In this document: positions 1 through 64,000 of the stretch, piece by piece
Layout: each line of letters begins with the position of its first letter
Numbering within the stretch: position 1 is the first letter of the stretch
From: Bacillus sp. F19
Lineage (GTDB): Bacteria; Bacillota; Bacilli; Bacillales; Bacillaceae
Direction: 5' to 3'
Assembly: GCA_023823795.1 (NCBI GenBank)
Contig: CP085710.1
Coordinates: forward strand, 2,506,001-2,570,000
Length of the DNA: 64,000 nucleotides
The notes under the pieces: model-generated
What the model saw: the letters and a program-made list of their open reading frames with translations, nothing else
Database searches by the model: none
What the model was told of the DNA's origin: nothing
Made by a program: the position numbers and the translations under genes

Positions 1-367
1 CTGCTATCATGTCAGCCTGAGTGTTTTCTCTAAAAAACAGCGCTTTTTGATAAGGATACCTGCCGAGCATGACTATCTCTTCTACTGAAAAATCCAGCCC
101 TGCTTCATTTTCCTGGGTCATAACTGCAGCTTTTTTTGCGAGTTCCCTTTGTGAATAAAATGCAAGTGGCTTTGCATCGAGCGCGATTTCTCCATTGTGA
201 ACCGGCAAGGCGCCCATGATCAACCGGATAATCGTTGTTTTTCCGCTGCCGTTTGGTCCGATTAAAGCAAAAAAACGTCCTTTTTCAATGGAAAAAGAGA
301 GATCCTTGATGACCGCTTTTTTATCATCGTAACCTCCCGTCAGATTTTTGACTTGCAGCATATGCAT
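1..367 (-). CDS. ABC transporter ATP-binding protein, probably BtuD-type (partial)
   Basis: This is the N-terminal part of an ABC transporter ATPase; the gene runs off the left edge of the window. The translation carries a Walker A motif, GPNGSGKTT, about 40 residues in, and a Q-loop region (AVMTQENEAG) about 80 residues in. It directly follows a permease and a binding-protein gene on the same strand, so it should energise cobalamin import through that permease. Family alone cannot separate cobalamin from iron-siderophore transport; the cobalamin genes and riboswitch upstream decide it by context. Two in-frame ATGs lie six bases apart (367 and 361). The AAAGGAAAGAAGG stretch fits the first better. 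Confidence 0.85.
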   Translation of the reverse strand, partial: MHMLQVKNLTGGYDDKKAVIKDLSFSIEKGRFFALIGPNGSGKTTIIRLIMGALPVHNGEIALDAKPLAFYSQRELAKKAAVMTQENEAGLDFSVEEIVMLGRYPYQKALFFRENTQADMIA

Positions 368-378
368 CCTTCTTTCCT

Positions 379-1461
379 TTAAAGATGTGCCTTCTTCTGT
401 TTTCGGTTTTTGATAAGCAAAAAAGTGAATATAGGCGAACCGATCAGCGCAGTTACGACTCCTATCGGAAGTTCTTTAGGAGAGATAATGGACCTTGCGA
501 GCAGATCGGCGAGAACAAGATACCCTCCTCCTATCAGCATGGAAAGCGGAAGAACATGCCGGTGATTCGCTCCGGCCATCAAACGGACGAGATGAGGAAT
601 AACAAGCCCGACAAATCCAATCGCTCCTGAAACAGCTACAGCGCTTCCTGTCAAAATGGATGCCGCAATCAAGACAATGGTTTTTTTCTTTTTTACGTTC
701 ATTCCCGAAAATTGTGCTGCCTGCTCACCTAGTGCCATGTTGTTCAGTTCACGGTAATGGAAAAGAATGATCGCAGCCCCCAGAACAAAGAATGGAACGA
801 TTAATTGAACATGCCCCCATCCTCTCATCGCCACGCTTCCCATGATCCAATAGAGAATCTGACTGATATCCTCACGGGGAATCAGGGCAATCAGCAGGGA
901 AATGAAAGCACTGATGAACGAGGAGATGATAATGCCTGCGAGGATAATGGTTTCATTTGTAAGCTTTCCGCTTGCCAAATGAGTCAGAGCAAAAACGATG
1001 AACAGCGTTATCATACCAAAGATAATTGCGATGATCGGCAGTGTGAAACTGCCCAGAATCGTTACTTGAATCTGAAAAAAGATAATGATAACCGCTCCCA
1101 GAGAGGCTCCCGATGAAACACCGATTGTATACGGATCAGCAAGCGGATTTTGAAGCAGTCCCTGAAAGGCAGCTCCGGCAAGCGACAAGGATGCTCCAAC
1201 AAAAAAAGCGAGCAGAACTCGTGAGAACCGGATCTCCCAAATAATCATTTCTGTACTTTTTTCTCCCTGATACAGCGGAAGATGAAACATTTTGCCTGTA
1301 ATGATGTTTAAAATATCAGGGACGGTAACATTCACCGCCCCTACAAATACTCCTGATATTATGCTGATGATGGCAAAGACTGCTGCAAATAGAATGAGGA
1401 ACCGATGTTTATTTTTTGAAAACATCTGGATAAATGAGTTTTCCAAGCTCTTCAACTCCAT
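379..1461 (-). CDS. btuC: Cobalamin ABC transporter permease BtuC
   Basis: This is a FecCD/BtuC-family membrane permease of 360 residues with about ten hydrophobic segments. Signature stretches include GASLSLAGAAFQGLLQNPLA near residue 90 and SGAIGFVGLVIPHLVR near residue 280, the latter typical of the loop that contacts the ATPase. It forms the transmembrane channel for corrinoid import. It overlaps the 3' end of btuF by 53 bases and is followed by the ATPase gene, so the three are translated from one message. A second ATG at codon 13 (position 1425) also lies inside btuF, and neither start has a convincing ribosome-binding site. Substrate assignment rests on gene context. Confidence 0.9.
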   Translation of the reverse strand: MELKSLENSFIQMFSKNKHRFLILFAAVFAIISIISGVFVGAVNVTVPDILNIITGKMFHLPLYQGEKSTEMIIWEIRFSRVLLAFFVGASLSLAGAAFQGLLQNPLADPYTIGVSSGASLGAVIIIFFQIQVTILGSFTLPIIAIIFGMITLFIVFALTHLASGKLTNETIILAGIIISSFISAFISLLIALIPREDISQILYWIMGSVAMRGWGHVQLIVPFFVLGAAIILFHYRELNNMALGEQAAQFSGMNVKKKKTIVLIAASILTGSAVAVSGAIGFVGLVIPHLVRLMAGANHRHVLPLSMLIGGGYLVLADLLARSIISPKELPIGVVTALIGSPIFTFLLIKNRKQKKAHL

Positions 1462-2398
1462 CCGCTAAACGGGGGCCAGGACGGGTCACCATGTCGCTGT
1501 TTACGTCAAACACCTGTTTTGACTGAACAGCTTTTACTTCCTTCCAGCCGCTTCTGTTTAGAACTTGTTCAGCTGGATTTTCAACGTAGTAGCCATATGT
1601 AGTGATGATCACATCAGGATTGCTGCTGACGATTTTCTCTTCGTCCATTTTTACCCAGCCTTCTTCAGATGCAGCTACATTTACCGCTCCAATCATTTCA
1701 AGCATTTCATTCATGAATGTTCCTTTGCCTGTTGTGTAAATATCAGGCTGAGGAGAGACTTCAACCCATACTCGTTTTTCGTCTTTGACAGCTTTTGCTT
1801 TTTCCTTGATGGTCTTAACTTTTGCTTCCATATCTGCGATGATGCTGTCAGCTTTATCTAACGTGCCTGTTGCCTTCCCGACTGTGCGGATCGCTTTGTA
1901 TACTTGGTCAAACGAATTTTGTGAGCCGACAATAAACACCTTGATGCCTGCTGCTTCAAACTGTTTGATGATTTCCCCGTGATTTTGGGCATGGTAATCC
2001 TGCAGAAAAGCTACATCCGGCTGCAGGGCAATGATTTTCTCTGCATTTAAATCCTGTGCTCCTACTTTTTCCTTTTTTAAAGCTGCTTCAGGATAGTTAT
2101 CATAATCTGAGACACCGACGATTTCCTTGTCCAATCCAAGGGCAAAAAGCATTTCTGTCGTGCTAGGAAGCAGAGAAACAATTTTCTCAGGTTTTTCCTC
2201 AAGCGTTATTTCGTTTCCGGCATCATCAGTGACGGTTACCGGGTAAGCTTCTTCCTTTTTTTCAGCCTGCTGTGTTTGTTCCTGGCTCTTGCTCGCTTGC
2301 TGTGTCTGTTCTCCCTGTGTGCATCCCGAAAGGATTCCTGCCAGTAAAAGAAGCATAATGGCAATACGATGAAAATAGGTGCCGAATGATGTTTTCAT
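1409..2398 (-). CDS. btuF: Cobalamin-binding lipoprotein BtuF
   Basis: This is a periplasmic-binding-protein-like lipoprotein of 329 residues. The N-terminus has a hydrophobic signal ending in a lipobox, LSGC, with Cys26 as the lipidated residue. It is followed by a Gln/Glu-rich linker and then the BtuF/FecB fold, with VSLLPSTTEMLFALGL near residue 90 and ITTYGYYVENPAEQ near residue 265. It captures corrinoids outside the membrane and delivers them to the BtuC permease. The start has a GGCGGAG ribosome-binding site, and the gene begins 33 bases after cobT. Siderophore-binding homologues share the fold, so cobalamin specificity is inferred from the riboswitch-controlled operon. Confidence 0.9.
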   Translation of the reverse strand: MKTSFGTYFHRIAIMLLLLAGILSGCTQGEQTQQASKSQEQTQQAEKKEEAYPVTVTDDAGNEITLEEKPEKIVSLLPSTTEMLFALGLDKEIVGVSDYDNYPEAALKKEKVGAQDLNAEKIIALQPDVAFLQDYHAQNHGEIIKQFEAAGIKVFIVGSQNSFDQVYKAIRTVGKATGTLDKADSIIADMEAKVKTIKEKAKAVKDEKRVWVEVSPQPDIYTTGKGTFMNEMLEMIGAVNVAASEEGWVKMDEEKIVSSNPDVIITTYGYYVENPAEQVLNRSGWKEVKAVQSKQVFDVNSDMVTRPGPRLADGVEELGKLIYPDVFKK

Positions 2399-2431
2399 TT
2401 GTTTTCTCCGCCTTTTATGGAATTGTCTTTT

Positions 2432-3487
2432 TTATTTTATTTCACGTTCCTTTGATACTCCTGCCGTATCAAAGGTTGCCATCCCTTTTACCATTTCAGC
2501 GGCTGCTTCAACCAGCGGGTAGACAAGGACAGCTCCTGTTCCTTCTCCAAGCCTCATCCCCAGTGACACCAGCGGCTTTTTCCCAAGCAAATTCAATACA
2601 TGAAGATGTCCCGGTTCAACCGATAAATGCCCGGCAATCATGTAATTACGCACATGCCGATTTAATTTAGAAGCAACGAGCGCAGCCGTTGTGCATATAA
2701 ATCCATCTAAAATTACCGGAATTTTTTTAGATGCTGCGTAAAGCATGGCACCTGTCATCGCTCCGATTTCAAAACCGCCTACCTTAGAAAGAACATCGAT
2801 CGGGTCATTGGCGTCAGGCTTCAGCTTATTTAGAGCTTTTTGAATAACCTCGGCTTTATAAGCAACCTGCTTCGACTCAATTCCTGTTCCTCTGCCTGTG
2901 ATATCCTCAGGCTTTAATCCGCTCAGGGCGGATGCAATGGCACTGCTTGATGTTGTATTGCCAATGCCCATTTCTCCGAGGATCAGGAGCCTTGCGCCAT
3001 TATTAATCATAGCTTCAGCCCTTTCCATTCCCACTTCCAGTGAACGGAGTGCTTCTTTTCTTGTCATGGCAGGTTCAACCGCGAAGTTTTTTGTTCCATA
3101 GCTGATCTTTTCAGAACGAACTCCTGGAATATCTGTTTTCACTCCTGCATCCACGATTTCCAGTAACCCATTTACCCGTTTTGTAAAAACGTTTATGGCT
3201 GCCCCTCCACTCAGAAAATTGCTTACCATCTGAGCAGTCACCTCTTGAGGATAGGCAGAGACTCCTTCCTCTGCTACTCCGTGGTCTGCAGCAAAGACGA
3301 TTACACCCGGGGGAAATACTTCAGGTTTTACATTAGATGTGATTTCTGAAAGCTGCACAGCAATTTTTTCAATTTCTCCAAGGCTGTTCATTGGCTTTGT
3401 TAAGGAATGTATGTAGGCTAAAGCTTCAAGACCTTTTTGTTTACTGACAGGCTCTATCGCATCTATCTGCTGATAAATATCAATCAT
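2432..3487 (-). CDS. cobT: Nicotinate-nucleotide-dimethylbenzimidazole phosphoribosyltransferase CobT
   Basis: CobT transfers phosphoribose from nicotinate mononucleotide to dimethylbenzimidazole, giving alpha-ribazole phosphate for the lower loop of cobalamin. The 351-residue protein is full length for the family. Family motifs include FAADHGVAEEGVSAYP near residue 65, LGEMGIGNTTSSSA near residue 170, and SLGMRLGEGTGA near residue 310, which holds the catalytic glutamate. Its ribosome-binding site (AGGAGGTGAAATAA) is formed by the last codons of cobQ, so the two genes are tightly coupled. It belongs to the riboswitch-controlled salvage operon. Confidence 0.95.
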   Translation of the reverse strand: MIDIYQQIDAIEPVSKQKGLEALAYIHSLTKPMNSLGEIEKIAVQLSEITSNVKPEVFPPGVIVFAADHGVAEEGVSAYPQEVTAQMVSNFLSGGAAINVFTKRVNGLLEIVDAGVKTDIPGVRSEKISYGTKNFAVEPAMTRKEALRSLEVGMERAEAMINNGARLLILGEMGIGNTTSSSAIASALSGLKPEDITGRGTGIESKQVAYKAEVIQKALNKLKPDANDPIDVLSKVGGFEIGAMTGAMLYAASKKIPVILDGFICTTAALVASKLNRHVRNYMIAGHLSVEPGHLHVLNLLGKKPLVSLGMRLGEGTGAVLVYPLVEAAAEMVKGMATFDTAGVSKEREIK

Positions 3488-3488
3488 T

Positions 3489-5030
3489 TTATTTCACCTC
3501 CTTTAAATTAAACGTTTTCATTGCAGAATAAATCTTTTTCATTTCAACAGAGACTTTGACGTGGGCAGCAAGTCTGTCGTATTCGCTTTCTTTGAAAGAA
3601 CGAAAGCGGAGCGAGCGCTCAATCGGCGTCAGGCCTTTTTTCTGGCGCAGCTTATTCAAATAAAGCCATCTGAATTCATCGTTATGAAAGACATCATGCA
3701 AGTACGTGCCGAACACCTGGCCATCTCGAGCGGTACAGCCTTCCTCTGTTCCGGCGAGGACTGAAAAAGGATCTACTTTTCTTGTTTCTGCTGTTTGTCC
3801 CATATGGATCTCATACCCTGATAAAGAAATTCTGCCAAAATCTTTTAGTGCGCAATAGCCCTCTGAGCGGATGGTTTTCTTTTCGGAGTAGATGGTTGTA
3901 CGGAGAGGAAAAATACCAAGTCCACCGAGTTCCTGATGAGCTGATTCAACGCCGTTTGGATCCATCAGCTTTTCGCCGAGCATTTGAAAGCCTCCGCAAA
4001 TGCCTGCTAGTTGAATTCCTTTTTCATAAGCAGATCTTATTTTGTCAAAGAGTCCTGTCTCCTTAAGAAACAGCAGGTCTTCAGCTGTGTTTTTCGTTCC
4101 AGGCAAGATAATGAGATCTGGATTTCCAAAATGCGCAGCTTTTTTAACAAAACGGATATTCACATCAGGCTCCAGTCTTAACGGATCAATATCTGTAAAA
4201 TTGGATAATCTCGGATAAGAAAGAACAGCGACGTCAAGTTCTGCATCGTGATTGGTACCGTTTGAATACTGGCTTAAAACAAGGGAATCTTCCCCATCTA
4301 TTTCAAGGTCTGGCAAAAAGGGAACAACTCCGAGTACCGGAAGCCCCGTATATTCTTCAAACCAGTCCAATCCAGGCTGAAGCAGTGAAAGGTCCCCTCT
4401 GAATTTATTGATAATGACACCAATAATCCGCTTCCGGTCACACTCGCTAATGAGCTGAAGGGTCCCGACCAGACTGGCGAAAACGCCTCCTTTGTCAATA
4501 TCTCCGATTAAAATCACTGGAGCTTCTGCAATTGCTGCTACTCTCATATTGACAAGCTCGCGGTCATTTAAATTGACTTCTGCAGGAGAACCTGCGCCTT
4601 CTATCACAATGACCTCATATTTGTTCGACAGCTTCCTCAGCGATTCTTTGATCGCCGCAAGACCTAACTTAAAAAAGTCCTCTCTGTACTCGGATGCCTT
4701 CATATTTGCATAGGGCTTCCCGTGAAACACGACCTGAGATTCCGTCTCTTTTGAAGGTTTAATTAGGATTGGATTCATATCAGTTGTGGCTTCAATTCCG
4801 GCAGCTTCCGCCTGAATTCCCTGAGCTCTGCCTATTTCCTTGCCATCACTCGTAATGTAAGAATTCAGAGCCATATTTTGTGATTTAAAAGGCGCTGTTT
4901 GATAGCCATCCTCTCGAAATATCCGGCATAGTGCCGTGACGAGCATGCTTTTTCCAGCGTCAGAGTGTGTACCCTGAATCATCAGTTTTAATGTTTTATG
5001 CTCATTAGTATTCAATCCCATAGATGGCAT
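3489..5030 (-). CDS. cobQ: Adenosylcobyric acid synthase CobQ/CbiP
   Basis: This enzyme amidates side chains of adenosylcobyrinic acid diamide using glutamine and ATP. The 513-residue protein has the two expected parts: an N-terminal dethiobiotin-synthetase-like P-loop domain (MIQGTHSDAGKS at residues 17-28) and a C-terminal class I glutamine amidotransferase domain (GICGGFQMLG, nucleophile Cys345, with a later His in TYLHDVFH). The gene overlaps the end of btuR by 26 bases. A second ATG at codon 4 would shorten that overlap. Having CobQ without the early corrin-ring genes in the same operon suggests salvage and remodelling of imported corrinoids here, though other biosynthetic genes could lie outside the window. 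Confidence 0.95.
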   Translation of the reverse strand: MPSMGLNTNEHKTLKLMIQGTHSDAGKSMLVTALCRIFREDGYQTAPFKSQNMALNSYITSDGKEIGRAQGIQAEAAGIEATTDMNPILIKPSKETESQVVFHGKPYANMKASEYREDFFKLGLAAIKESLRKLSNKYEVIVIEGAGSPAEVNLNDRELVNMRVAAIAEAPVILIGDIDKGGVFASLVGTLQLISECDRKRIIGVIINKFRGDLSLLQPGLDWFEEYTGLPVLGVVPFLPDLEIDGEDSLVLSQYSNGTNHDAELDVAVLSYPRLSNFTDIDPLRLEPDVNIRFVKKAAHFGNPDLIILPGTKNTAEDLLFLKETGLFDKIRSAYEKGIQLAGICGGFQMLGEKLMDPNGVESAHQELGGLGIFPLRTTIYSEKKTIRSEGYCALKDFGRISLSGYEIHMGQTAETRKVDPFSVLAGTEEGCTARDGQVFGTYLHDVFHNDEFRWLYLNKLRQKKGLTPIERSLRFRSFKESEYDRLAAHVKVSVEMKKIYSAMKTFNLKEVK

Positions 5031-5553
5031 CTACACCTTCTTCGTAGTAGTGCTTTTCCACATTGATAACAGACACAAGGTCAGCGATTTCTTTTATTTC
5101 ATCCTTTGCATCTCTTCCTGTCAAAACAATGTGAACATGATTTGGCCGGTTTTGAATCGTATGTATGACATCCTCAATAGGCAGGACGTCATCGATCGGA
5201 AACGTATGAATAGCAAGCGCATTATTGATTTCATCAAGAATGACGACATCATACTCACCGCTCAAAATCTTTTCCTTAGCGATTTGCCAGGCTGATTTTA
5301 AAGCTTTCCGGTGCACATCAGGTGTTTTAGTCCAAGTGAATCCTGTTCCAAGCTGATGGATTTCAGCACCGCTGAGTTTTTCAAGCACGTTTTTTTCTCC
5401 ATAGGTTCTCTCAGGTGATTTTATAAACTGCAGGATGGATACTTTCATATCTCTTCCAATCGCCCGGACAGCAAGACCGATGGCTGCTGTTGTTTTTCCT
5501 TTGCCATTACCCGTATAAACAAGCAATCTTCCTTTTTGATCATTTCCTGTCAT
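5005..5553 (-). CDS. btuR: Cob(I)alamin adenosyltransferase BtuR/CobO
   Basis: This is a CobA/BtuR-type corrinoid adenosyltransferase of 182 residues. It transfers the adenosyl group of ATP to Co(I) corrinoids to make adenosylcobalamin. The P-loop YTGNGKGKTTAAIG lies near residue 15, and a Walker-B-like VVILDEINNA near residue 105. It is the first structural gene behind the cobalamin riboswitch and its terminator, and its 3' end overlaps cobQ. Together with cobQ, cobT and btuFCD it forms a salvage and activation operon. Confidence 0.95.
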   Translation of the reverse strand: MTGNDQKGRLLVYTGNGKGKTTAAIGLAVRAIGRDMKVSILQFIKSPERTYGEKNVLEKLSGAEIHQLGTGFTWTKTPDVHRKALKSAWQIAKEKILSGEYDVVILDEINNALAIHTFPIDDVLPIEDVIHTIQNRPNHVHIVLTGRDAKDEIKEIADLVSVINVEKHYYEEGVDAIYGIEY

Positions 5554-5584
5554 TCACTCATCTCCTCTTTTTGTCTATAAACAT

Positions 5585-5626
5585 AAAAAAGACCTTGAAC
5601 TGAATGGAAGTCAGTCAAGGCCTTTA
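5585..5626 (-). terminator. Riboswitch-associated intrinsic terminator
   Basis: On the minus strand, AAAGGCCTTGA pairs with TCAAGGTCTTT around a short loop, followed by a run of six U residues. It lies between the cobalamin riboswitch and the btuR start. This is the expected position for the expression platform that stops transcription when cobalamin is bound. Confidence 0.85.
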
Positions 5627-5698
5627 ATAAGCAAAGTCATACACACTAAGGGTACCTGACTTATTCTTCCCACCGAAAAACAAGCAAACAATCATTAA

Positions 5699-5860
5699 AA
5701 GCAGGTTTCCTGGCTTGCGCTTCATTTTCCATTGAACCTCCCCAACTTGAAAAGTCAGTGGCGTCTCAACTGAATCTGCGCTTACAGTAGCGGGGGCTGC
5801 ACCGGATTCTAACCGGTTTCCCTATTATCCTGAACACATCAGGCACTTTTAAAGAATCAT
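5699..5860 (-). promoter_or_regulatory. Cobalamin (AdoCbl) riboswitch
   Basis: The minus strand contains the conserved B12 box AGCCAGGAAACCTGC (5701-5715) and the conserved core region GGGAAACCGG, then TGCAGCCCCCGCTACTGTAA. These are hallmarks of the cobalamin riboswitch family. It sits upstream of btuR with a terminator between, so it should switch off the whole btuR-cobQ-cobT-btuFCD operon when corrinoid is plentiful. The exact 5' boundary is estimated. Confidence 0.95.
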
Positions 5861-5944
5861 ATTTTTTGTTCATTGTAATCTATAAATCTGGAAATGTCAT
5901 CAACTTCTTTTTCCTGAATCTGATAAAGGACTCAATTAGTCAGG

Positions 5945-6622
5945 CTATTTCTCGATTAGGATTAAATCCTCAAGCTCGAGGCGCGTCGTTGTTTCCATTT
6001 GAATTCTCTCGCCAAATTGCAGTTGGATCAGCTTGTTAAATAACGGGCCATCATACACAAAGGTATGATATTCTCCTGCCTCACCCATTGGACATATCTG
6101 TGTGGACTTCATTCTTTCTATAAGCTGCTGATCAATTTCCTGTCCGAGCCATGTGTCATCAAGCACATCATCCTGAGTTCTGATGATGACTGCTTTGTAT
6201 CCGCTATCTGCAAAAGCTTGAAGGGCTTGAGGTGCTTCATCCTTCTTCATCCATAAAGGATATAGGGCTTCTAATCCAGCTGAGTCTGACGCATTTTCTC
6301 CCCAGCTGCGGTGTTCATCAAGATATAAATCTCCGAAAGCTGCACTTGTAAGATGGTACTTCTTCTTCAAATCTTTAAGTGAATCTATAAAACTTTGAGT
6401 ATATCCTTTAAATGTGCATCTAATAAAATGTACAGGAATACCTAAGGCTTCGCTTTGTTTTAGTATTGCTTCCATTTTCTCACCATGACCGAACGTTCTT
6501 TCAAGCTCAACAGGTACAGTGGTTATAAGACAGGAAATTTCATGACCTTGGCCAATGAGCTTATGCAGTGCCATACAGCCATCTTTGCCGCCGCTCCATG
6601 ATAGAGCAATTTTTTTCTTCAT
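5945..6622 (-). CDS. ATP-pyrophosphatase (PP-loop) domain protein, Dph6-like
   Basis: This is a 225-residue protein of the ATP_bind_4 / diphthine-ammonia-ligase-like family. The N-terminus has the PP-loop SWSGGKDGCMALHKL (residues 8-22), which binds ATP and activates a carbonyl for amidation by adenylation. The family also shows EAGEYHTFVYDGP near residue 185, as here. Bacteria lack diphthamide, so the eukaryotic name does not give the bacterial substrate, which I cannot state. The gene is monocistronic between its own promoter and the cobalamin riboswitch. The ATG is preceded by GGGGTGAAATAAAA. Confidence 0.8.
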   Translation of the reverse strand: MKKKIALSWSGGKDGCMALHKLIGQGHEISCLITTVPVELERTFGHGEKMEAILKQSEALGIPVHFIRCTFKGYTQSFIDSLKDLKKKYHLTSAAFGDLYLDEHRSWGENASDSAGLEALYPLWMKKDEAPQALQAFADSGYKAVIIRTQDDVLDDTWLGQEIDQQLIERMKSTQICPMGEAGEYHTFVYDGPLFNKLIQLQFGERIQMETTTRLELEDLILIEK

Positions 6623-6666
6623 TTTTATTTCACCCCATATGTAAGATGCTTGACCATTTATTAATC

Positions 6667-6695
6667 ATTATGATTTATCGGAAACCTTGTGTCAA
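6667..6695 (-). promoter_or_regulatory. Sigma-A-type promoter for the PP-loop gene
   Basis: On the minus strand a perfect -35 TTGACA is followed after 17 bases by a -10 CATAAT, about 45 bases upstream of the start codon at 6622. Confidence 0.65.
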
Positions 6696-6803
6696 AATGA
6701 ATATTAGAATACAAAAATGGTCATTCGATAGAAAACAATTAGTTTAAAGGGTTTTAAAATTGAATTAATATACACCGGTTTGATTGACTTTACCGATAAT
6801 TTT

Positions 6804-6847
6804 ATAAAAATAAACGCCTGAATGAATATTTATCCATTTAAGCGCCA
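6804..6847 (-). terminator. Intrinsic terminator after the M20 hydrolase gene
   Basis: The minus strand reads GGCGCTTAAATG, a short AT-rich loop, then CATTCAGGCGTTTATTTTT. This is an imperfect 10-bp stem followed by a U-rich tract, about 40 bases past the stop codon. Confidence 0.6.
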
Positions 6848-6887
6848 AAAAGAATGGATTGTTCTTTTGTTCTTTCATCTCTGCGAA

Positions 6888-8138
6888 TTAATCAAGTGCC
6901 ATTTTCATAGCCGTTCTGTATAATAGCTCCGTTCCAAGTGAGATATCCTCCATTGTTGAAAACTCTTTAGGATTATGGCTGATACCGTCTTTACAGCGGA
7001 CAAAGATCATCCCATACTCACATTCGTACGACATCGCTAATGAATCATGAAAAGGGCCGCTCATCAATTCAATCGGATTCAGTCCGATATGTGCACTCTC
7101 CTTTCTCATTACCTTCATAATTCTTTCAGAGCAATACCGCGGTTCACTATTTGTATCTTCTGAAATGGTATAAGTTAATCCATGCCGTTCAGAAATGGTG
7201 TGGATTTTTTTTCTCAGCAGATTTTCAATAAAATCGCGTCTTTCAATCTCAATATCTCTTAAATCGATTGTAAAGCTGACTTTTTCCGGAATGATGTTTC
7301 GCGAGTCAGGGAAGATCTTCATGCTTCCGACTGTACCAACTGTAGGCGCAGTGACATCCTCACTTGTTAATTCATTAAGGGCAACAACAATTTTTGCAGC
7401 TCCAACCAGCGCATCCTGCCTCATATGCATGGGAACGGATCCTGCGTGACCTGCAAAGCCCTCGAGTTCTACCGTCAGCCATAATGGTCCTGATATACCT
7501 GTAACGATTCCAACTGGTGTATCTTTTGCTTCAAGAATCGGCCCTTGTTCAATGTGGAGTTCTATAAATGCGGAAATGCTTCCAGCAGGATATTCTGAGT
7601 CATTAAATTTTTCGGGATCGCATCCAAATTCAATCAATGCCTCTTTTCGCGTGATTCCATTTTTATCTGTCCGGTCTAACTCCCCTGCTTCCAGTTTGCC
7701 AAGGATTCCCCTCACTCCGAACAATCCTTTATTAAAGCGGCAGCCCTCTTCATCACAAAATGCGACGATTTCAATTGGCATATTGGGAATAATATTCAGC
7801 TCTTTCAATGTTTGAGCGGCCTCTAGTGCACCTAAAACACCGATTACTCCGTCAAATCTGCCCGCATACGGCTGTGAATCAATATGTGAACCAATCATTA
7901 ATACGGGAGCTTCAGGATTCCTTCCTTCAAGCCGTCCGATCAGATTTCCAAAGTGATCAATTCTTGCGGTTAATCCTGCTTCTTCCATCCAGCCTTTTAC
8001 TGTTTCGACTGCTTCTTTGTCTTCAGGTGACAGGGCAAGCCTGCAAACTCCGGTCTCACTGATTTTTCCTATCTGTGATAGAGCATTTATTCTTTTTTCC
8101 AGTCGGGCTTTGTTTATTGTCAGTGTTTTTTCAGCCAT
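6888..8138 (-). CDS. M20-family Zn-dependent amidohydrolase (N-carbamoyl-L-amino acid hydrolase / allantoate amidohydrolase type)
   Basis: This is a 416-residue member of the M20 hydrolase branch that includes N-carbamoyl-L-amino acid hydrolase and allantoate amidohydrolase. Metal-binding motifs are present: GSHIDSQPYAGRFDG (residues 82-96), FCDEEGCRFN near residue 127, and ELHIEQGPILE near residue 192, with a late His in HDSLAMSYE. It should hydrolyse an ureido or amide bond on a small carbamoyl substrate; sequence alone does not separate the two activities. No purine-degradation or hydantoinase genes sit next to it. The ATG has a GAGGAGGGG ribosome-binding site. An extended -10 (TGC then TATACT, 8183-8191) is a plausible promoter. 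Confidence 0.85.
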   Translation of the reverse strand: MAEKTLTINKARLEKRINALSQIGKISETGVCRLALSPEDKEAVETVKGWMEEAGLTARIDHFGNLIGRLEGRNPEAPVLMIGSHIDSQPYAGRFDGVIGVLGALEAAQTLKELNIIPNMPIEIVAFCDEEGCRFNKGLFGVRGILGKLEAGELDRTDKNGITRKEALIEFGCDPEKFNDSEYPAGSISAFIELHIEQGPILEAKDTPVGIVTGISGPLWLTVELEGFAGHAGSVPMHMRQDALVGAAKIVVALNELTSEDVTAPTVGTVGSMKIFPDSRNIIPEKVSFTIDLRDIEIERRDFIENLLRKKIHTISERHGLTYTISEDTNSEPRYCSERIMKVMRKESAHIGLNPIELMSGPFHDSLAMSYECEYGMIFVRCKDGISHNPKEFSTMEDISLGTELLYRTAMKMALD

Positions 8139-8358
8139 AAATATCCCCTCCTCTATTAATTTATAGAATATTCTGTATCAATAGTATAGCAAAATTAAAT
8201 CTATTACATTTTTCTTAACGTAAAAGGAATCATGATATTTTTTTACACTTTGTCCAATTGAATTAGTTAGAATTATTATGCCGGTTCATTGTGCTTTTCT
8301 TTTTATAGCTATAAAATAGACTGTATAATATATACGGCCACTGGAGGTCCTATCATCA

Positions 8359-8634
8359 ATGAAAGCAAGATATGAACTAAATAATATGAATATAACACTC
8401 AGCAATGTAACGCTGCGTGATTCGGTAGACAGCTATGTCCTTTTAAAAGCTGCGGATGAAAATAATAACGAAGTTACCATTAAGCTTTCGCACGATCAGG
8501 CTGAATTTCTTGAAGCAGAATTCAAAGATTTAAACCGGAGAAGAAAAACATACTCTGACACTGTGCGTGCAGTCGATAAAGAAGAAGAGGACACATATAA
8601 CCTGTTTAGCAGTGAGTTCTTTAAAGAAGAATAA
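8359..8634 (+). CDS. Hypothetical protein, 91 residues
   Basis: I do not recognise a family. The 91-residue protein is soluble and highly charged, with alternating hydrophobic stretches at the start (beta-like) and a Lys/Glu-rich tail ending EFFKEE. A GGAGGT ribosome-binding site lies ten bases before the ATG, and TATAAT at 8324-8329 is a likely -10 box. A strong terminator follows the stop codon immediately. It is transcribed divergently from the M20 hydrolase gene. Confidence 0.7.
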   Translation: MKARYELNNMNITLSNVTLRDSVDSYVLLKAADENNNEVTIKLSHDQAEFLEAEFKDLNRRRKTYSDTVRAVDKEEEDTYNLFSSEFFKEE

Positions 8635-8669
8635 GAAAAGGTATGTCGGATATGACATACCTTTTCTTT
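8634..8669. terminator. Bidirectional intrinsic terminator
   Basis: AAGAAAAGGTATGTC pairs perfectly with its inverted copy around a four-base loop, with U-rich flanks on both strands. It serves the convergent small genes ending at 8634 and 8671. Confidence 0.9.
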
Positions 8670-8670
8670 A

Positions 8671-8835
8671 TTATAGATTTTCATTCTGCTGCTTGATTTC
8701 ATCTCCGCCCAACATGATGTTTGCTGATTCTGTATTTCTAAGTTCATCTATGGAGTCTCCTGATATGTCTTTGAAATTTGCATGTGCCTGATCATCTCTC
8801 AACTTCAGAAACGAAGCATCTTTTTCTTTTTTCAT
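8671..8835 (-). CDS. Small hypothetical protein, 54 residues
   Basis: The ATG is preceded by AAAAGGAGGGTTAATT, a very good ribosome-binding site. The 54-residue product begins MKKEKDASFLKLRDDQAHAN and ends IKQQNENL. It is hydrophilic and Asp/Glu/Asn/Gln-rich with no membrane segment, and I do not recognise a family. It ends at the shared terminator with the convergent gene on its left. Confidence 0.65.
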   Translation of the reverse strand: MKKEKDASFLKLRDDQAHANFKDISGDSIDELRNTESANIMLGGDEIKQQNENL

Positions 8836-8964
8836 AATTAACCCTCCTTTTTCTAAAGGGTGTGTTAAAAGAAAGCTGTCTATTCGCCCTTTTAATTGAA
8901 ATGATAAGACAAGTTTCCACTTCTCCTAACATATAAATTTAAAAATGAATAAGGAGGTTCAGTC

Positions 8965-9414
8965 ATGCGCTTTGTTTTAATTAAAAAGAAATGGATTTTG
9001 GTTGTTGCCGCTCTTGTTGCTATAATAGGGTTTGGAGGCTGGTATTATTTCAATCCGGCAGCATCTCCAACCTTGAAGATGGAGAACAGCAGCGGGAATT
9101 TAGAAATTAATATGGTTACGGGCGAATTTAAATCAAAAACGGAAGATGGAAAAGAGATTGAAGCATACAGGTGGGACCCGGGAACGATTTATGTGCCTGA
9201 AGGAAAACAAGTTACTTTAACCATTTACGGCATAAATGGGAGTGAGCATCCCTTCCGGATTGAAGGAACAGATATAACAGGTGTCGTGAAGAAAGGTGCT
9301 AAAACAGTCATACCATTAAAATTCGAAAAAGAAGGGATTTATCGTCTCATATGCGATACGCACTCCCATCACGGACAAGGTGTGCCGATGATTGCATATA
9401 TAGTTGTAGATTAA
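8965..9414 (+). CDS. Membrane-anchored cupredoxin-domain protein
   Basis: The 149-residue protein has an uncleaved-looking N-terminal membrane segment (residues 10-28), then a cupredoxin-like beta domain facing outside. Probable copper ligands are His95 (SEHPF), Cys130, a His in CDTHSHHGQG (133-136) and Met142 (GVPM), in the C-to-His-to-Met order of type 1 copper sites. It may carry electrons or store copper at the outer face of the membrane. No oxidase or copper transporter gene is adjacent, so its partner is unknown. The ribosome-binding site is AAGGAGGTTCAGTC. Confidence 0.8.
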   Translation: MRFVLIKKKWILVVAALVAIIGFGGWYYFNPAASPTLKMENSSGNLEINMVTGEFKSKTEDGKEIEAYRWDPGTIYVPEGKQVTLTIYGINGSEHPFRIEGTDITGVVKKGAKTVIPLKFEKEGIYRLICDTHSHHGQGVPMIAYIVVD

Positions 9415-9554
9415 GAACAAAAAGCGCAGTCGACTTTGTCAGATTCGGGCAGGCAGATTTGTTCTGACCGCGGATCTGGGCGCAGGAGCTGGATGTAGAT
9501 AACTTATTTCAGTATATACAACCTTTTACTTTAATAAATTTCTAAACCATAATG

Positions 9555-9581
9555 AAAAAGAGCTGTCATCAGCTCTTTTTA
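9555..9581. terminator. Bidirectional intrinsic terminator
   Basis: AAAAAGAGCTG and CAGCTCTTTTT form an 11-bp stem with a four-base loop and A/U tracts on both sides. It lies between the cupredoxin gene and the convergent repeat-protein gene, overlapping the latter's stop codon. Confidence 0.9.
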
Positions 9582-10547
9582 TTCTTTATCCTCTCCAAAA
9601 ATCGCGATGCTTTGCCGATCTGTCACAAATTCATGTCCATCCCACTTCAAAACATTCATCATGTATCCCAGCCTATCTGCACTGTACCTGCCTGCAATAT
9701 TCTGATACGCATCCAGTTCATATATACCGTCACGTTCAAAATCAACAGGGTACAGCCCTGACAGTGCAGCTACCCACCCCTCTACAGGTTCCTTTAAAGT
9801 GCCGTCTTTCTTGTAAATTTCGTTCAGGTACTCTTCCCCTTTATACTGAAGATCAAGTATATATCGTTTAGCAGGCTTTAAGCTATCCACTTGTGCTTTG
9901 AATTGATCTTGATATAAAACTTCATATTTTTTTGAATCATTAAAAGCTTCAGAGTCGAAAATCTGCTTGAAGCTCCTGTCCGTGTACGTAAATACATAGG
10001 CGAATATAAAGCCGCCGCTGCCGCCGGAATTAATGACTACTAAAATATCTTCCACTTTATTGCCAGTAAAATCACCCAAAAATAAAGATGGATCATATCC
10101 TGCATTTTCTTTTAAGGGAATTTGCTGTACTTGGCCATTTCTTCCATTCTTGATATTAAGCGTGATATTGTTCAGAAAAGAACTATCAGGGGCAGTTTGA
10201 TTGGCCGTCAAAAAAACAGTATCAGGAATGCCATCTCCTGTGACATCTCCCATTTCTTCTGTCACAATAAATCTGTCATACTCCGCAACAGAATAGAATT
10301 CTGCGAAAAAAGCGCTGTTTCCTTTCATATTCGCTGCCTGGTGCCATGTGTTATGATTATTTTTTAAGATCATAACATAATGCTCGCCATTCAAACGGTA
10401 AGCAGCAGCTATTTCAAAAATCTGATCGCCATCTAAGTCCGCTGTAAAGATAGCGATACGATTATCTGGCCCGGTCAGCTCAAAGACCTCTGCCTCAGGA
10501 GGCAAAAATTGTTTTACAAGCGGCAAATAATGATAATACTCACTCAT
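9579..10547 (-). CDS. FG-GAP/VCBS-like repeat protein
   Basis: A 322-residue protein with no clear signal peptide. It carries at least four calcium-loop-like elements of the form D-x-D/T-G-D: ADLDGDQIFE, GDVTGDGIPD, GDFTGNKVED and VDFERDGIYE. These resemble FG-GAP/VCBS or dockerin-like loops of a beta-propeller-type fold. Function is unknown; similar proteins in bacilli are annotated only as repeat-containing. I chose the ATG at 10547 because GAGGTG lies just upstream. An in-frame GTG at 10559 would add four residues. The terminator overlaps the stop. Confidence 0.75.
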   Translation of the reverse strand: MSEYYHYLPLVKQFLPPEAEVFELTGPDNRIAIFTADLDGDQIFEIAAAYRLNGEHYVMILKNNHNTWHQAANMKGNSAFFAEFYSVAEYDRFIVTEEMGDVTGDGIPDTVFLTANQTAPDSSFLNNITLNIKNGRNGQVQQIPLKENAGYDPSLFLGDFTGNKVEDILVVINSGGSGGFIFAYVFTYTDRSFKQIFDSEAFNDSKKYEVLYQDQFKAQVDSLKPAKRYILDLQYKGEEYLNEIYKKDGTLKEPVEGWVAALSGLYPVDFERDGIYELDAYQNIAGRYSADRLGYMMNVLKWDGHEFVTDRQSIAIFGEDKE

Positions 10548-10673
10548 TGTGCACCTCACATTAGAACATTTGTTAAACTATGATATGCACAGGCATGGTC
10601 AGTTAGGCAGAAATTAAAAGAAGTAATATAAAACTTCATGTATCGTACTAAATATAGTCAAAGGATGAATGGT

Positions 10674-11795
10674 ATGAAAAAAATCATTATTGTAGGTGCA
10701 GGCATATTAGGTGCATCTGCTGCTTATCATTTAACAAAGCTCGGGGCGGATGTCACAGTCATCGACCGTAAAGATGCAGGACAAGCAACTGATGCTGCGG
10801 CAGGGATAGTTTGTCCCTGGGTGTCACAGCGCCGAAATCAAGCATGGTATAAGCTTGCCAAAGGCGGAGCGAGGTACTATCCTGAACTAATTGAAGAACT
10901 TCAAAAAGATGGAGAAACAGACACGGGTTATAAACAGGTTGGCGCGATTATCCTTCATCGTGAAGAAGATAAAATCAAGAAGATCCAAGAACGGGCCTTG
11001 AAAAGAAAAGAAGATGCACCAGAAATCGGCAGCATTACTCCTTTATCCAAAGAAGAGACAAAAAATAGCTTTCCTCCCCTCTCAGAAGACTTTTTTTCTG
11101 TTCATATTGAAGGAGCTGCACGTGTAGATGGACGTGCCCTAAGAGACTCCCTTTTGAGAGCTGCCGTGAAAAAGGGAGCCGTTTATATTCATGGGAATGC
11201 TAAGCTCCTATTTGAATGTGAACACGTTAAGGGAGTGTATGCAGATGGTAAATGTCTTTATGCAGATGAGGTCATAATCTGTGCAGGAGCTTGGGCAAAT
11301 GAATTATTAAAGCCGCTTGGCTTGACCTTTAAAGTCACCTACCAAAAAGCTCAGATCGCCCATTTGAAAATGGAAGATGCAAATACATCCTTCTGGCCGG
11401 TTGTCATGCCTCCTAGTGATCAATATCTGCTTGCATTCGATGAGCAGCGGATCGTGGCCGGAGCCACGCATGAAAATATTATGGAGGGGTTTGATACGAG
11501 AGTCACAGCCGGCGGCCTTCAGGAGGTTTTTAATAAAGCTTTAGAAACAGCACCCGGCTTAGAAGAATGTACCTTTCTTGAAGCAAGAACCGGCTTTAGG
11601 CCATTCACTCCGGGCTTTTTGCCTGTTGTGGGATTCGTTCCTGGCTGGAGAGGCTTAGCAGCAGCAAATGGACTCGGAGCATCGGGGCTGACGATGGGAC
11701 CTTATATTGGCCGTGAGCTTGCAAAGCTTGCACTAGGCATGGAGCTTGAAATTGATCTTAAGCAATATGAAATAAAAGGTGCATTGGGGGACTGA
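10674..11795 (+). CDS. yurR: FAD-dependent oxidoreductase of the D-amino acid oxidase (DAO) family, YurR-like
   Basis: This 373-residue flavoprotein closely recalls B. subtilis YurR. The N-terminal dinucleotide-binding motif is IIIVGAGILGASAAYHL followed by an acidic residue at the end of the second strand (VTVIDR). Other family stretches are AAAGIVCPWVSQRRNQ near residue 45 and LGASGLTMGP near the C-terminus. Related enzymes oxidise glycine or D-amino acids; the substrate here is not known. ATG at 10674 is preferred because AAAGGA precedes it; an upstream ATG at 10638 lacks a ribosome-binding site. The gene stands alone. Confidence 0.85.
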   Translation: MKKIIIVGAGILGASAAYHLTKLGADVTVIDRKDAGQATDAAAGIVCPWVSQRRNQAWYKLAKGGARYYPELIEELQKDGETDTGYKQVGAIILHREEDKIKKIQERALKRKEDAPEIGSITPLSKEETKNSFPPLSEDFFSVHIEGAARVDGRALRDSLLRAAVKKGAVYIHGNAKLLFECEHVKGVYADGKCLYADEVIICAGAWANELLKPLGLTFKVTYQKAQIAHLKMEDANTSFWPVVMPPSDQYLLAFDEQRIVAGATHENIMEGFDTRVTAGGLQEVFNKALETAPGLEECTFLEARTGFRPFTPGFLPVVGFVPGWRGLAAANGLGASGLTMGPYIGRELAKLALGMELEIDLKQYEIKGALGD

Positions 11796-11840
11796 ATCTC
11801 CCCCCTCCCTATAAGAATTCTATTCAGTACTAATCCCTGA

Positions 11841-12525
11841 TTATCCGTGACTTGTTTCAGTTTCCTTTTGATTCCGATAAACAGACGCCATTTAACTTTT
11901 TTGTGTCCTTCTATTGTTCAATATTTTCAATCGTAATTCGATTTTTCTCTTGCATATACACGCTTTTTTTGACGCCCTTTTTTTAGGATGGAGACGATTT
12001 TACTGTTCCATACTCACGCTTTGACACGCTTTGACGCCTTTTTTTCATGCTGAAGACGATTTTTCTGCTCCATACACACGCTTTAACGCCTTTTTTTCAT
12101 GCTGAAGACGATTTTTCTGTTCCATACACACGCTTTGACACTTTTTTTCAGGCTGGAGACGATTTTTCTGTTCCATACACTCGCTTTGACGCCTTTTTTT
12201 CAGGCTGGAGACGATTTTTCTGTTCCATACTCACGCTTTGACGCATTTTTTTCAGGATGGAGATACATGTGATGGCATCTCCGGTAAAGACAGGCCAGAT
12301 AAATTCACTTGTCATCTCCCTTGCGATGTAATTCAAATCTCCCCCTATCTTCGTTCCAATACTTGCAGTCATTAAACCATGCACCATCAGCCTTCCCTTT
12401 TCATCATGCTCCAAATGATGCCTGCCTTTATCACCCGGCAACTCAGCAAATTGCAGCGTTTCTTCTGCAGTAAAAGTTCGTTCCCATGTAAAAATGTCTC
12501 CCAAATTAAGTTTCAGATCCTGCAA
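11841..12525 (-). pseudogene. MaoC-like (R)-enoyl-CoA hydratase gene, broken by repeat expansion
   Basis: The intact first part encodes a MaoC/hot-dog hydratase: LGDIFTWERTF, SGDKGRHH-like PGDKGRHHLEHDEKGR, GLMTASIGTKIGGDL and WPVFTGDAITC. After that point the frame enters the tandem repeats and the open frame stops at 12148 with unrelated sequence. Left of the array, the minus strand still reads MQEKNRITIEN and then, in another frame, VYRNQKETETSHG, which resemble the missing C-terminal strand region of MaoC proteins. I infer expansion of a 52-bp piece of the gene itself. The start is unclear: a TTG abuts AAGGGAG too closely. Confidence 0.65.
11939..12262. repeat. Minisatellite: about six tandem units of roughly 52 bp
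   Basis: A unit containing GACGATTTTTCTGTTCCATA, then CACGCTTTGACGCC, a run of T, and CAGGCTGGA repeats in tandem. Units start at 11993, 12055, 12107, 12158 and 12210, with spacings of 62, 52, 51 and 52 bases and a final 52-base unit to 12261. A diverged unit lies at 11939-11992. The array starts inside the 3' part of the maoC-like gene on the minus strand. Since 52 is not a multiple of three, the unit reads in a different frame in each copy. Confidence 0.9.
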
Positions 12526-12595
12526 CTCCCTTATTAATTAATAACTAAACTATGTCAAGATCCCGAATATGAATACTCATTCATTTTTTTGCTGT

Positions 12596-12624
12596 AAAAA
12601 AAGATATACGGTTACCGTATATCC
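12596..12624 (-). terminator. Intrinsic terminator of cdsA-like gene
   Basis: On the minus strand GATATACGG pairs with CCGTATATC over a three-base loop, followed by seven U residues, immediately after the stop codon. Confidence 0.9.
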
Positions 12625-12625
12625 T

Positions 12626-13411
12626 TTAAATTAACCCAATTAACTTTAATCCGATGAAAACAAAGATCCAGCTGTCCAGCCTGTCCAAAATTCCACCATG
12701 TCCAGGAAGCAGCTTGCCCGAATCTTTTACTTTGAAATGTCGTTTTAAAGCTGACTCTACCAAGTCCCCAACTTGTCCGGCAATAGAAACGATGAAAATG
12801 AGCAGAACCGTTTCACCGTAATTGTCAAATGGCTGAAAACTCATTTGCATAATAAGGCCAATAATAAGAGCAATGATGATGCCCCCGATTGAACCTTCAA
12901 TTGTCTTATTCGGGCTTACCTTTTCAGCAAGCTTCGTTTTACCAAACTTTCTGCCGACAAAATAGGCTCCTGAATCAGTTGCCCAAATTGAGATTAAAAC
13001 AGCCAATGTCCATATAAGCCCTTCATCAATTCTTGCTTCAGCCAAAAACACAAAGCCAAATCCGATGTACAGAACTCCGATCAGCAGCGTTCCAGCCTTT
13101 TCAATCGAATATTCAGTATTGAAGACAGTGGATGTCAGGAAAAACAAAACGAGTGCCAGCAGCACTTTAATTTGGATAATCTCAAACGCTACATTCAAAA
13201 ACGGAAGCAGCGGGAGAAATAACAGAACGATTCCTGCAAGACCTACAAAATATTTCGTCCCATATTTCCGTATTTTTATGATGGTTGTCAGTTCATGAAA
13301 GGCAATTATGGCCAGTACCATTGCTAAATAAGTAAACCAGAATGCTCCAATGTAAAATGGAATCATGAATAAAATCAAGATAATAATGCCGGTGATGACA
13401 CGTTCTTTCAT
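12626..13411 (-). CDS. Phosphatidate cytidylyltransferase (CdsA-like), stand-alone copy
   Basis: This 261-residue integral membrane enzyme makes CDP-diacylglycerol from phosphatidate and CTP. It has about seven hydrophobic segments and the family signature near the C-terminus: SALKRHFKVKDSGKLLPGHG, then GILDRLDSW. The upstream region includes DSGAYFVGRKFGKTKL. In bacilli the main cdsA usually sits between uppS and dxr. This copy is monocistronic, so it is likely an extra paralogue, or the essential gene relocated; I cannot tell which. The start has an AAGGAAGTG ribosome-binding site. Confidence 0.9.
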   Translation of the reverse strand: MKERVITGIIILILFMIPFYIGAFWFTYLAMVLAIIAFHELTTIIKIRKYGTKYFVGLAGIVLLFLPLLPFLNVAFEIIQIKVLLALVLFFLTSTVFNTEYSIEKAGTLLIGVLYIGFGFVFLAEARIDEGLIWTLAVLISIWATDSGAYFVGRKFGKTKLAEKVSPNKTIEGSIGGIIIALIIGLIMQMSFQPFDNYGETVLLIFIVSIAGQVGDLVESALKRHFKVKDSGKLLPGHGGILDRLDSWIFVFIGLKLIGLI

Positions 13412-13530
13412 TTGTTACACTTCCTTATCTTTTTTTCCATTAGAATTGATTGTACTATAAAGATAAGAAAAACGAAAAACAAATCTGTATTTTTATATAG
13501 ATGTTTCCTGAATTCCTATTAAAATCCATC

Positions 13531-13563
13531 AAAAAAGACCAAATGCACAAATGCACTTGGTCA
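13531..13563 (-). terminator. Intrinsic terminator of the DUF1292 gene
   Basis: GACCAAGTGCA pairs with TGCATTTGGTC on the minus strand with a four-base loop and a run of six U residues. Confidence 0.9.
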
Positions 13564-13576
13564 TAGTATATGTAAA

Positions 13577-13867
13577 TCAGTTTTCTTCTTCATCCATCAA
13601 TTCGTCAAAAGCAGCAGATACTTTATCGAACTCATCGTCGCTCTCGATTGCAGTGAAATCTCCTTCTTCGTCTACTCGAAGGAAATAGATATCAATGTCT
13701 TCATCAGTTTCCTGCTGTATTTCTTCTACAAACCCGACTGCAGCATATTCTGTGCCTTCTACTGTTAATACCCCAAGAACTTCTACTTCCTGCTCCTGAT
13801 CGTTCTCATCGCTGATTGTGAAAATCTCGCCTACTTCAATTTTATCCAACGTAAAATCTCCTTCCAT
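13577..13867 (-). CDS. DUF1292 family protein (YrzB-like)
   Basis: A 96-residue, very acidic soluble protein. The pattern FTISDENDQEQEVEVLGVL, followed by YAAVGFVEE and IYFLRVDEEGDF, matches the DUF1292 family known in Firmicutes (for example B. subtilis YrzB). The molecular role of the family is not established. In B. subtilis the relative lies in a different neighbourhood; here the gene is alone with its own terminator. Confidence 0.85.
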   Translation of the reverse strand: MEGDFTLDKIEVGEIFTISDENDQEQEVEVLGVLTVEGTEYAAVGFVEEIQQETDEDIDIYFLRVDEEGDFTAIESDDEFDKVSAAFDELMDEEEN

Positions 13868-13983
13868 TAGTTGAAATTCTGATGAATTCTTTGCTTTAGT
13901 TATTTTCTCTAACTCAAGTAATATAATCCTCTTTTAGAACCCAATTTATTATAACACTTTGAAAGGAAATTACCTATTAAACG

Positions 13984-15246
13984 TTAAACAGCCGCAGATT
14001 CACTAATGAAGCTGTTTTTCTTTTCTTTAAACACAAATAAAAAGTAGAGAGCCCCAATGAAATAGATCATGCCGGTTATCAAAAAAACATAGGAGTAGCC
14101 CCAATAAGATCCATACTTTGCTACAATGAAAGTTGAAAGCGGCCCCATCGTTGCCCAGCCGAATGAAAAGGCCATCTGGCTTAAAGAATTGGCAATGCCC
14201 TTCATTTCATCAGGAACTCTGTTCATCATTAATGACATTTGGATGGGGTTTCCGGCATTCATGAGCGCCTGACGGAATAAAAAGCCTATAACAGCAAAGT
14301 ATATATTCGTTGTAAACCCAGTTAATAACAAAAACGGCAGGGAAAGCAGCTGCAGGAGAACTACCGCTTTTACTTCCCCCATTTTGTTCACTATGGCAGG
14401 ACCGATAATCATTGCAATTGCGGTCGCACCCTGGCCAAGTGAGAGAATCATCCCGATTGCTGAGTAGGAGGTTTGAAATCGATCAGCAAAATAGAGATTT
14501 AAATAAGGTATGACTAGTCCTGATCCGATTCCGATAATCGCCTGTGCACCTACAAATAGAATCACAAGTTTCCATTGCTGTTTTTTATTTGCACGAACCT
14601 CTGTATTTTCTGCTTTCTTGCTTAATCTTTTTCTGTTCTCCTTCATTAAGAAAATGGGAATTAAGCCTATTATGTATAAAGCGGTTCCAAACAGCAGTGT
14701 GATTCTTAGACTGGATAGAGAACTGAGTCCTGCTGCAAACGTGAATAAATCAGTCAAAACCCCTCCAAGCAGGTTACCAATAACATTTGCAGCCATCATT
14801 ACCGCAAAGTGGAAGCTGAAAAGATGAATTCTCTGTTTCTCATTTGAATTTTCCGCAAGCCATGGAATCATGGATACTTGAATAAAAGACATAAAAGTTC
14901 CGCTGGCAAAAGCGAGGATAAGGAGCATCATCTCCCATTCAAAAATAGATCGGCCAAGCAGGGTCATGGAGGCAAATAATGAACCGATCAGCATCACGTT
15001 TTTTCTGCCGGTCCTATCACTCAGAAAACCGGCCGGTACCAGAAAAATCGTTTGGGCAAGTGCTGTCAGTGCAATCACATTTCCATTCGTTAATTCGCTG
15101 TAACCTAGATCGCGCAAATATAGATTATAAAGGGTCATGAAAATGCCCATGCCGATTTGAGTCATGATATTTGCGGCGACGGCAAGCTTGATGTTCCTGT
15201 TATACGACTGATAATTATTGATTAATTCATGCAGATACATGCTCAT
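13984..15246 (-). CDS. Major facilitator superfamily transporter
   Basis: A 12-segment MFS permease of about 420 residues. The loop between segments 2 and 3 reads GFLSDRTGRKNVML, a classic MFS motif A, and the second half repeats a similar topology. The substrate cannot be told from the sequence; drug-efflux-like and uncharacterised MFS proteins look alike. I prefer the ATG at 15246, about ten bases after GAGGCG, over an in-frame GTG at 15264. No partner gene is adjacent. Confidence 0.85.
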   Translation of the reverse strand: MSMYLHELINNYQSYNRNIKLAVAANIMTQIGMGIFMTLYNLYLRDLGYSELTNGNVIALTALAQTIFLVPAGFLSDRTGRKNVMLIGSLFASMTLLGRSIFEWEMMLLILAFASGTFMSFIQVSMIPWLAENSNEKQRIHLFSFHFAVMMAANVIGNLLGGVLTDLFTFAAGLSSLSSLRITLLFGTALYIIGLIPIFLMKENRKRLSKKAENTEVRANKKQQWKLVILFVGAQAIIGIGSGLVIPYLNLYFADRFQTSYSAIGMILSLGQGATAIAMIIGPAIVNKMGEVKAVVLLQLLSLPFLLLTGFTTNIYFAVIGFLFRQALMNAGNPIQMSLMMNRVPDEMKGIANSLSQMAFSFGWATMGPLSTFIVAKYGSYWGYSYVFLITGMIYFIGALYFLFVFKEKKNSFISESAAV

Positions 15247-15482
15247 AAAAGTATTTCGCCTCACTAAATTTTCGTCTTCTTAAATATAAGGCATTTATTA
15301 AAATTAACATACAATTTTTTCATTGGCTGTAAAAAAAGAGCATACGGAAGCGCCAGATGAAGGTTCTTTGTGAATTTGCTGTCAGATTACATCAGAATAA
15401 TGAGCAAAATTACTCAAAAGCAATAACTGTCTGTCAGCATTATACTTTCAAACGCCAAGGAAATATAAAAATACAAATTAAA

Positions 15483-15694
15483 AAGCGGTGACATCATAGT
15501 CACCGCTTCAGAGTGTAGACAAACCCTATTTTCTAATATCATATTGTTGAAATAGGGTTTTTTCTTTCGTTTTATTCGTATATTTAGATGTCTTTTTGTA
15601 AAAAGACCACAATATCTTGTGCCTGACTTTTGGTATAAAAATAGCTGTCGACTTTGTCGACAGCCTGAAGCGGTGACATCATAGTCACCGCTTC
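15483..15694. repeat. Hairpin-rich intergenic element with a 27-bp direct repeat
   Basis: The gene-free stretch 15247-15701 holds four hairpins. A 27-bp sequence, AAGCGGTGAC, six bases, then GTCACCGCTT and C, occurs at 15483-15509 and again identically at 15668-15694. Between them lie AAACCCTATTT with its inverted copy and a T-run (15520-15563), and AGCTGTCGAC-TTTG-TCGACAGC (15644-15665). The first 27-bp copy has a U-tract on the minus strand and could terminate the GIY-YIG transcript. The layout resembles a small non-coding mobile or REP-like element, or the relic of an insertion sequence. Confidence 0.7.
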
Positions 15695-15701
15695 TTGCTT
15701 A

Positions 15702-16076
15702 TTATTTATAGAAAACTTTATCTACATTATATTTAGCCTGAAGCTCATTAATAATGTAAGTCTCGTATATTTCACGATCCACTGCGTTGTCTACGACACA
15801 AACAGCAATTTCATGTACTTCATCACGATTATTTTTGATTGGGGATACGGTATCTTCAAAATGCTTTTTGATTCTTTGTCTAAGTTTGCGAGCTTTTCCT
15901 ACAAACAATAGCTCATCATTGATGTTGTAAAACATAAATATCCCGCCTTTATCGCGGGGAATTCTGTTGTAATCAGTAAATCCATATTCACTGCTTAATG
16001 GAGCCTCAACAGGCTGGCCTTTAACCGGATTTCTAGTCAGAACAACATCTGCTCTAGGTATTTCAATTTTGATCAT
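15702..16076 (-). CDS. GIY-YIG domain protein
   Basis: A 124-residue protein whose second half is a GIY-YIG nuclease-type domain: GIFMFYN (45-51) and LLFVGKARKLRQRI (57-70) stand for the two name-giving strands, with Arg63/Arg67 and Glu105 (YETYII) as candidate catalytic residues. The first 40 residues are an extra N-terminal region. Such small proteins are sometimes nucleases and sometimes only structural; the role here is unknown. The ribosome-binding site is AGGAAGTG. Confidence 0.8.
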   Translation of the reverse strand: MIKIEIPRADVVLTRNPVKGQPVEAPLSSEYGFTDYNRIPRDKGGIFMFYNINDELLFVGKARKLRQRIKKHFEDTVSPIKNNRDEVHEIAVCVVDNAVDREIYETYIINELQAKYNVDKVFYK

Positions 16077-16193
16077 TAAGATTCACTTCCTATATTATGT
16101 GACTTGTTCTTATCAATTTCGTGCGAAAAATGAACTTATGTATTATCTCATACGTATAGCGGAAAATGCCACCAAATCTAATAAAAAGACTAT

Positions 16194-16511
16194 TCAATAT
16201 ATTAATTTGTTTTCGGCTATAAGGTACACATGATTTTGTTTTTCTGCGAATACCGCTGATTGCCCGGCCTTGAGAGAGTCATAAACAAATGCTGAAACTG
16301 ACAAAAGTCTTCCTGATGAAAGTTTAATGTGATAAACCTGCTGAGATATGACATTTATTCCTGATTCTGCGATGTCTGTTGTCTGATATTTTTTCACAAC
16401 ATATCCTTTATGAGTTGTGACTGTCAGTTCACTTTTAACAAAGCCTGCCCAGGCAAAGTAGAGTAAAAACGCTGATATGAATAGAATGATTGTTCCAATT
16501 GGCCGTTTCAA
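16194..16511 (-). CDS. Small single-pass membrane protein, unknown function
   Basis: About 105 residues with one N-terminal membrane segment (IIILFISAFLLYFAWAGF-like, residues 7-24) and a beta-rich outer domain. I do not recognise the family. TTG at 16511 is the likely start because AGAGGTGATTTCA precedes it with good spacing; a GTG at 16520 would lie inside that site. No obvious terminator follows. Confidence 0.65.
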   Translation of the reverse strand: MKRPIGTIILFISAFLLYFAWAGFVKSELTVTTHKGYVVKKYQTTDIAESGINVISQQVYHIKLSSGRLLSVSAFVYDSLKAGQSAVFAEKQNHVYLIAENKLIY

Positions 16512-16558
16512 TGAAATCACCTCTGTTTAGTTATATCCAATTTCAAAAACGGCATAAT

Positions 16559-16588
16559 AAAAAACTGCGATTTATTCCGCAGCTTTTT
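16559..16588 (-). terminator. Intrinsic terminator of cysteine dioxygenase gene
   Basis: CTGCG and CGCAG form a short stem with an eight-base loop, followed by six U residues on the minus strand, overlapping the end of the coding region. Confidence 0.7.
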
Positions 16589-17135
16589 TCAATTTTATTT
16601 CTTTTACTTTTTGATGTATTTCATCAGGCCACCATGCCCCGCAATCATCAGAAACTATGCATGCTGCACATTTTTCGAGATCATAGACCTTCATTCCGGT
16701 GATTGGCGGAGAATAGAGGTGAAGTGTCACAAGGTTTGTGCCATTAGACTCCCCCATTTTATGCACCCCTCCTTTTGGTGCAAAAAAGCTCCTTCCTTTC
16801 TCTTTTTTTTCTGTAAATAATTCAGAAGGCAGCTGATTTTCTTTCACTTCATAAACCGTGTTTTCAGAAACCCCGTTTATGACCTGAATCCAACCATGCG
16901 ACTTCCCGTGATCATGAGGTACACATTCCAATTCAGACCAGTTCATCACAAGTAATTCGAGTGTTTCATTTTTATATAGAAGCTTTCGGTAGTATGGTTT
17001 ATTCTGTTCGTTTTTTAAGAAGGGCTTCAATTCTTCAATTTGTATGTTCAGACTTTTTAAAGCTTCCAATAATTCCATTTCCGATGCTGAATGAACACTT
17101 CCAAGAATGGTTTGCATCCTTTCAGAGAGCTTCAA
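16572..17135 (-). CDS. Cysteine dioxygenase-type cupin
   Basis: A 187-residue protein of the cysteine dioxygenase type I family, which oxidises cysteine to cysteine sulfinate with Fe(II) and O2. The iron-binding histidines are in CVPHDHGKSHGW (His74, His76) and GGVHKMG (His125). The C-terminal tail (CAACIVSDDCG) adds four cysteines not needed for catalysis and may be a small metal or redox site. The start is TTG with an AGGAGG box eight bases upstream. It is monocistronic; B. subtilis YubC is a comparable enzyme. Confidence 0.85.
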   Translation of the reverse strand: MKLSERMQTILGSVHSASEMELLEALKSLNIQIEELKPFLKNEQNKPYYRKLLYKNETLELLVMNWSELECVPHDHGKSHGWIQVINGVSENTVYEVKENQLPSELFTEKKEKGRSFFAPKGGVHKMGESNGTNLVTLHLYSPPITGMKVYDLEKCAACIVSDDCGAWWPDEIHQKVKEIKLKKAAE

Positions 17136-17283
17136 TTCTTAAACCTCCTCTCAAGTTCAAGTATCACTTTAAACAATATGATAAGATATCTCATCCATAT
17201 GTAAAAAAATTTTTCATTTGTCTTTATTCACTCTGTCACAATATTCGTTCTAGGTGAATAACCTAATTCGCAGAGAAGGGATT

Positions 17284-17457
17284 ATGATGAACAATTACCA
17301 GTATGGGTATTACCCTAATAATTGGCCGCAGGAAGAACCATTCGAAAATAGAGAGGATGCAATAGACAATATGGATATAGAAGAAGATTCAGACGGTACC
17401 GCAGACGCCGTTTTCCCTTTTACGTATTTATCTATCCATTCGATTATTAACAGCTAA
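17284..17457 (+). CDS. Small hypothetical protein, about 57 residues
   Basis: The product begins MMNNYQYGYYPNNWPQEEPF, is Tyr/Asn-rich at the start and strongly acidic in the middle, and ends in a hydrophobic stretch (FPFTYLSIHSIINS). I do not recognise a family; the composition recalls small spore-associated proteins, but that is only a guess. The ribosome-binding site AGAAGGGATT precedes two adjacent ATGs at 17284 and 17287. A clear terminator follows. Confidence 0.55.
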   Translation: MMNNYQYGYYPNNWPQEEPFENREDAIDNMDIEEDSDGTADAVFPFTYLSIHSIINS

Positions 17458-17469
17458 AACTAAGGCAGT

Positions 17470-17499
17470 AAAGAGGCTTCATATAGAAGCCTCTTTCTT
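17470..17499 (+). terminator. Intrinsic terminator
   Basis: AAGAGGCTTC pairs with GAAGCCTCTT around a short loop, followed by TCTTCTTC. It lies directly after the small gene ending at 17457. Confidence 0.8.
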
Positions 17500-17573
17500 C
17501 TTCTATTCATTACACAGCAAAAATCCTGTGCTATGATAGGTATAATATCGATACATAGTAAGGAGTTTTAAAA

Positions 17574-17879
17574 ATGAATTCAAAAGAAACACAAGAACAA
17601 ATTATCCGCAATTATCAGCGGGACGAGCAAATGATGATTCTTGTCTTTGCGCAGTGGTGCATTAATTATGATCTTGATCCTGCAGAACTTTATTTACGCG
17701 CATATCCTAACCAGTCTGAAAATCACGAATTAAGGCAAGCAATTAAATTAGCTGTGTCCAAAGAGGAAGCTGGCGAAATTTCAAACGATACCCTTCTTGG
17801 CGTACTATCATTGTTTGGAAATGACGATCTTGCGTTTGTAGTAACGGAGGAGATTGCTAAATTGAAAAATAAATCATAA
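17574..17879 (+). CDS. Conserved-looking hypothetical protein, 101 residues
   Basis: A 101-residue soluble, probably helical protein with a good ribosome-binding site (AAGGAGTTTTAAAA) and its own terminator. The start is QIIRNYQRDEQMMILVFAQW and the end is VTEEIAKLKNKS. I do not recognise a family. A TATAAT at about 17541 upstream may be the -10 element, but I see no good -35 at the right distance. Confidence 0.7.
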   Translation: MNSKETQEQIIRNYQRDEQMMILVFAQWCINYDLDPAELYLRAYPNQSENHELRQAIKLAVSKEEAGEISNDTLLGVLSLFGNDDLAFVVTEEIAKLKNKS

Positions 17880-17880
17880 T

Positions 17881-17909
17881 AAAAACCAACAATTAAGTTG
17901 GTTTTTTAG
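17881..17909. terminator. Bidirectional intrinsic terminator
   Basis: AAAAACCAAC and GTTGGTTTTTT form a stem over a six-base loop with A and T tracts on both sides, between two convergent genes. Confidence 0.85.
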
Positions 17910-17911
17910 AA

Positions 17912-18691
17912 TCAAAGGTTTGAAAGGTCTTTTTTCTTAGATGGTTTTGTAATGGTATATTCTTTAATAGATCCACTCTTTGAGAAAAGATTGAATATAT
18001 ACTCTTTTGTCACCTTGAAATTCTCTTCAACTTTTTCAGCAATATAAGATACTCTCTCATAAATAACCGATTTTAAGTGATCTATATCTCTTGAAATTTT
18101 TTCGGTCAAAGCTTCTTGATGACTGATCCTCTCGATTACACTCTGATGAAACACTTCTTGCAGTTCCAGCCTGCCTTTAATCTGTTCTTTAAGTTCAGCA
18201 TTCGAATCCAGCTGGTCTATTATTTTTTCCTGCAAACTCTCGTACGTTTTAAATCTCCCTGAAAGTTCTCTTATGGACTGATCCTGGAAAGTGAGCTGAT
18301 CAATAATTGCCTGGCTTATATGACCTTCACTTAATAACTTAAACATCAATTCTTTGTTTGATTTTTCAAGACTTTCTAAACGTTCACTCATTATTCTTGA
18401 TGCAGACTGCTGAGTTTCTATATTTGACAGCAGCGGTGAAGTCGCAGCTTCCTGTTTTTCTAAATGCCTGTATACAGCATGAAAGTGTTGGGTTTGCTCT
18501 GATCTAGATTCATGCAGCAAGCTGTTTAAGGTTTCTGCAGCATGTGAAAGCTCAGTATTAACATGCTGCTGGTGTTTCATAAATTCTTGCATATAATTTA
18601 CACGGAAACATTCCTGGTTTGAAGTACTTGCTTTTGCAGGAATCGTTAAATAAGCCTTTGATTGACCTTTATGGCTGTCATTTTTGGACAC
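17912..18691 (-). CDS. Coiled-coil protein, unknown function
   Basis: About 259 residues, mostly heptad-like, Gln/Glu/Lys/Leu-rich helix from about residue 50 to 240, ending in a basic tail (KPSKKKDL). It has no signal peptide or membrane segment. I set the start at GTG 18691, because AAGGAGG lies six bases before it. An upstream in-frame ATG (18718) would place that box inside the coding region. It follows, and may be co-transcribed with, a small gene ending at 18715. Function cannot be inferred. Confidence 0.7.
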   Translation of the reverse strand: MSKNDSHKGQSKAYLTIPAKASTSNQECFRVNYMQEFMKHQQHVNTELSHAAETLNSLLHESRSEQTQHFHAVYRHLEKQEAATSPLLSNIETQQSASRIMSERLESLEKSNKELMFKLLSEGHISQAIIDQLTFQDQSIRELSGRFKTYESLQEKIIDQLDSNAELKEQIKGRLELQEVFHQSVIERISHQEALTEKISRDIDHLKSVIYERVSYIAEKVEENFKVTKEYIFNLFSKSGSIKEYTITKPSKKKDLSNL

Positions 18692-18714
18692 GCTTTTCCT
18701 CCTTTCTTCCCTAT

Positions 18715-19011
18715 TCATTCTTTATAGTCTATGTAGGTGTCTTTGACCATGTGACCCGCATCTATTTGAGCTCCGTTTAAAAAAAGTGAGAATGTGAAAT
18801 AATGGGAAACAGAAAAAAGAAATCGAGGAATACAGGAGAAGTTCTTTGTTCGGATAGATACCAAGAAATGATTTTTCATGTTGAACCAATTTTCAGGTTG
18901 AGAATAAATCTTTGCCGGCATCTTTTTCATTTGAACGTGATCAAGATGCCAGTCCTTAAAGTCATATGGATCAATTCGATGCGTTGTAAGGGCTTTCAAT
19001 TTTGAAAGCAT
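18715..19011 (-). CDS. Hypothetical protein, about 98 residues (uncertain)
   Basis: An open frame directly upstream of the coiled-coil gene on the same strand. The translation reads like a real protein, with LKALTTHRIDPYDFKDWHLD near the start and FLNGAQIDAGHMVKDTYID at the end, and hydrophobic residues alternate plausibly. No ribosome-binding site precedes the ATG at 19011, and there is a competing short frame on the other strand. I would treat it as probable but unproven. Confidence 0.45.
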   Translation of the reverse strand: MLSKLKALTTHRIDPYDFKDWHLDHVQMKKMPAKIYSQPENWFNMKNHFLVSIRTKNFSCIPRFLFSVSHYFTFSLFLNGAQIDAGHMVKDTYIDYKE

Positions 19012-19133
19012 CAATTGTTTTTGTTATGGATGATATGATTAATTTATAAATAAATGATGCTGATTTTACAGGAGCTCCAATTTACATGAATCTGGGACAT
19101 ATGTCAGTTTTAAAAACATAAAAAACTGCCAAA

Positions 19134-19295
19134 CTATTTAAGTAAGGACATAAATTTATTATTTACGCAGACCTTTATTTCTCTTTCAAGTTTTTTTGAT
19201 TGAACGAACACTTTGAAATCTTCTTTTGAGACATCAGATTTTATTGCTGTTTCGACCAAGAATGCCAATTCTTTATTTGATATTATCGTTTTCAT
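19134..19295 (-). CDS. Small protein with SinI-like (anti-repressor) region
   Basis: A 53-residue protein with an excellent ribosome-binding site (CAGGAGGACTATT). Residues 8-35, KELAFLVETAIKSDVSKEDF and on to KVFVQSKK, align by eye with the SinI anti-repressor helix pair of B. subtilis (EWVELMVEAKEANISPEEIR). Spacing is matched, but the usual tryptophan is replaced. SinI-type proteins bind and disable SinR-type repressors of biofilm genes. No SinR-like repressor lies nearby, so the target, if any, would be elsewhere. Confidence 0.55.
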   Translation of the reverse strand: MKTIISNKELAFLVETAIKSDVSKEDFKVFVQSKKLEREIKVCVNNKFMSLLK

Positions 19296-19418
19296 AATAG
19301 TCCTCCTGTATCTGAATTAGTATAATATTCGTTTTTAAGAACGGATTTCCGAGGGTTCATCAAAATTTGCTATTTAAATCCATGATTTAGGGCATAATAG
19401 GTGTGGAGGTGAATGAAA

Positions 19419-19562
19419 ATGAGCAGTAAATTTACAGGATCAAACCGCGGTAAAGCAGCACCAAGCGTGAATCCACAGGGCCAAGGAAAAGATACTGAGT
19501 TTTCAACTGAACCTAAAAGCGAGCTTGAGAATCGAGCTAAAAAATCCAATACGAAAATATAG
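19419..19562 (+). CDS. sspL: Small acid-soluble spore protein L (SspL-like)
   Basis: A 47-residue protein whose C-terminal half, PKSELENRAKKSNTK, is nearly the same as that of B. subtilis SspL (PKTELEERAKKSNTKR), and whose middle keeps VNPQGQGKDTE. SspL is a minor spore protein made in the forespore. The start at 19419 has GGAGGTGA nine bases upstream; an in-frame ATG at 19413 is too close to that box. A GC-rich hairpin follows the stop. The gene shows that the organism is a spore former. Confidence 0.85.
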   Translation: MSSKFTGSNRGKAAPSVNPQGQGKDTEFSTEPKSELENRAKKSNTKI

Positions 19563-19601
19563 AAAACAGGAGGCACTGCTGCCTCCCTTCCTTCCCTTCC
19601 T

Positions 19602-20492
19602 AAGGATTTCTTAGGAGAGGTTATTGAATCAGATTATAGCAATCTTACAAATTTATATGATGAATTTAATTTAGATCATGAAGAAATGGTATTCCTATTA
19701 GAAGAAAATGGAGAAAGTTTAGAAGATTATATATTCATTGATTTATGATAAAAGCATTGCAAATTTTGAATCTGTTAAGCAGCTTGAAGATTTTCTTGGA
19801 GAAGTTATAAAAGCTGATTTGAGCAACTTGGTTTACTTTAAAGAAAATTATGATCTTGATCGGCAGTCATTGCTTCAATTGCTTGCTGAGAATGATAAGG
19901 ATCTTCATGATTACATCTATATTTTCAAATTGGAAGAATCAGTATGGACTCACTTGAGGCGTCTTGATGATTTAGGAAACCGCATGTCGGCTATCGGGGA
20001 ATTTGAAGTTACAGAAGATTTATCAGCAGGTAAAATAGCCGAGCTTGCTTCTATCTATGATGAAATTCTTTCTATTTTTAACTTAAAGGCATCGTACAGT
20101 CTTGTTAAAGATGGATCAGAAACTTCATTGTCACTTGCAGACTTAATCAGATTAGATGAATTAAAAGGAGCAAATTTAAAAGTAGCCCTCTTTTCAGCAG
20201 ATGGAACGTTTCTTGCTGACCTTATCATTACTGGTGAAATGGTAAGTTCTGAAGTTCTTGAAGAAACGGGAGAGCAAGTTGAGGAATCAGCAAAGCAAGC
20301 TGCTAAAACAATTGAAGCTTCCGAACAGCCTGTAAAAAAACACATCACCAAACAAATGAATCATGCAGAACCGAAAACCGTAAAGGCGCTAAATTGCCAA
20401 AAACAGCAGGTCATTACCTCATCTATGCGGTATTTGGGGTAATCTTATTGGCAGCTGGAAGCTTCTTATATCGAAAGGTTCGCTATGTATAA
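19602..20492 (+). pseudogene. Processed acidic surface protein with LPxTA anchor (N-terminus missing, two frameshifts)
   Basis: Three frames together spell one sortase substrate. Frame 1 (19602-19742): KDFLGEVIESDYSNL, then EENGESLEDYIFID. Frame 2 (about 19741-20380): SVKQLEDFLGEVIKADLSNL, then NDKDLHDYIYIFKLEES, a second copy of the same acidic module. Frame 3 (about 20382-20492): GAKLPKTAGHYLIYAV, a hydrophobic stretch and RKVRYV, i.e. a sortase motif LPKTA, membrane segment and basic tail. A one-base gain near 19740 and a one-base loss near 20380 break it. No signal peptide precedes the first module; the coding trace starts right after sspL, so the 5' part is deleted. It overlaps the sortase start (ATGTATAA). 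Confidence 0.7.
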
Positions 20493-21072
20493 ATTGGAAA
20501 GAAGAAGAAGCAAAAAGCGGCTGATTCTCCTTTTCTTTCCTGTGTTTTTAATCCTGATCGGTTTGCTGTTTACTTCAACTAATCTCTATAAATTTGCTGC
20601 AGGATCCTTTGCTGCTTCCCCTGATTTCAATTCAGGAGAAGTAAAACAAAAAAGCATACCCGAAGAAAAAGATCCGGAAATAAAAAAAGTGCTGTACCCC
20701 AGCAGGCCTGAACCTGGAGAAGAAATGGGAGAACTTTATATTCCAAAATTAAAGGCGGTCCTCCCAATTTTTCATGGTACTGATGAAAACGAGCTCGAAA
20801 AAGGTGTTGGCCATTTTGCTGAAAGTGTACTCCCTGGCGAAAATGACAACTCTGTGCTATCAGGTCATAGAGATACAGTATTTAAAAGGCTTGGCGAAGT
20901 TGGCGAGGGTGAATTCATATTCAAAGTACAAAAAGTAAGAATTGTTGATGAGGATGACCGCACAGTAATTGTTCCAAAGCCGCGGGCAACACTTACAGTG
21001 AGCACATGCTACCCATTTGAATTTATTGGTTCGGCTCCTGAACGATATGTTCTTGTAGTACTTGACATCTAA
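20485..21072 (+). CDS. Class D sortase
   Basis: A 195-residue sortase with an N-terminal membrane anchor (residues 12-30) and the catalytic triad His128 (SGHRDTVF), Cys175 (TVSTCYP) and Arg187 (APERYVL). Class D sortases cleave LPxTA-type signals, and an LPKTA substrate is encoded directly upstream, overlapping by eight bases. Compared with what I remember of the class, the segment after GHRDTVFKRLGEVGEG jumps straight to EFIFKV. About 12 residues of an expected strand seem missing, so the enzyme may be impaired. A terminator follows. Confidence 0.8.
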   Translation: MYKLERRRSKKRLILLFFPVFLILIGLLFTSTNLYKFAAGSFAASPDFNSGEVKQKSIPEEKDPEIKKVLYPSRPEPGEEMGELYIPKLKAVLPIFHGTDENELEKGVGHFAESVLPGENDNSVLSGHRDTVFKRLGEVGEGEFIFKVQKVRIVDEDDRTVIVPKPRATLTVSTCYPFEFIGSAPERYVLVVLDI

Positions 21073-21099
21073 AACAATTTATAAATAGTCTGCAGTAAA

Positions 21100-21129
21100 A
21101 CCTCTCTTGGTAAAAAGAGAGGCTTTTTA
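21100..21129 (+). terminator. Intrinsic terminator of the sortase operon
   Basis: CCTCTCTT and AAGAGAGG form an eight-base-pair stem followed by CTTTTTAAT. Confidence 0.85.
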
Positions 21130-21256
21130 ATATGGCATCATGTATTTTGCCTCTTTCAAAAAATGTTTAGTCAGGAAGGATTTGTTAGCTTTAATTTTTT
21201 GAAAAATACAGAACCTATAACTGCATTAAAAGTAAATATGAAGCGGGTGAATTAAA

Positions 21257-21436
21257 ATGAATAAAAACAATATCCAAATTCTTCCCATCATTGCTTCCAT
21301 CGGCATTGGTGCAGCTGCTTATAGTTTGATGACAGGCCGCGGAGGACAGCTTCAGAATATGATGCCTCAATTAACAGGAATGAGCAGCCAAGGGGCAAAT
21401 AATCAATTTTCTGCTCAGCCGGATCAAAACCAGTAA
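21257..21436 (+). CDS. Small single-pass membrane protein, 59 residues
   Basis: The product begins MNKNNIQILPIIASIGIGAA, giving one membrane segment, then a Gly/Gln/Met-rich tail (GRGGQLQNMMPQL). I do not recognise the family. The ribosome-binding site is modest (GCGGGTGAATTAAA). The frame on the opposite strand has no such signal, so I favour this one. It is followed at 38 bases by another small gene on the same strand. Confidence 0.55.
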   Translation: MNKNNIQILPIIASIGIGAAAYSLMTGRGGQLQNMMPQLTGMSSQGANNQFSAQPDQNQ

Positions 21437-21473
21437 AATTTGCATGACTGATCACATAAAAAGGAGAAGCTAT

Positions 21474-21833
21474 ATGGATATTCATATATCTAACATGATA
21501 AATAGAACGAAAATGAATCTGATTCAGGCGGCTGCATATGTTAAACAGCGAATTGATTCTCTTACAGGAACTCAGGCAGTTACAGTTGAACAATTAGCTG
21601 CTTATATCCAATACCATCCAGATACTAAAAAAGAGACCAAGAATCTTTTAGGTCTGACCTTTTCATTTTATACTTTGGACCAAGTTGATGTTCATTACAA
21701 GCTGGAAACCAAGGGATCTGACATCTTACAGCTTGACGTCCGGACTTTAGAGCATCATGTTGTGTCTTATCGTTCTTATCGTGATCAAAATAAATTGAAT
21801 GTACCGATACGCTTTTTTAAATTAACCATATAG
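21474..21833 (+). CDS. Hypothetical protein, 119 residues
   Basis: A soluble 119-residue protein. ATG at 21474 has AAGGAGAAGCTAT just upstream, so I reject the in-frame ATG at 21444. The N-terminal half is helical (NLIQAAAYVKQRIDSL), the C-terminal half beta-rich (LGLTFSFYTLDQVDVHYKLE). No family is recognised. It ends at a terminator shared with the convergent ATPase gene. Confidence 0.65.
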   Translation: MDIHISNMINRTKMNLIQAAAYVKQRIDSLTGTQAVTVEQLAAYIQYHPDTKKETKNLLGLTFSFYTLDQVDVHYKLETKGSDILQLDVRTLEHHVVSYRSYRDQNKLNVPIRFFKLTI

Positions 21834-21837
21834 AAAA

Positions 21838-21872
21838 TAGAGCTAAATGTTTGTTTAGCTCTATCTTCCCTT
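21838..21872. terminator. Intrinsic terminator between convergent genes
   Basis: TAGAGCTAAA and TTTAGCTCTA form a ten-base-pair stem over a six-base loop, followed by TCTTCCCTTT. Confidence 0.75.
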
Positions 21873-21883
21873 TCATGTTTGTT

Positions 21884-22954
21884 TTATAGTTTTATCTCAT
21901 CTGCTATTAATTCGTATAGATCAATAAAGCGTGAAGAAGTTTTTTCTCCTTTGATTTTCTCCAGCTGATCTACCAGTTCTTTCGCTTCTGACAGGTAAGT
22001 GATTGCTTCTTTCATTTTGTCCTTATAAGCTTTAGTTGTTCGATTGATTACGGCTGCGAATTTTTCATCTGTCCCGGGCGTTATGCAAGTTTGATACATA
22101 TCAATAATCTCATCTGTTTCTCGTTCAGGTTCATATTCATGAGGTGCCGTGCTGTCAAATATTGCAATGCCTTTTTCACGAAGAATGACCATGTCCAAGC
22201 TGTTTGGATCAAAACCGCAATGATAAATTTCAACGTCATATCCCTTTTCTTCTCCAGCAGCTGCAATCTTTTTCAGCATAGTAGATTTTCCTGAACCTGC
22301 CCTGCCTTTTATAAAATACCGTTTTCCGATATCTTCTGTTAAGTTTTGGATAAAATCTACTGCTCCATCGGGTGTAGCAGCGCCTAAGAAGCGGTGTTTT
22401 ACATTCGAAGGTTTGTGAGCCTCTTCCTCTCCAAAGAAAAGTTCAATCAAATCAACCGACAATTGATTGGCTTTAGTAAAATCCATATTTGCAATGTAAA
22501 TATCTTCAATATCATCATGTGCTTTCAGTGCTGCGGCAAACGTTCCGTACGCATCCTGAAATTTAGAAGTGATATCGGCGGTTAGCTGTCCTATTGCATC
22601 CCTATTTGCAGAATGATGTTTCATTTCATTTTCAAGAACAATTACTTGCAGGTTTTCAACCGAAATTTGTTTGCGAATCTCAGGCACCGCATCATCGATT
22701 ATACCGATACCGGCATCAGTAACAATAAATCCTTCAATCCAGTCATTATTAGAAGGGCAGTGTAAATATTCAATCGAATGACCTGCCAAAAGCAATGATT
22801 CACTTATTGTTTTCATGTATTCAGATTTGCAGGCTCTTGACCCGCCTTGTAGCAAAAATACCCGATTTAATTCTTTAACTGCAAATTTATACAGACTGAA
22901 ATACCCTTTAGCCGTATTGCCGCTAGCATAATAGTGGATAGCTTTTCCTTTCAT
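21884..22954 (-). CDS. Tandem P-loop ATPase-like protein of unknown function
   Basis: About 356 residues with two repeated nucleotide-binding modules. The second has a full Walker A, FIKGRAGSGKSTML (near residue 215). The first has LLQGGSRACKSEYM near residue 35, where the last glycine of the loop is replaced by cysteine and which is probably weakened. Each module is followed by a similar layout (YLHCPSNNDWIEGFIV and IYHCGFDPNSLDMVIL). This looks like the conserved but unassigned PRK06851-type family of bacilli. The start is uncertain: ATGs at 22987, 22963 and 22954 are in frame. I prefer 22954, with GGGAGAGG nine bases upstream. Confidence 0.75.
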   Translation of the reverse strand: MKGKAIHYYASGNTAKGYFSLYKFAVKELNRVFLLQGGSRACKSEYMKTISESLLLAGHSIEYLHCPSNNDWIEGFIVTDAGIGIIDDAVPEIRKQISVENLQVIVLENEMKHHSANRDAIGQLTADITSKFQDAYGTFAAALKAHDDIEDIYIANMDFTKANQLSVDLIELFFGEEEAHKPSNVKHRFLGAATPDGAVDFIQNLTEDIGKRYFIKGRAGSGKSTMLKKIAAAGEEKGYDVEIYHCGFDPNSLDMVILREKGIAIFDSTAPHEYEPERETDEIIDMYQTCITPGTDEKFAAVINRTTKAYKDKMKEAITYLSEAKELVDQLEKIKGEKTSSRFIDLYELIADEIKL

Positions 22955-23031
22955 CCAATTCATCCTCTCCCTCTTTTCTACTAACATATGTTAAGAGTGA
23001 ATAAGGGTGAACGCCTAATTTTTCAAAAAAT

Positions 23032-23055
23032 GAAAAACCTGCATTTCTGCAGGCT
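23032..23055 (-). terminator. Intrinsic terminator
   Basis: CCTGCA and TGCAGG pair around GAAA, followed by TTTTTCATTTTTT on the minus strand, just past the gene ending at 23067. Confidence 0.8.
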
Positions 23056-23066
23056 TATGTACTCTA

Positions 23067-23678
23067 TTATTGTCCTTTCCTATCTAATTCCTTCACAAGC
23101 TGAAAGAGGAAATCATAGATTAATTCAAAAGCTGCATTAAGGGATAAGTTTTCGTGAAAACCTTCTATCAGATCACAGTCGAAATTAACATCCCATAAAC
23201 CGTCTTTGTCATTAAAAAGCAGCTGGAATTTTGTTGATTCACCATTTGCCTTTTCATTAAACCATTCGCGGATGCTGCTGCCTGCAGCTTTTTTTTGCTT
23301 TAAACCAAGAAGGCCTTTAAAGGATCCAAAAACATCATCATGCTCAAGGGTTAATCCATCAATTTTAATGATGTCAAACCATTCAGATTCTAAATAAACA
23401 AACTCTTTTTGATTGATTTTTAAGAAACTTACTTTTTCGTGAAGAAAATCAGATGGCTTCTCAGCAGCAATCAATTCCTCCGTTTCTTTATCCACTCGTT
23501 CAATATAGGAATGCATAAAACGGGAAAGATCTTTCTGCTCTTCTAAGGTAACTTGCTCAGGGACCAGACTGTGTGCCTCTGCATATTCCTTTTCTGCTTT
23601 GTAAATTCCAATTGATTGATTTTCAGGATGATTGGCCATTTCATTTTCAATGTATGCTTTTATTGTTTTTTTCAGCAA
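23067..23678 (-). CDS. Hypothetical protein, 203 residues
   Basis: A soluble, acidic 203-residue protein. It starts at TTG 23678 with GGAGG eight bases upstream. An N-terminal helical part (KKTIKAYIENEMANHPENQS) is followed by a mixed region (FVYLESEWFDIIKIDGLTLE) and a C-terminal helix. I do not recognise the family. Terminator and spacing make it monocistronic. Confidence 0.7.
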   Translation of the reverse strand: MLKKTIKAYIENEMANHPENQSIGIYKAEKEYAEAHSLVPEQVTLEEQKDLSRFMHSYIERVDKETEELIAAEKPSDFLHEKVSFLKINQKEFVYLESEWFDIIKIDGLTLEHDDVFGSFKGLLGLKQKKAAGSSIREWFNEKANGESTKFQLLFNDKDGLWDVNFDCDLIEGFHENLSLNAAFELIYDFLFQLVKELDRKGQ

Positions 23679-23791
23679 TTTTTAGTCCTCCAGTTTTTTT
23701 GCGGCAATTCTATTACTTATCATAACCTAACATAATCATACTTCAAACAAAAAAAGAACCCGTTTCATGGATTCTGAAGTACTGTATAATT

Positions 23792-24160
23792 TTAAGAGAA
23801 ATTATCCTGAATAGCCTTATCGAGAAGTTTTTGACACCGATCCAATTCTGTTTTCAGCTGTTTTTTGTATAGCTTTGCCTTCTCATAATCTTCAAATTTG
23901 TAATAAACGACTTCCTGCAGCTTCATGCCCTCTTTTTTACGCTTCACTTGCTTTAATACACCATCTTCAATTAATTCGTGTAATGATTTATAAACTTCAG
24001 AATGATTAGGCCTGTATCCATACCTTCTGAATTCATCCCGCAGCACATCCAGAAGCTTTAATCCATAAAGCCGATCCTGTTCTGTCATGCGAATCATGTA
24101 GAGCTTTAAAAAAGCTCTCTGTTTTAACAAAAATCCGCTCGCACTTCTCTTTTCACCCAA
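23792..24160 (-). CDS. rtp: Replication termination protein (RTP)
   Basis: The 122-residue protein is clearly the B. subtilis-type replication terminator protein: SASGFLLKQRAFLKLYMIRM, then TEQDRLYGLKLLDVLRDEFR, PNHSEVYKSLHELIEDGVLK and LYKKQLKTELDRCQKLLDKA. It is a winged-helix dimer that binds Ter sites and stops replication forks coming from one side. The start is TTG with AAGGAG nine bases upstream. Three Ter-like sites lie just upstream, one inside its promoter, so autoregulation is expected as in B. subtilis. Its presence places this window at the replication terminus. Confidence 0.95.
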   Translation of the reverse strand: MGEKRSASGFLLKQRAFLKLYMIRMTEQDRLYGLKLLDVLRDEFRRYGYRPNHSEVYKSLHELIEDGVLKQVKRKKEGMKLQEVVYYKFEDYEKAKLYKKQLKTELDRCQKLLDKAIQDNFS

Positions 24161-24186
24161 TTAAACCATCTCCTTTTTGAAGATTG

Positions 24187-24215
24187 ATTACATGCACTAT
24201 GTTCTAATAATTCAA
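24187..24215 (-). promoter_or_regulatory. rtp promoter overlapping a Ter site
   Basis: On the minus strand a -35 TTGAAT (24210-24215) and a -10 TGTAAT (24187-24192) are 17 bases apart, and the Ter-like core 24196-24213 lies between and across them. RTP bound here should block its own promoter. Confidence 0.55.
24196..24213 (+). other. Ter-like RTP binding site 1
   Basis: Plus strand ACTATGTTCTAATAATTC. It matches the RTP core recalled from B. subtilis (ACTATGTACTAAATTTTC) at most positions. It faces the opposite way from sites 2 and 3, as expected for a fork trap. Confidence 0.75.
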
Positions 24216-24340
24216 TGTTTTTAGAAATTCCCCTGCATGAAGACGAAAATTGAGTCTTTTGACCCTTTATATACTTTTTTAGTTAGAATGTGAAATGTAG
24301 GAATGGTGAAATATAGTCTGAGCATCTTTATTAATATAAT

Positions 24341-24358
24341 GATTATTTAGAACATAGT
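24341..24358 (-). other. Ter-like RTP binding site 2
   Basis: Minus strand ACTATGTTCTAAATAATC, sharing ACTATGTTCTAA with the two other sites. It lies about 130 bases from site 1 in opposite orientation. Confidence 0.8.
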
Positions 24359-24492
24359 TTATTTAAATAATTATGTGAAAAGAATTCTTATTAAAAAGGA
24401 AAAATTTTACTAAATCAAAAATAAGATTTGCTGCTTTTGGTTTGCCTTTTATAAATGACCACAGATATGTCAATTATTTTGTGCGTCAAATT

Positions 24493-24510
24493 GATTAGTT
24501 AGAACATAGT
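24493..24510 (-). other. Ter-like RTP binding site 3
   Basis: Minus strand ACTATGTTCTAACTAATC, in the same orientation as site 2 and about 150 bases further right. The stretch 24216-24560 otherwise shows only AT-rich sequence. Confidence 0.75.
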
Positions 24511-24521
24511 TTAAAAAGACG

Positions 24522-24550
24522 AAAAAACAGCAGTTTTTATTCTGCTGTTT
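24522..24550 (-). terminator. Intrinsic terminator of the glycosylation operon
   Basis: AAACAGCAG and CTGCTGTTT form a nine-base-pair stem with a U-run on the minus strand, downstream of the gtrA-like gene. Confidence 0.85.
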
Positions 24551-24564
24551 CATTTGTTTGAAAA

Positions 24565-24990
24565 TCAATTTTTGAAAACAAAATACTTCTGCCCCAAAAA
24601 ATTTAAGATCGTATAAAAACCTGTCCCCACTAGTACAGCAAGCATATCTTGAGTCAGGATAAAGGCATGGGGGGATCCAGTATAAATGAATTCAGCTGCC
24701 GCTTTGGCGAAGGAAAATGACACAAAATAACCAAAAACAATTACTATTATAAACCGCGGGAGACTCCTTTTGATGCTGGCCTGGCTTGAAAAGGTGAATG
24801 AACGATTTAAATAATAGCTGACGGCTGCACCTATGATATTACCCAAAAAAGTTGACAGCCAGTAAGAAACGTTTATAACGTTCAGAAAAAGAAAGATTGC
24901 TGATAAGCCTGCGGCTGTATTCATAATTCCTACGAGAATGAATTTTAATAAAAGCGGATCAATTCGAATAAAATTACTTTCTGAGCTCAT
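24565..24990 (-). CDS. GtrA-family membrane protein
   Basis: A 141-residue protein with four membrane segments and the family's Asn/Arg-rich loops (YYLNRSFTFSS, residues 60-70). GtrA proteins are thought to flip undecaprenyl-phosphate-linked sugars across the membrane. It overlaps the end of the glycosyltransferase gene by 17 bases and is the last gene of a three-gene set. This agrees with the known pattern of polyprenyl-sugar synthase, flippase and outer-face transferase. Confidence 0.85.
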   Translation of the reverse strand: MSSESNFIRIDPLLLKFILVGIMNTAAGLSAIFLFLNVINVSYWLSTFLGNIIGAAVSYYLNRSFTFSSQASIKRSLPRFIIVIVFGYFVSFSFAKAAAEFIYTGSPHAFILTQDMLAVLVGTGFYTILNFLGQKYFVFKN

Positions 24991-25984
24991 AGCGATAGTC
25001 TTCTTCTTGAATCAAATTGTTTTTTGGGATGGGAAGATTGAATAAATCAATCTCGACAATATATTTGGGACGCCTTTTTGTTTCTTTGTACACTTTTCCG
25101 ATATACTCCCCAACTAATCCTGTAGAAATCATCTGCAAACCTCCTATTAACCATATAGAGGCAATTAAAGACGTCCATCCTGTTTGAGTCCTTCCTAAAT
25201 ATTTCATCGTCAAACAGTAAACGCTGAATAGAAGACTAACAATAAAAGTAATCAAACCCATTGATAAAACTAAGCGGATCGGTGTAACAGAAAAGGAAGT
25301 GATGCCATCAAAGGCAAAGGAAAGCATTTTCCTAAAAGGATACTTAGTCTGGCCTGCAAGCCTTTCTTTCCGGTCATAATAGACCTTGGCTGATTTAAAC
25401 CCAATGAGCGGAACGATGCCCCGCAAGAACATATTTGCCTCCTCAAATCCTTTCAATTCCTGTACAGCACGATTGCTCATCAGCCGAAAATCCGCATGAT
25501 TGTATATGAGCTCGACTCCAAGCTTTTTCATTAACTTATAAAACCATTCAGCCGATTTGCGTTTGAAAAGAGTATCTGTTTCTCTTTTCTTTCTGACTCC
25601 ATAAACGATTTCATACCCTTTTTGATAGTTGTCAATAAATTCATGAATGACTGTGATATCGTCCTGAAGATCTGCATCAATAGAGATAATGCAGTCAGAT
25701 TCATCATTTGCGGTGAACATGCCTGCAAGCAATGCATGTTGATGCCCTGCATTTCGTGATAATTTTAACCCTGCCACCCTTTCCATATGAAGGCATGCTT
25801 TATTAATAATTGACCAAGTAGAGTCTTTGCTGCCATCATCAATGAACAGGACTTTGCTTTTTGAAGATATTTTCTTCTCTATAAACATACTGTCCAGCAA
25901 TTGACTGAGTTTATGAATTGTTTGAGGAAGAATTTCTTCTTCGTTATAGCATGGAACTACAATAGTTAGCGTTGGTGCATTCAT
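24974..25984 (-). CDS. ykoT: Family 2 glycosyltransferase, YkoT/CsbB-like
   Basis: This 336-residue enzyme loads a sugar onto undecaprenyl phosphate at the inner membrane face. It has the GT2 core TIVVPCYNEEEILPQTI at the start, FIDDGSKDSTW near residue 48, SIDADLQDD near residue 100, and two C-terminal membrane segments (about 235-255 and 270-290). It follows the ykoS-like gene by 22 bases and overlaps the gtrA-like gene. In B. subtilis related enzymes act in (lipo)teichoic acid glycosylation; the sugar here is unknown. Confidence 0.85.
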   Translation of the reverse strand: MNAPTLTIVVPCYNEEEILPQTIHKLSQLLDSMFIEKKISSKSKVLFIDDGSKDSTWSIINKACLHMERVAGLKLSRNAGHQHALLAGMFTANDESDCIISIDADLQDDITVIHEFIDNYQKGYEIVYGVRKKRETDTLFKRKSAEWFYKLMKKLGVELIYNHADFRLMSNRAVQELKGFEEANMFLRGIVPLIGFKSAKVYYDRKERLAGQTKYPFRKMLSFAFDGITSFSVTPIRLVLSMGLITFIVSLLFSVYCLTMKYLGRTQTGWTSLIASIWLIGGLQMISTGLVGEYIGKVYKETKRRPKYIVEIDLFNLPIPKNNLIQEEDYRYELRK

Positions 25985-26006
25985 TATGTGAAGTCCCCCA
26001 TGGTGT

Positions 26007-27683
26007 TTATTTGACTTTATAAAGATAAATTCTCCACACAGATTCGTGAGAATGAAATACTTTATCCAAAATTAAATGGTTCAATTCAGGATGTTCGATC
26101 GGCAAGCTTGAAAAAATATACCTTCCCCCCATTTTTTTAAATGGTTCCATATTCAAATCAAGATCTTCCAATTTAATTGTTGAATTTTTAGTAAACATAT
26201 ACCTTTTCCCGAGCTCGCTGCTGAAAAGATAGCATCTGCCTCCCCACTCATCAAAGTAAATCCGCAGTCTCTTATTTTTACTAAGTTCTTTTTCAATAAT
26301 TTGCCGAAATTGATATTTATACGAGAGCGGGTAAAAGTTGTTGTACGTATCGAGAGTATAAAATCCGTTGTATTGTGCGATAGCAGGATGAAGACCCAGG
26401 CTTGCAACTCTGTAATCCTCAACAGGTATGCCGATATGTTTTTTAATTTCGGCGAATTGTTCCTCTGCGTAGAATTCTTTTACAGATGGTTTATTTTGAT
26501 AGATAATTTCATCGTTAAAGATGCCAAGCAAAAATACTTGAGCTAGAATACACGCCCCGATTACCCATTTTTTCTGGAATTCACTGTATAAAATTTTTAG
26601 TCCGAGAGCAAATCCAATATAAATAATGATAGGACGCAAAAAGTGAAATCTAGCAAAGTTGAAGGTATCCAAGAAATGAAAACGTTCCGTTAAAGGAAGC
26701 CAGCCTTTATAAAACCAGAAAGCATACCATGCTGATAAACAGAAATTCAAGCTTAATAAAAAGACAAAAGGCTTTTCTAGTTTCCATATTCTTTTTCGAA
26801 TAATTATGTATAAAGCAATCAGTGTAACCGGCAGGATAATCAAGCCATGGACGGTCATGACATGTGTATGGCCTAATACAAAGTTCTTAAATGTGAGCCT
26901 TATGACCCGCCATAAAGGAAGTCTCGCATGAAAGTATTCATCACGGCTATTTGGTTCAGATGAAAATAAAAAGGAATAGATTAATCGGTATTCAACTATA
27001 AAAAAGACAAGTGTCATGTATCCGATGGAGACAAAAAAAGGAAAATTCCATTTCTTTTCTTTCATCACATCCACAATCCATAGAATACCCATAGCCGTTA
27101 AAAAAAAGAAAAAACCTAAGACAAAGCTTGAGTAAAAAGGAAGCAAGGTTAAAACTGCAAGGTTGCGCCAAGAATGATTTCCCTTTCTGATATTTAAAAA
27201 GGCCCATAATGCAAGAGGCATTCCAAGCGTACTGAGCATCCCTTGGGGCCAGAAAGGTGTCAGGGCAAATGTTAAGGCCGTCCCTGCGACAATGAATAAA
27301 TATTTCCTTTCTATCATAAAATGGTCCTTCAAGAGAAGAAACATGCCCAAAAAGGCAATAACTCTTGTTATAGATTGTGAAAATGCATAAGCTGTCATAG
27401 TCGGAAACCAATTATACAGCCAGATTTGAAGATTCCATTCTGAACCAAGAGCATTTCTTGGCAGTCCGTTTATGATTTTCGGCAAAGTTCCATTCAGTCC
27501 GCTGAAAAGATAACCATTTTCGGTCAGCACTTTATACCAGGCAAGGTTAGAATCCAGGTTATCATGAACGCGGATGTGCGCATTTTCATTTAGGATATAA
27601 AGTGGTGACAGATATAAAGCAATGGCCAACATGCATAAATAGATCAAAATGCGTTCGATTTTTTTATTCCTTTTTTGTTCCAT
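26007..27683 (-). CDS. ykoS: Multi-pass membrane protein, YkoS-like, probable outer-face glycosyltransferase
   Basis: A 558-residue protein with about 11 membrane segments and a long C-terminal extracellular part (from about residue 400). It resembles B. subtilis YkoS. The acidic loop after the first segment (RVHDNLDSNLAW, residues 38-49) fits a GT-C-type catalytic site. In the three-component model, this protein takes the lipid-linked sugar made by the ykoT product and flipped by the GtrA protein and attaches it to a cell-surface polymer. The start has CGAGGTGAATTT upstream and is the first gene of the operon. Confidence 0.75.
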   Translation of the reverse strand: MEQKRNKKIERILIYLCMLAIALYLSPLYILNENAHIRVHDNLDSNLAWYKVLTENGYLFSGLNGTLPKIINGLPRNALGSEWNLQIWLYNWFPTMTAYAFSQSITRVIAFLGMFLLLKDHFMIERKYLFIVAGTALTFALTPFWPQGMLSTLGMPLALWAFLNIRKGNHSWRNLAVLTLLPFYSSFVLGFFFFLTAMGILWIVDVMKEKKWNFPFFVSIGYMTLVFFIVEYRLIYSFLFSSEPNSRDEYFHARLPLWRVIRLTFKNFVLGHTHVMTVHGLIILPVTLIALYIIIRKRIWKLEKPFVFLLSLNFCLSAWYAFWFYKGWLPLTERFHFLDTFNFARFHFLRPIIIYIGFALGLKILYSEFQKKWVIGACILAQVFLLGIFNDEIIYQNKPSVKEFYAEEQFAEIKKHIGIPVEDYRVASLGLHPAIAQYNGFYTLDTYNNFYPLSYKYQFRQIIEKELSKNKRLRIYFDEWGGRCYLFSSELGKRYMFTKNSTIKLEDLDLNMEPFKKMGGRYIFSSLPIEHPELNHLILDKVFHSHESVWRIYLYKVK

Positions 27684-27763
27684 AAATTCACCTCGGGGAT
27701 AAAGCAGGTGTGCTTTCTTTAATTTTTACAACTTCAGATAAAATATTCCATTTTTATTGCGTA

Positions 27764-27793
27764 TAAAAAAAGGGCTTGTTTTCACAAGTCCTT
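27764..27793 (-). terminator. Intrinsic terminator
   Basis: AAGGACTTGT and ACAAGCCCTT pair around GAAA, followed by seven U residues on the minus strand, just after the small gene ending at 27801. Confidence 0.85.
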
Positions 27794-27800
27794 CTCGATT

Positions 27801-27944
27801 TTATTCATTGCTGTCAGAAAAATAAGGATTAAATCCAAAGTTTTTTCTAATTTCATCTGTTATTATGAGTTGTTCGTTCAAATAGATCTCCTCATCAGAA
27901 ACAGCTTGTACACTGCCGTCATAATGTAAAGGCTTTTGTCCCAT
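27801..27944 (-). CDS. Small hypothetical protein, 47 residues
   Basis: The product begins MGQKPLHYDGSVQAVSDEEI and ends NFGFNPYFSDSNE. It is hydrophilic and acidic. The ATG has AAGGGGGG about 11 bases upstream, and a strong terminator follows the stop, which supports a real gene. No family is recognised. Confidence 0.6.
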   Translation of the reverse strand: MGQKPLHYDGSVQAVSDEEIYLNEQLIITDEIRKNFGFNPYFSDSNE

Positions 27945-28087
27945 AATATACAATCCCCCCTTACCTTTTTGTGTCTGTTATGCCATTTAAAGTAAATATT
28001 TTACTTATTTTAAATATTTTTTCCTATTAATTAAAAAACATCCAATTTATTAAATAGGATGCACATGATTTTATTAATTATGATGGC

Positions 28088-28455
28088 TTACTGCATTAGA
28101 CGGCCAATATAGTCTGATACAGATGCCCACCCAATTCGTCCAAAGCCATTAAATAACCCCATAATACCTACCATAGCAGCGGCTGCAGCTGCGCTTAATC
28201 CCGCTGCAAAACATAGCGTAGATAGAAGACCGGAAGCTCTGGGTCCATATTTTTCAACAAAGTGTCCCATAAATGCTGCAGATAATCCTAAAAAAAGTAT
28301 CGCAATGCTGAATGCAAGCGAGATTTCGCTTAATCCCAATTATGTTCATCTCTGAGAGGATTGGTAAATACACTCCATGAATAAACAGAGCCAATTGAAA
28401 TATGGATCCCTACCGCAGCAACTGCTATCAGCCAGCGATTTTTCGTTTTCGTCAT
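28088..28455 (-). pseudogene. OFA-family (oxalate/formate antiporter) MFS transporter remnant
   Basis: The first frame starts with ATG 28455 (RBS GAGGAG) and reads MTKTKNRWLIAVAAVGIHIS, then SVYSWSVFTNPLRDEHNWD and a stop. One base further the family sequence continues: GLSEISLAFSIAILFLGLSA and HFVEKYGPR, so a G is missing from a GGG run. It then jumps to VGIMGLFNGFGRIGWASVSD and ends at IGRLMQ. This joins the first third of the protein to a later segment and drops the rest. An OFA transporter commonly accompanies the yrhE-yrhD formate dehydrogenase genes; here it is dead. Confidence 0.8.
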
Positions 28456-28518
28456 TTTTTCTCCTCTTTTCTAAGCATTAGGGTGAAGGCAGACACATTT
28501 ATTGCCTTCACCATTTCC

Positions 28519-29058
28519 TTATTCCAGAGTTTCATTTTTATGACGCACTTGATCTTCTTTACTTTGATTGGTTTTTTCAATGTGCTCCGTCTCCTGTCCC
28601 ATACCCTTCAAGAAACTGATCAGCAATGTGACTGCCCGGTTTACTTCAGGATCCTTCAGCGAGCGGGCAAGATCAAAATAGCTCGTTTTTTCTGCTGGAT
28701 CTTTATTTTCAGCTGCTCTTGCGATTCCTGCATTCACTTTTAATAAAAAGGGCTCCAGCTGCTTGACATTGATCATGCCAAGCACCCCTGTCATTAAAAG
28801 CAGGTTTTTTAAACTGTTGGTCGTTTCTTTTTTATCCACTGTCTTGACCAGAATGTCCATCACTTTGTCACCCTGTCCGAATAAGCCCTTCAATAACGGC
28901 AAAATCCCTCTATCCTGCATGTACTGAAGAATCTCAAGCGTATCAATAATGGCGTCTTTATGATCAATTAAAGCATCTTCAACTTCTCTTAAGTCTTCTT
29001 TTCGCTTTTCTTCTTCTGTTTTCTCAATTCGTGTAATGGTTTTAGTTGCCTTTGCCAA
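28519..29058 (-). CDS. yrhD: DUF1641 protein, YrhD-like
   Basis: A 179-residue protein of the DUF1641 family, with [20 protein letters not shown] and [19 protein letters not shown]. In bacilli it is encoded next to the yrhE-type formate dehydrogenase and is thought to be an accessory subunit, but its role is not established. The start is TTG 29058, with AAGGAGG nine bases upstream inside the last codons of the dehydrogenase gene, which it overlaps by 17 bases. Confidence 0.85.
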
Positions 29059-32008
29059 CCTTATTTCCCTCCTTTTTAACGAGGTCGCCTGGGAACGCAT
29101 AGTCTTTGCGCTTCCATTTTCTTTCTACTTCCACACCTCTTTGCGGATTAGGTTTTCCATACCTGAAATTATTTTTTGGCAATGGATTGACACCCTCGAT
29201 TTCCAGCACCTCAAGCTTTGCTTTTACTTCTTTATATGCAGGTGTATCTGTGTCTTTATCCGCATAGCTGCTCGTAATGAGATTAATGGCTGATTCACCT
29301 GAATCATTCATCGGCAGGTACACTTCTTTTCCTTTCACGCGATCTGTTATTACACATTTAACCTTTACTTTTCCATATGGGGATATCAGCCTTACAAGAG
29401 ATCCGTCTTTTAAACCGCGCTCTAAAGCAAGTTCAGGAGATACCTCAAGGAAAGCACCAGGAGTTTTTGAAGTAATACCTTTTGATTTATAGGTCATATT
29501 GCCTTCATGAAAATGTTCGAGCAGCCTGCCGTTATTCACGTGAATATCATATTCATCTCCAAATTGGAGCGGCTTCGTCCAATCGACTGGAAAGAGGCGG
29601 GCCTTGCCATCCGGAAAAGGAAACTCATCCAAGAAAAGAACAGGCGTATCCGTGCCATCAGCTGCTACAGGCCATAGAAGACTTTTGTACCCTTCAAGAC
29701 GCTCATAGTTTACTCCTGCAAAAAGAGGGGCAAGCATCGCTGCTTCTTCCATGATGTCGCCTGGTTGTTTATAATCCCATCCAGCTCCGAGCTTATTCGC
29801 AACTTCCATGATGATTTTCCAGTCCGGCTTGGAGTCTCCCAAAGGTTCAAGGACCTGATATAAACGCTGAATTCTGCGTTCAGTATTCGTAAACGTTCCT
29901 TCTTTTTCAAGACTTGGACTTGCCGGAAGCACAACATCTGCATATTCCGCTGTTTTCGATAAAAAGAGGTCCTGAACGACGAAGAAATCCAATTTTTCAT
30001 ATGCAGCATGGACGTAGTTCAAATTAGAATCCACAATCCCCATTTCCTCTCCTTTTAAATACATGGCTCTCACGCTGCCGGCGTGAATACCGGCCACCAT
30101 TTCGTGGTTGTTTAAACCCGGCCGCTCCGGCAATTTGACTCCCCATCCTTTTTCATATTTAGCCCTTACAGCAGGATCGGTGATTTTTTCATAGGACGGA
30201 AGCCTGTCTGGCATACTTCCAAAATCACTTGCTCCCTGCACATTGTTGTGGCCTCTCAAAGGATAGGAACCTGTGCCGGGACGGCCATAATTTCCTGTAA
30301 TCAGCAGCAGGTTCGAGATGGCTGTACTGGTGTCGCTTCCGCCCGAATGCTGAGTGACGCCCATCGCCCAAAGGACAACTGTGCTTCTCGCTTCATGGAT
30401 CATCTCAGCTAGTTTTATGAGCTCACTTTTCGAAATGCCTGTTGTTTTTTCTGCATATTCCAGTGTGAATTTCTCTAAGCTCTTCTTATATTCATCAAAT
30501 CCATTTACTCTGTTTTTCAAAAATTGCATGTCCGCAAAGCCCCGGTCGATTATATAGTTGGTTACCGCAGATAGCCACACAATGTCTGTACCAGATTCAG
30601 GCTGAATAAATAAGTCGGAGCGGTCAGCCATTTCATGTTTTCTGAGGTCTGCGACAATCAGCTTCTGTTCATGCAGCTTGTGAGCCCGCTTCACTCTGGT
30701 GGACAGAACAGGATGCGATTCTGAAGTGTTTGAGCCGATGATCAGGACAAGCTCTGACATCTCAATATCTTTTATCGTGCCGGAATCACCTCCGTAGCCG
30801 ACAGTTCGGAACAATCCCATTGTGGCCGGGGTCTGACAGTACCTTGAACAATTATCAATATTATTCGTACCAATTACTGACCGGGCAAGCTTTTGCATTA
30901 AATATGATTCTTCATTTGTGCATTTCGAGGAACTGATAAAGCTCAGTGCGTCAGGCCCATGTTCATTTTTTATTTGAGAAAACTTTCGCTCAATTAGCGT
31001 CAGCGCCTCATCCCATTCAGCTTCTCGGAAGGAATCTCCTTCTCTGATAAGCGGCTTCGTAAGACGTTCTTCGCTATTGACATAATCCCAGCCGAATTTG
31101 CCTTTCACACAGGTTGATATCCCGTTTGCTGGTGCCTCAGCTTGAGGTTCAACCTTTAAAATTTCTCTTTCTTTCGTCCAAATGTCAAAGCTGCAGCCGA
31201 CTCCGCAATATGTACAGACGGTTTTTGTCTTCTTAATTCTTTCGTCACGCATAGCTGATTCCATGTCAGATATTGCAAGGATTGAACCGTATCCGGTTTC
31301 AACATTTTTCGTGATCTCAATCATGGGGCGCAAAGTTTGTTTGGAGATCCCTGTTAAATAACCCGCTTCCCCTTCCATCCCTTTTTCCATCATTGCGTTG
31401 CATGGGCAAACAGTTGAACAATGACCGCAGGAAACACAGGATGACTCATTGATTGCCACGTCGTTGTCCCAAATCACACGGGGCCTGTCTCGTTCCCAGT
31501 CGATTGAAAGGGTCTCTGTAACCTGTACATTCTGACATGCTTCTACACATCTGCCGCAAAGAATACATTGATCGGGATCATAGCGGTAAAAAGGATTCGT
31601 CTTGTCTATTTCATAAGGCTTCGGGGCAAATGGTATGCTTTGATGATTGATTTTCATTTCTTTTACCGTATTGTGTATTTCACAGCCACCATTATTGTAA
31701 TCACAGACTGTACAATAGAGCTCATGATTGTGCAAAATCCGGTCCATGCCTATGAGCTGGGCCTCTTTTACTTCAGGTGATAGTGAATCAATCTCATCCC
31801 CGATCTTGATCTCAGTTGAACAGGCCCTCACAAATTCGCCGTTTACTTTAATGATGCATGTATCACATGTTTCAATTGCACCAAGGCTCGGATGAAAGCA
31901 AACGCTGGGTACCTCAAGTTTATGACCTGAAAGAATTTGTAGAGCTGTCTGATTTGCATATCCTTTAGCTTCAGCTCCGTTTATTTTCATGTTAAAACTA
32001 TCTGACAA
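29042..32008 (-). CDS. yrhE: Formate dehydrogenase alpha subunit, YrhE-like molybdoenzyme
   Basis: About 988 residues. Order of domains: N-terminal [2Fe-2S] domain ([17 protein letters not shown]), NuoG-like His/Cys cluster ([17 protein letters not shown]), two ferredoxin [4Fe-4S] motifs ([22 protein letters not shown]), a further cluster (CTYCGVGC) and the bis-MGD molybdopterin domain. The likely metal-site residue is the Cys in [11 protein letters not shown], so no selenocysteine is used. It oxidises formate to CO2. The preferred start is TTG 32008, with GGGGAGGT upstream; an in-frame TTG at 32026 would contain that box. The molybdenum cofactor genes lie directly upstream on the same strand. 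Confidence 0.9.
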
Positions 32009-32189
32009 AAAGACCTCCCCTTTCAAGAATAGTTAAAATGTTCAATCCATTTTCAATACAGCATTTTATTTACCCTCTACTATCAGGAACAAAACAAGGC
32101 GGCAATTAAGCGCCCTCTAAATTGTAGCAAGATTCTGTCTTTTCAACAATCGATAAACCTAAAACTGTTCATGTCTTGAAGAAAAGGAA

Positions 32190-32224
32190 CAAAAAAAGAG
32201 TTTCAGCTAAACTGAAACCCTTCT
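32190..32224 (-). terminator. Intrinsic terminator of the moa operon
   Basis: GGGTTTCAG and CTGAAACTC form a stem with a five-base loop, followed by seven U residues on the minus strand. It separates moaD from the formate dehydrogenase gene, so the latter probably has its own promoter in 32009-32189. Confidence 0.9.
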
Positions 32225-32228
32225 TATC

Positions 32229-32462
32229 CTACCCTCCGCTTACAGGAGGAATGAACGCAACAGTATCTCCATCTTTAATGACATTATCTTCATTTGCAAA
32301 GCTTTCATTAACCGCGGTCATGACACCGCTTAATCCTTGCAGCCCGTGGTTATCCTGCAGCCACTGTTTTAAATCGTGCACGGTAAGGCCCCTTTTGTCA
32401 ATTTCTATTGCAGGGGTTCCGGCCTCGTCCTGTAAATGGGCAAACAGCAAGATTTTAATCAT
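32229..32462 (-). CDS. moaD: Molybdopterin synthase sulfur carrier subunit MoaD
   Basis: A 77-residue ubiquitin-like protein ending in the required Gly-Gly (IPPVSGG). The C-terminal glycine carries the thiocarboxylate sulfur donated to precursor Z by MoaE. The ATG overlaps the moaE stop by eight bases. A longer in-frame extension into moaE is not supported. Confidence 0.95.
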   Translation of the reverse strand: MIKILLFAHLQDEAGTPAIEIDKRGLTVHDLKQWLQDNHGLQGLSGVMTAVNESFANEDNVIKDGDTVAFIPPVSGG

Positions 32463-32931
32463 TTTTTCCGCCCTCTTTCTTGGGTTTTCCCTCAGGATAT
32501 GGTGTTTGCCCAAGCTGATCTCCAATCCACATTGTCCCATCTTCCCAATGTTCTTTTTTCCAGATGGGAACAATCTGTTTGATCCGCTCTATCGCATATT
32601 CATTTGCTAGATATGCTGTTTTCCTGTGTGGAGAAGAAACGGCAATCACAACAGCTATATCTGAAATCTCGAGCTTGCCTATTCGGTGGGTAATAGCTGT
32701 TATGGCATCCGGCCAGCGTCCTTTTATTTCATCGCCGATTTGTTCAAGCATTTTTACAGCCATCGGTTCATAGGCCTGATACTCTAAATAAAGCGTTCTT
32801 TTGCCTTGAGTAAATTCTCTTACTGTCCCAATAAAAGTTGTAATGGCTCCAGCTTCTCTTCTTGCAACTTTATTCGTCACTAGATCAGCTGAAATTGAAT
32901 CCTTCGTAATCTCAAAATATTCCTGACTCAT
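32455..32931 (-). CDS. moaE: Molybdopterin synthase catalytic subunit MoaE
   Basis: A 158-residue protein that forms the molybdopterin synthase heterotetramer with MoaD. Typical sequences are GAITTFIGTVREFTQGK near residue 30, YQAYEPMAVKML near residue 52, and HRIGKLEISDIAVVIAVSSP with the catalytic lysine region PIWKKEHW. RBS GAGGGGGGCAGC. It overlaps mobB by 20 bases. Confidence 0.95.
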   Translation of the reverse strand: MSQEYFEITKDSISADLVTNKVARREAGAITTFIGTVREFTQGKRTLYLEYQAYEPMAVKMLEQIGDEIKGRWPDAITAITHRIGKLEISDIAVVIAVSSPHRKTAYLANEYAIERIKQIVPIWKKEHWEDGTMWIGDQLGQTPYPEGKPKKEGGKND

Positions 32932-33448
32932 GCTGCCCCCTCACAATTCCCATTATGTAGTCGATGTAATTCTGTTCATCTTCGATATGAAAGATTGGAA
33001 CATTTATGTTTAAGCTGTGGATATCAGGCCATGTAATGACGCATAAGATTCCGTTTAATTTTAATAGAGAGAGATCGCTTTCTTCTTTTAATAAAACTAC
33101 TTTTGGAAAATGTTCTTTCTTATATCCCTCTATGAAAATTGTATCAATGGACAGAGATTGGTAGATTTCCACCAGCTTTGCAAGCGGCCAATGCTGACCC
33201 GCCAAACTGAGCAAAAGGACACCGTCCCCTTCAACCCCTGCTAAAACAGCTCCTGCTTTTGAATGGCGATCACTGTCTTTCACCTGAAATCCATGATCTG
33301 GAATGCCTCCGTGTCCGTGATGCTTGATTGTTCCAACTTGATGACTGTTCTCTTTTGCTCTTTTTATGAGCTTTTCCAATAAAGTTGTCTTTCCTGTGTT
33401 TTGATGTCCGATTATTTGTATGACGGCACAATGTTTTCCCACGGCCAA
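32912..33448 (-). CDS. mobB: Molybdopterin-guanine dinucleotide biosynthesis protein MobB
   Basis: A 178-residue P-loop GTPase-like protein with Walker A IIGHQNTGKTTLLEKLI near residue 12 and TIKHHGHG in the switch area. MobB assists attachment of GMP to molybdopterin, as needed by bis-MGD enzymes such as the formate dehydrogenase downstream. The start is TTG with AAAAGGGAAGTGA upstream, 37 bases inside the moeA 3' end. No mobA gene is visible in the window. Confidence 0.9.
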   Translation of the reverse strand: MAVGKHCAVIQIIGHQNTGKTTLLEKLIKRAKENSHQVGTIKHHGHGGIPDHGFQVKDSDRHSKAGAVLAGVEGDGVLLLSLAGQHWPLAKLVEIYQSLSIDTIFIEGYKKEHFPKVVLLKEESDLSLLKLNGILCVITWPDIHSLNINVPIFHIEDEQNYIDYIMGIVRGQHESGIF

Positions 33449-34701
33449 TCACTTCCCTTTTGATCATCCAATAATAAGACATCCACCATCATGCCGGCCT
33501 GATAGCCTCTCGTTCCGCCTGGAAGAATAATAAGTGCGTTTGCTTCTGCTAAAGATGAAACGGCACTTGATTTATCAAAGCCAGAAGGAAAAGCAGAAAG
33601 CCTGCCCTCATTAAAATGAAGCTCAGCCCTTACAAACCTGGTAAATGGATTAGCCTTAGAAAAATCCTCGCCCAAATAAGCTTTTTCTTTTCTTACATGC
33701 GGTGATGGGTGAAAGTTGTGATGCCGGATGACAGGCCGGACAAACAATTCAAATCCGACAAAACAAGCAGACGGATTTCCTGAAAGGCCAACCAGTAATT
33801 TTTGATCTAAAGCAGCAACGGTAGTGACACTGCCCGGCCTCATCGCAATCTTGTTAAAAAGAACATCTGCACCGAGCTTTTCATAAATGGCGGGCAAATA
33901 ATCATAATCACCAACAGACACTCCGCCTGTTGTAATCAACAAATCGACTTGACTTAGTGCATCTCTCACGGCATTGATGCATTGTTCAAGATCATCACTG
34001 AATTTCCCGAAATATTTCGCCTCTCCCCCTGCCCGTTCAATTTGAGCGAGAATCATATAAGAGTTGCTGTTGCGGATTTTTCCGGGCTGCAGCGGTTCAT
34101 TGACATCAAGCAGTTCACTGCCCGTTGCAAGCACTCCGATTACTGGCTTTTTCGCTGCCGGAACCTCACGATATCCGAACGTCGCAAGCAACGCAGCAAT
34201 GCCTGGCGTAATGACGCTTCCTTTTGCCGCAAGTATAGTTCCCTTTTTTGTATCTTCCCCTTTAAAAGAGATGTTTTCCCCGCTTTTCAAGGGGCGCTTT
34301 AATTCAAATCTTTTTCCTTCTTCAGCTGCAATCTCTTTCGTTAGTTCGAGCATGACAACCGCATCTGCTCCAGCAGGTATTTGAGCTCCGGTCATAATCC
34401 TTACAGCCTGATTCCGTCCAACACTGTTATGAAAGACAGAACCTGCTCCAATTTCTCCGATGACTTCAAAAACGCCTGGGTTCGTCCTCGTGATTTGAAC
34501 AGTATCTTCAGAACGGACAGCAAATCCATCATAAGGGGACCTGTCAAAAGACGGCACATCATGGTCTGCGATTAAATCTTCTGCTAAAAAGCGGCCATAT
34601 GAGCTTTCAAGCGCCACAAGTTCAACTTTACCTCTAATCGCAAAATCCATGACTTTTTGAACAGCGTCAGAAACTGCAATAGGTGTCCTTTTTTCTACCA
34701 A
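33412..34701 (-). CDS. moeA: Molybdopterin molybdenumtransferase MoeA
   Basis: The 429-residue MoeA inserts molybdate into adenylated molybdopterin. Family stretches are DVPSFDRSPYDGFAVRSED near residue 50, IMTGAQIPAGADAVVMLE near 105, and VLLITTGGVSVGDYDY-like LLITTGGVSVGDYD near 255, followed by GLSGNPSACFVGFE. It is full length. The start is TTG with GAGGAGATGG upstream. It lies between moaA and mobB. Confidence 0.95.
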   Translation of the reverse strand: MVEKRTPIAVSDAVQKVMDFAIRGKVELVALESSYGRFLAEDLIADHDVPSFDRSPYDGFAVRSEDTVQITRTNPGVFEVIGEIGAGSVFHNSVGRNQAVRIMTGAQIPAGADAVVMLELTKEIAAEEGKRFELKRPLKSGENISFKGEDTKKGTILAAKGSVITPGIAALLATFGYREVPAAKKPVIGVLATGSELLDVNEPLQPGKIRNSNSYMILAQIERAGGEAKYFGKFSDDLEQCINAVRDALSQVDLLITTGGVSVGDYDYLPAIYEKLGADVLFNKIAMRPGSVTTVAALDQKLLVGLSGNPSACFVGFELFVRPVIRHHNFHPSPHVRKEKAYLGEDFSKANPFTRFVRAELHFNEGRLSAFPSGFDKSSAVSSLAEANALIILPGGTRGYQAGMMVDVLLLDDQKGSDWPWENIVPSYK

Positions 34702-34723
34702 ACTGCCATCTCCTCTCTATTGA

Positions 34724-35734
34724 TTATCCTCCGATATGAGACATCTCTACTTTATTCCTCTGGCGTGTCTCACTTGTCCGTTCATCAGAGTACCGGTCGC
34801 TGCGGTGATTCCATATTTCCCGAATGATCGCTTTTAGCTCCATATTGCTTTTTCCAGAACGAAGCAGTTGCCTAAGGTCTGTCCCTTTTGATGCAAAGAG
34901 ACAGGTGTATAGCTTGCCTTCAGCAGATATGCGGGCCCTTGAACAAGTGGAACAAAAAGAATCTGTCACAGACGAGATGATGCCGATCTCAGCAGATTGA
35001 TCTTGATACTCATATCTTTCAGCGACTTCTCCGGTATAGTTCGGAGGAATCTTATTTAAGGGATGACGCTCTCCTATCTCACTTAAAATTTCACTTTTTG
35101 CAACAACATGGTCCAGCTGCCAGCCATTAGAGTTTCCCACATCCATATATTCAATAAATCTGAGGGTATGACCTTGCGCTTTGAAATAATCGGCCATCGG
35201 AAGAACGTCTTCATCATTAACCCCTTTTTGTACAACCATATTAATCTTGACCTGTAAACCGGCTAAAGCAGCTGCCTCAGTTCCGGCCAGGATGTTTTTC
35301 AACTTGCTTCGGCGGCCATTCATCTCGGCAAAACGCTCTTCATTTAAAGAATCCAAACTTACCGTGACGCGTCTTAAACCTGCCTCATACAGTTCAGCTG
35401 CAACCCCTTTTAAAAGCGATCCATTGGTCGTCAGCCCGATGTCTTCAATTCCATCAACCTTTTTGAGCATCCTTATTAAGATAGGAAGCTCTTTTCTGAG
35501 CAGAGGTTCTCCTCCAGTAAGGCGGAGTTTTTTCACACCTAAAGATGAAAAGATGACAGCTAATCTCTCAATCTCCTCAAATGATAAGATTTTCTCAGAT
35601 GACAAGAAAGAATAATCAGGGCCGAATATCTCCTCCGGCATGCAGTAGCGGCAGCGGAAATTACACCGGTCTGTGACAGAGATTCTTAAATCACGGAGCG
35701 GACGGTCCCATGAATCAAGTACAGAATTTTTCAT
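34724..35734 (-). CDS. moaA: GTP 3',8-cyclase MoaA
   Basis: A 336-residue radical SAM enzyme that converts GTP to 3',8-cyclo-dehydro-GTP, the first step of molybdopterin synthesis. It has both iron-sulfur motifs: the N-terminal radical SAM cluster CNFRCRYC (residues 24-31) and the C-terminal cluster [18 protein letters not shown]. It ends in Gly-Gly as active MoaA proteins do. The partner moaC is not in the window. Confidence 0.95.
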
Positions 35735-35802
35735 ATCCCTCGCCTCTCTTCTGTTATGTATTTTACATGCAAGCTTCAGAATATGCTAACTAAATGTAAC
35801 AA

Positions 35803-36606
35803 TCAGATATTTCGTTCCAGAATGATTCTTTGAGGATGTGTATAGACATTCAAGGATGAATCTCTAATAAATCCGACTACTGTAATTCCAAGTTCTTCAG
35901 CCATCTCCAGCGCTAATTCAGTTGGAGCAGATTTAGACAATACAATCTCACATCCGATTTTAGCAGTTTTCATGAGAATTTCAGAAGAGATTCTCCCGCT
36001 GAAAACAAGGATTTTATTATGAACGGAGATATTATTTTTAAGGCAGTGCCCATAAATCTTATCCAGCGCATTATGTCTCCCAATATCCATTCTGCAAAGG
36101 AGCACTCCATTTTCATCACATAGGGCTGCATTATGCACACCTCCTGTTAGATGAAAAACACCTGCCAGACTCTGCATATCATTCATAAGGGAAAAGCATT
36201 TATCTGAGGTTATTTGAACATGTATACCGTCGATTTTTTTTGCTGTCCTTGCATCACTGGCAAATACAAAGCCCTGCCGGCTCATCCCGCAGCATGAAGT
36301 CAGATAGCGTTTATTTTGAAAATGATGAAAGTAAGGATAGTCTTTCAATGTTTTCACGTGAACAAACCCTGCTTTTTCCTGAATCCAGATTTCTTTTATA
36401 TCCTCGCAGGTCTGAATGATTCCTTCTGACGCCAGATACCCGATCACCATGTCTTCAATAAATTCAGGCGAGCAGATCATCGTTACAAATTCTTCCCCGT
36501 TAACCTTAATGGTTACCGGATATTCTGTAACGATTGAATCCTCTTCCCCCATAGCGATGCCGTCTGAAATGCGGAGTATTTTGCGTTTTATTTCTACTGG
36601 TTTCAA
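35803..36606 (-). CDS. fdhD: Formate dehydrogenase accessory sulfurtransferase FdhD
   Basis: FdhD moves sulfur to the molybdenum cofactor of formate dehydrogenase. The 267-residue protein contains RYLTSCCGMSRQG near residue 105, with adjacent reactive cysteines, and HNALDKIYGHCL near residue 180. The start is TTG with AAAGGAG eight bases upstream. It opens the cofactor cluster that precedes the formate dehydrogenase gene, which fits its role. Confidence 0.9.
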   Translation of the reverse strand: MKPVEIKRKILRISDGIAMGEEDSIVTEYPVTIKVNGEEFVTMICSPEFIEDMVIGYLASEGIIQTCEDIKEIWIQEKAGFVHVKTLKDYPYFHHFQNKRYLTSCCGMSRQGFVFASDARTAKKIDGIHVQITSDKCFSLMNDMQSLAGVFHLTGGVHNAALCDENGVLLCRMDIGRHNALDKIYGHCLKNNISVHNKILVFSGRISSEILMKTAKIGCEIVLSKSAPTELALEMAEELGITVVGFIRDSSLNVYTHPQRIILERNI

Positions 36607-36687
36607 AATGGCTGCTCCTTTACCCCTTTTTTCTCACATATTTACATTATGATAATCCAACTTTTGTTTTTTTGAAAGCAGCAAATA

Positions 36688-36723
36688 TAAAGGCTCTCCC
36701 ACATTTAAGTGAGAATGCCCCCA
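36688..36723 (-). terminator. Probable intrinsic terminator of speD
   Basis: GGCATTCTCAC and GTGGGAGAGCC form an imperfect stem over a six-base loop, followed by TTTAT on the minus strand. Confidence 0.6.
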
Positions 36724-36727
36724 TTTT

Positions 36728-37546
36728 TCATCCTGAAAATGGCTTCATATTCTTTCCGTAAAAAATTTCGTCCATTTCAATTTTTAATCGGTCTGTAATT
36801 TCGTTTCTCTCATTTTTACTGAGCTTGTCCTTCGTATAACCGAATAAATAATTATTTAAATCAAATTCCTTCAGTTTGCATTTAGTGTGGAAGATATTCT
36901 GAGGGTACACATTTACATCGATCATGTCGTATGCGTCCTTCACCTTTTCCGGGATGTAATTTTGAATAGAATTGATGTCGTGGTCAATAAACAGCTTCTC
37001 GCCGTTAATATCCCTCGTGAAACCTCGCACCCTGTAATCCATTGTCATTATATCTGTATCAAAGGAATGGATTAAATAATTGAGTGCTTTAAGGGGTGAG
37101 ATTTCCCCGCAAGTTGACACATCAATATCCGCTCTGAAGGTGCTGATTCCTTCATTCGGGTGGTATTCAGGATATGTATGGACGGTAATATGGCTTTTAT
37201 CAAGCTGCATAACGACCGAATCAGGAAGCGGACCTGGTGATTCTTCGTACGATTCATTAGGAACTTCTACAACTGGACCCTCGGATACGAGAATTGTCAC
37301 GCTTGCCCCCTGCGGCACATAGTTTTGCTGTGCCACATTCAGTACATGCGCACCGATAATATCCGTAACATTTTTTAAGATTTTGGTTAAACGCTCCGCA
37401 TTGTACTGCTCATCAATATAGTGTATATAAGCTTCACGTTCTTCTTTTGTTTTCGTGTAACAAACATCGTACATATTGAAGCTCAGCGATTTTGTAAGGT
37501 TATTGAATTCATGCAGCTGAATCCTCTGTTCAGAAGTTAGTTTCAA
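36728..37546 (-). CDS. speD: S-adenosylmethionine decarboxylase proenzyme, long (E. coli SpeD) type
   Basis: A 272-residue pyruvoyl-dependent enzyme that makes decarboxylated SAM for spermidine synthesis. The self-cleavage site is in [14 protein letters not shown], between Lys117 and Ser118, and the conserved cysteine is Cys146 (STCGEIS). This is the longer E. coli-like class rather than the roughly 126-residue class used by B. subtilis. The start is TTG with GGGAG nine bases upstream. No spermidine synthase gene is adjacent. Confidence 0.9.
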
Positions 37547-37782
37547 GATTTTGTTCTCCCTTCGATTTAGAAAAAATCTCTCTTAAGATGCTAAGTTTTT
37601 AACAGGTCATTTTGTTAATATATTACCCACTTTAAAGAGGAAGAAACGGACCGTTCTCAATTCAGAAAAACATTTCCTTGAAAATAGGAGTGTTTATTCA
37701 CATTGTATGGGATTTTCGCCAATTCAACTATCTATACTCATTCATATAAATAGAGTATATAAACTAAAAAGGAGATCATCTT

Positions 37783-38067
37783 ATGTCAGGAAGGAAGAAC
37801 ATTAAAAAAAGGCGGCGCTGTATTTTCCCTGAATACAGATGGTGTGGTCCCGGCTGCAGCGGCCCAGGACTTCCGATCAACGATGTGGATGCCTGCTGTC
37901 AAAGACATGACCGCTGCTTAGACCGCGGAATTTCATCTTGCGAATGCGATTATGCTTTTATTGAGTGTCTTCGCCCGAAAATCAACAACCATACTCAAAA
38001 GGGACGAAACGCTGCGCTTATGTACAAAGTAATGAAATTAAAAACATTATTTACATGCGGCGGCTGA
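37783..38067 (+). CDS. Small phospholipase A2-like protein
   Basis: A 94-residue Cys-rich basic protein with a phospholipase A2-type core: RWCGPGCSGPG (calcium-loop-like) and ACCQRHDRCLD with the His42-Asp43 catalytic pair, plus ten cysteines in all. There is no signal peptide; the N-terminus is SGRKNIKKRRRC. Some bacilli have similar small proteins of unknown role, possibly in spores. Catalysis is not proven, because a short protein may lack the second Asp partner. RBS AAAAAGGAG. Confidence 0.75.
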   Translation: MSGRKNIKKRRRCIFPEYRWCGPGCSGPGLPINDVDACCQRHDRCLDRGISSCECDYAFIECLRPKINNHTQKGRNAALMYKVMKLKTLFTCGG

Positions 38068-38184
38068 TTTGATTTTAGATATCTGCCGTAATCAACAATC
38101 ATAAAATATCCCATATGCTGTAATAATGAAAGATTTATTATGGCCGCGAGGTGCCTGCATGAAAGAAACTTGCATGAGAAGATA

Positions 38185-38214
38185 GAGGAGCCTTCATCAG
38201 AGGCTTCTCTTTTC
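38185..38214. terminator. Intrinsic terminator near convergent small genes
   Basis: GAGGAGCCT and AGGCTTCTC pair over a six-base loop and are followed by TTTTCG on the plus strand; it overlaps the end of the minus-strand gene at 38197. Confidence 0.65.
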
Positions 38215-38436
38215 GTTTCCTCTCTTAAAATTTCCTGTTGATTTAGCTAACAGAAGCTGGATATCTTTCTCTGTTTCTGCCGAGTCTGCATTCGAAAGGA
38301 ATTTAGCTGCTGCCTTGCCTTTCAAAGCTTTTATTTGTTTTTTTCCAGACCAATAAATAAGGACCGTTTTATCTTTTGATGTCTGATAACTAAAAACCCC
38401 TTCATTTAACTTATTTCTCTTATCCACATTTCCCAT
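38197..38436 (-). CDS. Hypothetical protein, 79 residues
   Basis: A Lys-rich soluble protein with a good ribosome-binding site (GAAAGGAGATTAAATAA). It begins MGNVDKRNKLNEGVFSYQTS; the middle, KTVLIYWSGKKQIKALKGKA, looks like two beta strands and a helix. I do not recognise the family. Confidence 0.65.
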   Translation of the reverse strand: MGNVDKRNKLNEGVFSYQTSKDKTVLIYWSGKKQIKALKGKAAAKFLSNADSAETEKDIQLLLAKSTGNFKRGNEKRSL

Positions 38437-38538
38437 TTATTTAATCTCCTTTCAATTGACAATCTTTCCATTCATTCGTTTAGCGGAAAGCAAATTGGGT
38501 ATTGAATGATTACTATGATTTTTTAGGAGGCTAATCTT

Positions 38539-38724
38539 ATGACTTGGAAAAAGAAATGCCTTGCAGGCGGAATGACTCTTGCTATTATGCTTGGAGGCCT
38601 GGCTGCTTGTGATGATGGCGAACAGGATGAAATGAACAATGATGTTGAAGAAGAAGTGGAAGAAGAAACGGATGGCGATATCACAGATGAAGATAATGAA
38701 GAACTGGAAGAAGAGGGACAATAA
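38539..38724 (+). CDS. Small acidic lipoprotein
   Basis: A 61-residue protein with a lipoprotein signal ending GGLAAC (lipid-bearing Cys24) followed by an almost wholly acidic tail (runs of Glu and Asp to residue 61). RBS TTAGGAGGCTAATCTT. It would be held on the outer membrane face with a strongly negative tail; the function is unknown. A terminator directly follows. Confidence 0.7.
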   Translation: MTWKKKCLAGGMTLAIMLGGLAACDDGEQDEMNNDVEEEVEEETDGDITDEDNEELEEEGQ

Positions 38725-38742
38725 TGTCCCTTTCATTTTTTT
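38711..38742 (+). terminator. Intrinsic terminator of the lipoprotein gene
   Basis: AGAGGGACA and TGTCCCTTT pair around ATAA and are followed by CATTTTTTT. Confidence 0.85.
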
Positions 38743-38745
38743 AAG

Positions 38746-38823
38746 AGATGTCTAGCTCCATCGCCCAGCTCCTCAGCCACTGCCAGATAACTTATCGGCC
38801 ATGCCTGAGTCAAATAGGCTCTT
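38746..38823. repeat. Fragment of a dispersed Bacillaceae intergenic repeat
   Basis: The stretch starting TGTCTAGCTCCATCGCCCAG is GC-rich and unlike the flanking sequence. It resembles an intergenic repeat family I recall from many bacilli that begins GTCTAGCTCCAGCG. Only a short, diverged copy is present, and no coding frame crosses it. Confidence 0.45.
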
Positions 38824-38831
38824 GTTCTTTT

Positions 38832-40751
38832 CTATTCTTCTCGTTCAATGGTTAATTCAGAATGTCTCTTGTTCATCTGCACTGCTTTTTTTCGATTTTC
38901 GGCTGATTCGAAAATGATGTCAAAATCGTAATCCTCAGGATAAAGGTCTTTAGCTGAAATATGAAGCTGCATTCGTTTATGATTGACGGATCGTTTTGTC
39001 CCTTTCACAAAGACCGTGTAATTTCCGCCTTTATCTGGACCAGTATAAACGATAGCATGCTCATTTGTTGCTTTTATAAGCACGTTATCTCCTTTTAAAA
39101 AAGTCTGAACCTCCGCCTCTTTTGCTTTTGGCTGTTTCGTCTTGTAACGATTAATTGAGATTTGTTTATCCAGTTCCTTTTTTTCATATAAATCATATTG
39201 ATCTTTCCCATACTTTTTTGTCTCTTTATAAGTGATAGCATGGGCTTTTTCAATTAATTCGGGATGCATGCCTAAGCGCAGTGCGATTGAAAATGCCTGA
39301 CTCTCTCCGCCTTCGCCTATCTTCAGATTATATGTGGGCTGAAGGGTCTCTAAATCAAAATCCATCGATCCATTTATGAATCCTTCTTCACTTTCAGCAA
39401 AATCCTTTATTTCACTGTAATGTGTGGTGGCAAGCAAGGTGGCGCCTTTTTGATGAATCTTTTCAAGGATGACACTTGCAAGCCCCATTCCTTCACCCGG
39501 ATCTGTTCCTGAACCTAATTCGTCAAGCAAAACAAGGCTATATTCATTTGTTTTCTTTAAGATTGAAATAATATTCGTCATGTGAGAACTAAACGTGCTC
39601 AAGTTTTGTTCAATGCTTTGACCATCGCCAATATCCAGCAGAATCTGCTGATAGATGCCGATATAACTTTCCTTATCAGCAGGTATATGAAAACCGGATT
39701 GCGCCATCAGAACAAGTAGACCTACCGTTTTTAAAACCACCGTTTTTCCGCCCGTATTTGGACCGGTAATGACGAGTGCCTGAAAATCCTTGCCGATTTC
39801 GAAAGTCAAAGGAACGGCTTTGCTGCCTAAGAGCGGATGCTTGGCATTTTTAAGATAGATCATTTTTTGATCATGAACAGCTGGTGCGGTTCCTCCAATA
39901 GCGCGGCTGTATTTTGCTTTTGCAAATAAGACATCGTAGTGCACCATCACTTCTATAGATTGAAGAAGCTGTTTTTCATGGGACTCTGCCAAGCCTGTTA
40001 AATAGCTTAAAATCTTTTCAGACTCCAGCTCTTCCTGTGACAATAAAAGATTGATCTGATCCTGAATGGCGGCTGCATCTTCCGGTTCAACATAAAGTGT
40101 TGAACCGGAGGCTGATGCATCAAGAACGGCTCCTCTGATTTTTCCTTTATATTCTTTTTTAACAGAAACACAAAAGCGGCCGCCTCTTTCACTTATAATT
40201 GCATCCTGCAGATAGCTCTTATATTTTGAAGACTTAATGATGGAATTCAGTTTTTCTTTCAAACGTTCATTTGCAATCGCCAGCTGCTTTCTTACTTTTG
40301 ACAGTTCTTTGTTCGCCATGTCGTCAACTCTTCCGTTGCGTATGCATCTGATGATTTCAGCAGCGATCTCCGGAAGCTCTTCAATCCCAAATACATACGA
40401 AGAAACACGAGGTGCCAGCATTACTTTATCTTTCATGAAACGTTTCATTTTTAAGCCATCTTCAATAAATGACAGGAGCTGGGAAAAGTGATGCGGTCTT
40501 AAAGCAACACCTTTATTGAACTGCTTTACGATGGCTTCAATGCCCTCAAGTCCTGAAATAGGAACACTGGAACTTTTCTCTATAATTGCTGCTGCTTCGT
40601 CTGTCTCTGATAAAAGTGCCTGTATTTGCTTTACATGATTAAGCGGCATAATGGCTAAAACACGCTGCCTGCCTGAATCTGTCATTGCATAAGTGCTGAT
40701 TGTTTCTTTTATAGTACAGTAATCTAAAATGTTAAAAGTATTGTCGTTCAT
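38832..40751 (-). CDS. MutS2-like ATPase with KOW region, lacking the Smr domain
   Basis: A 639-residue MutS-family ATPase of the MutS2 branch. It has a core and clamp helices (residues 1-300), Walker A GPNTGGKTVVLKT (330-342), Walker B LVLLDELGSGTDPGEG (406-421) and TTHYSEIKDF. A KOW-like beta region FLKGDNVLIKATNEHAIVYT follows (551-597). The C-terminal Smr nuclease domain of full MutS2 is absent. B. subtilis MutS2 has been reported to act on collided ribosomes, so this paralogue could be a ribosome-directed factor; that is inference. ATG 40751 has AAGGAGG upstream; the longer frame to 40880 has no start signal. A long leader with two terminators precedes it. Confidence 0.85.
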   Translation of the reverse strand: MNDNTFNILDYCTIKETISTYAMTDSGRQRVLAIMPLNHVKQIQALLSETDEAAAIIEKSSSVPISGLEGIEAIVKQFNKGVALRPHHFSQLLSFIEDGLKMKRFMKDKVMLAPRVSSYVFGIEELPEIAAEIIRCIRNGRVDDMANKELSKVRKQLAIANERLKEKLNSIIKSSKYKSYLQDAIISERGGRFCVSVKKEYKGKIRGAVLDASASGSTLYVEPEDAAAIQDQINLLLSQEELESEKILSYLTGLAESHEKQLLQSIEVMVHYDVLFAKAKYSRAIGGTAPAVHDQKMIYLKNAKHPLLGSKAVPLTFEIGKDFQALVITGPNTGGKTVVLKTVGLLVLMAQSGFHIPADKESYIGIYQQILLDIGDGQSIEQNLSTFSSHMTNIISILKKTNEYSLVLLDELGSGTDPGEGMGLASVILEKIHQKGATLLATTHYSEIKDFAESEEGFINGSMDFDLETLQPTYNLKIGEGGESQAFSIALRLGMHPELIEKAHAITYKETKKYGKDQYDLYEKKELDKQISINRYKTKQPKAKEAEVQTFLKGDNVLIKATNEHAIVYTGPDKGGNYTVFVKGTKRSVNHKRMQLHISAKDLYPEDYDFDIIFESAENRKKAVQMNKRHSELTIEREE

Positions 40752-40764
40752 TTGAATATCCTCC

Positions 40765-40839
40765 TTAGTAACGAAAAAAAGCCGCAGTGAACAAATGTTC
40801 ATTGCGGCTGAAATGGTATATAGAGCGCTTTTTCTCCAT
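40765..40839 (-). CDS. Leader peptide 2 of the mutS2-like gene (24 residues)
   Basis: ATG at 40839 with AAAAAAGGATGAGAGCAGT upstream; it encodes MEKKRSIYHFSRNEHLFTAA and then FFRY. The frame covers the whole of terminator 2 and stops exactly before the GGAGG of the main gene (TAAGGAGG). Translation through it would melt terminator 2 and bring ribosomes to the main start. Confidence 0.55.
   Translation of the reverse strand: MEKKRSIYHFSRNEHLFTAAFFRY
40774..40808 (-). terminator. Leader terminator 2
   Basis: GCCGCAATGAACA and TGTTCACTGCGGC form a 13-position stem (one wobble pair) with a short loop, followed by seven U residues, only about 25 bases before the start codon of the mutS2-like gene. 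Confidence 0.9.
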
Positions 40840-40865
40840 ACTGCTCTCATCCTTTTTTGGACAAA

Positions 40866-40892
40866 TAAAAAACTGTGCATAAAAACACAGCT
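40866..40892 (-). terminator. Leader terminator 1
   Basis: CTGTG and CACAG pair over a TTTTTATG loop, followed by six U residues, about 180 bases into the leader and before the second short frame. Confidence 0.75.
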
Positions 40893-41015
40893 GAGCAGGC
40901 ACCTCTCATATGCTATGATTTGTTCTTAACTCATCGATCTGCGCATAGTTAAATAAGCGCTGCAAAAACTTTTTTTTGCACGCTGGACACAGAGATGACC
41001 GTATGAAATTACGGA

Positions 41016-41039
41016 TTAGTTAAGAACGACACCTAACAT
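41016..41039 (-). CDS. Leader peptide 1 of the mutS2-like gene (MLGVVLN)
   Basis: ATG TTA GGT GTC GTT CTT AAC TAA, seven codons and a stop, with AAAAAGGGG nine bases upstream. Its last codons form one arm of the main leader stem, so a ribosome sitting here would open that stem. The small size fits the leader peptides of antibiotic-inducible genes. Confidence 0.55.
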   Translation of the reverse strand: MLGVVLN

Positions 41040-41095
41040 ATAACAAAACCCCTTTTTAAGGATGATTGTATGGAGAATGATAAAAGCTTACCTCA

Positions 41096-41124
41096 AATTT
41101 ACTTCACTTTCCTTTTCTTGTCAA
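41096..41124 (-). promoter_or_regulatory. Sigma-A-type promoter of the mutS2-like gene leader
   Basis: On the minus strand a consensus -35 TTGACA (41119-41124), 17 bases, then -10 TAAATT (41096-41101). Transcription would start near 41089. Confidence 0.65.
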
Positions 41125-41147
41125 ACCCAAATTATTAAAAATCTTAT

Positions 41148-41208
41148 TTGAATTCTGAGCGCTCTTATTATAAGATGAACTACATCTAATATGAATAACT
41201 TATTCATA
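41148..41208 (+). promoter_or_regulatory. Promoter and palindromic operator of the pxp operon
   Basis: TTGAAT (41148-41153), 17 bases, TAAGAT (41171-41176) form a plausible promoter. Just downstream is a perfect inverted repeat TATGAATAA-C-TTATTCATA (41190-41208) at about +8 to +26. This is a good place for a repressor that blocks transcription; the regulator is unknown. Confidence 0.6.
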
Positions 41209-41237
41209 TTTATACATCAATTTTAGGAGGTGCTGAA

Positions 41238-41948
41238 ATGGAGTTTACCCTAAGTCCCTTAGGTGATGCCGCAATAATTATCGAACTTGGAAAGAAAATT
41301 GAAATGAATATTCATGAAAACGTTCAGCATGTTTTCTCCTATTTTGATCATCATTCGCCTGATTGGGTGATTGAATGCATTCCTGCGTTCACAACAGTCA
41401 CGCTTATTTATGATCCTATTAAAGCAGGCAGGGCCAACCAGCATTCCCTTCCCTATCAGATTGTTTCAGAATACATAACAGAAACGATGAAAACCTTGGA
41501 TAAAACACAATCTGAGTTTGGAAGAACAATTGAAATCCCAGTGTGCTATGGCGGAGAGCTCGGTCCGGATCTGGAATTTGTAGCAGAGCATAACAAGTTA
41601 TCAGCTGAGGAAGTGATCGGCATTCATTCAGCCAACGAATATTTAGTGTATATGATTGGCTTTGCTCCCGGTTTTCCTTATATTGGCGGAATGTCTGAAA
41701 AAATCGCAGCACCAAGAAGAAGTTCTCCAAGATTAAAGATACCCGCTGGCTCAGTTGGAATTGCAGGAAGCCAGACAGGTATCTATCCGATTGAGACACC
41801 AGGCGGATGGCAATTAATTGGACAAACCCCTTTAAAACTGTTTCAGCCTGAAAGGAAATCTCCTAGTCTATTAAAAGCCGGGGATGTTATTCAATTCAAA
41901 CCGATCTCATATGATCAATTTCTTGAAGAAAAGGAGAAAATGATATGA
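41238..41948 (+). CDS. pxpB: 5-oxoprolinase subunit PxpB (KipI family)
   Basis: A 236-residue subunit of the ATP-dependent 5-oxoprolinase PxpABC, which opens 5-oxoproline to glutamate. Family stretches are PLGDAAIIIELG at the start, YMIGFAPGFPYIGGM near residue 138, and SVGIAGSQTGIYPIETPGGW near residue 172. In B. subtilis the homologue was first named KipI, an inhibitor of the sporulation kinase KinA. The start has TTAGGAGGTGCTGAA. It overlaps pxpC by four bases (ATGA). Confidence 0.95.
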   Translation: MEFTLSPLGDAAIIIELGKKIEMNIHENVQHVFSYFDHHSPDWVIECIPAFTTVTLIYDPIKAGRANQHSLPYQIVSEYITETMKTLDKTQSEFGRTIEIPVCYGGELGPDLEFVAEHNKLSAEEVIGIHSANEYLVYMIGFAPGFPYIGGMSEKIAAPRRSSPRLKIPAGSVGIAGSQTGIYPIETPGGWQLIGQTPLKLFQPERKSPSLLKAGDVIQFKPISYDQFLEEKEKMI

Positions 41949-42940
41949 CGATTAAAGTCAAAAAATCAGGACTTCTGACATCTATTCAAGATCTTGGCAG
42001 ATATGGTTCCCAAAAGTATGGTGTAATCGCAAGCGGTGCGATGGATACCCTCTCTCACAGAATCGCCAACATGCTTGTAGGAAATTCTGAGAACGAGGCA
42101 GCAGTTGAAATGACGATGCTCGGAGCCCATTTTGAATTTCAGTCAGATTCACTGATCTCTATTTGCGGCGGAGATTTATCACCCGTTCTGAATGACCGGC
42201 CTGCAAAAATGTGGCGGCCGTTATTTGTGAAAAAAGGCAGTTTGCTTACATTTGGAAGGGCTAAAAAAGGATGCAGAGCTTATCTTGCAGCCGCTGGGGG
42301 ATTTGATGTTCCCGAGGTGATGGGAAGCAAATCAACCTATTTACGAGCAGGAATTGGCGGATATGCAGGAAGAGCTATCGAAAATGGGGACATACTATCT
42401 TTTGGAAAGATGTCTGAGCAGTCCACTACCCTTTTTGAACGTTTTTTTGACTCTGCTCCTTATTCGGAAATTGATTGGTCCGCATCTCCGGAATTTTTTC
42501 CTTTCTTAAGAGAGGATGTATGCGTACGTGTTGTAAAAGGAAGGCAATTTGATGACTTTACAGAGGAAAGCCAATCTCTGATCTTCTCTGAACCTTTTAA
42601 AATCACGCCTCAATCTGACCGCATGGGCTACCGGATGGAAGGTCCCAAGCTTACATTAGAAAACAAAGCAGAAATGATTTCGGAAGCTGTCACCTTTGGA
42701 ACCATTCAAGTTCCTGCTGACGGGAACCCGATTATTCTGCTTGCTGACAGGCAAACAACGGGAGGATATCCGAAGATCGCACAGGTAGCATCTGTCGATT
42801 TGCCCTACCTTTCCCAATTCAAACCTGGAGAAGTTGTTCAATTTAAGGAAATATCGCTCGACGAAGCTCAGGAGCTGCTGATTGATAGAGAAAGAAGATT
42901 GCAGCACTTAAAACAGGGGCTGTTCCTAAAAACGAGTTAG
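41945..42940 (+). CDS. pxpC: 5-oxoprolinase subunit PxpC (KipA family)
   Basis: A 331-residue biotin-dependent-carboxylase-like domain protein that pairs with PxpB. Typical sequences are [19 protein letters not shown] (residues 9-27), [17 protein letters not shown], and [20 protein letters not shown] near residue 265. It is full length and translationally coupled to pxpB. Confidence 0.95.
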
Positions 42941-42953
42941 GGAGATGATTATC

Positions 42954-43724
42954 ATGCATAAAGTTGATTTAAACTGCGATATGGGAGAAAGCTTTGGCGC
43001 TTATAAAATGGGGAATGACGAAGAAATATTGAATTACGTTTCTTCGGCTAATATTGCCTGCGGCTTTCATGCCGGTGATCCCTCAACAATGAGAAAAACG
43101 GTTAAACTTGCGATTGATAAAAGCGTTGGAATCGGGGTCCATCCCGGTTTTAATGATTTATCAGGGTTTGGAAGAAGAAATATTGACCTCACTCCTAAAG
43201 AAGTATATGACCTGGTTGTCTATCAAATTGGAGCATTATCTGGCTTTGCCGCAGCTGAAGGAGGATCTCTCCAGCATGTGAAACCGCACGGTGCCCTTTA
43301 TAATATGGCTTCTGTAGACAGCCACATCTCAGAAGCCATTGCTGAGGCGGTTTACAAAGTTGATTCGAACCTGATTCTCTTCGGCCTTGCCGGCAGTGAA
43401 TTAATTAAAGCCGGAGAAAAATTAGGTTTAAAAACTGCAAGTGAGGTCTTTTCTGATAGAACGTATCAGGATAATGGCACGTTAACCTCAAGACGAGACC
43501 CCCGCGCATTGATTGAGGATCACGAAACGGCAGTAGCTCAAGTGATACGAATGGTGAAAGATGGGAAAGTCACATCGCTTTCCGGAAAGAACCTGTCAAT
43601 TAAAGCAGATACTATTTGCATTCATGGAGATGGCGCACATGCCCTTCAATTTGCAAAATACATATCCGATGCCCTGCAGCATGCAGGAATAAGCATCAAA
43701 AAAGCAAGCAAAGTTCTTACTTAA
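42954..43724 (+). CDS. pxpA: 5-oxoprolinase subunit PxpA (LamB/YcsF family)
   Basis: A 256-residue protein beginning [20 protein letters not shown]. It also has [20 protein letters not shown] near residue 38 and [12 protein letters not shown] near residue 100, all diagnostic of the YcsF family. It is the third subunit of 5-oxoprolinase. I choose ATG 42954, nine bases after AGGGAG; an ATG at 42945 is too close to that box. Confidence 0.95.
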
Positions 43725-43745
43725 AAACATTCAGGAGGTATCACC

Positions 43746-44936
43746 ATGAAAAAACAATCAAACTTCAGCCTGCTGCTTGGAGCAGCCTTTTTGATGGCAA
43801 CTTCTGCCATCGGCCCTGGATTTTTAACTCAAACCACTCATTTTACACAGGTTCTAGCTGCAAGTTTCGGGTTTGTGATTTTGATGTCTGTCATTATTGA
43901 TATTGGTGCACAGCTGAATATATGGCGCATCATTGCAGTGGCTGAGAAACCAGCTCAGGATATAGCGAATGCTGTACTCCCTGGTCTTGGGTATTTTATC
44001 TCTATCTTAATCGTGCTTGGGGGACTTGCATTTAATATTGGGAATATCGGCGGAGCTGGACTAGGCACAAATGTGATGTTCGGGATGTCTACTCAAACAG
44101 GAGCCATCCTGAGCGGCATCATTGCAATTGGGATATTTCTTGTAAAAGAAGCCGGTAAAGTGATGGACCGTTTTGCACAAGTAATGGGTTTTGTCATGAT
44201 TGCCCTTACCCTTTATGTCATGGTTTCTGCCCAGCCGCCTTTAGCTGAAGCAGCTATAAAAACGGTTAAGCCTGACACTATTGATTATCTGGCGATTGTC
44301 ACTCTTGTAGGAGGAACTGTTGGAGGATATATCACATTTGCCGGAGGACACCGATTGCTTGAAGCTGGCATTAAAGGACAAGCAGCCCTGCCTCAAGTAA
44401 CGAAAAGCTCCATCTCTGCAATTGGCATTGCATCTATCATGCGCATATTCTTATTCTTAGCTGCCTTAGGTATTGTTGCTCAAGGGCTGGTTTTAGATCC
44501 TGCCAATCCTCCAGCTTCTGTTTTTAAACACGCTGCAGGAAATGTCGGATACAGAATGTTCGGAATTATTATGTGGGCAGCTGCTGTGACGTCTGTAGTC
44601 GGTGCTGCTTATACATCTGTTTCTTTCATAAGAACCTTCAACCCAATGATTGAGAAATATCATAAATGGTTTATTGTTGGATTTATTGCAGTCTCCACGT
44701 TTGTATATGCTATAATCGGGGAACCTGTTAAAATTCTTATTCTGGTTGGTTCACTCAACGGGTTAATTTTACCTATCGCCCTTGCAGTTATGCTGATTGC
44801 TGCACATAAAAAGAAAATTGTCGGTGATTACAAGCATCCTGTATGGTTAACTATTTTTGGCGCATTGATCGTTGTAGCCATGTCACTTATGGGCGGATAC
44901 TCGCTTATTAATGGAATTCCGAAATTATTTGAATAA
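43746..44936 (+). CDS. ycsG: NRAMP-family membrane transporter, YcsG-like
   Basis: A 396-residue protein with 11 membrane segments, including GAAFLMATSAIGPGFLTQTT near the start. B. subtilis YcsG lies in the same ycsF-ycsG-kipI-kipA cluster, so the gene set is conserved although the order differs. Although placed in the NRAMP superfamily, its link with 5-oxoprolinase suggests uptake of 5-oxoproline or a related compound. That is inference from context only. The ATG is preceded by CAGGAGGTATCACC. Confidence 0.85.
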   Translation: MKKQSNFSLLLGAAFLMATSAIGPGFLTQTTHFTQVLAASFGFVILMSVIIDIGAQLNIWRIIAVAEKPAQDIANAVLPGLGYFISILIVLGGLAFNIGNIGGAGLGTNVMFGMSTQTGAILSGIIAIGIFLVKEAGKVMDRFAQVMGFVMIALTLYVMVSAQPPLAEAAIKTVKPDTIDYLAIVTLVGGTVGGYITFAGGHRLLEAGIKGQAALPQVTKSSISAIGIASIMRIFLFLAALGIVAQGLVLDPANPPASVFKHAAGNVGYRMFGIIMWAAAVTSVVGAAYTSVSFIRTFNPMIEKYHKWFIVGFIAVSTFVYAIIGEPVKILILVGSLNGLILPIALAVMLIAAHKKKIVGDYKHPVWLTIFGALIVVAMSLMGGYSLINGIPKLFE

Positions 44937-44942
44937 GTATAA

Positions 44943-44978
44943 TACCCCGTCTGCCATCCAAGCAGCCGGGGTTTATTT
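44943..44978 (+). terminator. Intrinsic terminator of the pxp operon
   Basis: ACCCCG, CTGC, a loop, GCAG and CCGGGGT form a GC-rich stem with one bulge, followed by TTATTTAT. Confidence 0.85.
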
Positions 44979-44985
44979 ATAAGAT

Positions 44986-45705
44986 CTATTTATCATGAAC
45001 AACAATATAGGATGCTTTTATCGGCCCGTGAACCCCAACAATCAGATTAAGTTCGATATCGGCACTGTTGCTTGGTCCCGATATAAAGTCAACACATGAC
45101 GATAAATGATTACCCTTTTTAATTAGGGCACTTATTTGTTCAGCCGCTTGAGTCAATCTTGGTACAATCGTGCTTTTTGGAATGATGCAGAGACAGGTTT
45201 TAGGAAGGAGATTTATGGACCTGCCTTTGCTTTTATCACTGAACACCACAACGGTTCCTGATTCAGCGAGGGTCATGTCGCTGAATATGATTCCGATATC
45301 GGCTCTTTCCGAAGCTTCAATATTTTTCTCTTTTAATTTGTGATCCCATTCGTGAACATGTATGCCAGAATTTGGCCATGCTTTCGTGATTTCATTAACC
45401 AAACCAAATTCTAGAAAGCGTTCGTCTTTGGCGATTACCGCTGATTTTACCTCATATTCGTCAAAAACATGCATCATTTTATCAGAAAGCTGAGAAGCAG
45501 TCGTTTCAATAAACTGTGTATGGATTAACAGACACTGCTTTTTTAAAACTTCTACTAGCTCATCTGCATCCGCATGTCTTAATACTTCCCATTGAGGAGT
45601 AGTGGACCAATCGGGTTTAGTAACTTCTTTTCTTCTGCCCCTGCCGAGTTTTGCAGCAACTGTTTCAAGAAATGGATCCCGATTTTGTATGTTGCCTTTT
45701 ATCAT
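44986..45705 (-). CDS. lutC: L-lactate utilization protein LutC
   Basis: A 239-residue LUD-domain protein, one of three components of the LutABC lactate oxidase system. Typical is [20 protein letters not shown] near residue 140 and a late [23 protein letters not shown] 45705 overlaps the lutB stop (ATGA) and has GAGAGGAGAA upstream; an upstream in-frame ATG has no such signal. Confidence 0.95.
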
Positions 45706-47120
45706 TTCTCCTCTCTCCCCTTCATCCAATCTCTAAATCTCTCTTTACTTGGAGCAGGAAAGTCCCGTACATCTGTCCAAGGCTTGATAGGGCCAGGTCC
45801 TTTTTTGATGCTGCCTGAACTCGTAAATGGCGACATCACCGCTGATGCTGATTTTGTTCCAGCTCCATATAAATTTGGCGAGCTTGCAGCCAACTGGTAG
45901 CCTTTCATTGCAAGCTTTTCCCCAAATGTCGATTTCCCTTCATCTTCGACAATTTTTCGGCGGTGCTTGATTAATAGTTCATGCAGAGGAATTTTAACAG
46001 GGCAGGCATCTGTACATGCTGCACATAGAGATGATGCGAAAGGAAGCTCTTTGTAATCTTCATAGCCTCCAAGCAGCGGCGAAAGGACGGCACCGATTGG
46101 ACCCGCATAGATTGATCCGTAGGAATGACCTCCAATATGACGATAAACAGGACATACATTTACACAGGCAGCACAGCGGATGCAATGAAGAGCACTTTGA
46201 AACTCAGTGCCTAGTATATTTGAACGGCCGTTGTCTACGATAACGAGATGAAATTCTTCTGGACCGTCTGCATCCCCATCGTCTTTTGGACCAGTTAATC
46301 CCGTAATATAGCTCGTTAACTTTTGTCCTACTGCGCTTCTGCACAGCAAACTGACTAACACATCAAGCTCTTCCCATGTAGGCACGATGCGCTCCATCCC
46401 CATCACCGTTATTTGTGTTTTCGGCAATGCTGTTACAAGGCCTGCATTTCCTTCATTCGTTACCAAACTGATTGAGCCGGATTCTGCTACTGCAAAGTTA
46501 CATCCCGTGATGCCCAAATCTGCGCTTAGGAAATCCTTGCGAAGCTGCTCTCTGGCGAACAGGGCGAGCTCTTCAGGCATTTCTGTTTTTTCGTAGCCGC
46601 GTTTTTCTTTAAATGTATCACGAATTTGTTCTTTGTTTTTATGAAGTGCAGGAACAACAATATGCGAAGGGGGATCATGGTCATCAAGCTGAAGAATATA
46701 TTCCCCAAGATCTGTCTCAATCACTTCACAGCCTGCTTTTTCCAAAGCATCATTCAGGTTGATTTCTTCTGTTACCATCGACTTTGATTTGACAACCTTT
46801 TTTGCTTGTTTCTGCATAGCAATATCTGTTATGTATTTGTTAGCTTCTTCTTTTGTTGCGGCAAAAAAGACATGGCCGCCGCGTTTTGCAACATTATCAC
46901 TCAGCTGCTCCAAATAATAATCCAGGTTTTCCATTGTATGTGTGCGGATTTCTTCCCCAAGTTTCCGCCACTCTTCCCAATTACCAAGCTCTTCCGTTGC
47001 CTGAAGGCGTCTTCCCTGCATTCGTTCTTGTGCAGAAGCAACGGCATTTCTCATGAACGGATTGTTTACTCCTTTTTCAACCCGGTCGAAAAAAGCTTCG
47101 TTTCCTATTTTCATTGGCAT
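45702..47120 (-). CDS. lutB: L-lactate utilization iron-sulfur protein LutB
   Basis: A 472-residue protein with an N-terminal LUD domain and a C-terminal pair of [4Fe-4S] ferredoxin motifs, [15 protein letters not shown] and [18 protein letters not shown]. With LutA and LutC it oxidises L-lactate to pyruvate at the membrane. Typical are [20 protein letters not shown] near residue 200. It starts one base after the lutA stop. Confidence 0.95.
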
Positions 47121-47121
47121 G

Positions 47122-47844
47122 TCATTTCACCCCGCTATTCAGTACTTCTGCAATATGCATCACTTTTATAGGAATCCCTTTGCGGTTGATTCTGCCGCCG
47201 ATGTTCATCAAACAGCCGCAGTCTGCACCTATTAAAAGTTCAGCATCCGTATCTTGAATATGCTTTACCTTCTCGTCTACCATTTGCTCTGAAATAGGAA
47301 CCATTTTAACAGAAAACGTTCCGCCAAATCCGCAGCAATCATGACTGTTGGGAAGCGGCGTAACATTTAAACCGCTTACATTCCGAAGTAATGTTTCAGG
47401 AGCATCCGTCACCCCTATGAGCCTGGTCATATGACACGATTTATGATAAGTAGCATGGACTGGAAGATACGCATTTACATCTTCAACTTTCAGCACGTCG
47501 ACTAAAAATTGTGTAAGTTCAAATGATTTTGCAGCAAGCTGATGTGCCTTTTCTCTCCAATCAGGATCATTTGCAAACAGTCCCTTATATTCATGCAGCA
47601 TGGCCACACATGAACCGGATGGCCCTACAACATAATCAGATTGTTCAAAAGCTGTGATCATATGCTTTGCCACTTCTTTTGTTTCCTTATGATAGCCGCT
47701 ATTATAGGCAGGCTGGCCGCAACAGGTCTGACTGTTTGGGAAATCAACCTCACAGCCAAGCTTTTCAAGCAATTCAACCGTGCTTTTACCGACATTTGAA
47801 TAGAATACATCTGCTAAACATGTAATGAACAAGGATACTTTCAA
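47122..47844 (-). CDS. lutA: L-lactate utilization protein LutA
   Basis: A 240-residue protein with two CCG domains: [14 protein letters not shown] near residue 40 and [11 protein letters not shown] near residue 165. These are found in heterodisulfide-reductase-like and GlcF-like subunits that bind iron-sulfur clusters. It is the first gene of lutABC. The start is TTG with AGGAGGAG upstream. A TATAAT lies about 30 bases before it, but no -35 is clear. Confidence 0.95.
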
Positions 47845-47910
47845 AAAAACTCCTCCTATTCTTTTAGTCTATTTCTTTATTATACACTATTTGAATATTT
47901 GGATATTTCT

Positions 47911-47940
47911 AAAAGGTTCTATAATGATATAGAACCTTTT
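47911..47940. terminator. Intrinsic terminator of glcDF
   Basis: AAAAGGTTCTATA and TATAGAACCTTTT form a 13-base-pair stem around ATGA, with A/U ends on both strands. It lies six bases past the glcF stop. Confidence 0.8.
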
Positions 47941-47946
47941 ACCTCA

Positions 47947-49269
47947 TTATTCAGTTTCAATTGATTCAATCAGCAAATCGGCCAGGTGAATGGCACGGGT
48001 ATTTTCTTCAAGTCCTTCTCTAACAATGCCAAGCTTCATTTGCAGCAGACATCCTGGATTTGCCGTTACAATGGTATGCGCTTTTGTTTCCTTAACACGC
48101 TCCATTTTATAATCAAGAATCTGCATGGACATTTTTTCTTCCGTCAGATTGTAAATGCCTGCTGAACCGCAGCACTGATCGGCTTCTTTCATTTCTCTGA
48201 ATGTGACTCCCGCTATTGAATGCATTAGGATTCTCGGTGCACTTGATGTTTTCATAACATTCCGCAAATGACAGGAATCCTGATACGTGATGATTTGATC
48301 TGGCAGTGATAAATCCTGTTCCATGAAATTTTGCAGTATCAAGATTTCTGAGAAATCTTTCACTTTTTCAGAAAAAGCCTTTGCCCGGTCTTTCCACTCC
48401 TGCTCATCCTTTAACAGGTGATCATATTCAACAAGTAAAGCACCGCAGCCGCCGGCATTCAGAACGATATCATCAACTTCGAGTGATTCAAATGCTGCAA
48501 TGTTTTGCTTTGCAAGTTCCTTAGCTGCCGACTTTTCTCCGCCATGTGCATGCAAGGCTCCACAGCATACTTGCATCTCTGGAAGAATGACGTCACACCC
48601 GGCCTTTTGCAAAAGCTTTATGGTTGCATTGTTAGTATCCATGAACATCGTATCCATTAAACAGCCCGTGAAAAATGCAACCTTCCTCACTGTTGTTCCT
48701 TCAGCTTTAAATGATGATGGCCGGTTATTCAGTTCTTTTTTTCCTGGAATAACAGGCAGGATTTTTTCCATGTCAGCTAAATTACCCGGCAAAATATTCA
48801 GTACTCCCGTTTTCTGAACCGCCTTTTGTATTCCGCTCTTTTGATAAAAACTTAATAAATAATGAACTTTCTTTAACCGCTCTTTATGTGGGAAAAGCTG
48901 ATCAAACACTACATGTCTGAGTACTTTGACAGGCCACTTGTGCTTCTTTTTCTGCTGAATGATATCTCTTGCCTCTTCAAGCAAATGTCCATATTTCACG
49001 CCAGAGGGACAGACCGGTTCACATGCACGGCAGCCCAAGCAGAGATTTAATTGCTTTTCAACCGAGTCATCAGGCTCAATTAAGCCGTCAACTACTCCTT
49101 TCATAAGCGCAATTCTCCCTCTTGGTGATGCAGCTTCATACTGATTGGTTTGACCGTAAGTTGGGCAGGAAGGCAGACAAAAACCGCAGCGCATGCAGTT
49201 CATGAGCTCGTCATAGTCTAGTCGTTCTTTAAATTCAGTTTGAATTTCTTTAGCAGTTGTTTGATTCAT
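47947..49269 (-). CDS. glcF: Glycolate oxidase iron-sulfur subunit GlcF
   Basis: A 440-residue protein with two N-terminal [4Fe-4S] motifs, CMRCGFCLPSCPTYG and CLGCRACEPVCPSGVKYG, and two C-terminal CCG domains (QVCCGALHAHGG, DQCCGSAGIYN). It takes electrons from GlcD in the oxidation of glycolate to glyoxylate. The start overlaps the glcD stop by four bases (ATGA). A GlcE subunit gene is not seen; two-subunit arrangements occur in bacilli. Confidence 0.9.
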   Translation of the reverse strand: MNQTTAKEIQTEFKERLDYDELMNCMRCGFCLPSCPTYGQTNQYEAASPRGRIALMKGVVDGLIEPDDSVEKQLNLCLGCRACEPVCPSGVKYGHLLEEARDIIQQKKKHKWPVKVLRHVVFDQLFPHKERLKKVHYLLSFYQKSGIQKAVQKTGVLNILPGNLADMEKILPVIPGKKELNNRPSSFKAEGTTVRKVAFFTGCLMDTMFMDTNNATIKLLQKAGCDVILPEMQVCCGALHAHGGEKSAAKELAKQNIAAFESLEVDDIVLNAGGCGALLVEYDHLLKDEQEWKDRAKAFSEKVKDFSEILILQNFMEQDLSLPDQIITYQDSCHLRNVMKTSSAPRILMHSIAGVTFREMKEADQCCGSAGIYNLTEEKMSMQILDYKMERVKETKAHTIVTANPGCLLQMKLGIVREGLEENTRAIHLADLLIESIETE

Positions 49270-50678
49270 GAAGAGATCACCACTCTTTTTCTTGAATCCT
49301 TTGCAAATATCTTTCCGGGATTCATGATTCCATGTGGATCAAGAGATGATTTGATTGCTTTCATGGCAGCTATTCCTTCTTCCCCTATTTTCATGGCTAA
49401 ATAAGGAGATTTCATTTCACCTACGCCATGCTCACCAGTAATAGTGCCTCCCAGTTCGATCGCTTTTTGAAAAATTTCCTCAAAAGCAAGTTCCACCCGG
49501 TGAACCTCTTCCTTATCACGTGCATCTGTCAGGCAAGTAGGATGAAGATTTCCGTCTCCGGCATGGCCAAATGTACATATCTTCAGGTTGTATTTTAAAG
49601 CAATCTGATTAATCGCTTGAACCATTTCACTTATTCTTGAACGAGGAACTGTTGCGTCTTCAAGAATGGTTGTCGGCTTCATTCGTGCCAGGGCAGACAA
49701 AGCTGATCTTCTTGCCGTACTCAGTGCTTCTGCTTCTTCTTTTGATTTTGCAATTTTAACAGAAACAGCGTTACCCTGTTTGCAAATCTCTGAGATTGCC
49801 AATATATCACGTGCAACTACCTCTGGAGGACCATCTTGTTCGATCAGCAAGACAGCGTTTACATCAGTCGGCAAGCCCACCTTTGCAAAATCTTCGACTA
49901 CCTCGCATGTAGGCTGATCTAAAAATTCCAGGGTAGCAGGAATGATTTTATTTGCGATAATGGCTGAAACCGTTTTGGCTGCTGCATCCATGTCTTCAAA
50001 AAGAGCCAGAAGTGTTTCCTTTGTTTCTGGGATTGGAATCAATTTCAAGATGGCTTCCGTCACAATTCCAAGTGTTCCTTCCGAACCAACAAAGAGACTG
50101 GTCAAATCATAACCGGCTACATCCTTAGCGAGTTTTCCTCCGGTACGAATGATGTCTCCGTTAGGCAAAACGACTTCAAGGCCCAGAACATAATCCTTCG
50201 TTGTACCATATTTAAGACCTCTCAATCCGCCAGAACACTCATTAATATTTCCGCCGATTGTCGAGATTTTCATTGAGCTTGGATCTGGCGGGTAAAACAA
50301 GCCTTTTTCTTCAACGGCTTGAATGATATTCAGCGTAATCACGCCAGGCTGAACAATTGCTGTTAAATTCTCTTCATCAATTTCCAGAATTTTATTCATG
50401 TGATTAAACAGCAGAACGATGCCGCCTTCTGTCGGACAAGTGCCTGCACTTAAGTTAGTGCCTGATCCGCGTGGAACAATCGGTATACCTGTTTCGCTGC
50501 ATATTTTTAAAATCGCTGAAATTTGTTCTTTATTTTGAGGCATGATGACTCCGTCTGGCATCGCTTGAAAGTTTGGCGTAGCATCATATGAATATACCAG
50601 TCTCGCTTCATTCGAATCTTGAAAATAGTCCTTTCCTACGACGTCGATCAATCGTTTCTTTATGGATTCATTAAGCAT
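49266..50678 (-). CDS. glcD: Glycolate oxidase FAD-binding subunit GlcD
   Basis: A 470-residue FAD-linked oxidase with PCMH-type FAD domain (IPIVPRGSGTNLSAGTCPTE near residue 65; TIGGNINECSGGLRGLKYG near 145) and the C-terminal cap with TFGHAGDGNLHPTC and TGEHGVGEMKSPYL. It oxidises glycolate, or possibly D-lactate, to the oxoacid. It is coupled to glcF and lies downstream of a CdaR-type regulator gene. TATAAT occurs upstream without a good -35, as for an activated promoter. Confidence 0.9.
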   Translation of the reverse strand: MLNESIKKRLIDVVGKDYFQDSNEARLVYSYDATPNFQAMPDGVIMPQNKEQISAILKICSETGIPIVPRGSGTNLSAGTCPTEGGIVLLFNHMNKILEIDEENLTAIVQPGVITLNIIQAVEEKGLFYPPDPSSMKISTIGGNINECSGGLRGLKYGTTKDYVLGLEVVLPNGDIIRTGGKLAKDVAGYDLTSLFVGSEGTLGIVTEAILKLIPIPETKETLLALFEDMDAAAKTVSAIIANKIIPATLEFLDQPTCEVVEDFAKVGLPTDVNAVLLIEQDGPPEVVARDILAISEICKQGNAVSVKIAKSKEEAEALSTARRSALSALARMKPTTILEDATVPRSRISEMVQAINQIALKYNLKICTFGHAGDGNLHPTCLTDARDKEEVHRVELAFEEIFQKAIELGGTITGEHGVGEMKSPYLAMKIGEEGIAAMKAIKSSLDPHGIMNPGKIFAKDSRKRVVISS

Positions 50679-50733
50679 TTTGAACGCCCCTCTCTATACT
50701 ATTCATTATAAAGAGAACTATGCGAAAAACCTA

Positions 50734-50783
50734 TGTATGAACATACAAAAAAACATATAAAAATAACTATATTTTTGTATGTT
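50734..50783. promoter_or_regulatory. Nested inverted repeats between cdaR-like gene and glcD
   Basis: TGTATG-AA-CATACA (50734-50747) is a perfect palindrome. AACATACAAAAA (50740-50751) is also the exact inverse of TTTTTGTATGTT (50772-50783), across the end of the regulator gene. The element lies about 60 bases upstream of the glcD start and could be an activator site, a terminator, or both. Confidence 0.5.
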
Positions 50784-51900
50784 TATCTTCACTTAAAAAA
50801 GACAATGCGAGATAAAACATAGCAATCCCCTCAGCACATTTTGGATCGATACCCGTCAGTTCTTTTATTTGCTTAAGTCGATAATGAAGCGTATTAATAT
50901 GGATATGAAGAGCATCAGCAGTCTTCTTTAATGAATGATTATGTGAAAAGAAGGATTTTAAGGTGATCAGCAATTCGGCATCATTTCGGATTGATGAAAT
51001 GACTCTGTCTAAAAAGACCTCTCTTGTCTCCTCAGTCACTTCCTCTAAAACAATATCCAGCAGCAGATCATCATAGCAAACAGCACGATTTCTCTTTTGA
51101 GAAACTTTTAATGCTTTTCCAGCCTCCTGATACGATTTTTGTACATTTTCAATTGATTTTCCGCCGCCAATTGAAATGGAAATTTGACAGTTCGTTAAAA
51201 AATCCAAACGAAGCGCTTCCAGCTCCTGTTTTAAAATCTTCACCGATTTTGAATGGCGTGTATCTTTAAATAGGACAAACCGTCCATGACCCCAGCGCAA
51301 AAGAAAGTCATTTTTGCAGGCTGCAAATTTTGAGTCAAACCATGATGAAAGTTTAGTTTGAACTTCTTTATACTCTTCTGCAGATAAGGATTGATCCACT
51401 TGAAAAAGAAGACATAAATAGGGAATTGTTAAGTCAACGCCCAAAATATGGCCTCGATCAATAAAATCCTGATCTATGTTATTCGTATAGATCCATTCAT
51501 AAAAGAATGATTCAAGTCCCCTTTGTTCCCATTCTCTTTTCTCCACAAACGCGGCCTCGCGGATGATGAGTTCGGTCATTCTTCTGATTATTTCTGCATA
51601 GGGTTCGACATTTGAGGGAATTCCGGTGATGCCGATGACGCCAATAACTTCATGTTCAAAAAAGATTGGTAAATTGATGCCTGGTTTCACTCCTTTAAGT
51701 TTTTCAGCTTTTCCTTCTGTTATGTACAGCTTCTTTTTAGTCTCCATCACTATGGATGCGCCTTCATGAAAAGAGTTCACCCTCTTTTCATCTGTTGAAG
51801 CAATGATCGTTCCGCTTGGATTAATGACGATGAAATCTTCGGAGATCACACGCTGCACTTCATTTATGATTTTTTTTGAAAGTTCAGGCACAAGCTGCAC
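50767..51900 (-). CDS. CdaR-family transcriptional regulator
   Basis: A 377-residue regulator. The N-terminal sugar-diacid recognition domain has IINEVQRVISEDFIVINPSG and GIIGITGIP-like VIGVIGITGIPSNVEPYAE. The C-terminal PucR-type helix-turn-helix is KKTADALHIHINTLHYRLKQ, then IKELTGIDP. Members sense glycerate, glycolate or related acids and activate catabolic genes. It directly precedes glcD and glcF on the same strand. The start is GTG with GAAGGTG upstream. Confidence 0.9.
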   Translation of the reverse strand: MQLVPELSKKIINEVQRVISEDFIVINPSGTIIASTDEKRVNSFHEGASIVMETKKKLYITEGKAEKLKGVKPGINLPIFFEHEVIGVIGITGIPSNVEPYAEIIRRMTELIIREAAFVEKREWEQRGLESFFYEWIYTNNIDQDFIDRGHILGVDLTIPYLCLLFQVDQSLSAEEYKEVQTKLSSWFDSKFAACKNDFLLRWGHGRFVLFKDTRHSKSVKILKQELEALRLDFLTNCQISISIGGGKSIENVQKSYQEAGKALKVSQKRNRAVCYDDLLLDIVLEEVTEETREVFLDRVISSIRNDAELLITLKSFFSHNHSLKKTADALHIHINTLHYRLKQIKELTGIDPKCAEGIAMFYLALSFLSEDKHTKI

Positions 51901-51948
51901 AGGGACACCTTCTTCATCTAGTTTTCTTAAGTTTAGCAGGTTTTTTTA

Positions 51949-51987
51949 TAAAAAGACTGCAGGAAAGTCATTCCTGCAGTCTTTTTT
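51949..51987. terminator. Bidirectional intrinsic terminator
   Basis: AAAAAGACTGCAGGAA and TTCCTGCAGTCTTTTTT form a 16-base-pair stem with a five-base loop. It ends the DJ-1-family transcript coming from the right. Confidence 0.95.
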
Positions 51988-52039
51988 GAGTTATCGGCAT
52001 CGGTTATTTGCGGAACGTACAGACGCCTGCGCTCGCTGC

Positions 52040-52612
52040 TTATACGTTTGCTTCTTTTTTTACATTTAATAGTTTAAAGAATTCTCTCATAAATCCAGGT
52101 AAATCAGGCCATGCATGCCCTGTAACTAAATTTCCGTCCACATGTAGCATTTCTTCTATATATGTAGCTCCGGCTGCCTCTACTTCTGGACGACATGCTG
52201 AATACGCAGTCATTTCACGTCCTTGAATGTATTCTCTGACAGTTGTTAAAACTAGCTGTCCGTGGCAGATGACGCCCAGCGGTTTGTCTTCTTTTAAGAA
52301 ATGGGCAGCAATTTCCTGAACCTTTGTATTCATTCGGATATATTCCGGTGCACGTCCTCCCGGAATAATCAATCCGTCATAGTCAGCTGGATCAATGTCA
52401 TCAACAGAAGCATGAGAATCTATTTTATATCCCCATTTTTCTGTGAAGGTTTCCATCTCAGGTAGAAAATCATGAACAACGGTCTGCAGCTTTTTTTTCA
52501 CAGGTGAAGCAATGGTACAATTAATATCATCTTCCAGACAGCGATAATATGGATAAAATACTTCCAAAGCCTCTACAGCATCCCCAGTTAAAATTAACAC
52601 ATTTTTACTCAT
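52040..52612 (-). CDS. DJ-1/PfpI-family protein
   Basis: A 190-residue class I glutamine-amidotransferase-like protein. It has DYDGLIIPGGRAPEYIRM near residue 80 and the nucleophile elbow GVICHGQLVL (Cys115 region). The family includes deglycase/glyoxalase-like stress proteins and chaperones; the exact activity is not known. It is monocistronic with a terminator downstream. Confidence 0.85.
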   Translation of the reverse strand: MSKNVLILTGDAVEALEVFYPYYRCLEDDINCTIASPVKKKLQTVVHDFLPEMETFTEKWGYKIDSHASVDDIDPADYDGLIIPGGRAPEYIRMNTKVQEIAAHFLKEDKPLGVICHGQLVLTTVREYIQGREMTAYSACRPEVEAAGATYIEEMLHVDGNLVTGHAWPDLPGFMREFFKLLNVKKEANV

Positions 52613-52676
52613 AACTATTCATCCTTCCCATTCCTAAAATTTATTTCAAGAATGCAATGCATTCATGATCCAAGTT

Positions 52677-53270
52677 TTATCTTTCTGCAGGTTTTGCTGG
52701 TAAATCATACAGACCTCTGCAGTACTGGCCTCCTATATCCATACTGAGTTCGTTTTGCTCCAGGCAAATACTCTGAAAATGTTTCTCGAATGAGTGCATC
52801 CCGTCAGGAGTAGTAAAAGCAAGGGATGTTTTATGGTCAAATAATTCTTTTTTGGACAACTCATTTTTAAGAAGATATTTTATTATTTTTTCCTGTCTGG
52901 CATAAAACGCTTTTATTTGGAAGGTTTGACGCAGTTCCTCTAAATCACCGCCAGATAATTTGCTGAAAGACTCACTGAAGCGTTTCCGGTCTTTCACACC
53001 ATTGTTAATTTCATCTGAAGCACAGTGATCAATTAAATTGACCTTTACCTCTTTAACCCAGCCTAATTCGGACACATATTTATTGATATCCTCTGCCATG
53101 ATGAAAGCGAAGTTGGATGAACACCAATAGGCTGGCAGACGGAATATGACCTCTACACTATCCTGATCAATATCTATAGAATCAATAAATCCTAATTCTG
53201 TTAAGGGCTGATCTAACTCAGGGTCATGAACTTTATCAAGCCTCTTATATACTTGTTCTTCTTTGTTCAT
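52677..53270 (-). CDS. MIP18/DUF59-family iron-sulfur assembly protein
   Basis: A 197-residue protein whose first 90 residues are a MIP18/DUF59 domain: KVHDPELDQPLTELGFIDSI, then VEVIFRLPAYWCSSNFAFIM with a cysteine in the usual place. A longer C-terminal part (CASDEINNGVKDRKRFSESF onward) has no clear family. Such two-part proteins are encoded in propane/phenol-type diiron monooxygenase clusters beside an amidohydrolase gene, and a fragment of exactly such an amidohydrolase lies upstream here. Confidence 0.75.
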   Translation of the reverse strand: MNKEEQVYKRLDKVHDPELDQPLTELGFIDSIDIDQDSVEVIFRLPAYWCSSNFAFIMAEDINKYVSELGWVKEVKVNLIDHCASDEINNGVKDRKRFSESFSKLSGGDLEELRQTFQIKAFYARQEKIIKYLLKNELSKKELFDHKTSLAFTTPDGMHSFEKHFQSICLEQNELSMDIGGQYCRGLYDLPAKPAER

Positions 53271-53334
53271 CGGAACACCTCCCTGTTTTAATAGATTTCT
53301 TTTTATACTCTATGAGCTGCAAGTTCACAGCCGC

Positions 53335-53526
53335 TTAATAGTACTTTCTGTGCTTCAATGTCAATGTTATATAGCCTTGCTGCATTTTCAGCCCTACATG
53401 CTCCACAATAAAATTCAGCTCTGGAAATGCGCTTGCAGCATGATCGATATCAGCAACATTGAAAGCATCTCGATTAAGAGGAGTCACGATAGGACCTTTA
53501 AAGTTAATAAAACGATGTCTTAACAA
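53335..53526 (-). pseudogene. Amidohydrolase-2 family gene fragment
   Basis: Only about 45 residues of a metal-dependent amidohydrolase remain: FKGPIVTPLNRDAFNVADID, followed by FPELNFIVEHVGL. The frame then runs into unrelated sequence (KMQQGYITLTLKH). No start region or catalytic N-terminus is found to the right. It is probably a relic of an amidohydrolase gene linked to the MIP18-like gene next to it. Confidence 0.65.
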
Positions 53527-53669
53527 CGGGTTCTGTAAATGATATCTGTATATTTGTAATATTCCAACTGAATTATAGTAGCCGTTTTGTGAAAATGATA
53601 TATAGATAAATCCAAAATTAAGAAGAGATTACTCATTAATTTTTGTAAAAAGAAACAAATGCATTGGAT

Positions 53670-53707
53670 AAAAAAACATGTGCAGTCTAATCAGCACATG
53701 TTTTTTC
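53670..53707. terminator. Bidirectional intrinsic terminator after rpiA
   Basis: AAAAAACATGTGC and GCACATGTTTTTT form a 13-base-pair stem over a ten-base loop. Confidence 0.9.
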
Positions 53708-53716
53708 TGCATCTCA

Positions 53717-54394
53717 CTATTTGTTATTTTCCTTCATTAAGACTGTTTTTTTATTAGCATCTAAAGTAATTATGACATCGGCCATTTTTGTAAACAAACC
53801 ATTTTCGACTACACCAGGGATCATATTAAGAACGGTTTCCAATTCATTAGGCTGTGAATTTTCAGGAATCTCACAGTCGAAGATATAGTTGTGATTATCA
53901 GTAATATAAGGATTCCCATCCGAGAGCCTCATTTCAGGGATACAGCCAGTTGAGCTGATTTGTTTTGCAGTCTGCTCATATCCAAATGGAATCACTTCAA
54001 CTGGAAGCCGAAATGACCCCAGTTTTGCTGACAATTTAGACGAATCTGCTACAACTATAAAGGTATTAGCTGCTGCCGCAATGATTTTTTCCCTTAATAG
54101 GGCTCCCCCGCCTCCTTTTATCAGATTAAGGTCAGGATCTACTTCATCCGCACCATCGATTGCCAGATCAAGATAAGTGATCTCTTTAAAACTTGTAAGT
54201 GGTATTCCGAATTCTTGTGCCAGTTTTTCTGTTGCCTTTGAAGTAGGGATCCCTTTCATTTGGAGTCCTTCTTTAACCAGCTGACCAAGCTTCTCAAGCG
54301 TGTAGTATACAGTTGAGCCAGTACCAAGACCTACGGCCATGCCGTCTTTAACGAATTCAGCAGCTTTTTCACCGACTAGTTTTTTTTCATTCAT
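53717..54394 (-). CDS. rpiA: Ribose-5-phosphate isomerase A
   Basis: A 225-residue RpiA that interconverts ribose-5-phosphate and ribulose-5-phosphate. Motifs are GLGTGSTVYYTLEKL near residue 23, DGADEVDPDLNLIKGGGGAL near residue 82, and EKIIAAAA following it. ATG 54394 has AAGGAGAAACCA upstream; an ATG at 54412 lies before that box. B. subtilis uses RpiB instead, so RpiA may be an addition here. It stands alone. Confidence 0.95.
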   Translation of the reverse strand: MNEKKLVGEKAAEFVKDGMAVGLGTGSTVYYTLEKLGQLVKEGLQMKGIPTSKATEKLAQEFGIPLTSFKEITYLDLAIDGADEVDPDLNLIKGGGGALLREKIIAAAANTFIVVADSSKLSAKLGSFRLPVEVIPFGYEQTAKQISSTGCIPEMRLSDGNPYITDNHNYIFDCEIPENSQPNELETVLNMIPGVVENGLFTKMADVIITLDANKKTVLMKENNK

Positions 54395-54666
54395 TGGTTT
54401 CTCCTTATACATTTGAATTAATCATATCCTATTTCTTTTAAATCCCTGTTTTCTGAAAGGTTATTTTTACAATTAAATTTGTTTAATTGAAGGGTATATG
54501 GTGTTGACAGAATGTTTTTGGATCTGAGCAAACTGGTTCTTTTAAAATATATAACGCTATATTAATCGCACATCCAGCAAAGCAAGCCGCGGACAGAAAG
54601 AAACGACATGTTAAGAATTGTTTTAGGTTTTTTATCTAATAATTGAGTTCTCATCTTATATCGTCT

Positions 54667-55371
54667 TTACTTTGCATCGTGAAAAATAATTCCCAATCCA
54701 TATCGCGTTCCAGTTAACAGGGTGCTGACCCCATGTCGTACCGTATTTTTGTAAAAGCCGCGCTTTCCTTCTACCGGCCGGTGGCTTGCAAGGAAAAATA
54801 AGCGCTTCCCCTTGTTCTAATGTAATCACATGCCCCCTGCAAGAATGGATTCGCCACCAGTGTAATCCTCTCCTCGCTTGCTTAACGTAATCAGAACTTG
54901 AAACGGAAAAAATACTTCCCCATATAAATCTTGATGCAGACAGTTATAACCCCCATCTTCATATTTCAGTATTAAAGGTGTTGGGCGGTTCTGTCCTTTT
55001 TTATGGCAAACTTCTAAAAATGCTGCCAGTGTATCTGGGTATTCAGCTTCCTTGCCCAACAGCTCTAACCATCGATTGGCTGCTTTTGAAAGCTCCGGGT
55101 AGAATGAAGTGCGCAGCACCTGCAATAATGAAGGTAATGGAGAATCAAAATATTTATATTCCCCTTCACCGAAGCGATAACGACTCATATTTATAGTGCT
55201 GCGATACAGCCCTTCTTGTTCATACAGCATCATAAACTCTCGACATTGTTCAGGATTAAGCAGCGGGGGCAATTTTACAAACCCTGCCTTGTCTAATGCC
55301 TGATGAATTTTGTCCCAGCTGAGTGAATTAATTTTAGAACTCACTTCATTATGCATTTGGCATCCCCACAT
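54667..55371 (-). pseudogene. 2OG-Fe(II) oxygenase gene, frameshifted (ada operon)
   Basis: The first frame encodes a 2-oxoglutarate/Fe(II) oxygenase with NCLHQDLYGEVFFPFQVLIT (the H-x-D iron motif) and DYTGGES, then stops at 54826. Two further frames continue it: HVITLEQGEALIFPCKPPAG, and after a second shift NTVRHGVSTLLTGTRYGLGI ending IIFHDAK, which holds the distal His and Arg. About ten residues expected between GGES and HVITL are missing. The gene overlaps adaB by 23 bases. Similar oxygenases form the third gene of ada operons in bacilli. Confidence 0.8.
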
Positions 55372-55882
55372 TTTGAGTTTCTAATTGGAGCAGATATTGT
55401 TTCATTTCCGTGCCTCCCCTGTAACCTGTTATAGCTCCATTCTTTCCAATGACACGGTGGCACGGAACAGTAATCAAAACCGGATTGGCACCAATTGCTG
55501 TTCCAACAGCACGGACCGCTGCAGGTCTTTGAACGAGCGCAGCTATATCTGAATAAGAACATGTTTTCCCATAAGGAATTTGCTTTAAGGCTTCCCAAAT
55601 TGCTTCTTGAAATGGTGTTCCTTTTACATCTAATCTTAATGAAAAAGATTGCCGAATACCTTCAAAATATTCTCGCAGTTCATTCATATATGGCATTAAA
55701 GATTCTTCATTTTCGATTAGGCTCGCATAAGGAAAGCGTTTTTGCATCAAGGCGTAAAGCTCCTCAAACGTTTGACCTGGTGAACCTATATAACAAAGTC
55801 CTTTTTCAGTCTTAGCTACATATAATTGCCACTGGCCGTATTCCAGAATGCCCCATTTAATGATTTGTTTTTCCGTGTTCAT
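55349..55882 (-). CDS. adaB: Methylated-DNA-protein-cysteine methyltransferase AdaB/Ogt
   Basis: A 177-residue O6-alkylguanine repair protein. The acceptor cysteine is Cys141 in TVPCHRVIGKNGAITGYRGG. The upstream helix-turn-helix FQEAIWEALKQIPYGKTCSY is typical. It overlaps adaA by about 26 bases, as in the B. subtilis adaAB operon. Confidence 0.95.
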   Translation of the reverse strand: MNTEKQIIKWGILEYGQWQLYVAKTEKGLCYIGSPGQTFEELYALMQKRFPYASLIENEESLMPYMNELREYFEGIRQSFSLRLDVKGTPFQEAIWEALKQIPYGKTCSYSDIAALVQRPAAVRAVGTAIGANPVLITVPCHRVIGKNGAITGYRGGTEMKQYLLQLETQNVGMPNA

Positions 55883-56471
55883 CTCTATTCACCGGCTCCT
55901 TCTTCAAGTTTTGGCGGTAAGCTATTCGATAGCCTGATGGTGTATATCCCAACTTCTTTTTAAATAGCGTAATAAAATATGGTGTGCTTGAGAATCCCAC
56001 AGCAGGCCCGATGTCAGATATCGATAACCCGGTTGTCTCAAGCAGATAGATTGCTCTTTCCAGACGTATTTGCTGTACATATTCAGATGGTGATATGCCT
56101 TTAACACGTTTAAACAATCGCTGCAGGTGATAAGGACTGCCATGGGATATATCCGCCAATGTTTGCAATGTTAGAGACTCAAAATAATGCTGATCAATCC
56201 ATTGAACAATTTGTTCGATCCATTCCTCAGCAGGCAAATGCAAGCCGTCGGGTTTACATCGTTTACAAGGTCTGAATTTTTCTTCTAAAGCAATGTATGC
56301 ATTTTTGAAGATTCGCACATTTTCTTTATTGGGCTTCCTTGATTTACAGGAAGGACAGCAAAAGATGCCTGTCGTTTCTACACCATAGTAAAACTTGTCA
56401 TCATACGCTGAGTCACATTCTGTAATGGCCTTCCAGTAAACATCAGAAATGTTCGGTTTTTTCATATCCAA
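55857..56471 (-). CDS. adaA: Methylphosphotriester-DNA methyltransferase and AraC-type activator AdaA
   Basis: About 204 residues. The N-terminal Ada zinc domain has IFCCPSC and RPCKRCKPD with four zinc cysteines; one takes methyl groups from DNA phosphotriesters and turns the protein into an activator. The C-terminal AraC-type helix-turn-helix reads YHLQRLFKRVKGISPSEYVQ and YFITLFKKKLGYTPSGY. The start is uncertain: TTG 56471 has GGAGG eight bases upstream, while GTG 56480 and ATG 56465 are less well spaced. It is the first gene of the ada operon. Confidence 0.9.
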   Translation of the reverse strand: MDMKKPNISDVYWKAITECDSAYDDKFYYGVETTGIFCCPSCKSRKPNKENVRIFKNAYIALEEKFRPCKRCKPDGLHLPAEEWIEQIVQWIDQHYFESLTLQTLADISHGSPYHLQRLFKRVKGISPSEYVQQIRLERAIYLLETTGLSISDIGPAVGFSSTPYFITLFKKKLGYTPSGYRIAYRQNLKKEPVNRDEHGKTNH

Positions 56472-56655
56472 CTCGTTCACCTCCGTTTTCAGTATATACT
56501 TTTAACGTTGGGAACCAAACACTTACTCAATATAATAGCAAGATAAAGTAATTTAATAATAAAACTATTAATAGCAGATTTTTATATGATTCAGAAAGGT
56601 GCTTCCTTTCAACTATACCTTCTTGCAATAACAGAAAAAGCCTATTTCATCTAAC

Positions 56656-56692
56656 ATAAAAAGCTGCCATTTAAAATGGCAGCTTCTGCAAA
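56656..56692 (-). terminator. Intrinsic terminator of the permease gene
   Basis: AAGCTGCCATTT and AAATGGCAGCTT form a 12-base-pair stem followed by a U-run on the minus strand. Confidence 0.9.
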
Positions 56693-56700
56693 AATAAATC

Positions 56701-58488
56701 CTATGATTTCATATTTCGATCATTGCCCACAATCAATGCTGCACGCTTCTGATTCGTTGCCACTATATAAATGGCAGCCATTGCAATCGCTGCAGCAACA
56801 TAGGAGCCAAGATTGAAGATTCCTTTTTGTGAATACCATACAATCGAATAGCCGACTGCACCAGATAAAAGAGCATAATAACAGAATGGAAATAACGTTT
56901 TCCTAATCACAACTCCTTCTTTTCCAATTAACCCTACTACCGCTGATGCCGCAACGACATTATGAACACAAATCATGTTTCCTGCAGCTCCTCCTACGGC
57001 TTGAAGCGCTACAATCCAAGTAGGATCTACACCAATTTGTGAGCCAACATCATATTGGAATAAACTGAACATCATGTTGCTGACCGTGTTGCTTCCGGCG
57101 ATAAATGCTCCAATTCCACCTATGAAAGTAGCGAAAAACGGCCAAAATTCACCTGCTATTGCAGCTGCTCCGTTTGCGAGTTCGATTGGCATCGCGTCAA
57201 AACCCGCTGCTCCTCCTTTTGAATTTGTAAATACCTGAACCATTGGCACTGTAAATACAAGTGCTGTAGAAGCGGCTAATGTAGTTTTAGCTGATTGAGA
57301 CCATGCCAATTTGTATGCGCTCCCATTCATCCCATGAAGAAAGAAAGTAATGAGTGATACTAAGATAAAGATGGTTCCAGGCAAATAAAGCGGCTGAAAG
57401 CTTGCACTGACTTCAGAGCCGAACATGTTCGGAAACGACACAACCCATGATTGAAGCCAATCTATTACAGGAAGCGCTTTCAATCTTGAAATTACTAAAA
57501 ATGCTCCAACTAGAATATAGGGTGCCCACGCTTTAAGCATGCTCATATTTCCGCTCTTGTGAGTGATATCTTTCATTTCAAGTGAACCCGTCCACTCAGG
57601 ATCCCATTTTGACTTTTCTTCAAAATCCCATGCTTCTTCTTTTGGCGGCATCAGGAAACCCTTTTTAGCAGCGAAAACTACAATTGCAAGTCCGGTCAAA
57701 CCGCCGACCATTGATGGAAACTCGGGTCCTAAAGTATTTGCTACGATGACATATGGAATCGTCATAGCAAATGCTGAAAACAATGCAAATTTCCAAACTT
57801 TCAATCCTTCAGTAAATGATTTGTTTTTACCGAAATATCTGGTCATCAATGCGACTACGAACAGCGGAATCAGCGTTCCGGCAATCATATGTAAAATCGC
57901 AACCTGACCTCCAATTTCGGTGACAAGTGCAAGGAAATCATCCGTAATGCCAGCATCTGCAGATAAGCCTGTTTGAACGCCGACAAGCATTGGTGTTCCA
58001 ACGGCACCAAATGAAACTGGAGTACTTTGAATGACCATTCCAGCAATAACAGCTGCCATTGCCGGAAATCCAAGTCCGACCATCAAGGGTACAGCAACAG
58101 CGGCCGGTGTTCCAAAGCCTGATGCTCCTTCAATAAATGAACCGAACAGCCACGCGATGATGATGACCTGAATGCGTCTGTCCACTGAAATATCCGTAAA
58201 GCCCTGACGAATGGTTTTTATTCCTCCGCTCTCCTGCAGTGTGTTTAACAGCAGGATCGCCCCGAAAATAATATACAGCAGCGTGGCTGCTACCACTAGT
58301 CCATTGACAGATGCTGCTGCAACTGTTGCTCCAGGTACTTTCCATACAAACAGCGCAAGTCCAATCGCGGTTAAATACGATATTGGCATGGCTTTGCTGG
58401 CTGGCCACCTGAGACCTACCAAGAAGATTCCCACAACTAAGATCGGCAGCAGTGACAAAAATCCCAACATCCCGGTACTCAAAAACAT
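56701..58488 (-). CDS. lctP: L-lactate/glycolate permease, LctP family
   Basis: A 595-residue permease with about 13 membrane segments. Family stretches are [20 protein letters not shown] near residue 110, [20 protein letters not shown] near residue 475, and [20 protein letters not shown]. It imports L-lactate and often glycolate with protons. ATG 58488 follows AAAGGGGG; a longer in-frame extension has no start signal. The neighbouring glycolate and malate genes suggest glycolate or lactate as substrate. Confidence 0.9.
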
Positions 58489-58680
58489 TTCCCCCTTTTT
58501 GTTTCGAAATGCGCAGCATTTACAAGTAAAGAAACATGTTATACAAAAATATTTATTATTGTTGTATAACAAAAGTTACCTCGATAATATTTGGAATATT
58601 TAATTTCTTTTATTTCTCAAAAAAAATTTGTCCGGTATACCTATAAAAAAGTGAACCCGAACAAATCATACAATTTAAGA

Positions 58681-59454
58681 TCATTCTTTCTTTTCAAAGC
58701 CAAGTCTTGCGGATATTTGCCTGCCGATGTGCTGCATGCGGGACTGAAGCTGTTCCAGCCTATGTTCTGTCATTCGTATAGTTGGACCTGAAATACTGAC
58801 AGCTGCGATTGCATTGCCTATATGGTCAAAAATCGGCACGGCAATGCATGTGATCCCGTTTTCATTCTCTTCAAGGTCCAAAGCATATCCCTTTTGTCTG
58901 ACGGTATTCAGCTCCAAAAGGAAATCATCTTTATTTGTAATCGTTTTGTCCGTATGCATTGGCAGGCCTTTCCGCTCTAAAATATCCAAAACCACACTTG
59001 ATGGAAGATGGGCAAGAATCGCTTTTCCAACTGATGTACAATGCATTGGAGCACGCTTGCCGACTTTTGAGTGCATCCGCAGTGTTTCACTTCCATCAAG
59101 CTTTTCTATATACACAACCTCACCCTGATCATACACGACTAAATGGATGACCTCATTTGTTTCATTTTCAAGCTCCTGTAAATACATTCTTGCCTCAGCT
59201 CTAAGATCGATTGATTCAAGCAGCTTTGAGCTGATTTCCAGGAATTTATAGCCAAGCTTGTACTTTCCCGTCTCAGCATCCTGTTCTGCATATCCGTATT
59301 GCACTAGCGTAGACAATATCCTGTAAACGGAGCTTTTGTTTATATCGATTTGATTCGCTATTTCGGTAACCCCAAGTCCGCCTTTTTTTAAACTTACGAG
59401 CGTGATTATATCAAGTGCCCGGCTGACGGACTTTACCATATTTTCTCGATCCAA
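58681..59454 (-). CDS. IclR-family transcriptional regulator
   Basis: A 257-residue regulator with an N-terminal winged helix (VTEIANQIDINKSSVYRILS, then LVQYGYAEQDAETGKYKLGY) and a C-terminal effector domain (GKRAPMHCTSVGKAILAHLP, VAVSISGP-like AAVSISGPTIRMTE). It lies between the FAH-family gene and the permease gene, all on one strand, and likely controls them in response to a small acid. TTG 59454 follows AGAGGTGA; GTG 59463 is in frame upstream. Confidence 0.9.
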   Translation of the reverse strand: MDRENMVKSVSRALDIITLVSLKKGGLGVTEIANQIDINKSSVYRILSTLVQYGYAEQDAETGKYKLGYKFLEISSKLLESIDLRAEARMYLQELENETNEVIHLVVYDQGEVVYIEKLDGSETLRMHSKVGKRAPMHCTSVGKAILAHLPSSVVLDILERKGLPMHTDKTITNKDDFLLELNTVRQKGYALDLEENENGITCIAVPIFDHIGNAIAAVSISGPTIRMTEHRLEQLQSRMQHIGRQISARLGFEKKE

Positions 59455-59528
59455 TGCTCTCACCTCTGGTGCAAATTGACTTTAACTCTAGTATATCCTG
59501 CCTGATTCCGGGTAAAGAAAAGGATCAT

Positions 59529-60305
59529 TTAACTTTTAACGCTTTCTCGTGCTTTGGCAAATGAATTCCTCAGAATGCCGATTTCCTTGATTTCGCATTC
59601 AATGACATCACCTGTATTGACTAATTCTGCCCCAACAGGACTTCCTGTTAATATCACGTCCCCTGCATTTAGGGTCATAACGCTGGTCAAATAGGAAATC
59701 ATTTTTCGAATCGAAATAATCATGAGTTCGGTCGGGCTATCCTGTTTCAAAGTCCCGTTTAATCTGGCTTCCACATTCACATTGAATGGATCCAGCTCTG
59801 TTTCAATCAATGGTCCTAAAGGCGTGAATGTGTCAAATGATTTTCCGATTGTCCAGTGTCCGTCTCCGTGGAAAAAGGCTGGAGCTGTTACGTCATTTCC
59901 TACAGTGTAGCCAAATACATAGTCCAGAACATCTGATTCACGGACATTTTTTGCCTCTTTCCCGATGATAATTGCAAGCTCTGACTCGAATTTCACCTGT
60001 TTTGCACCATCAGGTATGACAATTTTTTCTTCCGGTCCAATTACGGATGATGTCGGCTTGAAAAAAAATACCGGAATTTCAGGCAGAACCTCAGGCAGAT
60101 CCTTCTTATCAGAAACATAGTTTGCACCTATTCCGATAATCTGATTTGGCTGTAAGGGCGCTAGAAGCTGAGCCTGTTCTCTTTGAAAAGAACGGCCTGT
60201 ATACTCCCAGTCTTTAAACATATCACCTTGTATTTCTTTGATTTCAGAGTCTTGTAAAACTCCATGATAGATAGCTGACTGATCTGTAAATCGGACAAAT
60301 TTCAT
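59529..60305 (-). CDS. Fumarylacetoacetate hydrolase (FAH) family protein
   Basis: A 258-residue FAH-family protein. The metal site is in VKFESELAIIIGKEAKNV (E-x-E type) and the core in DYVFGYTVGNDVTAPAF. It has LTSVMTLNAGDVILTGSPVG near residue 215. Members include acylpyruvases and oxaloacetate decarboxylases/tautomerases, and the latter would fit next to malic enzyme; the substrate is not shown by sequence. ATG 60305 has GAAAGGATTACAGCC upstream, 13 bases after the malic enzyme gene. Confidence 0.85.
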   Translation of the reverse strand: MKFVRFTDQSAIYHGVLQDSEIKEIQGDMFKDWEYTGRSFQREQAQLLAPLQPNQIIGIGANYVSDKKDLPEVLPEIPVFFFKPTSSVIGPEEKIVIPDGAKQVKFESELAIIIGKEAKNVRESDVLDYVFGYTVGNDVTAPAFFHGDGHWTIGKSFDTFTPLGPLIETELDPFNVNVEARLNGTLKQDSPTELMIISIRKMISYLTSVMTLNAGDVILTGSPVGAELVNTGDVIECEIKEIGILRNSFAKARESVKS

Positions 60306-60318
60306 GGCTGTAATCCTT

Positions 60319-61506
60319 TCAAACAGTTGATTTGCGGGCAGCTCCAGATCTGACGGCTGCTTTTGCAACAGCTTCTGATACAGCGGCGGCAACTCTTTTA
60401 TCAAAAGCATGCGGAATGACATACTCATATTCAAGCTCTGATGGTGTAATTAAATCCGCAATGGCATAGACAGCAGCCATTTTCATTTCCTCATTGATTT
60501 CAGTGGCATGCACTTGCAGGGCGCCTTTAAAAATCCCTGGAAATGCCAGGACATTATTGACTTGATTAGGCAAATCTGACCTTCCTGTTCCAACGATCAC
60601 TGCTCCAGCCGCTTTTGCAGCTTCAGGCATGATTTCCGGATCAGGATTCGCCATGGCGAAAATAATTGCATCCTTATTCATCCCTTGAACCATTTCAGAT
60701 GAAACAGCTCCCGCAGCAGAAACGCCAATAAAAACGTCCGCATTCTCTAAAGCCTCGCCGAGCGAACCTTGGAATAAGCTTTTATTTGTCAGCTCTGAAA
60801 TCAATTCTTTCATCGGATTCATGCCGGAAGATCTTCCTTTGAATATTGCGCCTTTCGTATCACACATGATGACATTTTCTGCTCCCATTTCAAGGAGCAG
60901 CTTAGTAATCGCAATTCCGGCAGCACCGGCGCCATTTACAACGATTTTCACTTTTTCAAGGCGTTTATTAACCATCTTTAGAGCATTTATCAGTCCTGCT
61001 GCTGTTACAATTGCTGTTCCGTGCTGATCGTCGTGGAAAACCGGGATATTCATTTCCTGTTTTAAACGTTCCTCAATGATAAAACAATTTGGAGCTGAGA
61101 TATCCTCTAAATTAACTCCGCCAAAAGTAGGTTCCAGCGCTCTCACAATTGCAATGATCTCATCAGGATCATTCGTATTCAGACAAAGCGGAAAAGCATC
61201 AATGTCGGCAAATGCTTTAAATAAAGCGGCTTTTCCCTCCATTACAGGCATTGAAGCGGCTGCTCCGATATTCCCTAAGCCTAATACAGCTGATCCGTCT
61301 GAAATGACAGCTACCAAATTGCCCTTCATCGTATAGTCGTATATTTTTTCTGGATTTTGATGAATTTCTCTGCAAGGCTCTGCCACCCCTGGGGAATAAA
61401 CAAGACTTAAATCATGTGAATTTTCTACAGAAACTTTAACAGTAACACTTAATTTCCCATTTGAACGCTTGTGAAGTTCCAGCGATTTTTCCCGAAGGTG
61501 CTGCAT
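60319..61506 (-). CDS. NAD(P)-dependent malic enzyme
   Basis: A 395-residue malic enzyme that decarboxylates malate to pyruvate. Conserved regions are SLVYSPGVAEPCREI near residue 35, GSAVLGLGNIGAAASMPVME near residue 71, VFHDDQHGTAIV near residue 155 and a Rossmann loop VVNGAGAAGIAITKLL near residue 190. In this cluster it can drain malate made from glyoxylate by malate synthase G. RBS AAGGAGATGAGGCA. Confidence 0.95.
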   Translation of the reverse strand: MQHLREKSLELHKRSNGKLSVTVKVSVENSHDLSLVYSPGVAEPCREIHQNPEKIYDYTMKGNLVAVISDGSAVLGLGNIGAAASMPVMEGKAALFKAFADIDAFPLCLNTNDPDEIIAIVRALEPTFGGVNLEDISAPNCFIIEERLKQEMNIPVFHDDQHGTAIVTAAGLINALKMVNKRLEKVKIVVNGAGAAGIAITKLLLEMGAENVIMCDTKGAIFKGRSSGMNPMKELISELTNKSLFQGSLGEALENADVFIGVSAAGAVSSEMVQGMNKDAIIFAMANPDPEIMPEAAKAAGAVIVGTGRSDLPNQVNNVLAFPGIFKGALQVHATEINEEMKMAAVYAIADLITPSELEYEYVIPHAFDKRVAAAVSEAVAKAAVRSGAARKSTV

Positions 61507-61536
61507 TGCCTCATCTCCTTAAAATAAATGAATAGG

Positions 61537-63720
61537 TTATTGCTTTACAGCAAATTTAGCTTTAGCTTCTAAACGGCGTCGATGCAGAATTGGTTCTGTG
61601 TATCCATTTGGCTGATCGTAGCCTTCAAAAACAAGGTCGCATGCTGCCTGGAAAGCAACCGAATTTTCGTAATTAGGCGCCATCGGCAGATAACGCGAAT
61701 CTCCTTCATTCTGTTTGTCTACAACTTTGGCCATGCGTTCAAGTGTTTCTTTCACTTGCTCTTTCGTGCAGATGCCATGGTGCAGCCAGTTTGCAAGATG
61801 CTGACTTGAGATCCTGAGCGTTGCACGGTCTTCCATCAGGCCGACATTATAGTAATCGGGCACTTTTGAGCATCCGACGCCCTGTTCGACCCAGCGAACA
61901 ACATATCCAAGTATTCCTTGTGCGTTATTATCAAGCTCCTGCTGAATTTCCTCCTTGCTCCAGTTTGCTTTTTCTGCAGCAGGAATGGTGAGGATGTCAT
62001 TTCTTAGATCCTTCACATCATCCTTAAGCTGATTCTGGACTTCTGTTACATCTATCTTGTGATAGTGCAAGGCATGAAGTGTAGCTGCTGTAGGTGAAGG
62101 AACCCACGCGGTGTTTGCTCCTGCTTTTAAATGGCCAGACTTTTGCTTAAGCATCTCTGCCATTAAATCCGGCATCGCCCACATGCCTTTGCCAATTTGG
62201 GCACGGCCCTGAAAGCCGCTTTCAAGGCCTGCATAAACATTTGATTTTTCATAGCCCTGAAGCCATGCTGAAGATTTCATATCATTTTTAGGAATCATTG
62301 GGCCAGCTTCCATAGAAGTATGAATTTCATCGCCGGTGCGGTCCAAGAATCCTGTATTAATGAATGCGATTCGGTCTTTAACTTCACGTATTGCTGCTTT
62401 CAAGTTTAGAGACGTCCGTCTTTCTTCATCCATAACCCCGATTTTAATGGTATTGCGTTCAAGCCCGAGCAAATCCTCGACTTTATTAAAAAGAGTGTTG
62501 GCAAAAGCAACTTCTTTTGATCCATGCATCTTCGGTTTAACAATGTAGACAGATCCTTTTGAAGAGTTTTGATATTGTCCGGTTCCGAGTAATGAGTGTT
62601 TTGCAAGCATTGCAGTCATCACGCAATCGAGGATGCCTTCTTGTATTTCATCACCGTTTTCATCAAGAATGGCATTGTTCGTCATAAGATGACCTACATT
62701 TCTTACAAACATGAGCGATCTCCCTGAAAGAGTAAACTCTTCGCCATTTACTGAGGTATACGACCGGTCAGGGTTCAAGGTCCGGATCATTGTTTGGTTG
62801 CCTTTATTGAAAGTTGCTGCTAAATTTCCTGTCATTAATCCTAGCCAATTTCGATAGACGATAACTTTATCATCAGCATCAACAGCTGTAACGGAATCTT
62901 CACAATCCATTATAGTGGTCAGCGCTGCTTCAAGCAGAATATCTTTTACGCCGGCTAGATCTGTTTTGCCGATTGGATGCCTGCGGTCAATTTGTATTTC
63001 AAAATGCAGCCCGTTGTTTTTTAATAGGATTGCAGCTGGAGAATTTGCTTCCCCCTGGTAGCCAGCCAATTTTTCTTTCTCTTTAAGAACTGTTTTTTGA
63101 CCGTTGCTTAACGTGACTGATAATATTCCATCCATAATCACGTATTCTGCAGCATCTTTATGGGATGCATCTTTTAAAGGCACTGTTTCATCAAGGAAAT
63201 TGTGCGCAAATTCAATGACTTTTTCTCCGCGCACTGGGTTATATTGTCCTTTGCTGTGTGCACCGTCCTCTTCACTGATGGCATCTGTACCGTAAAGGGC
63301 GTCATATAGGCTGCCCCAGCGTGCATTTGCTGCATTGATGGCATAGCGCGCATTATTGACCGGCACGACTAATTGAGGTCCAGCCTGAACAGCAATCTCA
63401 TCATCAACATTTTGTGTTGTAATCTTAAACTCTTCTGCCTCAGGCTCCAAATATCCAATTTCATACAAGAATGCTTTATACGATTCAACATCAAATGTTT
63501 TATTGTTTTCCCTGTGCCATGAATGAATTTTGTTCTGAATCTCATCGCGGATTTTCAATAGTTCTTTGTTTTGGGGAGTCAGCTCCTTAACAATGGCCTC
63601 AAAACCTGACCAGAATGCATCCTGATCTAAACCTGTCTGCGGGAGTGCTTCTGAATTAATAAATTTATAGAGAGTGTCTGCTACCTGGAGATTGCCTTTT
63701 TGAATATAGCCTTTCATCAT
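61537..63720 (-). CDS. glcB: Malate synthase G
   Basis: A 727-residue malate synthase of the G type, close to the E. coli GlcB length. It condenses glyoxylate and acetyl-CoA to malate. Regions typical of the family are [20 protein letters not shown] near residue 285, [15 protein letters not shown] near residue 340, and [20 protein letters not shown] near residue 475. RBS AAGGAGGAACGA. It is 30 bases upstream of the malic enzyme gene, so the two are probably co-transcribed. Confidence 0.95.
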
Positions 63721-63834
63721 TCGTTCCTCCTTGTGTTTGTTATTACGAAACGTTGTTTTTCTTTTTGTTAAAAAAATAATAGCATGAAAATCAAAGCGGT
63801 TTCAATCATTTTCAGAACATTTTACCAATTTATT

Positions 63835-64000
63835 TTACAGCGCTGCAGCTTTCATTTCTTTTTTCACTTCAGCACAGCGTCCCGGACTTGGAAATAATTT
63901 ACCTGCATTCAATAGATTATCAGGGTTAAAGACTTCCCGGACTTTTGTTTGGGCTAAAATCTCTTCATCCGTAAAGACAAACCGCATTTCTTCTCTCTTT
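63835..64000 (-). CDS. C-terminal end of a GlcD-like FAD-linked oxidase (partial)
   Basis: Only the last 54 residues are in the window. REVFNPDNLLNAGKLFPSPG is the usual C-terminus of GlcD/GlcE-type FAD-linked oxidases. The gene continues beyond position 64000. It lies directly upstream of glcB on the same strand and would be a second glycolate oxidase flavin subunit, distinct from the copy at 49.3-50.7 kb. Confidence 0.8.
   Translation of the reverse strand, partial: KREEMRFVFTDEEILAQTKVREVFNPDNLLNAGKLFPSPGRCAEVKKEMKAAAL

What the first reader, a model, noticed from the sequence alone, without database searches (positions are those of the whole stretch)
40752..41124. MutS2-like gene behind a leader with two short reading frames and two terminators
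Seen in the sequence: a TTGACA/TAAATT promoter, a seven-codon frame (MLGVVLN) with its own ribosome-binding site, and a branched structure closed by that frame's last codons. Then come a terminator, a 24-codon frame that spans a second terminator, and the stop of that frame directly before the GGAGG of the main gene. Known: this layout is typical of genes induced when ribosomes stall, such as erm and ABC-F type resistance genes. Inference: the downstream ATPase, MutS2-like with a KOW region but without Smr, is a ribosome-directed factor switched on by translation stress or by an antibiotic. I know of no described attenuator for this gene type.
Basis: partly seen in the sequence, partly recalled or inferred. 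Interest (0 to 1): 0.85.

Follow-up and report, generated by a model that had tools for sequence, protein, structure and literature searches.

The report
Ribosome-sensing leader of MutS2-like gene
In front of a gene for a shortened ribosome-rescue protein sits an RNA switch that appears to be read by the ribosome itself, and relatives of the same switch sit in front of known antibiotic-resistance genes, which suggests that this protein is made when antibiotics block protein synthesis.

Summary
The gene (window 38832-40751, minus) encodes a 639-aa MutS2 paralogue without Smr. Its leader is recognisable in 80 of 80 relatives fetched from named genomes: 74 by the short frame, six by covariance model. 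The frame has a ribosome-binding site, nearly always ends Val-Leu-Asn-stop, and its last codons form a long-range stem, P1. P3 covaries. A TTNTTT motif, the published NusG pause signal, follows a hairpin in most leaders.

A model trained only on MutS2-type leaders also finds the leader before tet(M), BpsA-type genes, an ABC exporter, a GNAT, an MFS pump and an APH gene beside an ABC-F gene. A broader model adds tet(W)-type and further ABC-F genes; a tet(O) record has it too.

Best reading: a ribosome-mediated transcription attenuator of the vmlR/tlrB/hflXr kind that induces a putative ribosome-splitting factor under translation inhibitors. No induction data exist. At equilibrium terminator 1 folds with or without a ribosome; any switch must be kinetic.

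The parts
41096..41124 (-). Promoter: TTGACA (41119-41124), 17 nt, TAAATT (41096-41101)
   Evidence: not significant in the window alone; site of >=10/12 in 60 of 75 leaders vs 5.6% of shuffles, exact TTGACA in 52 of 75 vs 3%
41049..41054 (-). SD AAGGGG of the 7-codon frame
   Evidence: SD-like sequence in 75 of 75 pattern-positive leaders
41016..41039 (-). 7-codon leader frame MLGVVLN-stop (uORF)
   Evidence: last three codons nearly invariant, residues 2-4 vary
41018..41027 (-). P1, 5' arm GUUCUUAACU (last codons and stop of the uORF)
40922..40931 (-). P1, 3' arm AGUUAAGAAC
40999..41014 (-). P2 hairpin with conserved loop AAYUNNAUA (41002-41010)
   Evidence: role unexplained
40988..40998 (-). 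P3, 5' arm
   Evidence: own partner stronger than swapped partner in 72 of 73 leaders
40932..40943 (-). P3, 3' arm
40957..40983 (-). P4 hairpin (predicted)
   Evidence: minimum-energy fold; boundaries vary among relatives
40951..40956 (-). TTATTT, matches the NusG-dependent pause motif TTNTTT published for vmlR
   Evidence: TTNTTT in the region in 59 of 75 leaders vs 22.5% of shuffles
40912..40917 (-). Putative antiterminator strand CAUAGC, complementary to the 5' arm of terminator 1
40866..40891 (-). Terminator 1: hairpin 40872-40891 (-8.5 kcal/mol) and T-run
40774..40809 (-). Terminator 2: hairpin 40780-40809 (-17.8 kcal/mol) and T-run
   Evidence: how readthrough passes it is unexplained
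40765..40839 (-). 24-codon frame MEKKRSIYHFSRNEHLFTAAFFRY-stop across terminator 2; not conserved, probably not a general part
40760..40766 (-). SD AAGGAGG of the main gene
38832..40751 (-). MutS2-like gene, 639 aa: MutS2 core and ATPase, predicted KOW-like barrel (about 556-598), tail LYPEDYDFDIIF, no Smr

Best explanation
The leader is a ribosome-mediated transcription attenuator. Inferred course: RNA polymerase pauses at TTATTT after P4, so that a ribosome can load on the 7-codon frame. If translation is normal the ribosome leaves, P1 (in the window extended over the start region of the frame) forms and withholds the antiterminator strand CAUAGC, and terminator 1 ends transcription. If a translation inhibitor holds ribosomes on the frame, P1 cannot form, CAUAGC pairs with the 5' arm of terminator 1 before its 3' arm is made, and the polymerase reads on into the gene. 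The product, a MutS2 core with a KOW-like domain but no Smr, most likely then splits stalled ribosomes: an inducible paralogue of the housekeeping factor, as HflXr is to HflX. Shown here: conservation of frame, P1 and P3; a pause-type motif and an antiterminator match in many leaders; linkage to one MutS2 subfamily; the shared leader on known ribosome-protection genes. Inferred: pausing, stalling, induction, and the activity of the protein.
For: Linkage: leader in 80 of 80 relatives from named genomes. In the window's family R1 hits 30 of 81 genomes, all 30 upstream of this gene; 36 of 81 genomes carry the gene and 0 of the 45 others have an R1 hit. Pairing: P1, P3. Antiterminator match of the CAUAGC, CGUAGC or CACGG type in 37 of the 69 leaders with a terminator 1. 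Kinetics: in RNA ending before the 3' arm of terminator 1, antiterminator pairing averages 0.24 unmasked; 0.45, 0.61, 0.66 with a ribosome masked at stop, start, both; 0.24 with a control mask; it rises by more than 0.15 in 28, 47, 49 and 0 of 62. Pause motif. Shared leader: R1, built from MutS2-type leaders only, also finds BpsA-type genes, tet(M), an ABC exporter, a GNAT, a DHA2-type MFS gene and an APH gene beside an ABC-F gene; R2 adds tet(W)-type and ABC-F genes. Tn916 with tet(M) is said to be controlled by transcriptional attenuation partly relieved by tetracycline or other translation inhibitors (passage of PMC9154091). Deletion of mutS2 in B. subtilis causes hypersensitivity to chloramphenicol, tetracycline and erythromycin (passages of PMC10897456).
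Against: No expression data. Folding of complete leaders at equilibrium gives terminator 1 with or without a ribosome (0.95 vs 0.93, n = 62). The stop-codon mask alone frees the antiterminator in only 28 of 62 and lowers it in some (L036, L059, L082). In 32 of 69 leaders the best antiterminator match is another, often short stretch, and no swap control was made for it. How readthrough passes terminator 2 is not explained. TTNTTT is absent from the region in 16 of 75. The tet(M) matches to R1 are individually weak (37 bits, E 6.5e-4 to 9.3e-4 per genome). L065, L075 and L079 did not reach the R1 threshold; L065 rests on the frame and a partial P1. Both models hold base pairs for P1 only.
Confidence: 0.78

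Rival explanations
1. A small-molecule riboswitch: the conserved P1-P4 domain binds an antibiotic or metabolite directly, and the short frame is incidental.
For: Conserved P2 loop AAYUNNAUA and a strong branched fold; no Rfam family at gathering score in the leader.
Against: A frame with an SD in 75 of 75 pattern-positive leaders, its last codons inside P1; the conserved TTNTTT block matches a published pause signal. In hflXr, a comparable leader, ErmC-modified ribosomes abolished induction (passage of PMC6310831).
Confidence: 0.08
2. Amino-acid attenuation: the Val/Leu/Asn codons sense lack of their charged tRNAs.
For: Val5, Leu6 and Asn7 are nearly invariant in 73 seven-codon frames.
Against: The same codons are the 5' arm of P1, so RNA pairing explains them; other members with the same RNA read MRQGILK or MIKGVLK; the downstream genes are not amino-acid genes.
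Confidence: 0.04
3. The attenuator is real, but the MutS2-like protein acts on DNA (recombination or repair) and is made under translation stress for that purpose.
For: Matches MutS and MutS2 families named for DNA repair or endonuclease.
Against: The closest characterised relative with a solved complex, B. subtilis MutS2, is on collided ribosomes (7QV3, 8QPP, 8R55; passages); other genes with the leader protect ribosomes or look like drug resistance genes.
Confidence: 0.15
4. The 24-codon frame is a second control: its translation through terminator 2 keeps that hairpin open, as a frame overlapping a terminator might do at tet(M).
For: It spans terminator 2 with an SD in the window, L004 and L005; annotated tet(M) leader peptide lies between the 7-codon frame and tet(M).
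Against: Not conserved: 4 of 74 loci with an SD, one of them frame-shifted.
Confidence: 0.12

Closest known systems
Leader of tet(M)-type ribosomal protection genes (transcription attenuator of Tn916)
   Same: R2 matches leaders of tet(M), tet(O) and tet(W)-type genes: SD, 7-codon frame MRQGILK, P1 GGUAUUCUUAAA/UUUAAGAAUACC, P2 loop; the tet(M) leader also finds tet(S) at 80.5% identity.
   Different: The annotated tet(M) leader peptide (WP_001791010.1) starts 92 nt after the end of the 7-codon frame; other terminator sequence, other gene.
vmlR leader of B. subtilis (ABC-F)
   Same: uORF with SD inside an anti-antiterminator, antiterminator, intrinsic terminator, pause hairpin and TTATTT NusG pause motif (passages of PMC9226507).
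   Different: uORF there is Met-Ile-Asn; no homology of the leader was tested; R1 and R2 did not report it in the family search.
tlrB (yxjB) leader of B. subtilis
   Same: Short leader peptide and NusG-dependent pausing needed for induction (passages of PMC6851288).
   Different: 9-residue peptide with an RYR arrest motif; the main SD is also sequestered; a methyltransferase gene.
HflXr of Listeria
   Same: Inducible paralogue of a ribosome-splitting factor behind a transcription attenuator with a short frame (passages of PMC6310831).
   Different: GTPase HflX, 14-residue frame with RLR motif; no shared leader sequence shown.
MutS2 of B. subtilis (7QV3, 8QPP, 8R55)
   Same: MutS2 core and ATPase, 389 bits over residues 4-516; fold match TMq 0.74 to 7QV3.
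   Different: No Smr; tail LYPEDYDFDIIF instead; the KOW region aligns only weakly by sequence (2.3 bits); the canonical paralogue in the same genome has no such leader.

Membership tests
ribosome-mediated transcription attenuator (vmlR/tlrB/hflXr type) | Short frame with its own SD upstream of the gene | tested here: met
   (sequence level; translation not shown)
ribosome-mediated transcription attenuator (vmlR/tlrB/hflXr type) | Stem that involves the frame (anti-antiterminator) | tested here: met
   P1
ribosome-mediated transcription attenuator (vmlR/tlrB/hflXr type) | Mutually exclusive antiterminator and intrinsic terminator | tested here: inconclusive
   match of the CAUAGC/CGUAGC/CACGG type in 37 of 69; kinetic folding in favour, equilibrium folding not
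ribosome-mediated transcription attenuator (vmlR/tlrB/hflXr type) | NusG-type pause motif (as in vmlR) | tested here: met
   TTNTTT in 59 of 75, 22.5% of shuffles; pausing itself not shown
ribosome-mediated transcription attenuator (vmlR/tlrB/hflXr type) | Antibiotic-dependent readthrough | not testable with these tools
   needs expression data
tet(M)-type leader (same RNA family) | Covariance-model match with frame, P1 and P2 loop | tested here: met
   R1, built without tet leaders, 37 bits; R2, which includes one tet(M) leader, matches tet(M) and tet(O)
MutS2 (TIGR01069) | MutS2 core and MutS_V ATPase | tested here: met
   596 bits, cut-off 400; MutS_V 122 bits
MutS2 (TIGR01069) | KOW-like domain | tested here: inconclusive
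   five strands at 556-598 in the model; sequence match 2.3 bits only
MutS2 (TIGR01069) | C-terminal Smr domain | tested here: not met
   not in Pfam scan; Smr-type motif in 0 of 80 relatives and 0 of 41 census proteins, present in the canonical paralogue; no Smr fold in the model
erm-type translation attenuator | SD of the main gene sequestered and freed by stalling | not tested
   no comparative test of the main SD was made

The most novel reading that the evidence does not exclude
One homologous sensor RNA, built around a very short frame whose last codons close P1, is a common module of intrinsic and mobile ribosome-drug resistance in Bacillota: it serves tet(M)-type genes, several ABC-F genes, exporters, BpsA-type polyamine synthases, and an Smr-less MutS2 subfamily that would be a new class of inducible, ribosome-splitting resistance factor. 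At tet(M) the sensing frame would then be the unannotated MRQGILK frame, not (or not only) the annotated leader peptide.
Probability: 0.6. Interest if true: 0.92.

Novelty: new variant of a known kind. Interest (0 to 1): 0.8.

Why it matters
It predicts a function and an inducer class for a widespread MutS2 subfamily for which my searches list no description. It links the regulation of tet(M)-type genes to chromosomal genes of soil bacteria, so that the sensing frame of a major resistance gene becomes directly testable. It suggests that branched polyamine synthesis may belong to a translation-stress response in some Bacilli. It gives a searchable model for further genes of this response.

Tried and rejected
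Rfam: at gathering scores only a cobalamin riboswitch elsewhere in the window; in the leader at relaxed thresholds only matches far below gathering scores. RNAalifold on the first MAFFT alignment found 7 pairs of P1 and no compensatory pair, because the middle is poorly aligned; P3 was tested per sequence instead. Equilibrium folding with ribosome masks: negative. Leader-peptide strings in papers: no hit. The 24-codon frame as a general part: rejected. Amino-acid attenuation: judged unlikely (see rivals). R2 hits L218 and L219 (E 0.019, 0.049) lie in unrelated sequence and are taken as chance. I took the conserved TTATTT block for part of an aptamer until passages of the vmlR paper named it as the NusG pause motif.

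Limits: E-values of both models are rough. R2 was built with some of the non-MutS2 leaders, so only the finds of R1 are independent of them. Downstream genes were named by BLAST to my own references, by identical N-termini, or by family scans of representatives, not by a scan of each. The name tet(W)-type is recalled from the sequence; the scan gives the TetM/TetW/TetO/TetS family above its cut-off and Tet(M) below its cut-off. Shuffles keep single-base composition only.

Full report
What is there. The window lies in a 5.59-Mb genome; the closest named relatives of the gene are in records of Metabacillus idriensis and Peribacillus frigoritolerans (both 91% identity). On the minus strand 40751-38832 encodes a 639-aa protein that matches TIGR01069 MutS2 (596 bits, cut-off 400) over residues 2-515 and MutS_V, with no Smr match. 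The genome also has a canonical 794-codon MutS2 with the Smr-type motif LDLRGER.

Conservation. One scan of named genomes kept the best 80 of 106 relatives. A strict pattern finds the short frame in 75 of 81 leaders, window included: 73 with seven codons, two with six. The six loci that it missed (L056, L068, L070, L071, L072, L083) match model R2 at E 6e-11 or better. So the leader is recognisable in all 80, from Bacillaceae to Clostridium and Paenibacillus; three of them (L065, L075, L079) did not reach the R1 threshold and rest on the frame and a P1 partner. In the 73 seven-codon frames Val5 (GTT) occurs in 73, Leu6 in 71, Asn7 in 73 and TAA in 72; residues 2-4 vary. The last codons are also the 5' arm of P1, so constraints on peptide and on RNA cannot be separated within this set. 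In other gene types the peptide end differs (for example ILK, VLK) while P1 is kept by matching changes.

Structure. P1: 95.8% of cells paired over 62 leaders, changes on both sides in 5 of 10 pairs, 0 of 500 shuffles as high; slid versions pair 28-49%. P3: own strands pair better than swapped ones in 72 of 73 leaders, mean -12.9 vs -5.5 kcal/mol (two of 75 were dropped because the loop pattern was not found). P2 holds the conserved loop AAYUNNAUA, whose role I cannot explain. TTNTTT occurs between P2 and the 3' arm of P1 in 59 of 75 leaders (22.5% of shuffles), and in 43 of these 59 a hairpin ends 0-3 nt before it; at the aligned columns it is exact in 43 of 62. This is the NusG-dependent pause motif of the vmlR leader (passages of PMC9226507); in tlrB, NusG-dependent pausing between leader peptide and gene is essential for induction (passages of PMC6851288). 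The block that looks like an aptamer loop is thus more simply a pause signal.

Switch. Behind P1 the best match to the 5' arm of terminator 1 is of the CAUAGC, CGUAGC or (in Clostridia) CACGG type in 37 of the 69 leaders in which a terminator 1 was found; in the other 32 it is another, often short stretch. Complete leaders folded at equilibrium give terminator 1 with or without a ribosome (0.95 vs 0.93; 62 of 75 leaders had a usable terminator 1): a negative result. RNA folded as it is just before the 3' arm of terminator 1 appears gives a difference: antiterminator pairing 0.24 without a ribosome, 0.45 with one at the stop codon, 0.61 at the start, 0.66 with both, 0.24 with a control mask inside the domain; it rises by more than 0.15 in 28, 47, 49 and 0 of 62. 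In the window the values are 0.10, 0.78, 0.88, 0.81 and 0.10. The model is therefore kinetic and is not proven by these numbers.

Linkage to the gene. In the window's family (81 genomes) R1 hits 30 genomes once each, all 30 upstream of the MutS2-like gene. By length and coverage 36 of 81 genomes carry it; none of the 45 others has an R1 hit. R2 adds two of the remaining six at E 0.010 and 0.049; all six show, by eye, another short frame, a P1-like pair and two TTTATTT-like motifs upstream, with R2 matches of E 1e-4 to 0.13 in a small search. The canonical mutS2 of the window's genome has no such frame upstream and no R2 match.

Other genes with the leader. R1 was built from 52 MutS2-type leaders only. 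In 398 Bacilli genomes it gave 87 rows, and I looked downstream of all: 2 are antisense echoes; of the other 85, 60 precede MutS2-like genes, 20 BpsA-type genes, 2 tet(M), 1 a GNAT gene, 1 a DHA2-type MFS gene and 1 an unidentified gene. In 398 Bacillota genomes, an overlapping sample, R1 gave 19 rows: 11 MutS2-like, 4 ABC exporter, 2 tet(M), 1 APH gene followed by an ABC-F gene, 1 unclear (L174). R2 on the same sample gave 37 rows: 17 MutS2-like, 5 tet(W)-type, 5 ABC-F, 4 ABC exporter, 2 tet(M), 1 APH/ABC-F, 1 partial match before a further ABC-F-like gene (L217), 2 unclear (L174, L201). Two smaller classes: 9 of 37 genomes, all before the ABC exporter; 10 of 63 genomes, 9 before MutS2-like genes and 1 (L189) not classified. 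Family scans of representatives: L159 Tet(M) 1514 bits (cut-off 1420); L203 TetM/TetW/TetO/TetS family 1285 (1100); L200, L202, L204, L205 and L207 ribosomal-protection-like ABC-F 392-502 (380); L161 ABC_membrane 174 (28); L173 APH 127 (23); L128 BpsA_C 140 (27); L127 Acetyltransf_3 77 (25); L157 EmrB-type MFS 325 (230), with Lmr(B) below its cut-off; L149 none in Pfam. With E of 0.01 per genome a few chance rows are expected in 398 genomes, and the tet(M) matches to R1 are weak one by one (37 bits); but each has the SD, the 7-codon frame MRQGILK, P1 with matching changes and the P2 loop, directly upstream of tet(M). Among plasmids the tet(M) leader finds 883 records, including tet(S) at 80.5% and Campylobacter records at about 80%, one of which I opened and which bears tet(O). 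R2 matches this tet(O) and one plasmid tet(M) leader (E 2e-10 and 8e-12 in a two-locus search), both with MRQGILK. The annotated tet(M) leader peptide starts at locus base 546, the 7-codon frame ends at 454 and is not annotated.

The protein. AlphaFold2 from 23 sequences gives mean pLDDT 82; five strands at 556-598 look like a KOW barrel, and the tail shows no Smr fold. The best solved matches are MutS2 entries (9A5O, an integrative model; 7QV3, the collided-disome complex). Relatives share a tail of the type LYPEDYDFDIIF in place of Smr; the Smr-type motif occurs in 0 of 80 relatives and 0 of 41 census proteins. For B. subtilis MutS2 a Walker B mutant is erythromycin-sensitive while KOW and SMR mutants are only very modestly so, and the authors suggest that KOW-uS10 contacts may suffice for partial activity without SMR (passages of PMC10897456). 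An Smr-less paralogue made on demand is therefore plausible as a ribosome splitter; this is inference.

Literature. Searches that joined MutS2 with leader, attenuation, antibiotic, paralogue, Smr or term-seq terms listed no paper that, from title and start of abstract, describes a leader of this gene type; only open-licence papers are held and only the top of each list is shown. A study of RNA motifs in 50 genomes does not name mutS in its main text. The 1992 paper on tet(M) attenuation is not held, so I cannot say what it reports on the 7-codon frame; searches on tet(M) leaders and on the peptide string showed no mention in what I saw.

Open points. Which drug, if any, induces; how terminator 2 is passed; what the P2 loop does; why BpsA-type genes share the leader.

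Noticed in passing
L125, L128-L133, L135-L137, L139, L140, L143, L146, L148, L153, L220, L227-L229: The same leader precedes BpsA_C-type (branched-chain polyamine synthase) genes, in several genomes beside a second copy before the MutS2-like gene.
   Followed up: partly
L211-L216: Divergent Smr-less mutS2-like genes have leaders with other short frames (for example MSVYRF, MSAVGTK) and, by eye, two TTTATTT-like motifs in a row.
   Followed up: partly
L209, L210, L217: An ABC-F-like gene in the window's own genus has a leader with a short frame MMPSYC, two TTATTT-type motifs and a complement of the frame (AGACGGCAT or similar) shortly before the gene.
   Followed up: partly
L057, L058, L064, L066, L067, L070: In Clostridia another short frame with an SD seems to lie between terminator 2 and the MutS2-like gene (seen by eye).
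   Followed up: no
L174 and L201: Leader matches (R2 E 2.1e-8 and 1.3e-5) without a clear resistance gene directly downstream.
   Followed up: no
window 40774-40809 and its counterparts: Terminator 2 has a recurring apical sequence (GAAC..GUUC type) in many relatives; meaning unknown.
   Followed up: no
window 5683-5865 (-): Cobalamin riboswitch, 123 bits.
   Followed up: no
window 37783-38067 (+): Small Cys-rich protein of 94 aa that looks like a phospholipase A2-type protein (CCxxHD); recalled motif, not searched.
   Followed up: no
window 41238-43724 (+): Divergent genes that look like PxpB, PxpC and PxpA (5-oxoprolinase); recalled, not searched; no sign of a link to the leader.
   Followed up: no
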